Shown: positions 1 to 64,000 of the stretch, piece after piece
How the letters are laid out: every line of letters starts with the position of its first letter
How positions within the stretch are numbered: position 1 is the stretch's first letter
Source: Prochlorococcus sp. AG-442-N17
GTDB lineage: Bacteria > Cyanobacteriota > Cyanobacteriia > PCC-6307 > Cyanobiaceae
Direction: 5' to 3'
Length of the DNA: 64,000 bases
Assembly: GCA_003212375.1 (NCBI GenBank)
Contig: QCPY01000001.1
Location: 62,001 to 126,000 of the forward strand
The notes under the pieces: model-generated
Told to the model about the DNA's origin: nothing
Seen by the model: the letters and a program-made list of their open reading frames with translations, nothing else
The model's database searches: none
Position numbers and translations under genes: made by a program

Positions 1-55
1 TAAGTGGGAATAAAAAAATTTCTAACGAAATTTATGAACTCTGGATAAAAAACTC

Positions 56-271
56 TTAAATTACTATTTTTTCAATTTTATCGATATCAATCAAAAAACA
101 ACCTCTCCTGAATTTTATTTCAACCGTTGAAGGAGATTTTATAGATATTATTTCTCCAACTTCATCGATAGCGACCAAATCAGGAGGTCTGAGCATTGGC
201 ATATTTTCGGAAGTTTTAAGATAAGGCATAGGAACTTTAAGTTTCACTTTATCTTTAATATTAAATTTCAT
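56..271 (-). CDS. SipA-like regulatory small protein (DUF3148 type)
   Basis: 71 aa; 'PYLKTSENMPMLRPPDL...G....F.RG.FL' resembles the SipA/DUF3148 signature. Confidence 0.7.
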   Translation of the reverse strand: MKFNIKDKVKLKVPMPYLKTSENMPMLRPPDLVAIDEVGEIISIKSPSTVEIKFRRGCFLIDIDKIEKIVI

Positions 272-384
272 TATTTGTACAATAAATTCAATAATTAATC
301 TACTACAAAAAACAGTGTTAAAAAAATATCAACGAAATGCATCGTTTCATTCTAGAATCTGACAAGTATTTGTGATATGAATTA

Positions 385-2298
385 ATGAATCAAAAACTCA
401 AAACTATTTTTTTATGGGCTTTACCTATAGTTCTTGTTATAGCTCTTTCATATCAATTTCTTTCTTCTAGTAGCATAGATAGCTTAAAATCAAATGGGAC
501 TACAGTAGCTCCTAAGAATACCGCAGTCGCTAGAGTTAGTTATGGTAGATTTTTAGAATATATTAAATCTGGCAGAGTTACATCTGTAGACATATTTGAT
601 GGAGGTAGAAATGCCGTTGTTGAGACCATAGATTCCGATTTAGATAATAAAGTTCAAAGACTAAGAGTTGATTTACCAGGATTAACTCCTGAATTGATAA
701 ATAATCTTAAAAATGAAGGTATTAGTTTCGATGTTCATCCTGTAAAGACAGCCCCACCTGCATTAGGAGTTCTAGGAAATCTTCTTTTCCCCGCATTATT
801 AATAGGGGGATTAATACTATTAGCCAGGAGATCAAATGGGATGCCTGGTGGTCCAGGACAAGCTATGCAATTTGGAAAATCAAAAGCCAGATTCGCAATG
901 GATGCAGATACAGGAGTTGTATTTGACGATGTGGCTGGGGTTAATGAGGCAAAACAAGATTTAGAAGAAGTTGTTACTTTTTTGAAAAAACCAGAAAAAT
1001 TTACTTCCGTTGGAGCACGCATTCCTAAAGGAGTTCTACTAGTTGGTCCTCCTGGAACAGGCAAAACTCTTTTAGCAAAGGCAATTGCGGGCGAAGCAGG
1101 AGTACCATTCTTTTCACTATCAGGTTCAGAATTTGTTGAAATGTTTGTTGGAGTAGGAGCTAGTAGAGTAAGAGATCTTTTTAAAAAAGCTAAAGAAAAT
1201 AGTCCATGCTTAGTTTTTATAGATGAAATTGATGCGGTTGGAAGACAAAGAGGAGCTGGTATTGGAGGAGGCAATGACGAAAGAGAACAAACACTTAATC
1301 AACTCCTAACCGAGATGGATGGATTCGAAGGAAATAGTGGAATTATTATTATTGCTGCTACAAACCGTCCAGATGTTCTAGATTCTGCTTTGATGAGACC
1401 TGGAAGGTTTGATAGACAAGTTACAGTTGATGCACCAGATATCAAGGGTAGATTATCGATTCTCGAAGTTCACGCGAAAAATAAAAAGCTCCAAGAAGAT
1501 CTGACTCTAGAAAGCATAGCAAGAAGAACTCCTGGATTTACTGGGGCAGATTTGGCAAATCTTTTAAACGAGGCTGCTATTTTAACAGCTAGAAGAAGAA
1601 AAAAGTCTATAAGTATCTCAGAAATAGATGATTCAGTTGATAGAATCGTTGCAGGAATGGAAGGTTCTCCATTAACGGATGGAAGAAGCAAAAGATTAAT
1701 TGCTTATCATGAAGTGGGGCACGCCATTATTGGTACTTTAGTCAAAGCTCATGATCCTGTTCAAAAAGTAACAGTAATTCCGAGAGGACAAGCCAAAGGC
1801 CTTACTTGGTTTACACCTGATGATGATCAATCTCTTATTAGTAGAGCGAATTTAAAAGCAAGAATAATGGGAGCTCTTGGAGGAAGAGCAGCAGAAGATG
1901 TTGTATTTGGTAGAGGTGAAATAACAACTGGAGCTGGTGGGGACTTTCAACAGGTTGCTTCAATGGCGAGACAAATGGTTACCAGATTTGGTATGAGCGA
2001 ATTAGGTCCAATAGCTCTTGAAAGTGGTAACCAGGAAGTTTTTGTCGGCAGAGATTTAATGACAAGAAGTGAAGTTTCTGATTCTATTTCTAAACAAATT
2101 GATGAGAGCGTAAGAGTTATGGTCAAAGATTGCTACAAAGAAACTTATTCAATAATTAGTAAAAATAGAAATGCAATGGATAAATTAGTTGATTTATTGA
2201 TTGAAAGAGAAACTTTAGATGGTGAAGAATTTACAAAAATACTCTCTGAATTTACTACTATTCCTGAGAAAGAAAGAACTCCCCAACTATTAAATTAA
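385..2298 (+). CDS. ftsH: ATP-dependent zinc metalloprotease FtsH
   Basis: Walker [15 protein letters not shown] region, HEVGH zinc motif, N-terminal TM segments. Confidence 0.98.
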
Positions 2299-2885
2299 GT
2301 TCCTCGAACTGGTTTTTTGTCTAGAACCAAATCTATTAAACCGTAATCCACTGCTTCTTGAGGAGACATATAAAAATCTCTATCTGTATCTCCTTTAATT
2401 GTTTCCAGATTTTTGCCAGTTCTTTCAGATAATTCAGAATTTAAACGCTCTTTTAGATATAAAATTTCATCTGCTTGAATTCTTATATCGCTAGCTTGAC
2501 CCCTTGCTCCACCAAGTGGTTGATGAATCATAATTCTTGAATGTCTCAAACTACTCCTTTTACCCTTCGTGCCTGCAGCGAGTAAAAAAGCACCCATACT
2601 TGCTGCCAGTCCAACACAAACAGTATGAATATCAGGTTTTACATGTTGCATGGTATCGAAGATACCTAAGCCATCATAAACTGAGCCTCCAGGAGAATTT
2701 ATGTACATATAAATATCTTTTTCAGGGTCTTCAGCTTCAAGAAAAAGTAATTGAGCCACTATCCTATTCGCAGTATCACTTGTAACTTGTTCTCCCAAAA
2801 ATATTATCCTCTCTCTTAAAAGTCTTGAGTAAATATCAAATACTCTTTCACTTCCACCAGATTCTTCCAAAACTAAAGGGATCAT
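2295..2885 (-). CDS. clpP: ATP-dependent Clp protease proteolytic subunit
   Basis: ClpP fold motifs: [51 protein letters not shown]. Confidence 0.97.
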
Positions 2886-2966
2886 AATAATATTTATCTG
2901 TTTATTAGATCTTAACGATATTGAGTCAGCATACGCTATGGTTATTAAGGTTTACATATAAAAAAA

Positions 2967-3575
2967 TTGAAAGAAAAATTGACTGTCTCAGATAGCAAAA
3001 AGTTATTTCATGAACAATTTCCTTACGTTATTCCTGGTTTATATAAAAGGATAGTTGATGAAATGCTTGTAGAATTAAATCTATTGAATCACCAAAATGA
3101 ATTCGTTCAAGATGATTTGTTTTGCTATGGTCTTACGGAAACATTCAAAGAATTGATTAAAGGTTACAAGCCCGAGAAACATATAGAGATTCTTTTCGAA
3201 TCATTATGTAATTCTTCAAATTTTGAACCATCAAAGATAAGAGAAATTTCTAAGAAAACTGTTGGATTATTCAAAGAAAAATCATTAAAAGAAATTTCAA
3301 ATTTATTAAAAGAAAAAACCACCTCTAACCTTTATTCATCTAGGATATTGAATATAGGTATTTATTTGATTATAGTTAATGCCACTGATTTCAATAAGAT
3401 AAAAGATTCTGAGAAAAATAAAGCTATATTTGATATTATCGATACTTTAAATTTATCAGTTAATAAAGCGGAAAAAGATATTAGTATCTATAAAAGCAGC
3501 ATTAAAAAAATGCAACAAGCCAAAGAACTGATCGAAGAAACAAAAATACAAAATAAGAAAAAAGAGAAAAAATAA
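2967..3575 (+). CDS. thf1: Photosystem II biogenesis protein Psb29/Thf1
   Basis: 'TVSDSKKLFHEQFPYVIPGLYKRIVDEMLVELNLL' matches Thf1/Psb29 N-terminus; non-ATG start (TTG). Confidence 0.88.
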   Translation: MKEKLTVSDSKKLFHEQFPYVIPGLYKRIVDEMLVELNLLNHQNEFVQDDLFCYGLTETFKELIKGYKPEKHIEILFESLCNSSNFEPSKIREISKKTVGLFKEKSLKEISNLLKEKTTSNLYSSRILNIGIYLIIVNATDFNKIKDSEKNKAIFDIIDTLNLSVNKAEKDISIYKSSIKKMQQAKELIEETKIQNKKKEKK

Positions 3576-3588
3576 TTTTAATTTAAAA

Positions 3589-3777
3589 CTACTTATCGAT
3601 TCTTCTTTTATCTTTCCAAGAAATAAAAGAGATATAAATTATAGCAATGGTTATAAGGGTTAATAAAATAAAAGATGCAAAAATAAGGAATTTATTTAAA
3701 TAATCTTCATATGGAAATGATGGAAAATCATATATCAATAGAGCCATCCCCATTTCTACCCCAAACAACCATAGCAA
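3589..3777 (-). CDS. small membrane protein of unknown function; 5' end overlaps petN, true start probably an internal ATG
   Basis: ORF with one strong TM segment, downstream of and out of frame with petN. Confidence 0.45.
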
Positions 3778-3829
3778 TTGAAAAAGTAAATATTGCTGCT
3801 AAGGCAGCCCAACCCAATTGAAAAATCAT
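3728..3829 (-). CDS. petN: Cytochrome b6-f complex subunit VIII PetN
   Basis: 33 aa [33 protein letters not shown], containing the invariant [13 protein letters not shown] of PetN; missing from the supplied ORF track. Confidence 0.92.
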
Positions 3830-3963
3830 AATAACTCAGTCAGTAATTCAAATATAACAGAACTTTCAAATATTTTTAACTACATAATTAATTTTCAAAT
3901 AAAAAAATTATTTCTCAGAAGTATGATCTAATAAATACAATATAAATAAAAGATTAAATTACT

Positions 3964-4242
3964 TTGGGCAGAGTTGTTCTAAATCATAGTACACATATAG
4001 ATGGTTTGATTCCAGTTCTTAAAAAACTTGCATTAAACAATAAAGTTAAAACTGTAACTCCAGCAACAATATCAAGGGCAAGAGGAAAATCTTCTAATTT
4101 AGTGATAAGAGTTTCTATTAAAACAATTAATGGTTATAAAGCCATCGCAAGAAAGGGCAAAACTGCTCAAGAAGTTTTTATTTCAACTGATTTAAGTAAA
4201 GATGAATTAAAAAAGCTTTTAGATGTCTGTAATCATAGTTAA
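3964..4242 (+). CDS. DUF2103-like predicted metal-binding protein
   Basis: 'GRVVLNHSTHIDGLIPVLKKLA...TVTPATI' typical of the DUF2103 family; TTG start. Confidence 0.7.
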   Translation: MGRVVLNHSTHIDGLIPVLKKLALNNKVKTVTPATISRARGKSSNLVIRVSIKTINGYKAIARKGKTAQEVFISTDLSKDELKKLLDVCNHS

Positions 4243-4486
4243 TGTAACGAATATGTTTTTAACTCATATAAAAAATTTAATGAAATCTTATTTCAATACC
4301 CTCTTATATATTTTGTTAATATTTTCATTTGAGAATAGTGCTTATTCACTTTCGGATAATCAAATAAAACAAATATGTCAAAATAAGCCTAGAAAGTTAG
4401 ATTGTATAAAAAATTTAAAACTTAAAAATTTAGATTTAATAGAAGGCAATCGAATTGAAATCCCAGTGGTGCCTTTCAAAAAATAA
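4223..4486 (+). CDS. small putative secreted protein
   Basis: Hydrophobic N-terminal segment then Cys-containing tail; likely starts at an internal Met. Confidence 0.5.
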   Translation: MSVIIVNVTNMFLTHIKNLMKSYFNTLLYILLIFSFENSAYSLSDNQIKQICQNKPRKLDCIKNLKLKNLDLIEGNRIEIPVVPFKK

Positions 4487-4493
4487 ATATATT

Positions 4494-4763
4494 TTAAATT
4501 TCAAATTCTGCTTCAAAAAGAGAAAAAGCTTTATTGTAGTTAGCAATTAAATTTTCAGAATTTTCATTAAAGCCAATTAATTCATAATCATTTTTTAGTT
4601 GATCATAAGAATATACGACTTTATTAAAAGCATTCATATATTCTTTTTGGATATCCTCATCGTCTATATCATAAATTTTTGCCAAAACTAATTCTACATT
4701 TTTTTTTGATGTGTTTATTTCCTTCTCAAAATCTTTATTTAACTTTCTTCTTTTTTTGGGCAT
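4494..4763 (-). CDS. hypothetical small acidic helical protein
   Basis: Uninterrupted 89-aa ORF in plausible intergenic context. Confidence 0.5.
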   Translation of the reverse strand: MPKKRRKLNKDFEKEINTSKKNVELVLAKIYDIDDEDIQKEYMNAFNKVVYSYDQLKNDYELIGFNENSENLIANYNKAFSLFEAEFEI

Positions 4764-4898
4764 TATTAAAAGATATATTTAAAATACAAATCTACAATAA
4801 TCAAAATCATGAATAAAATAAATTAAAAATTAAAAAATAAAAATATAGTTTTCAAATCAATATAAAACCAGTATATTCCAAATAAACAATCTCATAAT

Positions 4899-5336
4899 AT
4901 GGAGAAGAAAGAATCAAAAAAGGGACCAGATATAAAAAACCCTAGCTTTGAAAGAAAAAAATTAAAAGGTTCTAGAAATTCAAATAACTATAGGGATAAG
5001 CCCCTACCTTGGTGGGTTGAATTATTATTTGTACAAATCGGACTACCAGATAAATGGCTAATTAAAATCTTAAATTCCAAAAAAAATATTACAGAGTTGC
5101 TCACAAAAGAAAAAAGATTCATCTTTACATTTTTATTTGTTTTAGCAGGGCTCAGTTATTTTTTACCAGTAATTAAATACGCTAGATCAAAATTAGAGTG
5201 TGAAACTATTTCCAAAAATTATATTTTAAAAAATAAGAATCTCAACAAAATAAATAGAAAGGAACTAGGAATGTTATCTACAAATTTTTGTAATGGTGGT
5301 AATGAGATATATGAAATTGAAAATCTCAATGATTGA
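4899..5336 (+). CDS. hypothetical membrane protein
   Basis: 145-aa ORF with one TM segment (FIFTFLFVLAGLSYFLPVI). Confidence 0.6.
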   Translation: MEKKESKKGPDIKNPSFERKKLKGSRNSNNYRDKPLPWWVELLFVQIGLPDKWLIKILNSKKNITELLTKEKRFIFTFLFVLAGLSYFLPVIKYARSKLECETISKNYILKNKNLNKINRKELGMLSTNFCNGGNEIYEIENLND

Positions 5337-5417
5337 TCAAATTTTTATGTCCCAAAAAATTTAATATGTATAAACATGATTCTATAAAAAATTTTTTTAA
5401 CTTAAATAATTTATTCA

Positions 5418-5594
5418 ATGACTGATATTAGCCAACAAAAAGAAAATGTAAAAATGCATTTAAAAGATTTAAGACTAGATTTAAAAAGAATGCATCTTGC
5501 TGTAACTCAAGAATTATTACTCCCACAACCAGATGAGGTTAAAACTCTAATTTATAAAATGGAAAAATTGTTAAAAGCAATAGAATCAAAATAA
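5418..5594 (+). CDS. small helical protein (58 aa), related to the ORF at 6846-7073
   Basis: MTDISQQKENVKMHLKDLRLDLKRMHLAVTQELLLPQPDEVKTLIYKMEKLLKAIESK; below the ORF-track cutoff; resembles the 75-aa ORF downstream. Confidence 0.6.
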   Translation: MTDISQQKENVKMHLKDLRLDLKRMHLAVTQELLLPQPDEVKTLIYKMEKLLKAIESK

Positions 5595-5645
5595 ACTATA
5601 GTTTAATATTAATTAATGAGTAGTTTGCAAAAACATTAAGATTAA

Positions 5646-6005
5646 ATGAAAAATTTTTTAAAACTTACCAATTTTTTCTTACTTCTGATAATTATAACTG
5701 CTTGCAAAAAAACATTTAACCAAAAAGAATTAATAAAGGATTCTAAACAACAGACAAGTGAGCAACTGGACATAACAAATAAGAAAATGGAAGTAAGATT
5801 TTCATGTGAGAAGGATGGAATTTCTGAATTTCTAAATAATGATTGGGTTATTGTTGAAAAATATACACAAGAAAAAATATGTACATGGAAATCGGTTCCT
5901 GCTAATAAAGATTGCGATATAGACAAAGACAAAGGCTGCAAAATTACAATCCCTGATAAAATAGGTAAAGAAAAAATTTATTTATTAGAAAAAAAAATTA
6001 ATTAA
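5646..6005 (+). CDS. putative lipoprotein
   Basis: Signal peptide with lipobox-like ...LLLIIITAC-K. Confidence 0.6.
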   Translation: MKNFLKLTNFFLLLIIITACKKTFNQKELIKDSKQQTSEQLDITNKKMEVRFSCEKDGISEFLNNDWVIVEKYTQEKICTWKSVPANKDCDIDKDKGCKITIPDKIGKEKIYLLEKKIN

Positions 6006-6010
6006 CAATA

Positions 6011-6139
6011 ATGGCTAACAAAAAAGAACATTTAATGGAATTAATATTTAAGAAATTAAAAAATAATACATCAAAAAAAATATTGTTAGAAAAAAAGGAA
6101 CTTATTGAATTTATCGATTCTCTCATAAATAATAATTAA
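6011..6139 (+). CDS. hypothetical small protein (42 aa)
   Basis: MANKKEHLMELIFKKLKNNTSKKILLEKKELIEFIDSLINNN; amphipathic, immediately downstream of the previous CDS. Confidence 0.4.
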   Translation: MANKKEHLMELIFKKLKNNTSKKILLEKKELIEFIDSLINNN

Positions 6140-6209
6140 CAGTATAAAATTAAAATAATAATTTGTTAAAATGTCAAAATAAAATAAACTCTATAAATAT
6201 CAAAAGTAA

Positions 6210-6305
6210 ATGTATAATTTTTCATCTCTAACAATACTTTTAATCATTTTTTTCATATTTAGTTTATATTTTTTATTTAAAGTTACTTCTAAAGTGAAAG
6301 ATTAA
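6210..6305 (+). CDS. single-TM micropeptide (31 aa)
   Basis: MYNFSSLTILLIIFFIFSLYFLFKVTSKVKD. Confidence 0.35.
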   Translation: MYNFSSLTILLIIFFIFSLYFLFKVTSKVKD

Positions 6306-6328
6306 ATTTAACATTCAAAATTTAATTT

Positions 6329-6529
6329 TCATATTATCGGGTCTTCTCTAAGTAATAAAATGGATTGATAATCTAAATCATCTTTTATCCACTCTTTATA
6401 TTCCTCTAAAATACATTCTTGATCCATTTTATCTAATATTTTGATTCTTTTCTTAGCATTTTCAATAGCTATTTTTATACAAAATTTAAAGTCATTAGTA
6501 TCTTTTTTCATAAAATATTCTATGTACAA
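6329..6529 (-). CDS. hypothetical small protein
   Basis: 66-aa ORF; start possibly at MKKDTND. Confidence 0.45.
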   Translation of the reverse strand: MYIEYFMKKDTNDFKFCIKIAIENAKKRIKILDKMDQECILEEYKEWIKDDLDYQSILLLREDPII

Positions 6530-6635
6530 TTAAAACTTTAATTAGTAATATTCAATTTTTTGTATTACAAATAACATTAATAGACATTCGTTCAATATGA
6601 GTATCAAACAATACTGAACTATTCATATTATATTT

Positions 6636-6845
6636 ATGATAATTATTTTATTTGAAATTATGCCCTACGAAGCTGGTAGTAAAGAATGTAGACATTTGAT
6701 TGATTCTAAGGAGAGTTTATTGTCGGCTTTGGAATCTTTAAGTAAAATCAATTCAACAGATGTTTTGCAAGTACAGATAAGAGAAATATACAATAAGCTA
6801 GAGATTATGCATGACCAAAGAAAAAAAATAGAGTACAGCTCATAA
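6636..6845 (+). CDS. hypothetical small helical protein
   Basis: 69-aa ORF, likely starts at internal MPYEAG. Confidence 0.45.
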   Translation: MIIILFEIMPYEAGSKECRHLIDSKESLLSALESLSKINSTDVLQVQIREIYNKLEIMHDQRKKIEYSS

Positions 6846-7073
6846 CTAGTTCTTTTCTACTAGAGAAAAATTAGAAATTTTAAAATCCTTTTTTAGCTTA
6901 TTTTTTTTGTCAGACAACAATTCATGAAGTGCATCTAGTTGTGCATGCACTTCTTTTACTTCATTAAGATCAGGCAATAAATCATCCTTTAAAAGCATTT
7001 GATGCATCTCTCTTAGTTCGACTCTGATATATCTTAGGTGTGAACTCACCTCTTCTCTCTTAGATGCACTCAT
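6846..7073 (-). CDS. small helical protein, paralogue-like to 5418-5594
   Basis: 'VSSHLRYIRVELREMHQMLLKDDLLPDLNEVKEVHAQLDALHELL' is alignable with the 58-aa ORF at 5418. Confidence 0.6.
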   Translation of the reverse strand: MSASKREEVSSHLRYIRVELREMHQMLLKDDLLPDLNEVKEVHAQLDALHELLSDKKNKLKKDFKISNFSLVEKN

Positions 7074-7206
7074 ATCTGCCGTTTAACATTTCAATTATAC
7101 AATATTATGCTATTGATAATTATCTAAGAGATATCTCCCATAAATATAAAAACAAAACTAAATTTTTTATTTAATAACGTTATTAATTTGTTGTAAGATA
7201 TTATTT

Positions 7207-7383
7207 ATGAAGAGAAAATCATCAAAAAAGAATCAAAAAAAAGTAATAAGGAAAAAAAATAATGAATTGGGTCAAACAAAAAATTCAGCTAAATTAATCT
7301 TATTTATATTTGGGATAGGGCCAATAATTGGAATTATAATCTTCCTATTTAGCAAAGGATTTTTTAATTCTCCAAATATTTAA
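7207..7383 (+). CDS. small basic single-TM protein (58 aa)
   Basis: MKRKSSKKNQKKVIRKKNNELGQTKNSAKLILFIFGIGPIIGIIIFLFSKGFFNSPNI. Confidence 0.5.
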   Translation: MKRKSSKKNQKKVIRKKNNELGQTKNSAKLILFIFGIGPIIGIIIFLFSKGFFNSPNI

Positions 7384-7442
7384 TTTAATAATTAAATATT
7401 CATTAATAAGTAAATATTTATCAAAAAGAATTCGCAAAAAAA

Positions 7443-7652
7443 TTAGAATTTCTCAAACTTTTTAAGTGAAAATATTCTAAATCTAGCGATATTTATTGCA
7501 TTATCAGGATTTGAAATAACAAATGGATGATCAGATAAAATTTCAATTACTTTATTTATTTTCTGAGTTACATCATCGCAATCAACTTTTTGCCATTCTT
7601 CATCAAAAGAGATAGCAAAACTATCTGCGTTGTTATAAGTACGACCTTTCAT
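7443..7652 (-). CDS. hypothetical small protein
   Basis: 69-aa ORF. Confidence 0.4.
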   Translation of the reverse strand: MKGRTYNNADSFAISFDEEWQKVDCDDVTQKINKVIEILSDHPFVISNPDNAINIARFRIFSLKKFEKF

Positions 7653-7817
7653 AAAAATCTAAAATCTAATTACAAATTAAATTAAAAATTAAAAACAAAA
7701 TAACGATCTATTTATAATACAAATTAAAGCTTTTGGCTAATTAAATTTTAAAATTTTCCCAAAATGTTATAAGTTGATTTGACAGAAATGTTACAATAAT
7801 GACAAATGGTTATATAA

Positions 7818-8171
7818 ATGGAAAATCCTGTCAAAAGAATTGGGTACTTACCAAGGAAAAGAGTTCTCGAAATTATAGATCAAATATCAAAAAGTGAATC
7901 TATAAGTAGATCAAAAGTTGTAGGCATACTAGTAGAAGAAGCGTTGGATGCTAGAGGTATAGCAAATTTTGGATATAGCAATTTGAGCAAAACTAAATCC
8001 ATCAATTATGAAAATCAACTAATTAAAAATACAAACGACTCTGAGGATGAGTTTGTTGATGACAGTGGATATACGATTTCTTCCCAAAAAACATTAGATA
8101 GATCTATATCAACTGAGGATATTGAACTAGCAAATAAGATTAATATCTTAAAAAAATCAGGTTTGATTTAA
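7818..8171 (+). CDS. ribbon-helix-helix/CopG-like small DNA-binding protein
   Basis: 'KRIGYLPRKRVLEIIDQISKSESISRSKVVGILVEEALDARG' has RHH layout (beta strand, helix, SRS-turn, helix). Confidence 0.55.
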   Translation: MENPVKRIGYLPRKRVLEIIDQISKSESISRSKVVGILVEEALDARGIANFGYSNLSKTKSINYENQLIKNTNDSEDEFVDDSGYTISSQKTLDRSISTEDIELANKINILKKSGLI

Positions 8172-8307
8172 AAAATTTGGAATTATTTTAATTTGTGGTA
8201 AGTAATTGGTGCATTATTTTTAATCTATGGTTATTGTGTATCAATAATTATATTCCCAAAAATTTTTAATTTTAACATTTTCTAATTTAAAATCTTTTCC
8301 ATAAAAA

Positions 8308-9618
8308 ATGAAAGATATAAAATGTCCATCATGTGGTGAAAACTTCAGAATAGATCCAACTAGCTTTGAAGAGATACTTCTTCAAATTAAAGATGAGGAA
8401 TTTAACAAACAAATAGAGGAAAGACTTCAACTAGCAGAAGAAGATAAGAAGAAAGGCATAGAAATTGCTAAACAAGAATTAAAAATACAGTTAATAAAGG
8501 ATAGTCAGAAAAAAGATTCAAAAATTCAAGAACTTGAGTCTAAGCTCAATATAGCTGAAGAAAAAAAATTAAATGAATTAAATGAGCTAAAGAATAAAGC
8601 ATCTAGTAAAATTAATATACTAAATAACGAGGTAAACAAACTAAAGGAAGATATTGAAAAACAATCTATAATTAATGATTTATCATTAAAGAATAAAGTC
8701 ACTGAAGCTGTTAATAGTTTAGAGAAAGAAAAATCTGCATTAAAAAACTCAATTGAAAAAATGAAGTTAGAACATTCTATAAGTGAGAAAGTAATTGAAG
8801 AAAAGTTTAAAAACAAAATTACTGAACGAGATTTGACAATTCAAGAACTTAGAGATATGAAATCTAAACTATCTACAAAGATGGTTGGTGAGACATTAGA
8901 AATACATTGTGAAACACAGTTTAATCTTAATAGAGCAACAGCATTTAAAAACTCTTATTTCGAAAAAGATAATGATGCCAGTTCAGGCAGCAAAGGCGAT
9001 TATATCTTCAGAGAATATGATGATAATCAAATTGAAATAGTCTCAATTATGTTTGAGATGAAAAACGAAACTGAAGGGAGATACAATAAACGCAAGAACG
9101 AAGACTTCTTTAAAGAATTGGATAAAGATAGAACTCAGAAATCATGTGAATATGCTGTTTTAGTTTCATTATTGGAACCAGAAAGTGAACTATATAATTC
9201 TGGAATAGTTGATGTATCTTATAAATATCCAAAAATGTTTGTAATAAGACCACAATTCTTCCTACCTATTATTTCTCTTCTAAGGAATGCATCTTTAGAA
9301 ACTTTAAAATATAAAACACAATTAGATTTAATGAAACGTGAAAATTATGACATCACAAATTTTGAAAGCACTCTAGATAAATTCAAGAATGCCGTAGGGA
9401 AAAACGTTTCTTTAGCTCAGGACAGATTTAATAACGCAATATTGGAAATTGAAAAATCTATAAGTCATTTACAAAAAACGAAAGAGGCTTTGCTGATATC
9501 AAAAAAACATCTTTTATCTGCCAATAGCAAGTCACAAGATTTAACAGTTAAAAAATTAACACAAAATAATCCCACTATGAAAAATAAATTTAATGATTTA
9601 AAAATTGAAGAAGACTAA
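8308..9618 (+). CDS. DUF2130-like coiled-coil protein with N-terminal zinc-ribbon-like Cys pair
   Basis: CPSCGENF start, long coiled coil, C-terminal 'IMFEMKNETEGRYNKRKNEDFFKELDKDRTQKSCEYAVLVS' typical of DUF2130. Confidence 0.7.
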   Translation: MKDIKCPSCGENFRIDPTSFEEILLQIKDEEFNKQIEERLQLAEEDKKKGIEIAKQELKIQLIKDSQKKDSKIQELESKLNIAEEKKLNELNELKNKASSKINILNNEVNKLKEDIEKQSIINDLSLKNKVTEAVNSLEKEKSALKNSIEKMKLEHSISEKVIEEKFKNKITERDLTIQELRDMKSKLSTKMVGETLEIHCETQFNLNRATAFKNSYFEKDNDASSGSKGDYIFREYDDNQIEIVSIMFEMKNETEGRYNKRKNEDFFKELDKDRTQKSCEYAVLVSLLEPESELYNSGIVDVSYKYPKMFVIRPQFFLPIISLLRNASLETLKYKTQLDLMKRENYDITNFESTLDKFKNAVGKNVSLAQDRFNNAILEIEKSISHLQKTKEALLISKKHLLSANSKSQDLTVKKLTQNNPTMKNKFNDLKIEED

Positions 9619-9716
9619 AATAAAACAAGACAGCAACAGAAAGTTCATAATAATTTCATTTTTAATAATTTATAAATTAATCCAGATATAATATAAATAA
9701 CCATAAGTTAAAAATA

Positions 9717-10004
9717 ATGTCTCCTAATACTCCCATTTATAGTCTTGCTAGGGAACTTGATGTAAATAGCAATAGAATCATTTTAGCTTGCAAATCACTT
9801 GGTATCCCAGCTAAAGGCTCTACAAAAAGACTTAATAAGGAAGAGTTAGAAAAAGTAAAAAATTACTTTAGGACTGGTAAGAACGTCTCTGAAGAAATAG
9901 TTGAAATTAACAAAAATGACTATATTACAAAAAGCAAAACACCAAAAATAAAAAGAGAAGTAAAAACAAAATATTTCCCAAATAGACTAATAGCTAAATC
10001 TTAA
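9717..10004 (+). CDS. stand-alone IF-2 N-terminal-like helical domain protein
   Basis: 'YSLARELDVNSNRIILACKSLGIPAKGSTKRLNKEELEKVKNYF' resembles the IF2_N subdomain. Confidence 0.55.
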   Translation: MSPNTPIYSLARELDVNSNRIILACKSLGIPAKGSTKRLNKEELEKVKNYFRTGKNVSEEIVEINKNDYITKSKTPKIKREVKTKYFPNRLIAKS

Positions 10005-10087
10005 ATAAAACAAATTTTTTTCTTTTTTTAGTTTGAACAACCACAGAAGAAATAATAAATAAATTAGGATAAGTAAAAATACTTAAA

Positions 10088-10501
10088 ATGAAAATTGATG
10101 AGGCCTTAAATTCTCTTGAAAATTCATGGTCAAGAGATGAAGTATTAGTAAAAATAAAGAATGGAGCAAATTCAGAAAGCATAGTAAACGATTTCTTTAG
10201 TAATAAGAAAGAAGAAATCGAAACTCTTTCTAATTTTATCAATCCTGAAGAGAAAATTCTTTTAAGTGAGATAGAGGAGTTATCTAATATTGAATCAAAA
10301 CTAATCAATAAAATTAAAAACTATAGTTCAAATAACAGTCAGTTATCAAACGGCGAAAAGAATCAAGGTAAAAGATTAGAACCTACACAAAAGATTTCAT
10401 TCAACCTAGCTGTATTTATGATGAAATGGAGTAATAAATTTGTATTTATTTCTCTTTTTGTATTATCAGCAATAGCTTTAAGTAAACAAGCATGGGCTTA
10501 A
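10088..10501 (+). CDS. hypothetical protein with C-terminal TM segment
   Basis: 137-aa ORF; FVFISLFVLSAIALS near the C-terminus. Confidence 0.6.
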   Translation: MKIDEALNSLENSWSRDEVLVKIKNGANSESIVNDFFSNKKEEIETLSNFINPEEKILLSEIEELSNIESKLINKIKNYSSNNSQLSNGEKNQGKRLEPTQKISFNLAVFMMKWSNKFVFISLFVLSAIALSKQAWA

Positions 10502-10537
10502 TTCGCTAAATTAATTAAAATAAAACCTTTTATTTTT

Positions 10538-11530
10538 TTGACCAAAGATAGTTCAGATTTAATTAAATATAGTACTCAAGGTTTGTACTGTGAAATTGCT
10601 GATATTTGGATAGATCCACATAAACCGGTAAAAAAAGCATTAATTACTCATGCGCATATGGATCATTTCACATTTGGTTGCGATGAATATATTTCCACCT
10701 ATGAAACCTCAAAAATTTTAAAAGAAAGAGTAGGTAATGCAATAAATATTAAAACTTATGATTATGGAAAAGAATTTAAAATAAATGGTATCAATATTTC
10801 TTTCCATCCTTCAGGACATATACTTGGATCAAGCCAAATCAAGTTTAATTTTGGAGGTGAGACATGGTTAATCACAGGCGATTTCAAACGTCAAAAAGAC
10901 TATACTTGTAAAGAATATGAAAAAGTTAAAACTGATTATCTAATAAGTGAATCAACTTTTGGATTGCCTATCTTTAAATGGGAAGAAGCTCAAAAAACTG
11001 CCGGAGATATTTCAAAATGGGTAGATTCATCCCCAGATAAAACATCTATTTTATTTTGTTATTCCTTAGGAAAAGCACAAAGATTATTAAATGAAATTAG
11101 TAAATCAAATTTTAAAAATAATATTTATACGCACAATAGTATTAATAATATGAACAACTGTTATAAGAAATTAGGAATTAATATAGTTAATACAGAAAAA
11201 TTCGATAAAACCCAAAATCTCGATAAATTTAAAGGGAGTCTTATTTTACTTCCACCAGCATTACATAAAGGATCATATCTAAAAAAATTCAAAAATATTC
11301 AAACAGGTTTTGCTAGTGGATGGATGGCAATTAGAGCCTTAAGAAAAAGATCGGGTTATGATAAAGGATTTGTTATATCAGACCATGCAGATTGGGAAGC
11401 TATTTTAAATACTGTAAAAGAATCAGAAGCAAAAAATGTCTTTTTTCATCATGGAGATAGCGATGCTTTGAGTAGATATTTAAATGAAAAAAGCTCTATA
11501 AATGTGCTTAATTTTGAGTCTAGAAAATGA
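10538..11530 (+). CDS. ligase-associated DNA exonuclease (metallo-beta-lactamase/beta-CASP family)
   Basis: THAHMDH motif, 'FHPSGHILGSSQI', 'SDHADW'; TTG start; overlaps the ligase ORF by 4 nt. Confidence 0.88.
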   Translation: MTKDSSDLIKYSTQGLYCEIADIWIDPHKPVKKALITHAHMDHFTFGCDEYISTYETSKILKERVGNAINIKTYDYGKEFKINGINISFHPSGHILGSSQIKFNFGGETWLITGDFKRQKDYTCKEYEKVKTDYLISESTFGLPIFKWEEAQKTAGDISKWVDSSPDKTSILFCYSLGKAQRLLNEISKSNFKNNIYTHNSINNMNNCYKKLGINIVNTEKFDKTQNLDKFKGSLILLPPALHKGSYLKKFKNIQTGFASGWMAIRALRKRSGYDKGFVISDHADWEAILNTVKESEAKNVFFHHGDSDALSRYLNEKSSINVLNFESRK

Positions 11531-13167
11531 GTTTAAAAAACTTTTCAGAATTATTTATAAATTTAGATTCAAGTAGTAGTACAAATAAGAAACTTGAAAT
11601 TTTAAAAAATTATTTTTCAATAAATAATAATTTAGAAAATTCTTGGTCGATATATTTGCTTACCGGGAAAAAAAATAAAAGATTTATTAGTGGGAGATCA
11701 ATTAAAAGTTTTTTTTCAGATATTTATGAATTCCCTTTATGGTTAATTGATACTTGTTATTTAAGAGTTGGAGATTCAGCTGAAGTAATAACTTTATTAC
11801 TAAATAGTAAAAATATTGGGAAAACTGAAGTAATGAAGGATATTTCTTTAGATGAATTATTAAATAAAGTTTTGCCTGAATTAGCTGTTCTTAAAGAAGA
11901 AGAAAAGAAATTAAGAATAAAGGAAATATGGGAAGAATTACCAAAAGAAAACTTGCTAATTTTCAACAAAATATTGACTGGTACATTTAGAGTTGGTGTC
12001 TCAATTGGATTAATAACAAAATCCATCTCACAACTTGTTAATCTAGACGAGTCAATAATTTCTCATAGATTAATGGGTGATTTTGAGCCCTCAGCTCAAG
12101 CATATAAATTTTTAGTAAATAAAAAAATAGATTTAGAAGAATTAAGTTATAAACCATACCCTTTTCTTCTTGCCACTACATTTGAAAAAAAAATTTCAGA
12201 AGAATCAATAAATAATTTTCAATATGAATGGAAATGGGATGGTATAAGAATTCAATTAATAAAAAGATTAGGTAAAGTTTCAATATGGACTAGAGGTGAA
12301 GATCTAGTTAATAGATCTTTCCCAGAATTAGTGGAGAATACTCTATTTATAAAAGATGACTTTGTAATAGATGGGGAATTATTGGTTTGGAATTTTAAAG
12401 ATGAACTTCCTATGAATTTTTCGTTTCTTCAAAAAAGGATTAATAGAAAAGCACCATCAAAACTAATACAAAATAATTTACCAATTATTTTTATTGCCTA
12501 TGATCTTTTAGAACTAAAAGGTGAAGATAAAAGACAATTAAATCTAAGAAATAGAAGAATTAATTTAGAAAAGAATTTTCATAAATGGATAAGTGAAAGT
12601 GAAAAAGATATTTCTAAAATTTTTAAAATAAGTAATTTATTATTTCCAAAAAATTGGGAAGATGCTGAAAACTTAAAAAATAAATCTAGAGAAAATGGAA
12701 CTGAGGGTTTGGTTATAAAAAATAAAAATTCTATATATGCTTCAGGTCGCAAAAAAGGTATTTGGTGGAAGTACAAAGTTGATCCAATGCAACTTGATGC
12801 TGTTCTAATATATGCTAAAGGGGGAAGCGGTAAAAGAGCTGGTTTATACACAGACTATAGTTTTGCTTTATGGAAAGACGGGCAATTAATAAAATTTGCA
12901 AGTGCCTATTCTGGCCTAAACAATGCGGAGATTAAAGAACTTGATAAATGGATAAGAAAAAATACAATTGAAAAATTTGGTCCTGTAAGGTCAGTAAAAC
13001 CAGAAATGGTTTTCGAAATATCTTTTGAAAATATACAAGTTTCCAATCGTCATAAAGCAGGGATTTCAGTAAGATTTCCAAGAATCTCTAAATGGAGAAA
13101 AGACAAACATATTAAGGATGCTGATACCCTAGAAAATGCTAAAAAATTAATGATAAGTAAATCATGA
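11527..13167 (+). CDS. ATP-dependent DNA ligase
   Basis: KWDGIR nucleotidyl-transferase motif I, EGLVIKNK motif, WWKYKVDPMQLDAVLIYA motif V region. Confidence 0.93.
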   Translation: MSLKNFSELFINLDSSSSTNKKLEILKNYFSINNNLENSWSIYLLTGKKNKRFISGRSIKSFFSDIYEFPLWLIDTCYLRVGDSAEVITLLLNSKNIGKTEVMKDISLDELLNKVLPELAVLKEEEKKLRIKEIWEELPKENLLIFNKILTGTFRVGVSIGLITKSISQLVNLDESIISHRLMGDFEPSAQAYKFLVNKKIDLEELSYKPYPFLLATTFEKKISEESINNFQYEWKWDGIRIQLIKRLGKVSIWTRGEDLVNRSFPELVENTLFIKDDFVIDGELLVWNFKDELPMNFSFLQKRINRKAPSKLIQNNLPIIFIAYDLLELKGEDKRQLNLRNRRINLEKNFHKWISESEKDISKIFKISNLLFPKNWEDAENLKNKSRENGTEGLVIKNKNSIYASGRKKGIWWKYKVDPMQLDAVLIYAKGGSGKRAGLYTDYSFALWKDGQLIKFASAYSGLNNAEIKELDKWIRKNTIEKFGPVRSVKPEMVFEISFENIQVSNRHKAGISVRFPRISKWRKDKHIKDADTLENAKKLMISKS

Positions 13168-15638
13168 ACATCACTACTAGTAAAACTTATTTAGAAAAAA
13201 TAAAAAAATTCTTCGATAAAAATGAGTGGGAACCACTAACTTTTCAACTTGAATCATGGGAGGCATACTTAAATGGCGAAAATGGGATAATACAAGTTCC
13301 TACTGGTTGCGGTAAAACATACGCAGCATTAATGGGACCTCTTTCAAAATTAAAAGACTTTAGAAAAAATTCTGGTCTAAACATTTTATTAATTACACCA
13401 TTAAAAGCATTAAGTAGAGATCTAAAAAATTCAATCGATTCAGCTGCTAATTTTTTTGATAAAGAAATAACTGTTGGAATTAGGAATGGTGATACTAGTC
13501 AATATGAAAAGAAAAAACAAATACTAAATCCTCCAAATATTCTAATAACAACCCCAGAATCTTTATCTCTTTTATTGTCAAATAAAGAGTCTAAGAGAAT
13601 TTTTAAGAATTTATTTTCAATTATTATTGATGAATGGCATGAGTTAATGGGAAGTAAAAGAGGTAATCAATGCGAATTATCTTTAAGTTGGCTAAGAGGA
13701 AATAATAAAGATTTACAAATTTGGGCAATGTCTGCCACTATTGGAAATATTGAAGAAGCTGGAAGAGCAATTATTGGTATTAAAGCAAAGGCACCAAAAA
13801 TAATTAGTTCAAATATACAAAAAGAATTAGAGATAACTAGTGTTTTACCAGAAGAAGAAACAACCTTTCCATGGGGTGGACATTTAGGTATTAAAAACTA
13901 TTCTTCACTTTTAAAAATTTTAGATAAAAATAAAAGTACCTTATTATTCACTAATACAAGGAATCAATCTGAAAGATGGTACCAATGCCTAAAATTCTGT
14001 TTACCAGAAATGGAAGAAAAGATTGCTTTACATCATGGTTCACTAGATAAAGATGAAAGAAAAATAGTTGAGGATGGAGTTAAAAACGGATTAATAAAAT
14101 GGGTAGTTTGTACAAGCTCTTTAGATTTAGGTATAGACTTTCAACCGGTTGATCAAATTGTTCAAATTGGTAGTGCCAAAAATATAGCAAGATTAATCCA
14201 AAGAGCTGGAAGAAGTGCTCATAGACCTGGAGGAAAGTCAAACATAATTTTTATGCCTACAAACTCATTAGAATTATTCGAAATAAGTGCTATGCGGAGA
14301 ATAATAAAAAGTGGGATATCTGAAAAAATTAATCTTCCTGAATTATCTTTTGATGTCCTTCTTCAGCATCTTGTAAGTTTAGCTTGCGGGCCAGGTTTTA
14401 ATCCCAGTATTGAAAAAAAAAGGATTAAAGATTGTTGGAGTTATAGAAATCTAAATGATAAAGATTGGGATTGGTGTATTGATTTTTTAGAGTATGGAGG
14501 GAAATGTTTAAAAGCATATCCAAAATATAAAAAGATAGAAAAAGAAAAATCAAAAGGTGACAAAAATAACTTTAATTATTTTGTAAAAGATAAATCCTTA
14601 GTAAGGATGCATAAATATAATATTGGAACTATCACAAGCGATAAATTTATTAATGTAAAGTATTTAAGAGGAAAAACATTAGGTAATTTAGAAGAAAATT
14701 TTGCAACAAAATTAAAAACGGGTGATACCTTTTACTTTGCTGGCAAGATGCTCCAGTTTGTAAAAATAAGGGATATGACACTTTACGTAAAAAAATCTTC
14801 AAGGAAAAGTTCTTTAATCCCAGCTTGGGTGGGAGGACAAATGGCGATCTCTGATCTTCTTAGTGATAGTTTGAGGAAAGAAATAGATCTTTGCAAGGAC
14901 TTAAATCATAGTGGTAACCATATTAATAAAGAATTAAATTCACTTTTACCAATTTTAAAAAAACAGAAAACTATTTCTGATATACCTAAAAGAAATCAAC
15001 TTCTTATTGAAATATTTAAGACTAAGGATTTAACAAATCTTTTTGTTTTTACTCTGGATGGAAAATTAGTTAATGAAGGAATTGCTTTTTTATGGGCTTC
15101 TAGACTCGCAAAGAAAAAACAATCAACATTTAGTATTACTGCTAATGATTTTGGATTCAGCTTAACATCATCAGAAGATTATGACTTTTCAATAGTTGAA
15201 AAAGAATTTTCTTATTTAATAAAAAATAATAATTTGGAAGAAGATTTAGAAAATGCGATAAATTTTTCAGAATTAACAAAGAGGCGATTTAAGAATATTG
15301 CTCAAATTAGTGGGTTAGTTAATCAAAATAATCCCACTAAAACAAAAAGTTCATCTCAATTACAAATAAGTTCAAGTCTTTTTTATGATGTGTTTACCAG
15401 ATATGAAAAAGGCCACTTGTTAATCAAACAAGCACATCAAGAGGTAAAAGAATATCAATTAGAAAATAAAAGAATAGCTAATACACTAGAAAGATTATCT
15501 AATTTTAAATTGATATTAAAAGAGACTCAAACTCCAAGCCCATTTGCTTTCCCTTTATTAGTTGAAAGATTAAAAAATACATTAAGCAATGAATCAATAG
15601 AAAAAAGAGTTGAAAAACTAATCAAAAAATATAATTGA
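13164..15638 (+). CDS. ligase-associated DEXH-box helicase (Lhr type)
   Basis: Walker A PTGCGKTYAAL, DEWHE, SAT, QRAGRSAHRPGG; immediately follows the ligase. Confidence 0.92.
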   Translation: MNITTSKTYLEKIKKFFDKNEWEPLTFQLESWEAYLNGENGIIQVPTGCGKTYAALMGPLSKLKDFRKNSGLNILLITPLKALSRDLKNSIDSAANFFDKEITVGIRNGDTSQYEKKKQILNPPNILITTPESLSLLLSNKESKRIFKNLFSIIIDEWHELMGSKRGNQCELSLSWLRGNNKDLQIWAMSATIGNIEEAGRAIIGIKAKAPKIISSNIQKELEITSVLPEEETTFPWGGHLGIKNYSSLLKILDKNKSTLLFTNTRNQSERWYQCLKFCLPEMEEKIALHHGSLDKDERKIVEDGVKNGLIKWVVCTSSLDLGIDFQPVDQIVQIGSAKNIARLIQRAGRSAHRPGGKSNIIFMPTNSLELFEISAMRRIIKSGISEKINLPELSFDVLLQHLVSLACGPGFNPSIEKKRIKDCWSYRNLNDKDWDWCIDFLEYGGKCLKAYPKYKKIEKEKSKGDKNNFNYFVKDKSLVRMHKYNIGTITSDKFINVKYLRGKTLGNLEENFATKLKTGDTFYFAGKMLQFVKIRDMTLYVKKSSRKSSLIPAWVGGQMAISDLLSDSLRKEIDLCKDLNHSGNHINKELNSLLPILKKQKTISDIPKRNQLLIEIFKTKDLTNLFVFTLDGKLVNEGIAFLWASRLAKKKQSTFSITANDFGFSLTSSEDYDFSIVEKEFSYLIKNNNLEEDLENAINFSELTKRRFKNIAQISGLVNQNNPTKTKSSSQLQISSSLFYDVFTRYEKGHLLIKQAHQEVKEYQLENKRIANTLERLSNFKLILKETQTPSPFAFPLLVERLKNTLSNESIEKRVEKLIKKYN

Positions 15639-15641
15639 AAA

Positions 15642-16286
15642 ATGTATAAAAACTCTTCTATTTTGCATTGGGGCAAATCATCTCTTGAAATGCTTCCTAC
15701 AAGAGCATTACTTTTACCTCAAACTAGTGAACTATTAATATGCGATATACATCTTGGCAAAGGTGAATATTTTCAGCAGAATGGAATTCCTCTCACGAAT
15801 AATGCAGATGAACAAAACTTATTAAGAATCAAAAATATTGTAAAAAAATACAGTCCTAAAAAATTGATTATTTTAGGAGATTTATTTCATAGCAAATATT
15901 CAATAAGTGAATCTTTAAAATATAAACTAGAACTTCTAATTGAAACATTAAATATAAAAATAGAATTAATAGTTGGAAATCATGATATCGGTTGCAAAGT
16001 CAAAAATATAAGATCTTTTAACTTTAAAAGATCTAATAATCTTATCTTTAGTCACGCGCCATTGGATAAGTATGAAGAAAATATTTTAAACATTTGTGGG
16101 CATTATCATCCAAAAATATATTTAAAAAATGCGAGAGATAAATTATCTTTTAGATGTTTTGCTTTAGATGAAAAGGAACATGTATTTTATCTCCCCGCTT
16201 TTGGTGATCTTACGGGAGGTTATCCTTGCAAAAATTCATTTAAAAAATGGGCAATTATTTCTGATAAAAGAATTGTTCAAATATAA
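15642..16286 (+). CDS. ligase-associated metallophosphoesterase (PdeM-like endonuclease)
   Basis: Metallophosphoesterase motifs CDIHLGKGEYF, LGDLFHSK, VGNHD, GHYHP; fourth gene of the operon. Confidence 0.88.
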   Translation: MYKNSSILHWGKSSLEMLPTRALLLPQTSELLICDIHLGKGEYFQQNGIPLTNNADEQNLLRIKNIVKKYSPKKLIILGDLFHSKYSISESLKYKLELLIETLNIKIELIVGNHDIGCKVKNIRSFNFKRSNNLIFSHAPLDKYEENILNICGHYHPKIYLKNARDKLSFRCFALDEKEHVFYLPAFGDLTGGYPCKNSFKKWAIISDKRIVQI

Positions 16287-16497
16287 ATCTCAACAAAATT
16301 CAAAATAAGATAATTTTATCAATTGAACATATACTTTTATACATTATGATCTCATTTTAATTATTAATTTCATATCATAGGTAAAAGTTTAAATTTTTAA
16401 TGTTAAAGTCAAATTTGAAATTAAAAAAGAGAAAAATTATTACCCTTTCTTTAACTTAAAAAATACGTTATAAAAAAAATAAACTTAATTTTTAATA

Positions 16498-16806
16498 ATG
16501 AAAAAATTAATAACTATTATTATTTTTCAAGTTTTGTTAGTCCCATTCGATGTTACTGCCAATGAAAACTTTTCTGTAGAAATTGAGGCCCTAACACTTG
16601 TAATGAAACAATATGAAAAAGATATTGAGGTTGAGAACGAAACTAAAATTGAACTAAATAATAAGAAACCAAGCTTTATGGCACTTAAGCAAGATGAATG
16701 TAATGCAACAGTTAAAGTTACTGAAAAGACAGGGCTAGAGATTGTCGGGACTGAATCCTTCGATGTAAATGTTTGCAAGAAAGAAGTAAACAAAGTTATA
16801 AATTAA
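16498..16806 (+). CDS. small exported protein of unknown function
   Basis: 102 aa with signal peptide MKKLITIIIFQVLLVPFDVTA. Confidence 0.6.
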   Translation: MKKLITIIIFQVLLVPFDVTANENFSVEIEALTLVMKQYEKDIEVENETKIELNNKKPSFMALKQDECNATVKVTEKTGLEIVGTESFDVNVCKKEVNKVIN

Positions 16807-16844
16807 TTTCAGAAAAAATATCTTTAAAAGATATTATTCAAAAA

Positions 16845-16920
16845 ATTTAAAGAGGTCTTTTACACATGGAAGGTGAGACCTCGAGACCTAACAGAAAACT
16901 TTGGAACGGGTTCTGCTTAA
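16845..16920 (-). ncRNA. candidate structured RNA / terminator-bearing transcript end (strand uncertain)
   Basis: GC-rich island in AT-rich intergenic DNA; minus strand has GAGGTCT...AGACCTC followed by TTTAAATTTTTT, preceded by CAGAA...TTCTG hairpin. Confidence 0.35.
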
Positions 16921-16994
16921 TTTATTAATAACTAAGTTAATAACGTACAGATGTAATAATAAGTACAATTATGAAAATATCTTTAAATGCTGAA

Positions 16995-17144
16995 TTATTT
17001 ATTTTTTTGGGAGACCTTCTGTAATTCTTCTCTAGACATAAGTGCTTCTATTTGAGCTAGAACCTTCTGAAGTTCTTCTGTCTTAGTCAAAGAAGCCTCA
17101 GCGACTTCTCTTAATTTCTCTAATTGTTCTTGAGTTTTATTCAT
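16995..17144 (-). CDS. small helical protein (49 aa)
   Basis: MNKTQEQLEKLREVAEASLTKTEELQKVLAQIEALMSREELQKVSQKNK. Confidence 0.55.
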   Translation of the reverse strand: MNKTQEQLEKLREVAEASLTKTEELQKVLAQIEALMSREELQKVSQKNK

Positions 17145-17350
17145 GGTTAATTAGTTAGAAATACATCACTTGAATAGATGGTTTAAAACAAATTTTTCAA
17201 TCACACACAAACTAATATTCACTCTATTTTCTATAAAGTCAAATAAATTTCTTGTATTTGATGTTTTATGAGGACTTCCAATTAAAACCTTATTATTCAA
17301 AAAAATCATAGACTTTATCCTTTAACTAAAAAATATTTATATGTTTTGGA

Positions 17351-17440
17351 TTATGAAGTAAATACTGGGAGACCAATGGTTGCAGTTGTAATTAAAGCTC
17401 CCGCAAAGATTAGGAAAGGAAGATAAGGGAAATTTTTCAA
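17351..17440 (-). CDS. putative single-TM micropeptide (29 aa, TTG start)
   Basis: (M)KNFPYLPFLIFAGALITTATIGLPVFTS. Confidence 0.3.
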   Translation of the reverse strand: MKNFPYLPFLIFAGALITTATIGLPVFTS

Positions 17441-17550
17441 CTTAGGATTTTTCTAATTCGAAAATAGTATATAGGTATTTATACTGTTTGTCTACCCCGT
17501 GGCTCTCCATTAAAGAACATAATCTTGCTTAAAAATCAAAAAAATAAAAG

Positions 17551-18360
17551 TTATCCAAATTTTCCTGAGATATATTCTTGAGTAGTTTTTTCATTCGGAG
17601 AACTAAAGATTTTCTTAGTTGAGTTAAATTCTGCAAGATAACCAACTTTACCTCCATCACCATCTTCGTATTCAACTGCATTAAAAAATGCTGTCATATC
17701 ACTAACTCTTAGAGCCTGCTGCATATTATGAGTAACGATTATAATTGTATAATTCTTCTTTAGTTCGTGCATTGTTTCTTCTATTTTTAGAGTTGAGATA
17801 GGATCTAAAGCTGAGCATGGCTCGTCCATGAGTATTATTTCAGGTTCAATTGCAATAGTTCTGGCTATGCAAAGTCTTTGTTGTTGTCCACCAGATAAAG
17901 AGTAACCACTCTCGTTTAATTTATCCTTACACTCATCCCATAAAGCACCTTTTCTCAATGAGCTTTCAACTAGTTCATCCATATCACCCGTAAAGCCATT
18001 AATTCTTGCTCCAAATGCAATATTTTCGTAGATAGATTTAGGAAAAGGATTAGGTTGTTGAAAAACCATTCCAATTCTTCTTCTTACTTCAACTGGATCT
18101 ACCCTTTTATCGTAAATATTAGTTCCATCAAAAAGTACTGTCCCTTTTAATGAACAATTAGGTATCAAATCGTTCATTCTGTTTAAAGATCTAAGAACAG
18201 TTGATTTACCACAACCGGAAGGGCCAATAAGGGAAGTTATTTTTCCTTTTTTAAAGTTACAAAAAACATTTCTTACCGCTTCAAAAGTTCCGTAGCTAAT
18301 AGAGACATTCTCAAGAGATAAAATGACATTCTTAGGTGTTTTTTTATTAGTTTTAATCAT
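17551..18360 (-). CDS. pstB: phosphate ABC transporter ATP-binding protein
   Basis: [34 protein letters not shown], '[20 protein letters not shown]'. Confidence 0.97.
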
Positions 18361-18362
18361 AT

Positions 18363-19256
18363 TTATACTCTCTTAGGTTTCTCATTAAAAGCAGCCAATA
18401 TCCTTGAAAATATATTTACTGATAGTATCGACAACACAAGAATAAAGGAAGCTGCCCAGGCTAATTTATTCTGGGCATCATATGGTTCTAGAGCAAAATT
18501 GTATATCAATACAGCCAAAGAACCCATCTCATAAAACAAGTCTCCAAAGCCTGTTATGTAGTAGTAAGAAAATAATGCCGTAAATATCAAGGGTGCTGTT
18601 TCACCCGCCGCCCTTGCTATTCCAAGTACAACCCCAGTAGCAATAGATCTAAAGGCAGAGGGCAATGTAACTTTCAATATAGTTGTATACATACTTGCTC
18701 CAACTCCAAGAGAAGCATATCTCAACTCATTAGGCACCAGTTTTAAACCTTCGTCAGTTGTCTTTATCACAGTAGGCAACATTAATATTGAAAGAGCCAT
18801 TCCTCCCGCTAAGCCACTGTACATACTTCCAAACAAGATCTTTGTTGAAACAATTAAGGCATAAATAAATACACCGGCAATTATTGAGGGGACTCCAGCT
18901 AAAACATTTACCCCAAATCTAATAAACTTTGAAAAAGCACCACCTTTAGAGTATTCAGCTAGATATATGCCACCGCCAACACCTATTGGTATGGCAATAA
19001 TTGAAGCAATACTAGTAATTATTAATGTCCCTATTAATGCAGGATTAATACCTCCTGCATCTAAATCATCTCCAGGAGGATTTGGTTCTAAAGTAAATAA
19101 TTCTGGTGTGATTTGAGATCCACCTTTGTAAAGTATATAAGTCACTAGAAAAATTAAAGGAAGTATTGCTATCAATGCACAAATAACGGATAAAGAAGTA
19201 AAGAATTTATCTCCTATATTTCTTGATAATCTTTTCTGATAATAAAGTGAATTCAT
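18363..19256 (-). CDS. pstA: phosphate ABC transporter permease PstA
   Basis: Permease with [16 protein letters not shown]; operon position. Confidence 0.95.
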
Positions 19257-19262
19257 AATTAT

Positions 19263-20210
19263 CTAATATTTGAGACTAAATTTCTTAACTAGCCATTGAG
19301 CAAAGATATTGACCACTAAAGATAGGGTCATCAGCACAAAAGCCGCATAAAAAAGTGATGAAACCTGACTTCCATCTGCCTCACCAAACTGATTTGCAAG
19401 CATAGAGGAAATGGTATATCCAGGAGATAATAAAGACCAACTAAATGCATTGGAATTCCCAATAATCATTGTGACAGCCATCGTTTCACCCATAGCCCTG
19501 CCTAAAGCCAATAGAACTCCTGCCATAATTCCTGATAATGCTGCCGGCAAAATCACTGAAAATATTGTTTTCCATCTGCTTGCTCCAATTCCATATGCTG
19601 CATTTCTTAGCTTTTTAGGAACCTGATTAAGTGAATCTCTTGCAATGGAGGTCACTATTGGCAAAAGCATTACAACTAAAATCAATATCGCTAACAAGGA
19701 ATTCCTGCCTGTAGGTTCTGTACTGAATATAGGTATCCAACCAAAGAAATTATGTAAAAAGACAAAAAAGACTCTAAAAAAAGGTTCCATAACAAATATT
19801 GCCCAAAGTCCTAACACAACTGATGGAATAGCTGCTAATAATTCAACAAAAGAACCTATTATTTCTCTAAAAACTTTAGGTACAAAGTCCTCAGTAATAA
19901 ATATTGCTGTTCCAACTCCCAAAGGGATAGTTATTAATAACGAAAGAAATGAAGTTACCAATGTGCCATAAATTGCAGTAAAAGCTCCGTATTCATCTTT
20001 TACTGGGTTCCATTCAGAGGTGACTAGAAACTTCAATCCATACCTTGAAAAGGATTCAAATGACTGAAAAAAAACTACTAAAATAATTCCTAAAAGTATT
20101 ATTGCTACGAAACTAGACAAGACTAGAGCAGTATTCTTGAAGATAATATCTATATTTTTTTCGATACCGAATCTTTTACGATTCTTGAAAAGAGTTAATT
20201 TCTCTTCCAT
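19263..20210 (-). CDS. pstC: phosphate ABC transporter permease PstC
   Basis: ALGRAMGETMAVTMIIGN, operon position. Confidence 0.95.
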   Translation of the reverse strand: MEEKLTLFKNRKRFGIEKNIDIIFKNTALVLSSFVAIILLGIILVVFFQSFESFSRYGLKFLVTSEWNPVKDEYGAFTAIYGTLVTSFLSLLITIPLGVGTAIFITEDFVPKVFREIIGSFVELLAAIPSVVLGLWAIFVMEPFFRVFFVFLHNFFGWIPIFSTEPTGRNSLLAILILVVMLLPIVTSIARDSLNQVPKKLRNAAYGIGASRWKTIFSVILPAALSGIMAGVLLALGRAMGETMAVTMIIGNSNAFSWSLLSPGYTISSMLANQFGEADGSQVSSLFYAAFVLMTLSLVVNIFAQWLVKKFSLKY

Positions 20211-20257
20211 TAAAAAAAGAATATCTCTATAAATCTACTACTAAATGCTGTAAAAGA

Positions 20258-20275
20258 CTTTAAGACGACTTAAAG
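20258..20275. promoter_or_regulatory. candidate Pho-type operator upstream of pstC
   Basis: Perfect inverted repeat CTTTAAG-ACGA-CTTAAAG; on the minus strand also an imperfect 11-bp direct repeat (CTTTAAGTCGT/CTTAAAGTCTT). Confidence 0.45.
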
Positions 20276-20383
20276 GTATATGAAAGTCATGATAATTTGA
20301 CATCTATTTAGAAATTTAAATATTTTCATCTGATTTATTTCACCCACAAATAATTTAGCAATTAATTCTGAATCTCGATCTAT

Positions 20384-21439
20384 CTACTTTAATAGTTCTA
20401 CTGCTACGACAAGATTTCCTAATAGTCCGTTCAAAATATTTAGCTGTTCTTTGCTACCAAAGGCTATTAATACTTGACCTGGCTGAAGTATGAAATTACC
20501 TCCTGGATTAGTGAACAATTTTTCATTTTCTTTAATAGCTAATATTTTTGCACCACTCTTTTTACCAATTCCAAGTTCCGAGAGTGATCTTTTCTCTGCT
20601 GTTTCAAAAAGACTAATATCATTACTTAATTCAAATTCTTCAATTTCACATTCACTTCCTGCTAAAAGATCTAGAAAATCAATGGCTATTGGTCTTAAAG
20701 CCATTGATGCCATCGCTCTTCCTGCTGCTATATAAGGGCTTACAACTATACTTGCACCAGCTAATCTCAATTTGCTTGCAGCTTCTTCAGTTCCAGCTCT
20801 TGCAATTACTCTTATTGAGTTTCTTATCCCTTTAGCACTTAAAACAACATATAAATTTGCAGCATCATTAGGTAAGGTAACAACCAAACTTTTACACTTA
20901 TCTAATCCTGCAAGTTTTAAAGTCTCATCAAGAGTCGCATCGGCACAAAGTACTTCTAAACCATTTTCTTCCGCTATTTTTTTTCTATCTTCATCACTCT
21001 CTACAACTATTATTGGAATATTCTGTGTTTTTATTTGATTAGATATTTCCTGACCTACCCTCCCATATCCGCACAAAATTACATGATTTTCCATTTTTCT
21101 AAGAATTCTTTTAAAACGTAATTCATTTACTCTTTGAAAATAGCCGGATTCAAATAATCTAACAGCTTTTTGAAAGGTAAATTGAATAAAAATTAATCCG
21201 CCAACGATTATTAGAACAGTAATTATTCTTCCTTCAGGACTTAATGGTTGAACTTCTCCAAAACCAATTGTGGTAATTGTGATTAAAACCATCCATAAGC
21301 AATCACCCCATTCCCAACCTTCTGTAATTCGATACCCAATAGCACCTAAAAAAAACAGAAAGAATAAAGAATAAATAAGACCAAACCAAGGCCTTAAGTA
21401 GTCTTTAATAAAATAGAACTCAAATAATCTAAGCTTCAT
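20384..21439 (-). CDS. potassium channel with TrkA-N (RCK) domain
   Basis: TITTIGFGE selectivity filter; HVILCGYGRVGQEI NAD-binding motif; C-terminal TrkA-C-like region. Confidence 0.9.
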   Translation of the reverse strand: MKLRLFEFYFIKDYLRPWFGLIYSLFFLFFLGAIGYRITEGWEWGDCLWMVLITITTIGFGEVQPLSPEGRIITVLIIVGGLIFIQFTFQKAVRLFESGYFQRVNELRFKRILRKMENHVILCGYGRVGQEISNQIKTQNIPIIVVESDEDRKKIAEENGLEVLCADATLDETLKLAGLDKCKSLVVTLPNDAANLYVVLSAKGIRNSIRVIARAGTEEAASKLRLAGASIVVSPYIAAGRAMASMALRPIAIDFLDLLAGSECEIEEFELSNDISLFETAEKRSLSELGIGKKSGAKILAIKENEKLFTNPGGNFILQPGQVLIAFGSKEQLNILNGLLGNLVVAVELLK

Positions 21440-21616
21440 ATCCCTTATTATCGTTAACTATTCAAAAATTTCAAAAAATTTTTCTATTATGTTCCTAAAA
21501 GTATTTATTTGTTCAAGTGAAATACATATTAAGCAGGATAATAATATGCATTTTCGTAGCTCTTTGCATTAAACAAATGCTCTCAGTTTCAGGGGCAATT
21601 TAATTTATTCTTTTAA

Positions 21617-21751
21617 TTATTTCGGCTCAACTTTTACTGATTCAATTAAAAAATCAGAAGCTGTTCTTAACCAATCAGCTACAGTAAGACGTAAATCAGG
21701 TTGAGAATAAACCAGTACTACAATAATTCCGACTAATATTACTTTAAGCAT
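21617..21751 (-). CDS. small conserved-looking membrane-anchored protein (44 aa)
   Basis: MLKVILVGIIVVLVYSQPDLRLTVADWLRTASDFLIESVKVEPK. Confidence 0.6.
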   Translation of the reverse strand: MLKVILVGIIVVLVYSQPDLRLTVADWLRTASDFLIESVKVEPK

Positions 21752-21836
21752 AGTATTTCAAATATTCTCTCGAATTAAAGCACATTTATAGGGTAAAAAG
21801 AACCTTAAATAAATAAAAATCAGACTAATTACCTAA

Positions 21837-22190
21837 TTATAATTTTTCTAATTGATTAAACAAATATTCTACTCTTCTTGAATTTACCCCTAAATCTGAT
21901 TGACCTAATCTTGCAGCAGACCTTACTTGAATAATTCCTTTAGATCTATCTACGTAACTTCTTAAATCTAGTTTAAGTATCTCAAGATCATCTGGAAATC
22001 TAAAAATTGCGCTTCTGCAAATACCTCTCCAGTAATTTTTACCACTCTCAATAACTTCAGTTCTAGGTAAAGCTTCTGCTAAAGATACTAGTTGAAAAAA
22101 TTTCTGATCAACATTTATTAGCTTCTTTTCCACTAAAACACTATTTAGGGGATTTGTTATTGGAGCAAGGCCTTGAGCAGTAAAAATCAT
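21837..22190 (-). CDS. DUF1499-like protein
   Basis: 'IIQVRSAARLGQSDLGVNSRRVEYLFNQL' is the DUF1499 C-terminal signature. Confidence 0.7.
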   Translation of the reverse strand: MIFTAQGLAPITNPLNSVLVEKKLINVDQKFFQLVSLAEALPRTEVIESGKNYWRGICRSAIFRFPDDLEILKLDLRSYVDRSKGIIQVRSAARLGQSDLGVNSRRVEYLFNQLEKL

Positions 22191-22309
22191 TTTATTAAAA
22201 ACTATTTAAACGTTCTAACTGATTTTTGATGCAAAGTGAGAGCAAAAAGAAAACTAATTTTCCTGAAACAATAAATCTTTCTGAATAATTTATTTATTTT
22301 AGATTTTTT

Positions 22310-22447
22310 TTAAAACTTCAGATCTTTGATTATCTTTTTTGATAAAGATGGTTGTCTATTCTGATTACTTTTCAATTTTTTTATCCAAAAAGAAACTCCA
22401 ATTAATATGAAAAGTTCAATAATAATTCCAATACCAATAATATCCAT
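22310..22447 (-). CDS. small single-TM protein (45 aa)
   Basis: MDIIGIGIIIELFILIGVSFWIKKLKSNQNRQPSLSKKIIKDLKF; start overlaps the stop of the upstream small ORF. Confidence 0.45.
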   Translation of the reverse strand: MDIIGIGIIIELFILIGVSFWIKKLKSNQNRQPSLSKKIIKDLKF

Positions 22448-22539
22448 TATTTTTTCTTTTCTTTTGTCTTTTTAGATCCTTCAATATAAGGAACAAGAAT
22501 ATTTAATAACCATTTTTTAAAAGACTTAATTGGATTCAT
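22447..22539 (-). CDS. small basic protein (30 aa)
   Basis: MNPIKSFKKWLLNILVPYIEGSKKTKEKKK; TAATG overlap with the next ORF. Confidence 0.4.
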   Translation of the reverse strand: MNPIKSFKKWLLNILVPYIEGSKKTKEKKK

Positions 22540-22542
22540 TAT

Positions 22543-22920
22543 TTACTTATCCTTGCTCCACAAACTTCTTCCCTTAATAAGATCCTCTATGTTAGGCCAA
22601 GCTGCTATTAATTCCTTAAGAGCTTTTCTATTAGGAGTATAGAAAATACATGAGAACGCACTAACTATATATAAAATGAACCAAACTTTATTTTCTGTAT
22701 AAGCTAAGAAGAACGAAAACATAAAACTCCCTAAAAAGAAAAAGAAAAGTAATCTATTTATAATTTCAAGAGGAGTTCTTTTTAACTTATAAAATGTTTT
22801 GTTTTTTATATCAATATCTTGTCCATATTTATTTTCGTAAGAACTAATTATTTCTTCCTCGAGAATCTCCTCATAATCTAGCTTAGAAGTGGAGTTAGAA
22901 GTATTTTTCATACTACCCAT
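22543..22920 (-). CDS. hypothetical membrane protein, two TM segments
   Basis: 125-aa ORF, FFFFLGSFMFSFFLAY and FILYIVSAFSCIFY. Confidence 0.6.
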   Translation of the reverse strand: MGSMKNTSNSTSKLDYEEILEEEIISSYENKYGQDIDIKNKTFYKLKRTPLEIINRLLFFFFLGSFMFSFFLAYTENKVWFILYIVSAFSCIFYTPNRKALKELIAAWPNIEDLIKGRSLWSKDK

Positions 22921-23203
22921 AAACTTTTTATCAAACTTTTATATCTATTGAATATTATAAATCTTTGTAAGAAAAAACTTAAGTCAAAATTTTATATGAA
23001 TCTAATTAGACAAAAAGATCATGTTTTTGAAAATACTCAGAAATTGTTTTATTTATAAATGAGACATTACTAAAAATTTTCTTTTTAATTTTTTCTATTC
23101 TTTTGATCATTAGTAATAGGTACTTCTTATTAGATTTTTAACAATCGAAGAATTGAAAGGCAATATCTTATCATCGAGTTAGGATAATTAAAATTTAAAA
23201 TTT

Positions 23204-23515
23204 ATGCAAAGGTATTTAATCTCTTATGAATTTACAGATGGAGAAGATCAAGAAGAAGGTGGAGAGATGCTTATTAATTGGTATGAATCAGGTGGTCCTC
23301 AAAATAGGCCTGAAAACTACGAAGTGCATTCGTGGATCTTCATGGTTCAAAATGGCATTGGTCATTCCGTTGTAAGTGCGGATTCCTTAGAGACAATATG
23401 GAAACAGTGGCATCCTTGGAGAAGGCTTATGGATATTAATATTCAACCTTGTTTGGATCTAGATGAAACTGTGTCTTTATTTAAAAAGCAAAAAATGAAT
23501 ACTCGTATAGATTAA
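23204..23515 (+). CDS. DUF3303-like protein
   Basis: MQRYLISYEFTDGEDQEEGGEMLINWYESGG...; compact conserved-looking protein. Confidence 0.55.
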   Translation: MQRYLISYEFTDGEDQEEGGEMLINWYESGGPQNRPENYEVHSWIFMVQNGIGHSVVSADSLETIWKQWHPWRRLMDINIQPCLDLDETVSLFKKQKMNTRID

Positions 23516-23610
23516 AAAGTCTATAGAGTATTTTTTTTAGTTATCTTTTAGTAGCCATCAATACTCCAAGCTTGCTTAACTGCGTTAAAAAGGAGCAAGA
23601 ATAATTTTCT

Positions 23611-23805
23611 ATGATGTTTGATTCTTATCACATTTACTTTAAAGGAGAAATTCTCTTTAAAAATCTAAGTAAAGATGAATTTGAATTTGTATGGGGTAAA
23701 CTTTACACTTCATACATAAATGCTCTAAATGACGAACTTACTTTTGAGATAATTAGTGAAAGCAGCGTTAAAGAGTCCGTTCATGATTTAGAACCTTCAT
23801 ATTGA
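23611..23805 (+). CDS. hypothetical small protein
   Basis: 64-aa ORF with codon usage similar to neighbours. Confidence 0.5.
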   Translation: MMFDSYHIYFKGEILFKNLSKDEFEFVWGKLYTSYINALNDELTFEIISESSVKESVHDLEPSY

Positions 23806-24064
23806 TTTAAAAACTAAAAATTAATAATAAAAGTGAAAGTTTTTTCTACAATTTGCAATATATTTTTCTTCCTTGCTGATATAAAGTTTATATTCTTGAC
23901 TTCTTTCTAAGTATTCAAATTACAAATTTAAATAAATTCATTGCCTTTGGAAAATGGTTCAATACCAATTTCTATAAAAAACGAGACTCCTGCCTTGCCT
24001 ACTGGCTTATCTTCTAGAGTAAATTACAAAAGTAGGAAAAGAATTTATTGGAATTATATTAAAT

Positions 24065-24301
24065 TCAATTTCCACCATTACAATATCTAACAGCCTGGGC
24101 ATTAGAACTGCCATTTTCTACTATTTCAACAACGCAACTATTAAAAACCTTAGATTGCTTTTTAACAGAGCAAAAACCAAACGCAATTGCCGCTAAAGCT
24201 ATTGCCGATACCAAATTTGAACCAAGTTGAATAAAACCATAAGCGATCATGATTTTTTTCTTACCGCCACATTTTTTTAATTCTTTCTTCTCTTCTGACA
24301 T
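24065..24301 (-). CDS. hypothetical small membrane protein with four Cys
   Basis: 78-aa ORF, TM segment plus C-terminal Cys pair. Confidence 0.55.
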   Translation of the reverse strand: MSEEKKELKKCGGKKKIMIAYGFIQLGSNLVSAIALAAIAFGFCSVKKQSKVFNSCVVEIVENGSSNAQAVRYCNGGN

Positions 24302-24659
24302 TTTTTTTTGATGTTGTTCAACTTAATCTATAAGAATTAATTTCATTCTGAAAAATAAGAACAGAGAGAAAACCGAATTTAAAAAATTTTTTAAAAAATA
24401 CTAATTTTAAAAATTTAAGAAATTTGTAAATAATTTTTTTAATAAAATTTTTATTTTGAAACATGTTCAAAATTAAAAACAAGTTTCATTGGCAATAATT
24501 TTCTTAAGAATCAATAATTTTATTTTTCAGATAAAAGTGATGATCCCATTGTTATTTCAATAAGTTTAATTAGTTTTTAAACTACATTTAACCTTTTATT
24601 GATGAAGTATTAATACTTAAAAAATAATCTATAAAACCTAGTTTTGAACATGATCCCGA

Positions 24660-24705
24660 AGAGTTATCCACTTTTTCAACCTTTTTCAACAGGTTTTTCC
24701 ACAGC
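24660..24705. promoter_or_regulatory. DnaA-box-like cluster in a long intergenic region
   Basis: TTATCCACt (24664) and TTTTCCACA (24695) in the same orientation, separated by the direct repeat CTTTTTCAAC CTTTTTCAAC. Confidence 0.45.
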
Positions 24706-24784
24706 ATGTAGATTAAATTCACTTTTCTATGTGCGAAATAGAATATAAGTATATTTTGTAAAAAATGTCACGCAGATTTTTTCT

Positions 24785-24973
24785 TTGATCGATAACATAA
24801 ATTTGAATTTTTTTACAATTAAATCTTTAATGACTGAAAAAATAATTAAAAAAGATTTAAATCCCGAATCCAAAAAAGATCATAAGAAAGCAAATCTTGA
24901 AATTCTTACCGAAGAAAATGATCATTTGCTTAAAAGCCTTAAAAGACCAGGGGGATCCTTCAGAGCTGCTTAA
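24785..24973 (+). CDS. hypothetical small protein; start possibly MTEKIIKK
   Basis: 62-aa ORF. Confidence 0.4.
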   Translation: MIDNINLNFFTIKSLMTEKIIKKDLNPESKKDHKKANLEILTEENDHLLKSLKRPGGSFRAA

Positions 24974-25278
24974 ATTTATAAATTTAATATTTAAATTTAA
25001 ATAAGTCTACTTAACAAAAATGAAAAAAATAATCCTAATAGAAATTAATTTCTGTAAAAATTTTGTCTAGTGGATTTAATTATTAACTTGAAGATTGAGA
25101 ATATAAATCATCAATTAAATAATTTATTACGATCAAACCGCAACAATAGCAATTAATCCTAGTTATATTAATAATATCTCTAGATGAGATTGGATAAATA
25201 TATTTTCTATATATCTTGAAATTTTAGACATTTTCTAAAACCTAACAATTTAACTAAGTTCAATACCTTCTTTATTCC

Positions 25279-25530
25279 ATGTCTACAAAAGAACTAAATG
25301 TAAATTACAAAAAGCTTTTAAACAAAGAAGATAAGGCAAATGGCCGAAAAGAAACTATTTCCTATTTAAATAGAGCTGCTAAACTCAAATCTAAAATCTC
25401 TTTATATACTAAAGTCAATTGCACCAAATGTAATGGCGTTGGTTACTTAAGAATCTCCTTAGCTGAATCAAGAACTTGTCTCTGCTGCTTTGGAAAAGGG
25501 TTTTTGGTTGAAGAGATTAAAAGAATTTAA
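25279..25530 (+). CDS. small protein with two CxxC motifs
   Basis: CTKCNGVGYL...CLCCFGKGF, DnaJ-like zinc-finger half. Confidence 0.6.
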   Translation: MSTKELNVNYKKLLNKEDKANGRKETISYLNRAAKLKSKISLYTKVNCTKCNGVGYLRISLAESRTCLCCFGKGFLVEEIKRI

Positions 25531-25552
25531 CTTACTAAATATTGTATTAAAA

Positions 25553-25708
25553 ATGAAGGATCTCATTCAAGCCCACAAAAAGATGATAAGAACAGTTAAA
25601 GAACAAATGAGATTATCAGATTATGGAATGTATTGGCTTGCTTTTATAGAGGGAGGATTAACCATATGGCTATTAGAACGAATCTTTTTTCACTGGTTAA
25701 AGTTTTAA
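25553..25708 (+). CDS. small single-TM protein (51 aa), re-started from the 25490 ORF
   Basis: MKDLIQAHKKMIRTVKEQMRLSDYGMYWLAFIEGGLTIWLLERIFFHWLKF; avoids overlap with the preceding CDS. Confidence 0.55.
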   Translation: MKDLIQAHKKMIRTVKEQMRLSDYGMYWLAFIEGGLTIWLLERIFFHWLKF

Positions 25709-25807
25709 AAGTGGATTTCAATTTTTTTAATTTAATTCCTATTTTTAACTAGTTAATTAATATCGATTCGATTCAAATAGTTGTAGGATGTTAAAAATAT
25801 TAAGTAT

Positions 25808-26035
25808 ATGCAATTTTTAGGTTTAATTTTACTCGCGGCTAGTAGTTGGTATCTATGGAAACTCACATCCAACTATCTCGATGAGCCAACAAAAAAAGAA
25901 CTTTTAAATAGTTTTAATGGTCTTAAAAACAAATTTCAAGAGAGTAAACAAAGTTTTTCAAAAGCAAAAATAAGCGAGGCTTGGGAAAAATATAAAGAGG
26001 AAGGCGGTGCCCTTTCTAGTAAAGATAAAAAATAG
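25808..26035 (+). CDS. small membrane-anchored protein
   Basis: 75-aa ORF, N-terminal TM; stop overlaps the GTG of the next ORF. Confidence 0.55.
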   Translation: MQFLGLILLAASSWYLWKLTSNYLDEPTKKELLNSFNGLKNKFQESKQSFSKAKISEAWEKYKEEGGALSSKDKK

Positions 26036-26289
26036 TGGAATATTTTAGTATCACAAGTTTTACTAAAGAAATTTCTAGAATTGACTTAATTGGAATTTTA
26101 GTAGGGCATTTTATATTTGCTATAGCTTTGACAAAACTTTTGGATTGGTCATGGTTAAAAAATTTAATGACAGAGGAGGATAAAATAAAGATGCTCAATA
26201 GTTACACATGGAAAGACTTGTTAGCTGATGGGGCAATAATTGCAGTAGTAATTGGAATTATTTTTCTCATAGTTAGTATATTTCTGTAA
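26035..26289 (+). CDS. small two-TM protein
   Basis: 84-aa ORF (GTG start) with TM segments. Confidence 0.55.
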   Translation: MEYFSITSFTKEISRIDLIGILVGHFIFAIALTKLLDWSWLKNLMTEEDKIKMLNSYTWKDLLADGAIIAVVIGIIFLIVSIFL

Positions 26290-26382
26290 ATGGATATAAC
26301 GTTTATACTTTTAATATTTTTATTGGCCTCGTTATTAATTTTTGCCGAAATTATTAAGTCTTCAGATAAATACCCCAAATAA
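26290..26382 (+). CDS. single-TM micropeptide (30 aa)
   Basis: MDITFILLIFLLASLLIFAEIIKSSDKYPK, starts directly after the upstream stop. Confidence 0.45.
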   Translation: MDITFILLIFLLASLLIFAEIIKSSDKYPK

Positions 26383-26484
26383 ATGTCAGAATTTTCAAGC
26401 AACTCATCATCAGGTTGGTATTTAATTGCAATCGTAAGTACAATTTCTTTCTTGTCTTTGATATATTTTGGTAAAAAAAAATAA
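26383..26484 (+). CDS. single-TM micropeptide (33 aa)
   Basis: MSEFSSNSSSGWYLIAIVSTISFLSLIYFGKKK, starts directly after the upstream stop; end coordinate approximate. Confidence 0.45.
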   Translation: MSEFSSNSSSGWYLIAIVSTISFLSLIYFGKKK

Positions 26485-26549
26485 ATTAATTTGATTCGTT
26501 TTTCTTCAAAATAAAAATTTATTTAATAAGCAGTTAATAAAAATTACAA

Positions 26550-27275
26550 ATGAAACGTCTTTTAGTATTACAGCATTTGGAAATCGAAGGTCCAGGACTT
26601 TTTTATCATATAGCTATGGAGAGAAAGATGAATATAGAAATCTTCCGTTTAGACCTCGGAGATGACCTACCTAAAACTAATAATGACGATTTACTTTTAA
26701 TAATGGGAGGTCCAATGGGCATCAAAGATATTGGGAGCATAAAATATCCATGGCTTAAATCTGAGAGAAATTTTATAAAGTCAGAATTAAAAAAAAAGAC
26801 ACGGATAATCGGAGTTTGTTTAGGAGCGCAGTTATTAGCTAACGCAGCAGGAGGCGATGTTGAAATTTTAAAATATGGATCACCTCCAAAGCCTTTGCCA
26901 GAAATTGGATGGTCTCAAGTTTTTCCTAATCAATCAAACAATAACTTAAACAAATTTTTCGAAACTCCTTTTCATGTACTGCATTGGCATGGCGATAGAA
27001 TTTTACTGCCGAAAAATGCTGAGCTTATTGCTAGCAGTAAGCGCTGTAGAGAGCAATTTTTTAAAATTGGAGATTCAGCTTACGGATTACAATTCCACAT
27101 AGAGTCAAGTAAAGAAATGACCGAAAGATGGATAAATGAGGACAAATTATTTATAAAAAAAGGATTAGGAGCCAAGGGTCAGGAAATTCTAAGGGAGGAA
27201 GATAAACAATTTGGGGAAAAAACATTCGTAAAGAGAAAGTTTTTCATAAATAAGCTTTTTAACTTACTAAATTAA
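26550..27275 (+). CDS. class I glutamine amidotransferase domain protein
   Basis: GVCLGAQLLA nucleophile motif, LQFHIE catalytic His/Glu. Confidence 0.88.
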   Translation: MKRLLVLQHLEIEGPGLFYHIAMERKMNIEIFRLDLGDDLPKTNNDDLLLIMGGPMGIKDIGSIKYPWLKSERNFIKSELKKKTRIIGVCLGAQLLANAAGGDVEILKYGSPPKPLPEIGWSQVFPNQSNNNLNKFFETPFHVLHWHGDRILLPKNAELIASSKRCREQFFKIGDSAYGLQFHIESSKEMTERWINEDKLFIKKGLGAKGQEILREEDKQFGEKTFVKRKFFINKLFNLLN

Positions 27276-27283
27276 CAAAAAAA

Positions 27284-27320
27284 AACTCAGGATCTTCTTG
27301 AGATACTGAGTCTTTATTTT
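27284..27320 (+). terminator. rho-independent terminator
   Basis: ACTCAGgATCT-tcttg-AGATaCTGAGT followed by CTTTATTTT. Confidence 0.75.
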
Positions 27321-27592
27321 AAATCAGAATTTACTATATAAATCTATTAATGATAAAACCCTTGTTTTTTATTAAAGAATAAGAGACCAATGAGCAGGTT
27401 GAAGATACTGATTTCACGGCCTCTTTCGTAACCGTAATTTTCGGTAGATACGACAATGAATCACCTCCTTTACTAATATTTTCCTTAACATAACTACAAT
27501 GATTTAATAAAGAAACTAAATTAAATAAAATTTAAAGCTTTTTTAACAAATCAAATCTTTATAAAATTTAAGCATGAGCATTTAAGTAAAAG

Positions 27593-28258
27593 CTACCAAG
27601 GTAAAATCTCACCATTGGTATGCCAAAATGTACCGGTATTATTTTTATTAAGAGAATCAATACGTTTTAATAATCCGTTTACAGATTCTCTTGTGGATAT
27701 TCCATATTGTGTAAATCCAGTCATACGAGTACTTACTAATCCTGGATGCAAAATTGCAACATATATTTCATCTTTTAACAAATCTCTTGCAAGTGATTTC
27801 CCTGCCATAGACAATGCCACTTTAGACATCCTATAACCATAAGAACTGCCTGATGAATTATCTCCAATAGATCCCATTCTACTTGTGATAAAAGCAATCT
27901 TTGAAGATCTTTTTAAGAGACTTTTAAGAGATACCGTCAAAGAAAGTGGGCTTAAAGCATTTACTACAAATTGACGAATGATACTTTCTTGATCTAAATC
28001 ATCAATTGAATTAAATTCATAAATACCCGCATTATTAATCAAACAATCTAATTCGACCCCTAATAATTTTTGCTTCAAATTATTTAATGAATCTTCTGAA
28101 GAAATGTCTACATCTTCTTCAATTCTGACTCCTAAGTTTTTTAATTCTGAAGAAGCCTTTCTACATGTTGCAATTACTTTATCTCCTCTCGCAACAATTT
28201 GTTTGCATAATTCCAATCCAATCCCTCTATTTGAGCCTGTAATAAGGAAATTAGACAT
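27593..28258 (-). CDS. short-chain dehydrogenase/reductase (SDR)
   Basis: TGSNRGIGLELCK, NNAG, YRMSKVALSM catalytic motif. Confidence 0.9.
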   Translation of the reverse strand: MSNFLITGSNRGIGLELCKQIVARGDKVIATCRKASSELKNLGVRIEEDVDISSEDSLNNLKQKLLGVELDCLINNAGIYEFNSIDDLDQESIIRQFVVNALSPLSLTVSLKSLLKRSSKIAFITSRMGSIGDNSSGSSYGYRMSKVALSMAGKSLARDLLKDEIYVAILHPGLVSTRMTGFTQYGISTRESVNGLLKRIDSLNKNNTGTFWHTNGEILPW

Positions 28259-28362
28259 ATTCTTATAGAATTTTTGAATATTATAATTTCATAAGCTTTA
28301 AAAACAAAATCTAAATTAGTAATTAACAAAGATAATAGAAAATTTTTAGCTATAATTTATGA

Positions 28363-28626
28363 ATGTCTGAAAGCAAAAGTCCATTAAACCGAGTCTATAG
28401 ATTAATTGCATCTCACTCTTGGATGACAGAAAACGAAGCAAAAGTTTTGTTAGTAATGATGTATGCTTCAGGTACAAAGTCTTAAGGATTAGAAGGTAAA
28501 GGTTTAAACCAATTTATGGAAAGGTCATTAGAAAAGATGTGCTCAGATAACAAAGAAAATTTACAAGAATATCTTTTAAAAATTAAAGATAAATTTCCCA
28601 ACAACGAACTACTTTTTGAAGATTAA
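28363..28626 (+). pseudogene. small ORF interrupted by an in-frame TAA at 28483
   Basis: MSESKSPLNRVYRLIASHSWMTENEAKVLLVMMYASGTKS*GLEGKGLNQFMERSLEKMCSDNKENLQEYLLKIKDKFPNNELLFED; frame stays open on both sides of the stop. Confidence 0.5.
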
Positions 28627-28629
28627 TTT

Positions 28630-28833
28630 ATGGATATTTTTAATCAAGAAGTTTCTCAAGAAATAATAAGACTTACATGGAGAAATCCAGCTTTTATGGC
28701 TATTTCAATAGCATTGATATGGCTAATCCCTCAATTATTTATTAGAAGAATTTTGTCAAAAAATTATGAGAAAAAAAAATTAAAAAAGCAAAAAGATAAG
28801 ATTGGAAAACTTTACCCTAAAACTCTTAAATAA
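28630..28833 (+). CDS. small single-TM protein
   Basis: 67-aa ORF. Confidence 0.5.
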   Translation: MDIFNQEVSQEIIRLTWRNPAFMAISIALIWLIPQLFIRRILSKNYEKKKLKKQKDKIGKLYPKTLK

Positions 28834-28888
28834 AAAATTTTAGCTTTAAAATAAACTCACTAAAAGAATTTAAAGGAATTAAATTTTC

Positions 28889-29056
28889 ATGACGTATAAA
28901 ATTATAAGAATTGACGGTGAAGAAGATAATGTAACTTATCAAACTTTTTCTAATTATTCAGAAGCATATGATTTATTGGTTAAATTATATGGATGTGTAT
29001 GTTGCTCCGATGCTGATTATGAAAATAATAATTACTACGATATTGTAAAAGGTTAG
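28889..29056 (+). CDS. hypothetical small protein (55 aa) with CVCC motif
   Basis: MTYKIIRIDGEEDNVTYQTFSNYSEAYDLLVKLYGCVCCSDADYENNNYYDIVKG. Confidence 0.55.
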   Translation: MTYKIIRIDGEEDNVTYQTFSNYSEAYDLLVKLYGCVCCSDADYENNNYYDIVKG

Positions 29057-29072
29057 ATAAACCTAAAAATAA

Positions 29073-29291
29073 ATGAAAAAAGAAGGAAAAACTTGGGAAC
29101 CCAATTATGAACAAAATATTGGGATAATTTCAAGCGTTTATGGATTTATTAAAGAGGAACTTTTGGAACTCCAAGAAGCAACAGGATGTCCAGATACTTT
29201 TATTTACGATTTCTTAGGCAGAATCCAACATGAATGGCATCCAGAATCATGCAATTCATTAGCTAGAAATAACAAAAAAAATACTAAATAA
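29073..29291 (+). CDS. hypothetical small protein
   Basis: 72-aa ORF. Confidence 0.55.
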   Translation: MKKEGKTWEPNYEQNIGIISSVYGFIKEELLELQEATGCPDTFIYDFLGRIQHEWHPESCNSLARNNKKNTK

Positions 29292-29388
29292 TCAAACAAT
29301 TATTTCAAAAATCTAATTAAAAATTAATACAATTATTTTACTACTCGATTTTTTTTTAATAGTATTCAAAGGTTGAATTTAGTTAAAA

Positions 29389-29475
29389 ATGATTATTCGC
29401 GTATTGGGTATAGTTTTAATTCTTGGGACTATTGCATACTATGGTTTAGTTTTAACTGGCAATAGTAATCTTTAA
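29389..29475 (+). CDS. single-TM micropeptide (28 aa)
   Basis: MIIRVLGIVLILGTIAYYGLVLTGNSNL. Confidence 0.4.
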   Translation: MIIRVLGIVLILGTIAYYGLVLTGNSNL

Positions 29476-29502
29476 ACCTCCAGTTTAGTTAAAAGTCTTA
29501 AA

Positions 29503-29709
29503 ATGAGATGGCCTCCAACTAATTGCTGGACAGCACCAAAAACAATAAATGGTAATCGACATTATCAAGTAAAGTCATATGGAGGTAAATCTGACAAAAG
29601 ATGGGTAGATTTATTTCCGACAAAAAACAAAAAAGAAATTATTAGGATTTCTTGGACGACTTTAAAATCAACTTGGACAAGTGGGTGGTTAAGACTCCCA
29701 AAAGATTAA
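29503..29709 (+). CDS. Trp-rich small protein (TIGR02450-like)
   Basis: 7 Trp in 68 aa; ends 'TSGWLRLPKD'. Confidence 0.6.
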   Translation: MRWPPTNCWTAPKTINGNRHYQVKSYGGKSDKRWVDLFPTKNKKEIIRISWTTLKSTWTSGWLRLPKD

Positions 29710-29858
29710 TTAAAAAATTCTCAGACTTAAAACAAATTTATAAAATTAGATAAATTTATGATCTTTTGTAAATAAATATTATTAACTAATTTTTTGTAAA
29801 AAATCATACTTTAATAAAAATTTCAATCTTTTAATATTCACAAAGAAATAAATAAAAA

Positions 29859-30017
29859 ATGAAGTCAGAATCTGGAAAGAAATTACCTAATAAAAAAACA
29901 ATACGATCAGCAAAATTTGAAGCAAAAGAACAATTTACTAAATCTGCACTTGAAAATCTGAAAACTGAAAAGGAAAGAATTGTTAATTCGCTAAAAAAAT
30001 CTGGTGAAATAGATTAA
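29859..30017 (+). CDS. small basic helical protein (52 aa)
   Basis: MKSESGKKLPNKKTIRSAKFEAKEQFTKSALENLKTEKERIVNSLKKSGEID. Confidence 0.45.
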   Translation: MKSESGKKLPNKKTIRSAKFEAKEQFTKSALENLKTEKERIVNSLKKSGEID

Positions 30018-30102
30018 TTAAAAAAGAAATTTTCTAGATAATTTATTAAAGCCTACAGAATAAAAAAATATTACTTATTATTGATATTTAACAAATCCCA
30101 AA

Positions 30103-30219
30103 ATGGATAAAATCTCAATAGCAAATTCTCATTTACCACAACTTATAGGTTTAGTATTAATGTCTATTGGCTATACTTTAGGAAACAAATTTTATCTTCC
30201 TGAGGTAAATAAAAAATAA
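30103..30219 (+). CDS. small hydrophobic protein (38 aa)
   Basis: MDKISIANSHLPQLIGLVLMSIGYTLGNKFYLPEVNKK. Confidence 0.4.
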   Translation: MDKISIANSHLPQLIGLVLMSIGYTLGNKFYLPEVNKK

Positions 30220-30409
30220 GTACCAAATCTTCCTAATCAAGAGCGAATTAAGAGCTCAATCTTACGACTTAAAATTAGGACCAACAAATCTTTTTTACAA
30301 TTATGATACATTTATGTGTCCAAATAACTGGATATGGTTAAATTTAAGTGCTTTATATTACATTAATTAATAATTGTGTTACATTATTTAACATATAAGA
30401 ATTTATTAA

Positions 30410-30544
30410 ATGTCAAATTTTAAAACAATCGAAAAAGAAAAAGTTGTAGCTGAGAGACTTAATGGTCAATTCGCAATGATAGGCTTTATAGCTGCTCTTG
30501 GGGCGTATTTAACAACTGGTCAAATTATTCCAGGGATAGTTTAA
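30410..30544 (+). CDS. hli: high-light-inducible protein (Hli/HLIP)
   Basis: 44 aa MSNFKTIEKEKVVAERLNGQFAMIGFIAALGAYLTTGQIIPGIV with E..NGQ.AM.GF Chl-binding helix. Confidence 0.85.
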   Translation: MSNFKTIEKEKVVAERLNGQFAMIGFIAALGAYLTTGQIIPGIV

Positions 30545-30548
30545 TCTA

Positions 30549-30803
30549 ATGGATCCACTTACTGGTTTCATTATTGTTCTTATAGTTATAACTTTTCAGT
30601 TTACGTTATACGCTATAAAAAGGATGCAAGAGCCGTTAGAGCCAAAGTTATCAAATGAGCAAACATTAATAAAAATGAAAAGATCTAGAAAAAGTTACTG
30701 GAAAAATGCTGAACTAACAAATGGAAGATTAGCAATGATTGGACTATTAGCATTGGTAGTAAATTATGGTTTTTTTGGATGGATTATTCCAGGGTTTATA
30801 TAA
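30549..30803 (+). CDS. high-light-inducible-like (CAB-domain) protein
   Basis: 'AELTNGRLAMIGLLALVVNYGFFGWIIPG' Chl-binding helix; N-terminal extra TM. Confidence 0.82.
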   Translation: MDPLTGFIIVLIVITFQFTLYAIKRMQEPLEPKLSNEQTLIKMKRSRKSYWKNAELTNGRLAMIGLLALVVNYGFFGWIIPGFI

Positions 30804-31081
30804 ATAATTTTTTATTATCTGTTAAAACATTTTTGAAAACTTGTCACGCTTTCTCTTATTAAGAAAATAAGAATCATAATTTTTTATTGAACCAATTCTT
30901 AAATCGACTTCATCAATTTCTTATCTCACTTAGATCTAAGATTTGAAACCATTAATTTCTTATCCTTTATTTATTTAATAAATTATATGAATCTTGAAGG
31001 TATTAGATAGATTAAATATCTATTTTTTGTGTAGTAATCCTAGCATTCTTGTCAAACCTAAAATCATTCCTAATTTGATTT

Positions 31082-31264
31082 TCACCTTTTATTAATTATT
31101 GCTGAAATGGACAGGTCTGAATAATTACAAAAGAATCTGTCATGCTGTAGTTGAAGTGACTGCATGACACGCAAACTTTTATCTGCTTGATTGTTAATTC
31201 TATGTGGAGCATGAAATAAGCCCATGATTGTGGTTTCTTCGTTATTCATAGATACAATTTTCAT
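31082..31264 (-). CDS. hypothetical small protein
   Basis: 60-aa ORF. Confidence 0.4.
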   Translation of the reverse strand: MKIVSMNNEETTIMGLFHAPHRINNQADKSLRVMQSLQLQHDRFFCNYSDLSISAIINKR

Positions 31265-31382
31265 AAAGACTAATTAATAAACCACAAAAAAATTCTGATA
31301 AGAGTTTGAAAGTGGCGTGAACTGATACTTTTCCATTTTTATTTAGTAGTTTATTTCTGATTGAAAAAAAACATAGTCACAA

Positions 31383-31676
31383 TTATTCAGGTAATTCAAG
31401 CTCTTCAAAAGTCCAACCTTCTAATTGGAGGTCATGCCATTTGTCCCAGGCATCATCTAAAGGCATTTGACTGACAGATTTAATTGCGGATGGTTCACAT
31501 AGATCAGTGACATAATATGTATATGCAAAAATCCTGATATCATTTCTTGCAGACTTTTTATTTTTTATAAATAAAATTAGTCTGTTACGTTCAGGGTTAA
31601 GTAGCCAACCACTTGGGGACTCGTTACGATAACCATAAGAAAAATTAGTCCAAACATTAGCTCCTCCTAGAGTCAT
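31383..31676 (-). CDS. DUF1651-like picocyanobacterial protein
   Basis: 'SPSGWLLNPERNRLILF...AWDKWHDLQLEGWTFEEL'. Confidence 0.6.
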   Translation of the reverse strand: MTLGGANVWTNFSYGYRNESPSGWLLNPERNRLILFIKNKKSARNDIRIFAYTYYVTDLCEPSAIKSVSQMPLDDAWDKWHDLQLEGWTFEELELPE

Positions 31677-32022
31677 TCTAAATAGTACAAGTGTATTATT
31701 ACTGTAAGAGCGTTTATATAAAACGTCAAGTATCTTTTAAACTTAATTATAGTGTTATGGCAAAAATCTTATGTGAAAAGAATGTTTGAAAAATTTCACT
31801 GCAACTCTTTCTAGCTTTTTATCGAATCCCAGCTAGTTTCTAAGCTAACCTACTTATTTCAAGAAAAACTCTAAATCTGATTATTAAATATCTCCTCTGT
31901 AACAACTGATAAAAAGGTCCTTAAAAAGGTATTTAATTTTTTATATGTCATCAATTAAAAGTAATCAGAACTTTTTCTCATTAAATATTTTTTTAATTCT
32001 TTTTGAGATTAAAACCAGCTTA

Positions 32023-32898
32023 CTATCTTAATTTAAATTGAACGTTTAGCATTACTCTAGTAAAGCCTGGTTCTTGAATAGTACCTTTATGTAATCCTTG
32101 ATGCGTATCTACAAAAATCGCTTTGCCTGATTTTCCTTCAAAATAAAAAATATTTTCTTTCCCATATACTTTTTCAACAGATTGATTTGTGTATCGCGTC
32201 AATCTATCATTAACTTCCTCTAAATAATGATCATTTTTTTTAAATTCGTCCTTATGACTATATTTTACAAATGTAAATGGGCCATTTTTTCTCTTTACAT
32301 TTGAAATAAGTATAAAAAAGTTAATCATGCCTTTGTCACTTGGAGAAGAATCTCTGTGAAATAATCTAGTCTCCGTTGAGTGCTTAAATGAATCATGGTT
32401 TATACCATCTAACCATATATCTACGTAAGTAATTCGAATATTTTTTTTTGGATAAATATTACTTAGAAAACAATAAATATTGCTTGAAGAAATTATTTTC
32501 ACAAACCATATTGGATTAATTTGTTTCAAAAGACTGGCTCTATATTGCTTAAATAGGGGTCTATTGTGATCGATTTTATTATTCATTTCCATACCACTTT
32601 CTAAATTATTTAATGCATAAGTAAGTTTTTGATTTATAAATTTTATATATTTTAAAGTCTTATTATCTAGCCTAAATAAAACTATTCCTTCTTTTTCAAA
32701 TTTTGATATTAAATTCTTTATTTTTTTATTAATTGAGTTTATTCTTTTTTTTCTAAATAATAAATTAAATCTCCATATTTTATAAACAGATTGAGGAATT
32801 AAAAAACCATATATTAACTCCTTTTTAAAATAATGAAAAATGTATATAATTTTTCCTTTAATTTTTAAAATTTTATTCAAATTATTGTTCACTTTCAA
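32023..32898 (-). CDS. putative Fe(II)/2-oxoglutarate dioxygenase (phytanoyl-CoA dioxygenase-like)
   Basis: HxD (FHRDSS), distal His (DTHQGLHKGT) and Arg (FTRVML). Confidence 0.5.
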   Translation of the reverse strand: MKVNNNLNKILKIKGKIIYIFHYFKKELIYGFLIPQSVYKIWRFNLLFRKKRINSINKKIKNLISKFEKEGIVLFRLDNKTLKYIKFINQKLTYALNNLESGMEMNNKIDHNRPLFKQYRASLLKQINPIWFVKIISSSNIYCFLSNIYPKKNIRITYVDIWLDGINHDSFKHSTETRLFHRDSSPSDKGMINFFILISNVKRKNGPFTFVKYSHKDEFKKNDHYLEEVNDRLTRYTNQSVEKVYGKENIFYFEGKSGKAIFVDTHQGLHKGTIQEPGFTRVMLNVQFKLR

Positions 32899-33099
32899 AG
32901 ATAAGTCTTAATCTTAATAATCAATTAAATGGTTAGGTATAAATTGATTATTACTTCAAATATTCTAATCTAAAATAATTAACCATTATTATTCTTAAAA
33001 CAAAGCTTCATAATAACTTATAGATAATATATAATTCCAAAGTTAAGATTGTTTAATTTATTTCAAGATAATCTATAAGTTAAAAGTAAATAACTTCCT

Positions 33100-33151
33100 T
33101 AAAATAAAATACCTATCAAATGCCTATTTTTAAAAGGCAGATTTGATAGGT
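33100..33151 (-). terminator. rho-independent terminator downstream of the 6S RNA-like gene
   Basis: Minus strand: ACCTATCAAATctGCCT-loop-AGGCATTTGATAGGT-ATTTTATTTT. Confidence 0.7.
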
Positions 33152-33154
33152 AAT

Positions 33155-33325
33155 ACCGAATCCCCGTCAGTCCTCTGAGCGTCGACCTGGGAAAGCCAGA
33201 ATAGGAGTCAAAGTGGGCTTTCGTTTCCAATTACAGGATTGGTTTACGTCCACGTCACAACAGTCTCCTCAAGTCGAAAAAGAGTCAGATCAGAGCACAG
33301 AAAGAAGAACTTAACCAAAGATCCA
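33155..33325 (-). ncRNA. ssrS: 6S RNA (ssrS/ssaA)-like
   Basis: GC-richer non-coding block adjacent to purK, long-range complementarity (GCTCTGA near one end, TCAGAGGA near the other), followed by a strong terminator. Confidence 0.7.
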
Positions 33326-33349
33326 GTATGTAAATACTACCTTATTTAC

Positions 33350-34540
33350 CTAGTAATTTGGAGATGGCCATATCTCTCTTACCTTAATTAAAATTTCTTT
33401 TGCTTTTAATGCTCTTTTTAAATGATTATTTTCATTAAGTAAAAAAGTTATATGTGCCATTTTTCGTCCAGGACTTTCTTCAGATTTACCATACCAATGT
33501 AGATTAGACCCTTTAATTTGAGATAAAAGTTCTATCCTTTTTTCAATAGACAAAGGGTATTTTTTTTTCAAGCCTAGTAAATTAATCATCAAAGATCCTT
33601 GGCAATGCATATTTATTTCTGGAGGTTTGATACCGGAAGATATACATATATGTTGATCAAATTGACTTGAAGAACAAGCCTCTATAGAGAAATGAGCAGA
33701 ATTATGAGTCCTTGGTGCTATTTCATTAATTAGTAGTCCAGAATCACCATAAAAGAATTCGATTGCCATTACACCCACATAATTAAGTTCATTTACTATT
33801 GAGGAGAAAATATTAATTGCAAAAGTTTTCAAATCGTAATTAATTTCAGCAGGAGAAAAAACCCAATCACAAACGTTATTTTTTTGATATGTTTCAACAA
33901 TTGGAAAAAATCTTATATTGCCATCAAAATCTCTTGATCCAACCAAAGCAAGCTCTTTTTTATAATCTACCCACTCTTCAATCAAACATTCATCTAGATT
34001 AGCATTTAATGCAAAAGAATTTAACTCATCTTGATTATTTATTCTTTTATTTCCTTTACCGTCATATCCTCCTTTATATGATTTAACCATTAGAGGGAAA
34101 TGCCAATCTTTAATTTCTTCATCATCAAGCCTTCTAAATTCCTTTAATGATAACCATTTTGGGGATGGGAAGTTCATTCTATCTATTAATTTTTTTTGTG
34201 AAATTCGATCCACTAAAGGTTGGATTGATTCAAGACTCGGCACAAAAATATTTTTTGAGCCAATTAGATTTAATTTTTCAATTTTTATCCATTCATTTTC
34301 AAACGTTATTTTTTCACATTCTTTAATTAATTCTTTATTTCCTTTTACTTTTAAAGGATCAGCCTCAATTACACAATCAGCTTTCGAACCTGCAGGATCA
34401 CTAGAGGATTTAGTTTGAACGCAGACTTTTATACCTCTATTCTTTGCAGCCTCAGCTAGCATTAATGCTAGTTGTCCTCCTCCAATTATTCCTAGTGAAT
34501 AATTTTTCTTTATGTTTTGTATATTTTTTTTTAGATTCAT
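33350..34540 (-). CDS. purK: 5-(carboxyamino)imidazole ribonucleotide synthase
   Basis: GIIGGGQLALMLAEAAK, ATP-grasp motifs, NEIAPRTHNSAHFS. Confidence 0.96.
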   Translation of the reverse strand: MNLKKNIQNIKKNYSLGIIGGGQLALMLAEAAKNRGIKVCVQTKSSSDPAGSKADCVIEADPLKVKGNKELIKECEKITFENEWIKIEKLNLIGSKNIFVPSLESIQPLVDRISQKKLIDRMNFPSPKWLSLKEFRRLDDEEIKDWHFPLMVKSYKGGYDGKGNKRINNQDELNSFALNANLDECLIEEWVDYKKELALVGSRDFDGNIRFFPIVETYQKNNVCDWVFSPAEINYDLKTFAINIFSSIVNELNYVGVMAIEFFYGDSGLLINEIAPRTHNSAHFSIEACSSSQFDQHICISSGIKPPEINMHCQGSLMINLLGLKKKYPLSIEKRIELLSQIKGSNLHWYGKSEESPGRKMAHITFLLNENNHLKRALKAKEILIKVREIWPSPNY

Positions 34541-34671
34541 ATGATGATCTTATTATGATTTTAAATTCTTAACAACTGATTATTTTAGTCTAATTTTTAA
34601 GTCAAGATAAGGTTAGAATAAAAAAATTAAAATCTAATTATTAATAAAAAAATTATTCTTGGATATTTATT

Positions 34672-35763
34672 GTGAATAAGAACAAAATACTAGTACCTTT
34701 AAAAAATAATTCATATGAAGTTAGAATAAAACAAGGTGTAATTAATAATATCGGTGAAGAACTAAATAAAATAGGTATTCATAAAGATAGAAAATTACTT
34801 ATAATTTCTAATAAAGAAATTTCAAAATTATTTGGTGAAAAAGTTGTCAATAATTTAAAAAAATACAATTTCCATGCCGAAATATTTAATATTAAAGCAG
34901 GAGAATCGTATAAAAATTTAGAGACTTTAAGTGATATATATAACGCCGCATTCAAAGTTGGTTTAGACAGAAATTCCTTAATGATCGCTCTTGGGGGAGG
35001 GATTGTTGGTGACGTTACTGGTTTTGCTGCTGCTACATGGTTACGAGGTATTGAATATATTCAGATACCTACAACATTATTATCTATGGTTGATTCATCG
35101 GTGGGAGGTAAAACAGCCGTCAATCATCCTAAAGGTAAAAATCTAATAGGGGCTTTTCATCAGCCAAAAGCAGTTTTTATTGACCCCGAAACCCTTTTAA
35201 CATTACCACCCAGAGAATTTAAGGCAGGCATGGCAGAAGTTATAAAATATGGAATTATAAAAGATAAAGCACTTTTTGAATATTTAGAAAATAAAGAGAA
35301 TAGAGATAAAATTCTTAACCTTGAAAATAATTCTTTAATACAAATAATCAAAAATTCAATTCAAACAAAGGCTTGTATAGTTTCTGAAGACGAAAAAGAA
35401 AATGGAATTCGAGCAATATTGAATTATGGGCACTCATTTGGACACGTTATAGAAAATTTATGTGGATATGGAGAGTTTCTACACGGTGAAGCAATCGCGA
35501 TTGGCATGAAAATTGCAGGCGATATTGCATCCGAAAAAAAATTGTGGCTAAAAGAGGATTCTTTGAAGCAAAATAAACTTATAGAAAGCTATGGTCTGCC
35601 AATACAAACTCCGAAAATCAAAAAGAATGAAGTTTTAAAAATACTAATGGGAGACAAAAAAGTACGTAATGGGAAAATGAGATTTATCTTACCTAGAGGG
35701 ATAGGAGAAGTTGATATATTTAATGATATCGAGGAATCACAATTTCTAAAATATTTCGATTAG
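34672..35763 (+). CDS. aroB: 3-dehydroquinate synthase
   Basis: [50 protein letters not shown] start. Confidence 0.97.
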
Positions 35764-36950
35764 CGAATACAACTTGAATTTATTTTAATTTTTTTATTCT
35801 TAAATTTACTAAAAATAAACCATTTAAAATCACCTAAACATATTGGATCAACTAATCTCAATAAGGCTTCTCTTCTAGAAAGAGCCTTGGAGATATCATT
35901 CTTTAATTCATTCTTAATTTCAAAAAGTCGCTCTGCTAAGCCAAGTGATAATAAAGCCTCTCCTTGTTTGACTACTCCAATAGTTTCAAAACCTAAAGTT
36001 TTCGAATCATTAATTAAAATTTCAACGCAAACATGGGAAGTTAAATCACAATTACCCGGCGACTCAAAAACATTTTCAATAATTTTTTGGTTTTTATAAG
36101 AAATTAATGTCCCATTATTATTACTTAACGAATAATATCTTTTAGCTTCTTTTGCGTAGTCAATTACGAGCAAAATTCCATTATTAATTTTTTTATAAAC
36201 TCCCTTTAACCAATTTTTGTTGTCTGTATGCCATTCCGTCGTCCATCCTTCTGGTGCATCCTTAGGTGGAATAGTAATATTTAAATTTTCCTGAGCAATA
36301 GCTATACTTTTTTTTAATTCATTTGTCATTGCAATTTCTTTAGAGATTAATCTTCCTGAATCTTTATCTATAGAAACTCCTTGACGATATAATTTACCTT
36401 TTGAATTTATTATTCTTTCTACTGGCAATGCATCAAGTACTTCATTTGCCAATATCACTCCATTAAAACTTCTATCTCCCAATTCATCTAAACTTCTCCA
36501 CACAATATCAAAGCCCAATTGTAAATATTTTTCTAATTTCTGTTTTTGTTTTCTTATCATTCCTTTATTGGGTTCAACAATAATAAAAGAAACATTTTTC
36601 AATATTTGTTTATTATTTACAATGTAATACTGAAGAATTCCACTCATAAGACTCCCATCCCCAGCTCCAAACTCAAGAACAGATAATTTTTCATCAATAC
36701 TTAATATATTTTTTATTTGTATCAACCATTCATCAATTTGTTTTGATAATAAAAAGGCAAAGTCGTCAGACATCGATGGTGATGTTACATAGTCGCCCCT
36801 AGATCCTAAATTAGCTTTTCCACTTCCATAATATCCATCATTTTGATCATTCAAAACGAAATTCATATAGTCATAAAAACTTATAGTACCTCCCATTTTT
36901 TTTATTTTTTTTATTAACCACTCTGGATTATTCGCGGGTAGGCTATTCAT
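35760..36950 (-). CDS. SAM-dependent methyltransferase, MidA/COG1565 family
   Basis: '[27 protein letters not shown]' and '[16 protein letters not shown]'. Confidence 0.88.
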
Positions 36951-36981
36951 CGGCGAAAATATATGAAGACAAAAAACTTTT

Positions 36982-37779
36982 ATGCCTTCAAAGATTAACT
37001 ATTTCTTAGGAATATTTCTATCTATAGTAATTTTACTTTTTAATAAACCTTCTTTAGCTATTAATAATCCAAATCTTTTACCAGAAGAAAAAACACCTGT
37101 TATTGATTTAGCTAAAACTTTAAGTTCTAAACAAAAACAATCTCTTGAGGAAAATTTAAATAACTTAGAGAAGGAAAGTGGTTGGAAAATAAAATATTTA
37201 TCTCAATTTGAAAGTGTCCCTGGAATTGCAATAAAAGATTATTGGGATTTAGATGAAACAAGTTTATTAGTAATTGCAGATCCTAGAGGAGGGAATTTAT
37301 TAAATTTTAATGTTGGTGAAGCATATTTTGCATTCATGCCAAGATTATTTTGGGTCGAACTTCAAACAAGATTTGGAAATCAATATTACGTAAAAGATCA
37401 CGGGGAAGATGGCGCAGTATTAGATGCAATTAATTCAGTAAAAATTTGCCTAGATAGAGGAGGTTGCCAAGTTGTTCCTGGATTACCAAAAGAACAATAT
37501 ATATGGACTTTATGTACTTCCATTTTAGGAGGTTTAGTTGCAGGTTTCTCTGCTGCGCCTAGAAAAGAAGGTCAAATCATATCAGTTGGATTTTTAGCTC
37601 TTCTTTCTCCTCTTTGGGGAATGCTATTTGGCATTTTTGGTTTAGCACCAATAATATCGAGAACAAGTGAATTAATACCGTTATTTAAGAATGGTCTTGC
37701 TTTTACTGCAGCAGCAATTGCAGGCTACCTATTATCTCAAACCCTATTCTCAAGATATGAGAAACCGAAAAAATATTAA
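36982..37779 (+). CDS. TPM-domain (Psb32/TLP18.3-like) membrane protein
   Basis: Signal peptide, 'VIDLAKTLSSKQKQSLEENLNNLEKESGWKIKYLSQFES', C-terminal TMs. Confidence 0.7.
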   Translation: MPSKINYFLGIFLSIVILLFNKPSLAINNPNLLPEEKTPVIDLAKTLSSKQKQSLEENLNNLEKESGWKIKYLSQFESVPGIAIKDYWDLDETSLLVIADPRGGNLLNFNVGEAYFAFMPRLFWVELQTRFGNQYYVKDHGEDGAVLDAINSVKICLDRGGCQVVPGLPKEQYIWTLCTSILGGLVAGFSAAPRKEGQIISVGFLALLSPLWGMLFGIFGLAPIISRTSELIPLFKNGLAFTAAAIAGYLLSQTLFSRYEKPKKY

Positions 37780-37790
37780 AATTTTCCATT

Positions 37791-38624
37791 TCAAAAAAGA
37801 ATTTTTTCTTCAGATATCTCTCCCAACTCTGAATACCATCGATGTGAAATATGATTCAGTTTATTCCCCATAAATTCAACCCATGAAAAATTTACTAATA
37901 GTTCACCCTTTGTATTAGTTTTGTATCTTGGAACTATCGCAGAATTCAAATAAGCTGTACCTTCTTTATCAATTTGGAACATTTTTCTAAATCCTTGATT
38001 CCTTTTCAGACGATTGTGCATATGACCAAAAATAACGAGGTCTATTTTTCTTTTTTTTTGAATTTCTGAAATAGCTAAAGCCAAATCCCTATCCCCCCAA
38101 TCACAAGAGGGTTCTTTCCAATCTTTACCACAAATACTGTTTGAATCAGATCCCAAGCCTGAAGGCCCCGCATGAGACATCAAAATAAGAGGCAAATCAT
38201 TAACAATTTTTTTTGAACACTTGATAATTTTATTAACTGACTCTTGTTCGCTTATTGGCCCATAAACAGCTCTTACCTCCTTTGAAAGAAAATAACCACC
38301 GCCCGAACTACATGGACGGGCACTTATTATATTTAATTGCTTATTAAAAATTTTTAAATCCCAAGCACAATATTTTTCTTGAAGAACCCGAATTTGTTTT
38401 AAAAGAGTCTCTCCTGAAGAATCTTTACCTCGATCATGATTCCCCAAAATCACAAAAGTGGGAATATTTAATAGATTAATCTTTTTTATTACTTTAATAC
38501 TACCTTCAGAAATATCCCCTACAAACAGAACAAGATCTGGTTTTATAAGCGATAAAATTCCAACATCCGATTCAGACCACTGACCGTGACAGTCACCAAC
38601 AATAGCAATTTTTAAATTTGTCAG
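37791..38624 (-). CDS. metallophosphoesterase (TIGR04168-like); start extended upstream of the ORF-track ATG
   Basis: Open frame upstream encodes KIAIVGDCHGQWSESDVGILSLIKPDLVLFVGDISEG... before VILGNHDRG; only non-ATG/GTG/TTG starts available. Confidence 0.8.
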   Translation of the reverse strand: MTNLKIAIVGDCHGQWSESDVGILSLIKPDLVLFVGDISEGSIKVIKKINLLNIPTFVILGNHDRGKDSSGETLLKQIRVLQEKYCAWDLKIFNKQLNIISARPCSSGGGYFLSKEVRAVYGPISEQESVNKIIKCSKKIVNDLPLILMSHAGPSGLGSDSNSICGKDWKEPSCDWGDRDLALAISEIQKKRKIDLVIFGHMHNRLKRNQGFRKMFQIDKEGTAYLNSAIVPRYKTNTKGELLVNFSWVEFMGNKLNHISHRWYSELGEISEEKILF

Positions 38625-38727
38625 AATTTTTTCTATTTAAATAGATATAATCTATAAAGATACATTGTAAATCCTGACCATTATAACTTCTACTAAAAAA
38701 CAGAAATCCATTCAAAACGAAAAAGAT

Positions 38728-39642
38728 ATGATTTCTGAAATCAAGGAGCGTTGCGCAAAAGCTAATGCGATTATTCTTGCTCATTATTATCAAGCACCAG
38801 AAATTCAAGATATTGCTGATTTTATTGGAGATTCTTTAGATCTCTCTAGGAAAGCTGCAAATAATGATGCAGATATAATAATTTTTTGTGGTGTACATTT
38901 TATGGCAGAAACAGCGAAAATACTTAGCCCAGACAAAATAGTCTTGTTACCTGATATTGATGCCGGATGTTCATTAGCTGATGATTGCCCTGCAGATGAG
39001 TTCCAAAAATTTAGGGATAAGAATCCAGATCATTTTGTCATAAGTTATATAAACTGTACTGCAGAGGTAAAAGCTCAAAGTGATTTAATATGCACTAGTA
39101 GCAATGCTGTCTCATTAGTAAAGAATATACCAAAAGATAAAAAAATAATATTTGCACCAGATCAAAATCTTGGTAGGTGGGTTCAAAAAAATTCAGGAAG
39201 AGAACTTAAACTTTGGCCTGGTAGCTGCATAGTTCACGAAACATTTAGTGAAGAAGCTTTATTAAAATTAAAATATCAAAATCCCAATGCAAAAGTAATA
39301 GCTCATCCTGAGTGTAGTCAAAATTTGTTATTACTTTCAGATTTTATTGGTTCAACAAGTAAATTATTAGATTTCGTCAGCAATGATGACTCTGATACTT
39401 TTATTGTTCTTACCGAACCTGGGATAATTCATCAAATGAAAAAAGAAGAACCTAATAAGAAATTTATTGAAGTCCCAGATATTGATGGATGTAAATGTAA
39501 TGAATGTCCATATATGAAATTGAATACTTTAGAAAAAATTTTAGATTGTTTAAAAAATAATTCCCCCTCAATTGAATTGGAACCCGAAATAATTAAAAAG
39601 GCTTACAAGCCAATAAAAAGGATGCTAGATATGAGCATCTAA
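38728..39642 (+). CDS. nadA: quinolinate synthase
   Basis: [44 protein letters not shown]. Confidence 0.96.
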
Positions 39643-40973
39643 TATAGCGAATAAACGAGATCTTTATTTTTCTTTTTAAATACCTCTGACAAATTTACAG
39701 AATCAGGTTCAAACCGGCTTACTAAATTTGTCGTTCTAATAATCTTAATAAGTTCTTCCTCTCCTGTTCTATATTGCTTATCTTTTCTAGTGCCTACTTC
39801 TCTCGGAAGTATTAAATTAGAGTTCATTCTTACTTCTATATCTGGCTTAATACCAAACTTATTTATATCTGTTCCATTAGGAGTTAAGTACTTGGCTACT
39901 GTAACTGTTAACCCTGAACCATCAACCAAAGTTCGCATAGACTGAACAAGGCCTTTGCCAAAAGTTTTCTTTCCAACTAATTTACCTCTATTGTTATCTT
40001 TAATTGCTCCAGAAACAATTTCACTCGCACTCGCTGAACCTTCGTTAACAAGTACAATTAAAGGTTTTTTTGTTAAAGCCTTACCATTTCCTCTTTTTGT
40101 TTCTTTCAAACCATCTTTAGATAAAGTACTTACGATTACGCCTTTATCAATAAAATGACGAGAAATATCAATACTTGATTCTAATAAACCTCCAGGATTA
40201 CTTCTTAAATCGAGAACATATCCAGAAACATTTTTTACTTCAAGTTCCTTTAGAGTTTCTCGCATCTCTTTTGATGCATTTGCATTAAATTGTTTTATTC
40301 TCACGTAACCAATTAAAAAACCATCTTTAGTTTGATTTATTTTGCTTGTCACTGATTTTATTTCTATCCTTTCTCTAGATAAAGACTTATAAAAAGAATT
40401 TCCATTTCTTAAAATTTCAAGCTTTACTTTTGTCCCTTGTTTCCCTCTTATTAACTTAACTGCATCCTCAATATTCATACCCTTAGTAGAAACATTATCA
40501 ATTGATAAAATTTTATCTCTCGATTTAATCCCAGCTTCATAAGCAGGAGTACCTTCTATAGGAGAGATTATTATCAAATCATCAGACTCTTTATCTTTAA
40601 CAATTTGTATCCCCACCCCAGTCAATTCTCCAGAAGTATCTATTCTCATTTGATTAAATTCTTTTGGATCTAAAAATCTTGTATAAGGGTCATTTAAATT
40701 TGAAAGCATATCTCTAATAGCATCGTAAGCTTCATCACTATTTGAATATTTTTTTGCTAAAAAGTCTTTTCTTACATTAATCCAATATGAACGTTCAAAT
40801 TTTCCATCCGAATCAAGAAAGTCTCTGTATACAATTTGCCAAACATGATCAATAACCTCTTTATAGTTATTTTCTAAAATTGTCGCCTTTGTATAATCAC
40901 TTATTATTATTCCTGAAAAAGTAGTTGCTATTAGTAGGACAAATTGCTTTTTAAATAATTTTTTTACATTCAA
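39639..40973 (-). CDS. carboxyl-terminal processing protease (S41, PDZ)
   Basis: [42 protein letters not shown]. Confidence 0.95.
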
Positions 40974-41027
40974 AGGTCTTTACTCGGCATTAGATTTTAT
41001 TAATTAAATTATAAATTAAAAATTTGT

Positions 41028-42245
41028 TTATGGATCTATCCATTTCCCATCATCTTTAATAAGTCGAATTAAAGCGTCAACCCCTTCATCCTCAGGCACT
41101 CTTTTAATCTCTTCTTTTCTTCTGTAAAGAGCAATAGTCCCTTTTCCTTTTCCTACATAGCCGTAATCAGCATCTGCCATTTCTCCAGGACCATTTACTA
41201 TACATCCCATAATCGCGATATCTAAACCTGTCAAGTGGGAAGTAGCGTTTCTAACTTTGTCTACAACTTCCTCAAGATTAAAAAGAGTTCTTCCGCAGCT
41301 GGGACAACTGATATATTCAACCATTGTTTTTCTGAGTCCTAAAGATTGCAAAATTGAATAGCAAACTGGTATTTCCTTTTCTGGAGCTTCTGTTAAAGAA
41401 ACCCTGATAGTATCTCCTAATCCCTCTGCCAAAAGCGTTCCTATTCCAGCAGTACTTTTAATCCTTCCATAATCACCGTCTCCAGCTTCAGTCACTCCTA
41501 AATGTAAAGGATAGTTATATCCTTCTGAGTCAAGCCTATCTGCGATCATTCTGTAAGCTGCCATCATGACTGGAGCTCTGGAAGCTTTCATAGAAATAAT
41601 TATGTTATGAAAATCAAGCTCATCACAAATTTTGACGAACTCCATCGCAGATTCTGTCATACCTAATGGCGTATCTCCATAAGTAAAAAGCATCCTCTCA
41701 GATAGAGAGCCATGATTAACTCCAATCCTTAGTGCTTTGTTTTCAGCCTTTAAAACTTCAACTAAAGGGGTAAATCTTTTAAGTATTGTTTGTTTAATAG
41801 TTTCAAATTCAACATCTGTATATTCAGTTCTTGTAGGGTCTGATTTTTCAAACACAAACAATCCAGGATTAATCCTTACTTTATCAACATGTTTTGCAAC
41901 CTCCATTGCAATTTTCATGCCATTATGGTGAACATCAGCTACCAAGGGTGTGTTGATATTATTTTCTAATAATTTTGCTTTTATATCTCCTACTGCTTTT
42001 GCGTGTGCTAAAGAAGGGACAGTTAATCTTACTATTTCACAACCTACATCATGAAGTCTCTTGATAGCTAAGTAAGCATTGTCGACATTCATAGTATCTT
42101 CATTTATCATCGATTGCACTCTTACTGGATAATCACTTCCAATAGCTACATTACCAACCATTACTGTTCTAGTAATCCTTCTCTCAATATGAGTTGAATA
42201 TCTTTTGGAGAGACTATTAACCTCTTTTGATTGAGTTAATGACAT
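41028..42245 (-). CDS. ispG: 4-hydroxy-3-methylbut-2-enyl diphosphate synthase
   Basis: [11 protein letters not shown], '[13 protein letters not shown]', '[21 protein letters not shown]'. Confidence 0.97.
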
Positions 42246-42279
42246 TAAAATTTTTGATATTCAAAAAGGATTCACTAAA

Positions 42280-42783
42280 TTATACGGCATATAGTTTACC
42301 ACTTACATTATCTAAGTCCTTTAATGTTAGTTGGTAAGGTTTATTAATTTCTTTTGAAGGAAATCTCAACAAATAAGATGGATGAAAAATTACCATAATT
42401 TCTCTCCCATCTTTCTTAATCCATTGACCTCTTAAATTACTTATGGGATCTTTAACTTCTAAAATAGCTCTCATAGCTGTCGAACCAGTAAGCAATATAA
42501 ATTTTGGATCAACTAGCTTTATTTGTTGTAATAACCAAGGTTTATGAATATTAATTTCTTTAGCAGTGGGTTTTCTATTATTTGGTGGACGACATTTAAT
42601 TACATTACAAAAATAAACATCCTCCTTATAGTCAATCCCTGTTTTTATCAATAATTCGTTTAATAACTTACCGGATTTTCCTACATATGGTTTTCCTTCT
42701 AAGTCTTCCTGTGCTCCAGGAGCCTCACCAATTATTAACAAATCTGCAAATACACTTCCACGCCCAATGACTAACCTTTTCAC
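42280..42783 (-). CDS. uracil-DNA glycosylase family 4-like protein, N-terminally short
   Basis: GEAPGAQEDLEGKPYVGKSGKLL, VYFCNVIKCRPPNNRKP, HPSYLLR; GTG start. Confidence 0.88.
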   Translation of the reverse strand: MKRLVIGRGSVFADLLIIGEAPGAQEDLEGKPYVGKSGKLLNELLIKTGIDYKEDVYFCNVIKCRPPNNRKPTAKEINIHKPWLLQQIKLVDPKFILLTGSTAMRAILEVKDPISNLRGQWIKKDGREIMVIFHPSYLLRFPSKEINKPYQLTLKDLDNVSGKLYAV

Positions 42784-42926
42784 AAATAATAAAACATAGA
42801 TATTTTTTATCTTAAGAACTCAAAACATGAAAATAAAATAGATTAAGAAAATGAACTAAATTAAACCATTATGTGATACTTTTACTTATTGTAAATTTAT
42901 GCATTTGTCATTATTAAAAGTCATAT

Positions 42927-44123
42927 TTGAAAAGTTATAAGTCAATGAGTCAAGTTAATTTATCTCAACGGGTACTTTCAATTGAGCCTTCTCTTACACT
43001 GCAGATAAGTGCCAAAGCAAATCAATTATCTGCAGAAGGAGTAGATATTTGCAATTTAAGTGCAGGAGAACCTGACTTTAGTGCCCCAAAAGAAGTTATA
43101 GAAGCTACAAGTAAAGCTATATTTGATGGATTTACAAAGTACGGGCCCGCAGCGGGCAATTTAGATCTCCGAAAAGCAATTGCAAATAAACTACAAATTC
43201 AAAAAAATTTAAATATTGAATTTGAAAATGTAATGGTCACAAATGGCGCTAAGCAAGCAATATATAATCTTTTCCAAGTTTTGTTAAATGCTGGAGACGA
43301 AGTTATTATTCCTTCTCCATACTGGTTAAGTTATCCCCAGATGGTTAGGTTGGCTGGTGGAAAGCCAATCTTTACAAATTCTTCTGCTGAAGATGGATTT
43401 AAAATAAATATAAAAGACTTGAAGTCTAAAATCTCCTCAAAAACTAAATTTATAATTATTAATTCTCCCAATAACCCTACTGGAAGAGTTATGTCAAAGG
43501 AAGAATTATTGCAAATTGCCAATTTAGCAAGAGAACATCCAAATATCAATATTCTTTCTGATGAGATTTACGAGCTAATCCTTAAAAAAGAATTTAAACA
43601 CCACAGTTTATCTTCATTAGCAAATGACTTAAAAGATAGGATTTTTATAATAAATGGGTTTGCGAAAGGATGGGCTATGACTGGCTGGAGGATAGGTTAT
43701 TTAGTAGGTCACAAAGATGTAATCAAAGCATCTTCAGCATTACAAAGTCAAAGTACAAGTAATGTTTGCTCTTTTGTTCAAAAAGGTGCTTTAGAGGCTT
43801 TAAAAATTAAAAATGAATTTTTCTCAATGATAAATTGCCATTATGATCAAAGAAGAAGTCTTCTCTATGAGGGCCTTAAGAAGATAAACGGGATTTATAT
43901 TGAAGAACCGAATGGGGCATTTTACGCATTTCCAAGATTACCTAACTCCTCAATAACTTCTGTTGATTTCTGCAATAAAGCTATTCAAGATTACGGATTA
44001 GTTGTTGTACCTGGAAAAGCATTTGGGGCTGATCAATGTATTAGGATATCTTGTGCAGCTTCGGAGATTAAAATAAAAGATGGATTAGAAAGATTTGAAA
44101 AAGCGATCTCTGAATATTATTGA
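42927..44123 (+). CDS. aspC: pyridoxal-phosphate aspartate aminotransferase family
   Basis: NSPNNPTGRVMSKEEL, SDEIYE, NGFAKGWAMTGWRIGY PLP-lysine region. Confidence 0.93.
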   Translation: MKSYKSMSQVNLSQRVLSIEPSLTLQISAKANQLSAEGVDICNLSAGEPDFSAPKEVIEATSKAIFDGFTKYGPAAGNLDLRKAIANKLQIQKNLNIEFENVMVTNGAKQAIYNLFQVLLNAGDEVIIPSPYWLSYPQMVRLAGGKPIFTNSSAEDGFKINIKDLKSKISSKTKFIIINSPNNPTGRVMSKEELLQIANLAREHPNINILSDEIYELILKKEFKHHSLSSLANDLKDRIFIINGFAKGWAMTGWRIGYLVGHKDVIKASSALQSQSTSNVCSFVQKGALEALKIKNEFFSMINCHYDQRRSLLYEGLKKINGIYIEEPNGAFYAFPRLPNSSITSVDFCNKAIQDYGLVVVPGKAFGADQCIRISCAASEIKIKDGLERFEKAISEYY

Positions 44124-44136
44124 TTATCAACTAGTT

Positions 44137-45030
44137 ATGTTGAATTTAAAAAATCTCATATTAAGTACATCTCTATTATTTTCTATTTTTTCATCACCTG
44201 TATTTTCAAATCCCAAAGTTTTAAAAGTTGGAGCAATACCTGATCAAAACCAAGATATTTTGGACAAAAGATTTAATTTATTTTCAAAAGAATTATCCAA
44301 ACAATTGGATGTAGAAGTTAAATACATTCCTGTTATTAATTATGTTGCAGCAGTAACTGGATTTAGAACTAAAGATTTAGATTTAGTTTGGTTTGGCGGT
44401 TTATCAGGAGTTCAAGCAAGATTACAGTCTCCTAATTCAATTGTCATAGCTCAAAGAGATATTGATAAGGAATTTAAAAGTGTTTTTATAGTAAACAAAA
44501 ATTTAGAGCTTAACCCAATTTCAAACATTAAAGGACTTAAAAAACTAAAGAATTTAAGATTTACTTTTGGCTCTGAAAACTCAACTTCTGGAAGATTAAT
44601 GCCAGAATATTTTTTAAATCAAGCAGGGATAGAGATTAAAGATTTTAAAGGAAAGAAAGCAGGTTTTAGTGGGAGTCATGATGCCACTATAGCTTTAGTT
44701 AATAGTGGGGCATTTGATGTTGGAGCTTTAAATAAACAAGTTTGGGAAAACAATTTTAAAAATAATTCCAAAAGAACAAGTAATTTAAAATTATTCTGGA
44801 TCACCCCAGAATATGTTGACTATCATTGGTTAGCTCAAGGGGATCTTGACAATAGATTCGGGGAAGGGTTTATAAAACAACTTAAATCAGTAATTCTTAA
44901 CTTAGATATAAATCAAAAATCGCATAAACAGATATTAGATATGTTCAACGCAAAAAGATTTATAAATGCAGAAGCAAAACAGTATAAAAATATTGAGGAC
45001 ATCGGGAGGAAATTAAATAAAATTAGATGA
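44137..45030 (+). CDS. phosphonate/phosphite-type ABC transporter substrate-binding protein (PhnD-like)
   Basis: Signal peptide, 'LKVGAIPDQNQDILDKRF', 'FTFGSENSTSGRLMPEYFL'; start moved from 44095 to the Met before the signal peptide. Confidence 0.82.
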   Translation: MLNLKNLILSTSLLFSIFSSPVFSNPKVLKVGAIPDQNQDILDKRFNLFSKELSKQLDVEVKYIPVINYVAAVTGFRTKDLDLVWFGGLSGVQARLQSPNSIVIAQRDIDKEFKSVFIVNKNLELNPISNIKGLKKLKNLRFTFGSENSTSGRLMPEYFLNQAGIEIKDFKGKKAGFSGSHDATIALVNSGAFDVGALNKQVWENNFKNNSKRTSNLKLFWITPEYVDYHWLAQGDLDNRFGEGFIKQLKSVILNLDINQKSHKQILDMFNAKRFINAEAKQYKNIEDIGRKLNKIR

Positions 45031-45767
45031 ATAATACTATCTTAGAATTAAAAAATATATCTTATAAATACAAAAATAATCTGATCCTGAATAAAGTAAA
45101 TTTAAAAATAAATTCAGGGGAGAAAATTGCACTTTTAGGTAAAAGCGGATCAGGAAAAACAACTCTTATATCAGTGCTTAATGGCACTATAAAGCCTACT
45201 CAAGGTGAAGTTAAATTATTCAATAAAAGTTTCGATGAATTGGATAGAAAGCAGAAACGAAAGATAACAACTATTTGGCAAGATTTAAGACTAATAGAAG
45301 ATCTCTCAGCAGAACAAAATGTTAACTGTGGACTACTAGCGGAAAACAATTTTTATTTCGCTATTAAAAATTTGCTAAATATATGTTCCTTTAATAAGGC
45401 GCATAAATATATGCAATTATGTAGACTTCATAACTCTATTTACGACAAAAAAATCAGAAAACTATCTGGGGGACAAAAACAAAGGGTGGCTATAGCTAGA
45501 TCATTAATTCAAGGAGCGCATATTTTACTTGCAGATGAGCCTTTTAATAATTTAGATCCTAAATTGATAACAACAATTAAAAACCTACTACTAGAAAATG
45601 TAGATAAAAATAATACAAAAAAATCCCCAAAAACAACATTAGTTTCATTACATAGATTAGATTTTCTTAACGATTTCGATAAAGTTATTGGAATAAGGGA
45701 TGGTAAAATTTTTTTTAATATTAAGAGAACTAACTTAAAGCAGCTTCATTTAGACAAAATATATTAA
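45027..45767 (+). CDS. PhnC-like ABC transporter ATP-binding protein
   Basis: [36 protein letters not shown]. Confidence 0.9.
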   Translation: MNNTILELKNISYKYKNNLILNKVNLKINSGEKIALLGKSGSGKTTLISVLNGTIKPTQGEVKLFNKSFDELDRKQKRKITTIWQDLRLIEDLSAEQNVNCGLLAENNFYFAIKNLLNICSFNKAHKYMQLCRLHNSIYDKKIRKLSGGQKQRVAIARSLIQGAHILLADEPFNNLDPKLITTIKNLLLENVDKNNTKKSPKTTLVSLHRLDFLNDFDKVIGIRDGKIFFNIKRTNLKQLHLDKIY

Positions 45768-45771
45768 TTAG

Positions 45772-47274
45772 TTGAATAATTTAAAGTTAAACTATACCTC
45801 ATTATCTTTTCTTCCAATTTTGGTTAGCATACCTTTAGGGTATCAATTATTAACCAATATTCATTTTGGAGGATTTGAATTATTCGAAGAATTCTTAATT
45901 TCTGCCTTTAATCCGAAGATCAATAATGAAATTATTATTACCGTAATTAATCGATTAAATGAAACTATCTTAATTAGTTTTTTAAGTTGGTTAGTGAGTA
46001 TTATTTTTGGAGCCATTTTAGGAATATTATCTTCAAAGATTTTTTATAAAATCTTTAATATTCCAAATTTTTTCTACAGCATAATAAAGGGTTTTCTAAC
46101 AATAATTAGATCTATTCATGAAGTAGTTTGGGGAATACTATTAATGCAAATATATGGCATAAATTTTTCAATAGGAATAATAGCTATATGTATTCCTTAT
46201 ATCGCTGTAAATTCAAAAGTATTTGCTGAACAATTAGAAAATATTGAACACAAAAGTTTTGAATCTATAAATCAAATAAATGCGCCTAAATTTTCTTCTT
46301 TATTAACTTTAATATGGAATCCAATAATAACTACATTTAAAAACTTTGGTATATATCAATTAGAGTGTTCAATAAGAAGTACTGTAATTTTAGGACTTTT
46401 TGGGATTGGAGGAATAGGTACTAGCATTTTTTTATCTTTCCAGACTTTAAATTTTAGAGAGTTATGGACTTACTTATGGTCCTTAGCAATATTCATAATT
46501 GTTTCTGGATCAATATTCAAAAAAATAAAATTTAATAAAATAAATAAAATCCTATCTATTTTTTTTATTGCAGTTTTTTTCATAACAATTTTATTTTCTT
46601 TTTCATATTTTCTTTATTATATTTTTAATAATAATTTTGAAAATTTTAATTATTTTAGTTCTCTATTTAAATCAAGCTCAGATTTAGGATTACTTTATTT
46701 CTTAAAACTTATATTGGAAACAATAATTTTAAGTCTTTTATCAACAGGAATCGCAATTAGTCTCCCTCCATTACTAATAGGAATTTTTAACAATAATACT
46801 TCTAAAATTCTTATAAAAATTTTTGCTTTTTTATTACGTTTAATACCTACACCTGTAATACTTCTAACTTTATTAACTTTTAACAATCCTTCCTTATCTT
46901 TAGCAGCTTTAACATTAGGTCTTCATAACGCTGGCATTACTAGCAAATTACTTTTTACAAATCTAGATAGCCAAGATAAGAAAAAATATATTGCAATGAA
47001 ATCTTTAGGAATATCAAAAAAGACTAGTTGGCTTTTGGGTTTATTTTCTCAACAAGCAAAAAGTTACTTAGCATATTGTGCTTACAGATCTGACATAATT
47101 ATTAGAGAAACTGCAATTGTTGGGGTTATTGGAAGTGTTGGTCTTGGATGGCAATTGAGAGAATCACTAAGTTCCTTTGCATGGCAAGAAGTAATATTAG
47201 TTTTGATAGCTTATAGCTCTATCGCAATAGTTGGCGAATTAATAAATGGTAAAATCAAAAATAGTTTAACTTGA
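45772..47274 (+). CDS. PhnE-like ABC permease, two fused permease halves
   Basis: 500 aa with two permease blocks (IHEVVWGILLMQ.. and RLIPTPVILLTLL../GVIGSVGLGWQLRES); TTG start. Confidence 0.82.
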   Translation: MNNLKLNYTSLSFLPILVSIPLGYQLLTNIHFGGFELFEEFLISAFNPKINNEIIITVINRLNETILISFLSWLVSIIFGAILGILSSKIFYKIFNIPNFFYSIIKGFLTIIRSIHEVVWGILLMQIYGINFSIGIIAICIPYIAVNSKVFAEQLENIEHKSFESINQINAPKFSSLLTLIWNPIITTFKNFGIYQLECSIRSTVILGLFGIGGIGTSIFLSFQTLNFRELWTYLWSLAIFIIVSGSIFKKIKFNKINKILSIFFIAVFFITILFSFSYFLYYIFNNNFENFNYFSSLFKSSSDLGLLYFLKLILETIILSLLSTGIAISLPPLLIGIFNNNTSKILIKIFAFLLRLIPTPVILLTLLTFNNPSLSLAALTLGLHNAGITSKLLFTNLDSQDKKKYIAMKSLGISKKTSWLLGLFSQQAKSYLAYCAYRSDIIIRETAIVGVIGSVGLGWQLRESLSSFAWQEVILVLIAYSSIAIVGELINGKIKNSLT

Positions 47275-47322
47275 TTTGTAAGAATAATTTGTTGAATCAA
47301 GTAATTATTTTACCCAGTTATA

Positions 47323-47967
47323 GTGATTAGTTTACCAAAACAGCTAGTTGTAATTGGAGATAGCTCAGTTTATGGATGGGGAGATAATGAAGGTGGCGGA
47401 TGGTGTGAGAGGCTTAGAAAAGATTGGTGCAATAACCAAAATGGGCCAGTTATTTATCAACTTGGCGTTAGGGGAGATGGGATAGAAAAAGTTTCATCTA
47501 GATGGGAAAAAGAATGGTCATCTAGAGGAGAAACGAGAAGAAATAAACCTAAAGCAATCCTACTAAATGTTGGTCTTAACGACACTGCCGCAATTGGCCA
47601 AAAAAATGGAAGGCATCAATTAGATATAGATGGATTTGAATATGGATTAGAGAGGCTAATTAATGAAATGAAATCTCAAACAAATGTCTTTGTTATTGGT
47701 CTTACACCAGTTGATGAGAACAAAATGCCCTTCGCAGGATGTTTATGGTACTCAAATGATTTTTGTAATTCTTATGAAAGGAGAATGGAGAAGGTATGCC
47801 TCAATCAAAATGTCCCATTTCTTCCTACTTTTAGAGAAATGTACTCTGACAAAAGGAGTAAAAATTGGATTACGAATGATGGAATTCATCTTAATTCCGA
47901 AGGTCATTTCTGGATTTTCCAAAGACTGAAGAGCTGGGAGATTCTTACAAAATGGAAGGAATCATAG
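47323..47967 (+). CDS. SGNH/GDSL hydrolase-type esterase
   Basis: VIGDSSVYGWG, LLNVGLND, NDGIHLNSEGH. Confidence 0.85.
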   Translation: MISLPKQLVVIGDSSVYGWGDNEGGGWCERLRKDWCNNQNGPVIYQLGVRGDGIEKVSSRWEKEWSSRGETRRNKPKAILLNVGLNDTAAIGQKNGRHQLDIDGFEYGLERLINEMKSQTNVFVIGLTPVDENKMPFAGCLWYSNDFCNSYERRMEKVCLNQNVPFLPTFREMYSDKRSKNWITNDGIHLNSEGHFWIFQRLKSWEILTKWKES

Positions 47968-47983
47968 GTTTTTCCAAATATTT

Positions 47984-48727
47984 TTAATTTAAAAAATATG
48001 AATATGAAATAAGAGAAAAAATAGCCAAAACTGAAGCAATACTTGTCTGAATAGCATTTACCAATTCATTACTTAATTTATATTTGTTTTGAAATTTAGC
48101 ACCAATAATACTTTCAGAAAGTGTTGCAAAGAATCCAGAAACTAGGACAACTATAAAATGATATTTTGTAGAAATAATTGATAGACGAAGCATTATAAAA
48201 GCCATAAATATTGATCCAAAAATACTTGCTAAAGTTCCTTCTAGACTTATTCCTCCTTCAGTTCCTCTCTCAACCTTTTTAAGTGAAGTAATTAAATAAG
48301 TGTCTTTCCCAAATCTTTTTCCAATTTCACTACCAAAAGTATCCGCCAACTTTGCTGAAAAACTTGCAGCAAAACCTACTTTAAAAAAAACTTCGTTGGC
48401 AGGATTAAATTTAGTCATCATAGCAAGAACTAATCCTGTAGCTGCAGAGCCCCATACATTTTCAGGACCTCTTCTCCCACCTCTTTTTTCAGCTATTCCT
48501 TGTTCTTTTTTAAATTTATAACCTATTTTAGTTACGAGAGATCCAAATAATAAATAAAACACAACTGACATCCAACCCTGCCATGACAAGCATCCCCATA
48601 AAATAGATCCTAAAACTCCAGCACATATCCATCCCCCTTTAGTCATCAAAGGGACTCTACAAAATAAATAAATTAGAATGAAATTGACAAAAAAACCTAT
48701 TACAAAATCACTATAAATAAAATTCAT
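47984..48727 (-). CDS. DUF92/TIGR00297 membrane protein
   Basis: 'KLADTFGSEIGKRFG...GTEGGISLEGTLAS'. Confidence 0.82.
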   Translation of the reverse strand: MNFIYSDFVIGFFVNFILIYLFCRVPLMTKGGWICAGVLGSILWGCLSWQGWMSVVFYLLFGSLVTKIGYKFKKEQGIAEKRGGRRGPENVWGSAATGLVLAMMTKFNPANEVFFKVGFAASFSAKLADTFGSEIGKRFGKDTYLITSLKKVERGTEGGISLEGTLASIFGSIFMAFIMLRLSIISTKYHFIVVLVSGFFATLSESIIGAKFQNKYKLSNELVNAIQTSIASVLAIFSLISYSYFLN

Positions 48728-48739
48728 ACTTTTAATTAA

Positions 48740-49507
48740 TTAATACAAATCATCACGCCATTGACTAAGTATAGAAGTTGCATTTACCGCAGCCGTTGAA
48801 GTTCTTAAAATAGTTTCTGAAAGTTTCACAAAAGGAATACTATTTTTAACAAAAAATTGAATTTCATCTTTTGACCAACCTCCTTCCGGTCCAATCGCGT
48901 TCCATATTATTGCACCTTCCTTATTATCAAAAAGATTTTCCTTTTTTGTTAACCAATGTTTTAAGTTCTCTGAACTATTATTTCGCGTAACAGAGATAGA
49001 AATTATATTTTTAGAATCTCTAGAATCTATCCAATCTATTAAATTAACCCCATTTAATATGCTTGGTCTCCATAATCTTTCACTTTGTTCAACTGCTTCA
49101 TTAACTATCGAATTCCATCTTAAAAATTTTTTTGAAAAGTTAGAAATTTTTTTAACTTGTCTTTCAGAAAATAAAGGTTGAATAAAATCAATACCTATTT
49201 CAGTGCACATTTTAAGAATATCTTCAAAGCCGTTTTTAGGAACAACCACAGCTATCCCTAAACTAAACTTTTCCTTTTCTTTAAAAACATAAGGGTTATC
49301 AATATTTTTTATCTCTACGAAATTATTCTCTAAATTCTTTGCTCTCCATAATGAACCTTGACCATTAGTTATAAATATTTCTTTCCCAATTTTTATTCGC
49401 ATTACTTTATTTAAATAGTGCGCTTCATCTTTTGTAAGTTTTAAATTCTTATTCTTGTTACCAATTATTCTCTCGTTATGAATAAGTAGTCTTATTAAAT
49501 CATCCAT
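48740..49507 (-). CDS. rsmE: 16S rRNA (uracil1498-N3)-methyltransferase
   Basis: IGPEGGWSKDEI, LRTSTAAVNA. Confidence 0.92.
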   Translation of the reverse strand: MDDLIRLLIHNERIIGNKNKNLKLTKDEAHYLNKVMRIKIGKEIFITNGQGSLWRAKNLENNFVEIKNIDNPYVFKEKEKFSLGIAVVVPKNGFEDILKMCTEIGIDFIQPLFSERQVKKISNFSKKFLRWNSIVNEAVEQSERLWRPSILNGVNLIDWIDSRDSKNIISISVTRNNSSENLKHWLTKKENLFDNKEGAIIWNAIGPEGGWSKDEIQFFVKNSIPFVKLSETILRTSTAAVNATSILSQWRDDLY

Positions 49508-49515
49508 ATATAAAA

Positions 49516-49959
49516 TTAATTTTTGAAAACCAAATCTTCATGTTCCTCGATTGACCAATCACTATTTTCACCCCCAATTATTAGTTCATCAATTTTTACA
49601 TAATTATTAGATATCTCATTTAAGGCATTTATTAAAATATCGATAGAAAGAGAATCAGAAGTACCAAAATCCACCCAACATCTAGACCAAAGATTTTGAT
49701 ATTCCATAACCCCTAAATTATGCATCAATGCTGGGAGGGAGGATTCTTTTTGTGCATTATCATATGACATCCAACTTAAATCGGAACCTTCTTCATGAGT
49801 TTGTAAATTCTCTGAATTAAAACCACCTAACCTACCTAAGACGTACCAACTATCAAAAACACCATCTAAATAATTTTTTTCTGCTTCAGTTGGAATTTCA
49901 AAAAATTTTATCCAAATCCAACAATTGAAAGGATCAACTTCTCTAAATACAATATTCAT
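49516..49959 (-). CDS. DUF3531-like protein
   Basis: 'VFREVDPFNCWIWIKFFEIPTEAEKNYLDGVFDSWYVLGRLGGFN'. Confidence 0.75.
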   Translation of the reverse strand: MNIVFREVDPFNCWIWIKFFEIPTEAEKNYLDGVFDSWYVLGRLGGFNSENLQTHEEGSDLSWMSYDNAQKESSLPALMHNLGVMEYQNLWSRCWVDFGTSDSLSIDILINALNEISNNYVKIDELIIGGENSDWSIEEHEDLVFKN

Positions 49960-50042
49960 TTTTAATGTTAGTTTTTTTGCTCTATTATTATTATAAGTTG
50001 GTTAATCAAAGTTTAAAATTTATACCCAAAACTAAATTAATA

Positions 50043-50690
50043 ATGCTTGATTTAAAAAAAATAACATATCAGCCTCAAACAGGAAATAAAAAAATACTTG
50101 ATGATATTAGTTTCAATGTTCATGAAAATGAACTCATATTGATTTGCGGGAAGAGTGGTTCAGGTAAAACAACTTTACTAGAAATAATAAGTGGACTAAC
50201 TATTCCCCAAAAAGGAAAAATTACTTGGAAAAATAAAACTATTTCTGCGAGGCAAAGAAGATGGATAAGTGGAGTAGTATTTCAATTTCCAGAGAGGTAC
50301 TTTTTAGGAACAACAATTGGGAAAGAATTACAAATTGGCCATAAAAATATGAGAGAAAAAAATATAGATATAGTTTTACAAAAAGTTGGATTATCTAATA
50401 TAAATTTAACCCAACCACCTGAACAATTGAGTGGTGGGCAACAAAGAAGATTAGCTGTAGCAGTTCAACTTTTGAGAAATCCATCAATTCTTCTACTAGA
50501 TGAGCCCACTGCGGGACTTGACTGGTCAATGAAAAATGATGTTAAAAATTTAGTTCTCAATCTCAAAAATAAAAATACAATAATAATAGTTACTCATGAA
50601 CCCTCATTATTCAAGGGGATAACTTCTAAAATAATAAATATTGATAGAGGTAAGATTAAGAAATTATTGATTGAAAATCATGGGCGATAA
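50043..50690 (+). CDS. ABC transporter ATP-binding protein
   Basis: [39 protein letters not shown]; likely start at MLDLKK rather than 49965. Confidence 0.9.
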
Positions 50691-51582
50691 AATAGTCCGC
50701 GCAACTGCCGCTAATGGAGGAATAAGATTAATTGCAGTTTTAACAACAGATTCTTCTGTGGAAGCTAAAAAGAGGCACGGGTTATCTTATTTAACAACAT
50801 CCATACTAGGTAGAGCTTTTAGTGCCTCGCTTCTTTTAGCCAGTTCGATGAAAGTAATGCATGGACGAGTTACTTTAAGAGTAAGGTCCGATGGTCCTTT
50901 AAAGGGATTAATAGTAGATGCTGGGAGAGACGGCAAAGTTAGAGGTTATGTAGGTAATCCAGATTTGGAATTAGATTTAGTAAAAACTAAATCTAATCAA
51001 TATTCATTTGATTTTACCCAAGCATTAGGAACAGGATATTTAAATGTTATTAGAGATAATGGTTTTGGAGAACCTTTTACTAGCACTGTTGAGTTAGTTA
51101 ATGGAAATATTGCAGAAGATTTAGCCTCTTATTTATATCACTCTGAGCAGACTCCCTCTGCTGTATTTATTGGGGAAAAGATTCAAAATAAAGATATTAT
51201 TTGTAGCGGGGGATTTTTAGCACAAGTTTTGCCAAAAAAAGATACTGATCCCTTATTAGTTTCATTGCTTGAAGAAAGATGTAAAGAAATCAATACTTTT
51301 AGTGAGGACTTATTTAAATCAAAAGATAATCTCCTTTCATTAATAAAAAATATTTTTCCAGATATTGATGATGATTCAATTTCAGAGAAAGCTCGAACTC
51401 AAGAAGTTAGATTTGAATGCAGGTGTTCTAGGCAAAGAAGTTTGAATGCAATGAAAATGCTTGATAACAATGAATTACAAGATATTCTCAAAAATGAAGG
51501 CAAAGCAGAATTAGTTTGCGAATTTTGTAAGAATAAATATTTAATTAATTTTGAAGAAATTAAAGGGATGATTAAAAATTAA
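50680..51582 (+). CDS. hslO: 33 kDa chaperonin Hsp33
   Basis: C-terminal CRCSRQR...CEFCKNKY zinc centre. Confidence 0.95.
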
Positions 51583-51583
51583 T

Positions 51584-52258
51584 TTAAAGGAATATCACTC
51601 CTATCCACAAAATGATCATTGCTGGTAAACTTTGAATTTTTTGAATTGACAGAGAATTATTAGAAATTTCTTGAATAAACGAATTAGTTTCAAATAAACC
51701 ACCAAATATTAATCCTATTGAAAGGAATGTCACACTCCAACCTAAAGAACTAATAAATCTTTTTCCTGATTTAATTTGAATATAAGTAAGTATTAATGTT
51801 GAAATAGAGAGAAGTAATCTATTGTAAGAATTAGGACTTATTAAAAGTAATATTAAGAATAAAAAGCCGACAGACAATTTGATTGAAAGATTATCAAAAG
51901 AAGGAGCGTTTATTTTTGGCAGTCTATATTCTTTTGAATTATTAAAGCTATTTTTTAAATTTTTTATTTTTGATAACAGGGGGAAATCATTATTAATGAG
52001 TTTATTAATTTGTTTTTCTTTCTTAGAAGCATTTTTAGCTTCTAAACTAACACTGCCTGATTGTCTTGCTTTCAAACTACCCATTAACAATTGATCAAAA
52101 GATGATTCGATTTTTGCCTTAAGTATCAAATCATCCCCAGCTTCCTTAACTTTAATATCTCTCGCTTTCTGGATATCCTCAAAATCAGCACTTTCATTAA
52201 TTCCCAATATTTCATAGGGTGTTTTCTCAAGATTGTTTTCGTTTTTATTAGAATCCAA
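51584..52258 (-). CDS. CPP1/DnaJ-like membrane protein
   Basis: 'TPYEILGINESADFEDIQKARD' plus C-terminal TM segments. Confidence 0.72.
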   Translation of the reverse strand: MDSNKNENNLEKTPYEILGINESADFEDIQKARDIKVKEAGDDLILKAKIESSFDQLLMGSLKARQSGSVSLEAKNASKKEKQINKLINNDFPLLSKIKNLKNSFNNSKEYRLPKINAPSFDNLSIKLSVGFLFLILLLISPNSYNRLLLSISTLILTYIQIKSGKRFISSLGWSVTFLSIGLIFGGLFETNSFIQEISNNSLSIQKIQSLPAMIILWIGVIFL

Positions 52259-52309
52259 TTTGTTTTTATGATGTTAATAGATTAACCAATTCTATTATCC
52301 TTTAGGACT

Positions 52310-53947
52310 TTATAAAATAATTGGTTCTACTCCACTTACAACAGGAGCTACTTTTTTTAAGTTTAAACTATCATTATCTTCAATAAATTGATTAAGATTC
52401 CACTGATTTTTAAAGAGAATGACTGGCCTATCCCAACAATCCTTAACTACTTTACAGTTAAAGAGCCTTCCTAATTCATCAATAGCTTGCCATCCATCCG
52501 AAACCCATCTTGCTAATTGATATGGCATTGATTCAAGATTGGCATCTACTCCATATTCATTTTTTAATCTATGTATAACCACTTCCAACTGTAATTGTCC
52601 TACAGCTGCAAGAATAGGATCTCTTTTGCTCTCATCAAAATCATAGAGAATTTGTACAGCGCCCTCTTCACGAAGTTCGTTTACCCCTTTTCTAAAGTTT
52701 TTAAATGCTGAAGGATTTGGATTCCTTAGCCAACTAAATATTTCGGGACTAAAAGAAGGTATACCCTCATACTCAAGATGTGTTCCTGTATATAGGGTAT
52801 CTCCGATAGAAAACATCCCAGGATTATTTAGTCCAATCACATCCCCAGGATAGGCATCATCCACGACTTCTCTATCTTGACCGAATATTTTCTGAGGTCG
52901 TGATAATCTGATCGTTTTTCCGGTTCTAGAGTGTTTAACTGACATGTCCTTTTCAAATTTCCCACTGCAAACTCTTACAAAAGCAACCCTATCTCTATGT
53001 TTTGGATCCATATTTGCCTGTAACTTAAAAACAAAACCACTAAATTCCTTACTTGCAGGTTCAATATTTCCCTTATTACTATTTCTTGATGTTGGTTTTT
53101 GAGCCATGTTTAAAAAGCTATCTAAAAAAGGTCTTACCCCAAAATTGGTCATTGCCGAACCAAAGAAAACAGGGGTAAGTGAACCATTTATAATTTCTTC
53201 TTTTTCCAATTTTGAACCTGCCTCATCTAAGACCTCTAGCTCCTCTAAGGAGATATCGAGTAATTCTCTTTCAACATATTTTGAAAGTTCTTTATCATCT
53301 AAACTAATTCTTTTCTCATTTGACTGTTTACCCCTAATAGCCTTGTCAAACAAAATGACCTCTCTTTTAAACCTATCAATAACTCCTCTAAATTCCTCTC
53401 CGATACCAATAGGCCAATTGACAGGCAAAGTATTTAAACCAAGCTCGGATTCAATCTCATCAAGTAAAGAAAAGGGTTCTCTTCCTGGTCTATCCATTTT
53501 GTTAAAAAAAGTAAATATTGGTATTTGCCTCATTCTGCATACTTCAAATAATTTTCTTGTTTGAGGTTCTAATCCTTTAGCGGCATCTTCAAGCATAACT
53601 GCATTATCAGCCGCGGCTAAGGTTCTATAAGTATCTTCAGAAAAATCTTTATGGCCAGGAGTATCTAACAGATTTATTATTGATTTTTCATATTCAAATT
53701 GTAAAACAGTTGAAGTAATTGAAATACCTCTTTGTTTCTCAAGTTCCATCCAGTCAGAGGTAGCTTTCCTTTGATTACCTCTTGCTTTAACAGCCCCTGC
53801 TTGTTGTATTGCACCTCCATACAAAAGAAGTTTTTCAGTCAGAGTTGTTTTACCTGCATCAGGATGTGAAATAATCGCAAAATTTCTCCTTTTATTTACC
53901 GCATCAATAATATTTTTATTATCTAAATTTTTAATGCTTGAACTCAT
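52310..53947 (-). CDS. prfC: peptide chain release factor 3
   Basis: [44 protein letters not shown]. Confidence 0.96.
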
Positions 53948-53976
53948 TAAACTTTATTTTAACAAACCCATTAATC

Positions 53977-54672
53977 TTAAACTTTACCATAAATTACTAA
54001 ATACTGATCACCTTCCTCGAACACCTCTAAAGAAAATATTTTTTTTTCAAAAATAAAATTTCGCAACTCTTTTGAAGTATAAGAAGCTTTTAATGATGCG
54101 TAATAATCATCGGTCAATATATCATCATATTTATCTGCACATTTTTGTTTTAGCTCTAGGGCTATTTGTTCATTATCCGGTCTTTTTAAATCCTTATGAA
54201 AATTTATAGTCTGAGAAGTTGATAATCTCTTTATGCAATTAAAAAAATCATCAAGATAAGTAATGTGGTGAATTAAGCTGTTACTGACAAGTAAACTTAT
54301 ATTTTTTCCAGGAAAAAATTCACTTGCTTCAATTTTTTTTATATCGGCACAAATGTAACGTAAATTTTTAAACCGATTTCGATTTGTAGATTTATTTTTT
54401 TTTGACTCAGCTTTTCGAATCATCTCTTTGGAGCCATCAATCCCAACAACCCTAGCATTAGGCCATTTTATGGATAACTTTTCAGATATATTTCCTGGTC
54501 CACAACCCAAATCAACAATTAATTCTTGCTTATTCAAATCTATATTATTTTTAACAAGGTAATAATTTATTTGATTAATAAGATTATTTTCCCCCTCAGA
54601 AAAGTCAGCTTTAGCATAAGAAATAACCTGATCTTCTCCTTCCATTAATTCAGGTTCAACAGTTCTATCCAT
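53977..54672 (-). CDS. SAM-dependent class I methyltransferase
   Basis: LIVDLGCGPGNIS, VVGIDGSKEMI. Confidence 0.85.
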   Translation of the reverse strand: MDRTVEPELMEGEDQVISYAKADFSEGENNLINQINYYLVKNNIDLNKQELIVDLGCGPGNISEKLSIKWPNARVVGIDGSKEMIRKAESKKNKSTNRNRFKNLRYICADIKKIEASEFFPGKNISLLVSNSLIHHITYLDDFFNCIKRLSTSQTINFHKDLKRPDNEQIALELKQKCADKYDDILTDDYYASLKASYTSKELRNFIFEKKIFSLEVFEEGDQYLVIYGKV

Positions 54673-54806
54673 AAACTTCCGTAAACAAAAATTTCATAAT
54701 AAAGATATTTTTACACAAACCGTTAAATAGTGGTAAGAATAGTTGCAGACGCCATAGGTAGAGTTATTCTTCCTTTAAGGGTAAATTTACATAACTTTTT
54801 TTTATC

Positions 54807-57140
54807 GTGACAATTGCACCAAATAAAGCTTCCTCCGAGAACAATTCTAATAATCTTAAAAAAGATGATTTTCCAAAGACAGCTCCTGCAGCTTATCCTG
54901 TCTTCTTTAGGTCTTACAGCAGAAAGACAGCTTCTGGCAAAAGAGAGAATTGGAGTGAAGTTGGAGAAAGAAATTTATCTGGCCTAAAAGAATTAGGAAA
55001 ACTATCTGATCAAGAATTGAAATTAATGAGAGAAATGCAGAGCAATCAAAAGGCTCAGCCCTCGGGTAGATGGTTATGGATTGGGGGTACTCCATGGATT
55101 AATAAAAATCAGAATTTTTCAGGAGCCTATAATTGCACCTCGACAAATTTAATTGACTGGGAAGCTTTTGCTTTAATGATGGATTTAGCGATGATGGGCT
55201 GTGGAACAGGAGCAATAATAGAGCCTCATTTTATAAATAATCTGCCAACTATAAAAAATAAAATAAATATTAAATCAATTAGCGAAGTAGGTATAACTGA
55301 TAAAGAGCAAAGAAAAGAAGAATCTACTTTAAAGATTATTGGCAATGAAATTTTTATAAAAGTAGGAGATAGCAGAAGAGGCTGGGTAGATAGTTATAAA
55401 TATCTACTTGAAGCATCAAGTGATGAAAATCTTGAAAAAGAAATTAACGTCCACATTGACTTAGAAGATATTAGGCCAGCAGGGGAATCATTAAAAGGGT
55501 TTGGAGGGATGGCAAATCCTATTAAATTAAAAGATCTTTACTCTCGAGTTGCCTCTCTTTTAGGGAAAGCTATCGGTAGAAAGCTAAATACAGTAGAGTG
55601 TTGTTTACTAATTGATGAGGCAGCTGTAACAATTGTTGCAGGAAATATAAGAAGAAGTGCTGGGATGAGACAGTTTGCATCTGATGATAAAGAAGCCGCA
55701 TCCGCAAAAGAGAATTTATGGAGTCAAGACGAAAATGGTAATTGGAGAATTGATCCAGAAAAGGACGCTCTTAGAATGGCAAATCATACAAGGGTTTATC
55801 ATACAAAGCCCTCTTACCAAACAATTTTGGATGCTGTTAATAAGCAATTTCATTCAGGTGAAGGAGCAATACAATTTGCACCAGAAGCTATAGCAAGATC
55901 AAATGCAGATATTTTGAATGGAGAAGACCTCAAAAACGAATTTATAGAAATTTATTCAGAACAGGGGAAGGAAGAAGCAAAAAATTGGATTAATCTTAAT
56001 TATGGACCTTTTTCTGAAGAAGAATTAAATCATAGAATGAGTAGATATGGACTTAATCCATGCGGAGAAATTTTGGGGAACGATTTTCATTGCAATCTAG
56101 CCGAAGTTCACCTAAATCAGATTGACCCAGAAAACATTGAAGAACAAAAAAAGGCTTTTAAAGCTGCTGCTCTTTCAGTGGCATGTTTACTAAATCATGA
56201 ATTTGAAGTTGAGAGATATAGAAAAAGCAGGGAATATGACCCAATCGTGGGAGTAAGTTTTACTGGATTATTTGATTTTTGCGTTCATGCCTTTGGAACA
56301 CCATGGTTAGAGTGGTGGGAAGCAGGAAGACCTGATAACGAAGAAGGGAGAGAATTTAAAAAGCAAGAATCTAAATTCTTAGACTCCTGGAGAAAAACTG
56401 TGAAAGAAACTGTTTGGGAATACTGCGATAAGCATAATCTCAGAAGACCTAATAGATGTACAACAGTTCAACCTGCAGGTACCAAAAGTCTTCTAACAGG
56501 AGCTGCGCCTGGATGGCATCCACCCAAAGCACAAAGGTTTATAAGAAGAATAACTTTCAGGAAGAATGATCCTATTGCATTAGCTTGTATGGATTATGGT
56601 TATTCTGTAGTTCCATCCCAATCTGACAAAGATGAAAAAGGGTGCTTGCTTGATAATCCATTTGACCCAAGATGTACAGAATGGCTAGTTGAAATACCCA
56701 CAGAAGTGAGTTGGGCAAATATAGAGGGAGCAGATCAAATAGATATAAATAATTTTTCTGCTCTTGCACAATTCGATTTTTATATGCAAGTTCAAAAGTT
56801 TTATACAGAACATAATACTTCTGCAACCATTGAATTCAGAGAAAGTGAAATTAAAGATTTAGCAAAAGCTATTCATAGTGCAATAGAAAATAACGAAGGT
56901 TACATATCTGCCGCATTATTAGCGCGATTCAGCGCAAATGCCACATTCCCAAGATTACCTTTTGAACCTATAACAAAAGAGGAATATTTATCCTTACAGG
57001 CAAAAGTAATTGAAAGAAAAGTCAATGATGATTTCTTTGATGCACTCAATAAATATGATGTAGGAGAGCTATCTGAAGCAGGCCCAGCTGGATGTGATTC
57101 AGATAAGTGTCTCCTTCCGTTAGCTAAACCAGAAAATTAA
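54807..57140 (+). CDS. nrdJ: B12-dependent (class II) ribonucleoside-triphosphate reductase
   Basis: SGAYNCTSTNL, NPCGEILG, TTVQPAGTKSLLTGAAPGWHPP. Confidence 0.93.
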   Translation: MTIAPNKASSENNSNNLKKDDFPKTAPAAYPVFFRSYSRKTASGKRENWSEVGERNLSGLKELGKLSDQELKLMREMQSNQKAQPSGRWLWIGGTPWINKNQNFSGAYNCTSTNLIDWEAFALMMDLAMMGCGTGAIIEPHFINNLPTIKNKINIKSISEVGITDKEQRKEESTLKIIGNEIFIKVGDSRRGWVDSYKYLLEASSDENLEKEINVHIDLEDIRPAGESLKGFGGMANPIKLKDLYSRVASLLGKAIGRKLNTVECCLLIDEAAVTIVAGNIRRSAGMRQFASDDKEAASAKENLWSQDENGNWRIDPEKDALRMANHTRVYHTKPSYQTILDAVNKQFHSGEGAIQFAPEAIARSNADILNGEDLKNEFIEIYSEQGKEEAKNWINLNYGPFSEEELNHRMSRYGLNPCGEILGNDFHCNLAEVHLNQIDPENIEEQKKAFKAAALSVACLLNHEFEVERYRKSREYDPIVGVSFTGLFDFCVHAFGTPWLEWWEAGRPDNEEGREFKKQESKFLDSWRKTVKETVWEYCDKHNLRRPNRCTTVQPAGTKSLLTGAAPGWHPPKAQRFIRRITFRKNDPIALACMDYGYSVVPSQSDKDEKGCLLDNPFDPRCTEWLVEIPTEVSWANIEGADQIDINNFSALAQFDFYMQVQKFYTEHNTSATIEFRESEIKDLAKAIHSAIENNEGYISAALLARFSANATFPRLPFEPITKEEYLSLQAKVIERKVNDDFFDALNKYDVGELSEAGPAGCDSDKCLLPLAKPEN

Positions 57141-57219
57141 ATATTAAATACTTATAAATATAAGTAATATTTGTTTCTAAAAAATCAATTTATAGCTACA
57201 TCTTAAGTAAGTTCTTAAA

Positions 57220-57483
57220 TTGACTATGACATTAAGCCTAAATATAGGAAATTTATTTAATGATTCGGCAAGCCATGCTTTAGTTGACGAACTAAGGAAG
57301 AAAAATACTGAAAAAGAAATATTGGAATTCGAAGAAAAATTTAACTCTAAAAACGAAAAAAACTTACATTTTTACTTATGTAAGTTTCTGAAAAATAGGA
57401 GTATATCAAGAGCATTGGCTTCTAAATGGCTTTTTATAATAATCAATAATAAAGAATTAGAAATTCAAACTCTGAAAAATTAG
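57220..57483 (+). CDS. hypothetical small protein
   Basis: 87-aa ORF. Confidence 0.55.
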   Translation: MTMTLSLNIGNLFNDSASHALVDELRKKNTEKEILEFEEKFNSKNEKNLHFYLCKFLKNRSISRALASKWLFIIINNKELEIQTLKN

Positions 57484-57487
57484 AAAA

Positions 57488-57682
57488 TTAAGTTATGGCA
57501 GAAAGCCTCCAAAGAGCTATCCCAAAAATTGAAACGCCCATAATTAAAGTAAAAGCTAAAGCATTTACTACTTGAACCTTCTCGGTCATAACATTCGCAA
57601 ACGGTAGTAGCTGTGCAAACAAAGGCTTTTCTTCAACATTAATAGCTTTTTTACTAGGAGATTTTTTGTTTCTTGAGAACAT
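57488..57682 (-). CDS. small single-TM protein (possible Hli-related)
   Basis: 'KVQVVNALAFTLIMGVSIFGIALWRLS' TM helix. Confidence 0.55.
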   Translation of the reverse strand: MFSRNKKSPSKKAINVEEKPLFAQLLPFANVMTEKVQVVNALAFTLIMGVSIFGIALWRLSAIT

Positions 57683-57886
57683 AAAACAATTTTATAATCT
57701 TTAGAATTTTACATATAAAAAGTAAGTTTATTAAAAATAAAACGATTAATTGAACAAAATGTAACCTGCATTATTTTCAAGGATATCAACAAACTAATAA
57801 TAAAAACTTTTAAAACTCTAAATAATAATTAAAAAAATTAAATTTCAGTATAGACAAAAAAGTTTTGATGATGTTAGGATAATAAT

Positions 57887-57970
57887 GTAGCAACCGCTAC
57901 AAAACGTTCAACTTGCTTTAAGCAGGATGCAGATAGACTTAAGCCATGGAACGGGGACTTAAGCGTAATA
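57887..57970 (+). promoter_or_regulatory. candidate glutamine riboswitch, 'downstream-peptide' motif type
   Basis: Hairpin GTAGC-aacc-GCTAC, CGTTC (57905) complementary to GAACG (57949), internal hairpin GCTTTAAGC, directly 5' of a 33-aa peptide ORF. Confidence 0.6.
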
Positions 57971-57981
57971 GGAGCAAATTA

Positions 57982-58083
57982 ATGACTCTAATTTACAGAG
58001 GGCAAAAATATGTCCAAAATAAAGCAGCCGCTAAGAAACAGCACAATGAATTAACATACCGAGGAAAAACCTACACAAGTTAA
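57982..58083 (+). CDS. 33-aa DUF4278-like peptide
   Basis: MTLIYRGQKYVQNKAAAKKQHNELTYRGKTYTS; repeated L(I/T)YRG..Y unit. Confidence 0.75.
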   Translation: MTLIYRGQKYVQNKAAAKKQHNELTYRGKTYTS

Positions 58084-58091
58084 GCTCATTG

Positions 58092-58132
58092 CAACAATAA
58101 AAAGGCCGCTTTTAGCGGCCTTTTTATTGTTG
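58092..58132. terminator. bidirectional rho-independent terminator
   Basis: 19-bp perfect stem CAACAATAAAAAGGCCGCT-TTT-AGCGGCCTTTTTATTGTTG. Confidence 0.93.
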
Positions 58133-58153
58133 ATTATTAATCAAATCAAATTA

Positions 58154-58318
58154 CTATTCATCAAAAATTTTGCAGTAAGAATTTGTTGGATGCAAAATAC
58201 ATTCCTCATCCCAATATTCACCAAAACTACCCTTGGTTAATTGATAATTAGAATCATACATTTTCCATACATCATTTAAAGGTTTATTTAGGCATGTAAG
58301 AGGTTTCGTTAGTTTCAT
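58154..58318 (-). CDS. small protein (54 aa)
   Basis: MKLTKPLTCLNKPLNDVWKMYDSNYQLTKGSFGEYWDEECILHPTNSYCKIFDE. Confidence 0.55.
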   Translation of the reverse strand: MKLTKPLTCLNKPLNDVWKMYDSNYQLTKGSFGEYWDEECILHPTNSYCKIFDE

Positions 58319-58442
58319 AAAATTTCTTTGTTACTAATAATGCTTTAAAACAGTATTGAAAAAGAAGTCAAGTGCACAAATACTCAATACTTCTTTTAAG
58401 AATTGATATAAAGTGTTTAAATGTTAAATATCAAAAGAAAAC

Positions 58443-58607
58443 ATGAGTAATCAAAAACCTTTATTTAAATCTCCATATGACATAAGGGATGTTAGTGCTC
58501 TATTTGCAATAGTTGCTTTTGTTTTAATTATTGCCGCCATAGTTGGCAATAATTTATTCGGAATATTTCAGCAGAACGTGAATTTTGGGCAATTTATTTT
58601 GCCTTAA
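58443..58607 (+). CDS. small single-TM protein (54 aa)
   Basis: MSNQKPLFKSPYDIRDVSALFAIVAFVLIIAAIVGNNLFGIFQQNVNFGQFILP. Confidence 0.55.
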   Translation: MSNQKPLFKSPYDIRDVSALFAIVAFVLIIAAIVGNNLFGIFQQNVNFGQFILP

Positions 58608-58909
58608 ATACTCAGAAATTAAAATATAAAATTTAATAACCTTTCAACTATTGTAATCTTCTAGTAGTTCAAAGAAATAGTATTTAAAAAGCAAAACTAA
58701 TAAATACTATGAATTTATAAAAATTTTTAAAATAGAAAAATATATGATTGTATATTATTAAAGTTAGAGGCCTTAGTATAAAACCAAAGGACTGGACTTT
58801 ATCATTTGCCAAGTGGTTTAAGAGGAAAACTAGTCAAAACGTCATAAATTTTGTATTGCCCAAATATTTCATCGGACTTTACATATTTTTATATTTGCAA
58901 AAATTATTA

Positions 58910-59788
58910 TCAATAAAAGATATTTTTTTGTTTAAAATTTGAACAAATATCTTCTGATTCTTTTTTAAGATAGTTTTCTAAAAAAAGAGTTTTCCAAGCT
59001 ATTGGTTTAGATGGTTTAACGGCTTTAGGAATTATGATGCTTTTAGTATTTACCCAAATTTGATTCCCAAATAAATTCCTTTTAAGATAAAACCCATTAG
59101 CTAACATTAGATCTTTAATTTCACTTTTATTATGCGAAATTTCAACAATAATAATGTGGATAAAAATTTCCTCAAAATTAATTGATTTCAAAACATCTAA
59201 ATCTCCTCCTTCACAATCTATTGATAACAAATATATTTCTTTAACAGAATTTTCATTTATTACTTTAGAAAGTGGGAGAGCCAAAATTTCAATTTCTTTA
59301 CCAAAGTTTGAGGAGAATAACTTCTTATGATCTTTACTCATTTTCGAAAATATCCCACCAACTGCCCCACCGCATATGAATTTCACTAATTCTTCTTTAC
59401 GAGATATCGCATAATTTAGGCAAGTACTTTTTGGGCGATTCTTTAAAATTTTTTTGTAGTTGTTTGGCTCTGGTTCTATTAAGATTGTCTGAAGTTGAAG
59501 TTTATTTTCTAGCATAAGAGTATTTGAATATCTTCTTCCATCAAAAGCTCCTACCTCAATGAGATGCATATTTTTTAGAAATTTTTTTGGAGGACTTAAT
59601 TCATTAAAAAGGTAAACATCTTCAAGCTGTTGGCTATAAGAAATTAGGATTTGGAATCCTCTTAATCTGAAGTATGTTGTTAATATTAAACGTTTAATTC
59701 TCTGAAAAATAACTAATATTTTAAAAGGTATTTTATTTTTTAATTTTACTATAATCATAAATCCTTTTAATAAAATCAAACCTATCAC
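58910..59788 (-). CDS. FkbM-family methyltransferase-like protein
   Basis: 'LIEVGAFDGRRYSNTLMLENKLQLQTILIEPEPNNYKKI', 'YLLSIDCEGGDLDVLKSINF'. Confidence 0.82.
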   Translation of the reverse strand: MIGLILLKGFMIIVKLKNKIPFKILVIFQRIKRLILTTYFRLRGFQILISYSQQLEDVYLFNELSPPKKFLKNMHLIEVGAFDGRRYSNTLMLENKLQLQTILIEPEPNNYKKILKNRPKSTCLNYAISRKEELVKFICGGAVGGIFSKMSKDHKKLFSSNFGKEIEILALPLSKVINENSVKEIYLLSIDCEGGDLDVLKSINFEEIFIHIIIVEISHNKSEIKDLMLANGFYLKRNLFGNQIWVNTKSIIIPKAVKPSKPIAWKTLFLENYLKKESEDICSNFKQKNIFY

Positions 59789-60151
59789 AACTTTCTTTTT
59801 AGTTCAATAATTATTCAAAGCGTAAATAGATAAATTTCTAAATAACTGTTTTTCTTAATTGGATTGAATTCACTAATAATATAGAAACTTTGTAGAGATT
59901 GATTAATGCTCAAAATTTTAATTTTTATAGTAAACAAAATTATTCCAAAATTCAGAAAAAAAACAAAAATAATCTACTTCTTTTTTAATTTCTAGCGAAT
60001 TTTCTTTAAAATTCATAGCTTCTTAAAAAACTTTTAATTAATCTTCTAAATTTATAATTAATCTTTTACATTTAGATGTATAAAAGATTGATTAAAAAAC
60101 TAATCTAAAAAATGATGATTATCACTTTCAGTATTCTTAAAAGTTTAAATC

Positions 60152-61354
60152 ATGAATTCTAATAAAACTAATTTAAATACCAAGTGGATACTAAAATTAC
60201 TAGGAGTAAATTTTGCTATTTTTGGGATTTTGTTGTTTGGGATAGAAACAATTTCATTAATGGGAAGATATTTAATAAAAAAACCATTCGCAGGATATTT
60301 GTTGAATATTGGTTACCAAAAATATTTAGCAAGTCTTAAAAATCCCTGTAATAGATTTGTATCTCATCCTATTTTAGGTCATACGCATGAAATTAATGAT
60401 AAATGCAAAGTCAAAGATGGTGAAATAATTGGGCCATACATTCTCTATAATTACGGGAGAGATAATAAAGATACAATAATAACTCTTGGAGGTAGCACTA
60501 CAGATGGTTTTTTTAATGACATAAATAATGGGATAACATGGAGTACAGAATTATCAAAACTTTTATATAAAAACTCCTCAAAATATTCAGTTTTAAATGG
60601 AGGGGTAGGCTCCTATGGGAGTTCAGAAGAATTATTTAAGTTATTAATTGACATCCCAAGGATAAAAAGAGAGAAAAATATTAAATATGTTATTTCTCTT
60701 AATGGTATCAATGAATTACCTGGAGATTACTATTACTTCTCTTTTAAATTACCATTGTGGAATTATTTACACATAAAATTAGCTGATAGTAAAAAATATT
60801 TAGATCAATCTCCTCCTGTAACATTCCAATTTCTACCATCAACAAATACTTTAATTCAATATATTTCCCGTAATAAAATTAATGACAATCTTATCAAAAA
60901 ATCAGGGGAAAAATGGTTACATAATTTTGATCTTCCATTCGGTAATTTAATAGATACAAATCCTTTTGAAGAGGTTGCTAATCAATGGGAATATAATGTC
61001 AAAAATATGAATGCTATTACTACCTCAAATGGAGCAAAATATTTTGTATTTTTGCAGCCAACTATGGGTCTGTTACCTAATCAAATTCCAAAAGATATTA
61101 ATTCAAATGACTTTAAAATATATGGCAATAGAAGTGAATTGTATTACAAGAATATAAATAATTTATATAAAGAATTAAGACTTAAATGTAGTAAATTGGA
61201 TTTTTGTATTGATATCTCATCTAAAGTGACTCCTAAAGGAGATTTGTATAATGATCCTAGGCATCATAATGAAAAAGGTAACAAAAAGATCGCTAAAATA
61301 ATTTACATGAAAATTAAAAATGATATTCAATCATCAACGAAAAAAAATCATTGA
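60152..61354 (+). CDS. SGNH-hydrolase-like protein of surface-glycan island type
   Basis: TLGGSTTDG near the N-terminus, 'DPRHHNEKGNKKIAKII' C-terminal H-containing block, N-terminal TM. Confidence 0.6.
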   Translation: MNSNKTNLNTKWILKLLGVNFAIFGILLFGIETISLMGRYLIKKPFAGYLLNIGYQKYLASLKNPCNRFVSHPILGHTHEINDKCKVKDGEIIGPYILYNYGRDNKDTIITLGGSTTDGFFNDINNGITWSTELSKLLYKNSSKYSVLNGGVGSYGSSEELFKLLIDIPRIKREKNIKYVISLNGINELPGDYYYFSFKLPLWNYLHIKLADSKKYLDQSPPVTFQFLPSTNTLIQYISRNKINDNLIKKSGEKWLHNFDLPFGNLIDTNPFEEVANQWEYNVKNMNAITTSNGAKYFVFLQPTMGLLPNQIPKDINSNDFKIYGNRSELYYKNINNLYKELRLKCSKLDFCIDISSKVTPKGDLYNDPRHHNEKGNKKIAKIIYMKIKNDIQSSTKKNH

Positions 61355-61636
61355 TATATCATTCTTTAATTTTGATAATGCTGCTTCATTAATTCATAAT
61401 AATGAGATCCCTCCAGCATCAAAAGAAGATTGGTTCACTCGAAAGATGCATGATTAGGGATTTAGATTAGTAAAATTTTCTCTTTCCTTAAATCAAAAAC
61501 TATTGACATAGGAAATATTAAAGCTATTTTTTATTTCGAGAAACCTTTTTTAAATTTCTAGAGGCTTTTAGAGATATATCCTAATGTCGCTCCAAGAGGA
61601 GTAAAATCGTCTATTATTGCGATGTAAACTAACTAG
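61339..61636 (+). pseudogene. decayed carbamoyltransferase (NodU/CmcH family) N-terminal fragment
   Basis: FNFDNAASLIHNNEIPPASKEDWFTRKMHD* ... IKAIFYFEKPFLNF*RLLEIYPNVAPRGVKSSIIAM* resemble successive conserved blocks of carbamoyltransferases, with stops. Confidence 0.7.
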
Positions 61637-61765
61637 TATTCCGTCAAGCTAAATTAAATTAAATATTATTTCTTGTTTAAGCTATTGCTATTACTTGACT
61701 TAGTAGACTATGACTGACATTTTGTGCTATAATAATTTGGTTCAAATACAACTGAATAACCCTAT

Positions 61766-61852
61766 GGAGGGGTGGTCGAGTGGTTTAAGGCTCTAGTCTT
61801 GAAAACTAGCGTGTCTGCAAGGGCACCGTGGGTTCGAATCCCACCCCCTCCG
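61766..61852 (+). tRNA. tRNA-Ser (anticodon UGA)
   Basis: 87-nt type II tRNA; GGAGGGG/CCCCTCC acceptor stem, CTTGAAA anticodon loop, long variable arm, GGTTCGAATCC T-arm. Confidence 0.96.
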
Positions 61853-61855
61853 TTT

Positions 61856-61972
61856 TTAGAAAGCAGTCATATGTCGCCATAAGTCTTCATAAGCTTTCAA
61901 AATAATTGTAAGAGTAGATATAAAGCCAAAAATATAAAATTTAAGAATCTTAGCTATTTCATAATTCATCAT
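61856..61972 (-). CDS. putative micropeptide directly 3' of tRNA-Ser
   Basis: MMNYEIAKILKFYIFGFISTLTIILKAYEDLWRHMTAF, TM-like. Confidence 0.25.
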   Translation of the reverse strand: MMNYEIAKILKFYIFGFISTLTIILKAYEDLWRHMTAF

Positions 61973-61995
61973 CAGTATTCATACATCGTCAAAAT

Positions 61996-62042
61996 TTTGT
62001 TGGTGGATTTGTTGGTGGATTTTTAAATAATGTTGGTGGATT
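61996..62042. repeat. short-repeat array, three copies of GTTGGTGGATT
   Basis: Copies at 61999, 62011 and 62032; 23-nt block 61996-62018 recurs identically at 63978-64000. Confidence 0.85.
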
Positions 62043-62072
62043 GAAGTCAGAATTAATTATCGATATAAAATA

Positions 62073-62094
62073 AGGGGCAATTAGCTCCTTTTTT
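62073..62094 (+). terminator. putative terminator hairpin just upstream of the cassette ORF
   Basis: AGGGGC-aatta-GCTCCT-TTTTT immediately after a TAA closing the FVGG frame. Confidence 0.45.
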
Positions 62095-62095
62095 A

Positions 62096-62557
62096 ATGGA
62101 TAATCCAATAGATAATATTGGGAAAAATGAGAAATTACTTAGAGCCTCAAAAGATTTCCAGAAATTAGGTGAAGGAAAGAAAAGAAGGCGTTTATTAAAA
62201 GAAGCACAAAGAAAAGATGGTACTTACATAGCTGTTAAGACCCCAAAACAAATTGAAGAAGAAAGAATTAGAGAAGAAGAAATAAGAGAAAAATTGATAG
62301 AACTAGAAAACGTTTCACATTTTGAAAGACCTGAAGGAATGTCTGACGAAGAATACACTAGAAAAATAGTAGAAATGGAAGCTGAAATATGTGGAATTGC
62401 TCCTGCAAGTCCTAGGATAAATGGACCAATTACAGGACAAATTAGTCGTGATTTTTATAGCGGTAGTAATACTCCCCAAATTAAAACAGGTCCAAGAGGT
62501 GGGAAATATACATTAGGTAGAACTAAAAATGGAAGACCTTATAGGAGATATTTTTAA
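62096..62557 (+). CDS. cassette protein 1: charged helical protein with C-terminal basic adaptor-like module
   Basis: 153 aa ending GPRGGKYTLGRTKNGRPYRRYF. Confidence 0.75.
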   Translation: MDNPIDNIGKNEKLLRASKDFQKLGEGKKRRRLLKEAQRKDGTYIAVKTPKQIEEERIREEEIREKLIELENVSHFERPEGMSDEEYTRKIVEMEAEICGIAPASPRINGPITGQISRDFYSGSNTPQIKTGPRGGKYTLGRTKNGRPYRRYF

Positions 62558-63048
62558 TGGATAAAAATTATAGAGGCAATGCAAGTCAGTTTTTCATAGC
62601 AGGCGAATTATGTAGGAGGGGATATTCAGCTGTAGTCACTTTAGGAAATACCCCAAATACTGATATCTTATGCAGCAATTTAGAAGGTACTAAGTTTGTA
62701 CATATTCAAGTTAAAACATTTGTTCCCTCTAATAAAACCTGTTCCGTTGGTAAAAAAGCAGAGAAGAATTATGGGGATAATTTCTTTTGGATATTAGGAG
62801 GAATTCCCAGACCAGGGGATGAAACAAACTTTATTTATTACATAATTCCTTCTCCCATAATTTCTAAAAATGTCACTAGGATTCATCAAAATTGGCTCGA
62901 TACACCAGCTAGAGACGGTTCCAAACACAATGAAACTACAATGAGAACAGTTGATATCCCTCCTTACAAAATTCGTCAAGAAAATCTTAGATGGGATTTA
63001 AGTGACTATGAAAATAGATGGGATTTAATCGAGGCGAAACTAAAATGA
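62557..63048 (+). CDS. cassette protein 2: putative PD-(D/E)XK nuclease-fold protein
   Basis: 'GNASQFFIAGELCRRGYSAVVTLGNTPNTDILCSN...VHIQVKTF' fits E...D-x(n)-QxK layout; start overlaps the upstream stop. Confidence 0.6.
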   Translation: MDKNYRGNASQFFIAGELCRRGYSAVVTLGNTPNTDILCSNLEGTKFVHIQVKTFVPSNKTCSVGKKAEKNYGDNFFWILGGIPRPGDETNFIYYIIPSPIISKNVTRIHQNWLDTPARDGSKHNETTMRTVDIPPYKIRQENLRWDLSDYENRWDLIEAKLK

Positions 63049-63395
63049 AACGCTTACTATTTCCACTACTAGCATCCCTCGCTCTACCTACTGCTGTTAA
63101 TGCTGAAGCTACTTATTTAACTTGTGATTTAAACGATAACCCTAAAAAGGTTGACATAACACTTAATCAGAATCAAGGAAAAGTTACTTATATCTATCCT
63201 GAGTCTGGAAGCACTTGGACTGTACCAGCACAATTTACAAATACTGCGATTTTATATAGTTCAGGTATAGCTAATTGGCAGTTAGATAGAACTAATGGAA
63301 AAATCTATGTAAAATTCGTTTTATCAAATGGTTCGGTTCTTAGTTCGGCAGAAGGCAACTGCAAAAAAGCTGAAAAAACTAAAACCTTGTTTTAA
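63045..63395 (+). CDS. cassette protein 3: small exported protein
   Basis: Signal peptide MKRLLFPLLASLALPTAVNAEA; start taken at 63045 overlapping the upstream stop. Confidence 0.7.
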   Translation: MKRLLFPLLASLALPTAVNAEATYLTCDLNDNPKKVDITLNQNQGKVTYIYPESGSTWTVPAQFTNTAILYSSGIANWQLDRTNGKIYVKFVLSNGSVLSSAEGNCKKAEKTKTLF

Positions 63396-63644
63396 ATGAA
63401 ACGCTTACAAAAGCACGTAAAAAAAAATTGGTTTTGGTATTCACTTTTAATTGTCATATTGAGTGCTGTTCTTGCGCCAATGCTTTTAATTGTTCCATTA
63501 TTTATTGGAGTAGTGATTCTTTTTGCTAAAAATGCTACTTTTCAATCTTCTAATGACTCAGAAGTTTCAATCGGGAAAAGAGGCGGAAGATATGAAATGA
63601 GAATTTCTGAAAAAACTGGTAAACCTTATAGACATTATTTTTAA
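63396..63644 (+). CDS. cassette protein 4: two-TM-like protein with C-terminal basic adaptor-like module
   Basis: 82 aa ending GKRGGRYEMRISEKTGKPYRHYF. Confidence 0.72.
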   Translation: MKRLQKHVKKNWFWYSLLIVILSAVLAPMLLIVPLFIGVVILFAKNATFQSSNDSEVSIGKRGGRYEMRISEKTGKPYRHYF

Positions 63645-63929
63645 ATGAAAGAAGTTTTAATAGCAGCTACTAGAAGTTCACTTGAGGAATATCAAAACAA
63701 AATAGATATTGAAAATGTGGTTAGATTTGGAATAATCTTTCTATTTTTATTTACAGTTCTTTGGTTTACTCTTTCTTTAAGAAGAAAAAATGGTGTCAAA
63801 AGAAAACCTTGGCGACCATTTCAAACTGAAGGTACTTATGAATCTCTTAAAGTTTTCTATGGGAAGAGAGGAGGTAGATATAGAATCAGATACAACAATA
63901 ATGGGGAACCATATAGGGATTATTTTTAA
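63645..63929 (+). CDS. cassette protein 5: one-TM protein with C-terminal basic adaptor-like module
   Basis: 94 aa ending GKRGGRYRIRYNNNGEPYRDYF. Confidence 0.72.
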   Translation: MKEVLIAATRSSLEEYQNKIDIENVVRFGIIFLFLFTVLWFTLSLRRKNGVKRKPWRPFQTEGTYESLKVFYGKRGGRYRIRYNNNGEPYRDYF

Positions 63930-64000
63930 ATGAAACGATTAAAACTTGCCGAAATATTATTATTTCTACCAGAAAAGTTTGTTGGTGGATTTGTTGGTGG
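63930..64000 (+). CDS. cassette ORF 6, truncated by window end
   Basis: MKRLKLAEILLFLPEKFVGGFVGG...; starts directly after the previous stop. Confidence 0.5.
   Translation, partial: MKRLKLAEILLFLPEKFVGGFVG
63978..64000. repeat. second copy of the 23-nt TTTGTTGGTGGATTTGTTGGTGG repeat
   Basis: Identical to 61996-62018; truncated by window end. Confidence 0.85.

What the first reader, a model, noticed from the sequence alone, without database searches (positions are those of the whole stretch)
62489..63926. Three different cassette proteins share one C-terminal module ending in PYRxYF-COOH
The ORFs at 62096, 63396 and 63645 have unrelated N-termini (charged helical, two-TM, one-TM). All end in G-[PK]-R-G-G-[KR]-Y-x(n)-G-x-P-Y-R-x-Y-F followed directly by the stop. 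Sequences: GPRGGKYTLGRTKNGRPYRRYF, GKRGGRYEMRISEKTGKPYRHYF, GKRGGRYRIRYNNNGEPYRDYF. This resembles the PBCV-specific basic adaptor domain (GPRGGKYY...) known mainly from large algal viruses. A shared C-terminal tag on soluble and membrane proteins in one operon suggests a common partner, such as nucleic acid, a capsid/packaging component or a sorting machinery, in a mobile or satellite element.
Basis: partly seen in the sequence, partly recalled or inferred. Interest (0 to 1): 0.82.

Follow-up and report, generated by a model that had tools for sequence, protein, structure and literature searches.

The report
Shared C-terminal mini-domain on mobile cargo
Three otherwise unrelated small proteins on a tiny mobile element of an ocean cyanobacterium end in the same 22-residue mini-domain, a distant cousin of a tail known from algal viruses and phages, which recurs on some 20 unrelated small proteins of marine cyanobacteria, several of them beside DNA-cutting enzymes, and so probably docks them to DNA or to a shared partner.

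Summary
ORFs 62096, 63396 and 63645 have unrelated bodies and one shared C-terminal module. A profile built only from tails outside this genome finds exactly these three in the window (E 3e-13 to 2e-8; next 0.26). The tail sits on about 20 unrelated protein bodies in Prochlorococcus, Synechococcus, Cyanobium and two IMG/VR phage contigs. An exact-pattern scan of 84,980 species genomes hit only picocyanobacteria.

The tail is selected as a peptide (pN<pS in 97-100% of pairs) and is predicted to be a three-stranded beta-meander. Yet its 66-80 bp of DNA is shared, sharply bounded, between unrelated genes, so it also moves as a module. It is not a PBCV_basic_adap member by the Pfam test, but is distantly related. 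Bacterial-phage tails GPRGGKYYIN..GNKVYV do match PF08789, and a close homologue of ORF 63645 carries a tail resembling those.

The genes lie in a 2.2-kb element without integrase in tRNA-Ser(TGA). In four other loci the tail gene abuts a T5orf172/MUG113 GIY-YIG nuclease gene; here one abuts a PD-(D/E)XK-like gene. Best guess: a cytoplasm-facing docking or nucleic-acid-binding tail on defence-like cargo. Anatomy is shown; function is inferred. New variant of a known kind.

The parts
61765..61853 (+). tRNA-Ser(TGA), the integration target
   Evidence: ARAGORN
61840..61858 (+). left attachment core CCCACCCCCTCCGTTTTTA (tRNA 3' end); the second copy lies at L002:2573, about 70 bp past the window end
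   Evidence: 114-nt direct repeat, 73%, with an identical core
61999..62042 (+). left-end repeats GTTGGTGGATTTGTTGGTGG plus a third GTTGGTGGATT; possible recombinase arm sites
   Evidence: 20-mer found exactly twice in L002, 0 expected in shuffles; function inferred
62053..62095 (+). diverged copy of an island leader/promoter-like element (TTGACAGTCGATMTAAAATAAGGGGCAATTAGCTCCTTTTTT) directly before the first gene
62096..62557 (+). soluble charged protein, 153 aa, tail at 62489-62554; body related to L050, L046, L038
62557..63048 (+). PD-(D/E)XK-like nuclease candidate (D..IQVKT), start overlaps the stop of the tail gene (TAATG); 88% identical to the homologue in L026
   Evidence: PF11645 E 0.032, below cut-off; phrog_29029 9e-8
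63045..63395 (+). secreted small protein (signal peptide), ATGA overlap; no tail
   Evidence: sequence
63396..63644 (+). membrane protein, 82 aa, probably two TM; tail at 63573-63641
   Evidence: tail fold predicted
63645..63929 (+). one-TM protein, 94 aa, K/R-rich on the tail side; tail at 63861-63926
63930..64000 (+). start of an ORF (MKRLKLAEILLF...) that runs into the right-end repeats; apparently truncated
63981..64000 (+). right-end repeat GTTGGTGGATTTGTTGGTGG

Best explanation
The tail is a 22-23-residue C-terminal mini-domain (three-stranded beta-meander, net charge about +5), a lineage-specific divergent relative of the PBCV_basic_adap type of tail. It is carried as an exchangeable module by cargo proteins of small tRNA-integrated elements of picocyanobacteria. 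It probably acts as a docking tail: very different bodies (soluble charged, one-TM, two-TM) present the same basic beta-hairpin to the cytoplasm, where it binds nucleic acid or a common partner. In several loci the partner gene is co-translated and encodes a nuclease, so the likeliest role is in defence-like cargo that brings a nuclease and DNA together, often at the membrane, as SNIPE does in one chain. Shown: the module, its distribution, peptide-level selection, modular DNA exchange, mobile context, adjacency to nuclease genes. Predicted: fold and cytoplasmic side. Inferred: binding and defence.
For: Leave-window-out profile hits; about 20 unrelated bodies; no Pfam domain better than E 0.0047 on any of 29 tail proteins; restricted to picocyanobacteria among 84,980 species genomes for the strict pattern, only the same family matched among 386 cyanobacterial genomes by profile. 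pN<pS in 97-100% of pairs, synonymous sites near saturation between AT-rich and GC-rich genomes. DNA sharing confined to about -80..0 from the stop between unrelated genes at 85-92%. AlphaFold2: strands at 10-12, 18-23, 30-34, pLDDT 93-96 over the tail. Tail net charge mean +4.8; tail side K/R-richer in 8 of 10 TM proteins, one tie and one unresolved two-TM case. Stop of the tail gene overlaps or abuts the next start in many loci, including all three here. T5orf172/MUG113 genes abut the tail gene in L022, L026, L031, L047; Mrr in L022 and L065. PF08789 bridge. PBCV proteins A278L and A282L, with kinase and basic adaptor domains, were recovered from virion DNA by DNase (PMC3281028). SNIPE: membrane-bound GIY-YIG nuclease with diversified N-termini that cuts entering phage DNA (PMC13190303).
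Against: No binding or defence assay exists. Foldseek to Cren7-DNA complexes is not significant (E 0.66 or worse). Most tail genes have no nuclease next to them, and island cassettes mix freely, so adjacency may partly be co-residence. Of 30 T5orf172 loci retrieved, only the L026 locus has a tail within the fetched flank, so the nuclease does not need the tail. Related Bacteroidetes-phage tails are on proteins with signal peptides, where cytoplasmic DNA is not at hand. PADLOC finds no defence family in any tail protein or in the window nuclease.
Confidence: 0.45

Rival explanations
1. The tail matters at the DNA level: about 70 bp at the 3' end of cargo genes act as a seam for recombination that swaps bodies, and the peptide is incidental.
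For: Sharp DNA sharing limited to the tail between unrelated genes; tail-only remnants L028, L033, L034, L035; a second repeated module, the leader element, between genes.
Against: pN<pS in 97-100% of pairs, with synonymous saturation between genera; confident independent fold; a homologous body in G116 with a different but analogous tail.
Confidence: 0.15
2. A sorting or turnover signal: the free C-terminus -YR.YF is read by a host protease, secretion or membrane machinery.
For: All recovered tails lie at the extreme C-terminus, most ending in F or Y; carriers are of every topology.
Against: No recognisable housekeeping carrier; sporadic occurrence, 15 of 266 genus genomes; some tails end otherwise (YTK, HYV, RYI); related tails elsewhere carry extra residues.
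Confidence: 0.2
3. A packaging or virion-incorporation tag of a phage satellite, recognising the helper's packaging or capsid proteins.
For: L070 cyanophage contig: tail gene, then a 72-aa gene, then terminase large subunit; PBCV basic-adaptor kinases associate with virion DNA (PMC3281028); the element lacks an integrase.
Against: Only 2 of 2.9 million viral contigs match the strict pattern; no match in 50,697 phage records for the tail; several carriers are membrane proteins; the Bacteroidetes relatives checked lie among small hypothetical genes, in one phage near a repressor and a recombinase.
Confidence: 0.12

Closest known systems
PBCV_basic_adap (PF08789), PBCV-specific basic adaptor domain
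   Same: Short basic Gly/Tyr tail with G-x-[RK]-G-G-x-Y, a second strand ending at a conserved Tyr, fused to different bodies; an HMM of PF08789-type phage tails ranks picocyanobacterial tails above shuffles.
   Different: No tail reaches the Pfam model; second half is xx[ST]Kx-G-xx-Y-[RK]-x-Y-F at the terminus instead of YYIN..G.KVYV.
phrog_16207 (unknown function) of Cellulophaga and crAss-like phages
   Same: Same mini-domain order G.RGG.Y....SK.G..Y[RK].Y at the C-terminus; hhalign 97.8% with the picocyanobacterial tails; ORF 63396 aligns to it exactly at the tail, E 0.16.
   Different: Carriers are small signal-peptide proteins and the tail is followed by a few more residues; the compared set was gathered with a motif pattern, which inflates the hhalign score.
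Tycheposons of Prochlorococcus
   Same: Cargo between copies of a tRNA 3' end, in a hotspot that is empty in related genomes.
   Different: 2.2 kb and no recombinase gene; would need one in trans. The papers read here describe tycheposons only second-hand (PMC10872708, PMC11389934).
SNIPE (PD-lambda-1)
   Same: Diversified N-terminal membrane anchors, cytoplasmic part, GIY-YIG nuclease (PMC13190303); the L026 nuclease hits PD-Lambda-1 at 2.5e-7.
   Different: Here anchor/tail and nuclease are separate genes and no DUF4041 was found; the window nuclease is PD-(D/E)XK-like.

Membership tests
PBCV_basic_adap (PF08789) | match to the Pfam model at its curated cut-off of 20.4 bits | tested here: not met
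   0 of 29 tail proteins, 0 of 14 isolated tails at E<=10, none in the own genome; the same library does match phage GPRGGKYYIN tails at 1e-7
PBCV_basic_adap (PF08789) | G-[PKA]-[RK]-G-G-x-Y first strand | tested here: met
   columns G1, G4, G5 invariant and Y7 nearly so in 30 tails
PBCV_basic_adap (PF08789) | second half YYI-x3-G-x-K-x-Y | tested here: not met
   tails have a longer turn and G-x-x-Y-R-x-Y-F; a homologue of ORF 63645 in G116 has GAKGGVYYISYRGTKVY
Tycheposon / tRNA-integrated element | direct repeats of a tRNA 3' end at both ends of the insertion | tested here: met
   L026 shows the clean case against empty sites
Tycheposon / tRNA-integrated element | tyrosine recombinase in the element | tested here: not met
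   five complete genes, none an integrase; L021 has one near another tail gene
SNIPE | one chain with TM, DUF4041 and GIY-YIG domain | tested here: not met
   separate genes; no such domains in tail proteins
Phage satellite | mobilised and packaged by a helper phage | not testable with these tools
   needs infection experiments

The most novel reading that the evidence does not exclude
Picocyanobacterial mobile cassettes carry a split, modular entry-defence system: interchangeable membrane or soluble sensors share one cytoplasmic mini-domain tail that recruits a separately encoded GIY-YIG or PD-(D/E)XK nuclease to incoming phage DNA, and the tail is exchanged between sensors as a 70-bp DNA module.
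Probability: 0.18. Interest if true: 0.85.

Novelty: new variant of a known kind. Interest (0 to 1): 0.62.

Why it matters
Most genes of Prochlorococcus genomic islands have no assigned function. A common C-terminal module on about 20 unrelated proteins gives one handle on many of them at once: find what the tail binds, and a whole class of island cargo gets a role. It also extends a tail type named after algal viruses into bacterial mobile elements and phages, and offers a clear case of a coding segment being reshuffled as a unit of about 70 bp.

Tried and rejected
Duplicated-gene explanation: rejected, bodies unrelated. Housekeeping carriers: none found. HemP (PF10636) match of one isolated tail, E 0.012: one of 14, not seen in full proteins, treated as chance. 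Solved structures: no sequence match below E 1; Foldseek best recurring family Cren7-dsDNA, E 0.66 or worse, not used as evidence. Searches used a pattern one base short and are void (so is the pattern); the corrected pattern was checked on known loci and rerun. tRNA-Pro end repeats seemed specific to tail genomes but are genus-wide, so they are background. Tail consensus against phage and plasmid records: no match.

Full report
Observation. The three ORFs and their tails are at the coordinates given. A profile made from 27 tails found outside this genome recovers exactly these three in the six-frame translation of the window (E 3e-13, 7e-11, 2e-8; next 0.26). The bodies do not resemble each other, so this is a shared module and not a recent duplication.

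Distribution. The profile finds the tail in 15 of 266 genus genomes and in 20 of 400 family genomes from 10 of 59 genera; in 386 genomes drawn across the phylum only genomes of the same family match. A DNA pattern for G..GG.[YF]-x7-G-x2-[YF]R.Y[FY]-stop, checked on known loci (in a slightly stricter form), was run over 84,980 species genomes and gave 16 loci, all from Prochlorococcus, Synechococcus, Cyanobium or an uncultured cyanobacterium; my own estimate of chance hits is below one. It gave two viral contigs. One, L070, is a cyanophage-like contig with the tail gene followed by a 72-aa gene and the terminase large subunit, closest to Synechococcus phage S-H1 and KBS-S-2A. Thirty distinct tail proteins fall into about 20 unrelated body types. 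None has a convincing Pfam or PADLOC domain.

Peptide or DNA. Pairs of tails show fewer nonsynonymous than synonymous differences in 97% (AT-rich pairs) to 100% (mixed and GC-rich pairs) of cases, with mean pS 0.94 and pN 0.32 between AT-rich and GC-rich genomes. The peptide is therefore under purifying selection. At the same time the DNA of the tail is shared at 85-92% between genes with unrelated bodies, starting 66-80 bp before the stop and ending at it, for example L022 with L025, L025 with ORF 63396, L023 with ORF 63645. Body and tail types are also mixed: ORF 63645 and L027 have 69% identical bodies, but the tail of ORF 63645 is nearest that of L023 and the tail of L027 nearest those of L026 and L024. 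Tail-only remnants exist. So it is a selected peptide that also travels as a DNA module.

Structure and relatives. AlphaFold2 on an alignment of 42 tails predicts a three-stranded beta-meander with pLDDT 93-96 over the tail. Relaxed patterns bring in small signal-peptide proteins of Bacteroidetes phages with the same C-terminal order (phrog_16207; Cellulophaga and crAss-like phages); hhalign with the picocyanobacterial tails gives 97.8%, inflated because the set was gathered with a motif. A third type, GPRGGKYYINSKGNKVYV, is found at the end of most matching proteins in 45 phage contigs and does match PF08789 at up to 1e-7. An HMM of that type ranks 29 real tail proteins above the best of 1,800 shuffles; hhalign of the two profiles gives 88% over the first 12 columns. 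A homologue of ORF 63645 in genome G116 (81% over 54 aa) ends in GAKGGVYYISYRGTKVY, which resembles this third type but does not itself reach PF08789. The tail is thus best called a divergent relative of the PBCV_basic_adap kind, outside the Pfam model.

Mobile context. tRNA-Ser(TGA) lies at 61765-61853; its 3' end and about 110 bp of downstream sequence recur at L002:2570, just past the window. The interval between this tRNA and the next conserved gene is about 70-85 nt in ten of 30 related loci, 0.3-1.3 kb in five, longer or not linked in the rest. In L026 a different 2.4-kb insertion at the same site is flanked by exact tRNA-end copies and continues on the right as the empty site does. It holds a tail gene, a T5orf172 nuclease and a homologue of the window's PD-(D/E)XK-like gene. 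Neither element shows an integrase gene. Many other tail genes lie in arrays of 1-4-kb cassettes bounded by the 30-nt end of tRNA-Pro(TGG), but such arrays are genus-wide.

Function. In L022, L026, L031 and L047 a T5orf172/MUG113 (GIY-YIG) gene abuts the tail gene; in L026, L047 and here the downstream start overlaps the tail stop. Such nucleases are rare, about 75 in 265 genus genomes. Eleven of 15 genomes with a tail have one against 53 of 250 others (Fisher p 5e-5), without correction for clade. Where transmembrane segments are resolved the tail side is usually the K/R-rich, cytoplasmic side, and the L047 nuclease itself carries several hydrophobic segments (sequence). In SNIPE a membrane anchor with diversified N-termini places a GIY-YIG nuclease on entering phage DNA (PMC13190303); in ICP1 Odn a T5orf172 nuclease gained a DNA-binding domain by shuffling (PMC8263062); two PBCV kinases with the basic adaptor domain were recovered from virion DNA (PMC3281028). 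Together these make a docking or nucleic-acid-binding tail in defence-like cargo the best guess. No step of binding or defence is shown.

Noticed in passing
window 62053-62095; L022:2290, L028, L033, many genus genomes: A repeated leader TTGACAGTCGATMTAAAATAAGGGGCAATTAGCTCCTTTTTT directly before island genes, found in Prochlorococcus only (34 of 60 genomes searched, none of those from other genera). Looks like a promoter plus short 5' hairpin shared by cargo genes.
   Followed up: partly
L024, L030, L029, L027, L022, L025: Tandem arrays of 1-4-kb cassettes separated by the 30-nt 3' end of tRNA-Pro(TGG), up to 12 copies per genome, in 51 of 61 genus genomes.
   Followed up: partly
window 61999-62042 and 63981-64000: GTTGGTGGATTTGTTGGTGG repeats inside both ends of the element, possibly recombinase arm sites; absent from the other tail loci.
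   Followed up: partly
L193:1020-1358: Homologue of ORF 63645 whose tail is GAKGGVYYISYRGTKVY, a natural tail replacement.
   Followed up: yes
window 63930 onward: A sixth ORF, MKRLKLAEILLF..., starts at the stop of the last tail gene and runs into the end repeats, as if cut by a recombination event.
   Followed up: no
L022:4895-4992, L028:2513-2611: Copies of the small RNA Yfr13 (RF02364) in the same islands.
   Followed up: no
genus genomes: Genomes with the tail carry a T5orf172 nuclease more often (11 of 15 against 53 of 250); clade effects not removed.
   Followed up: partly
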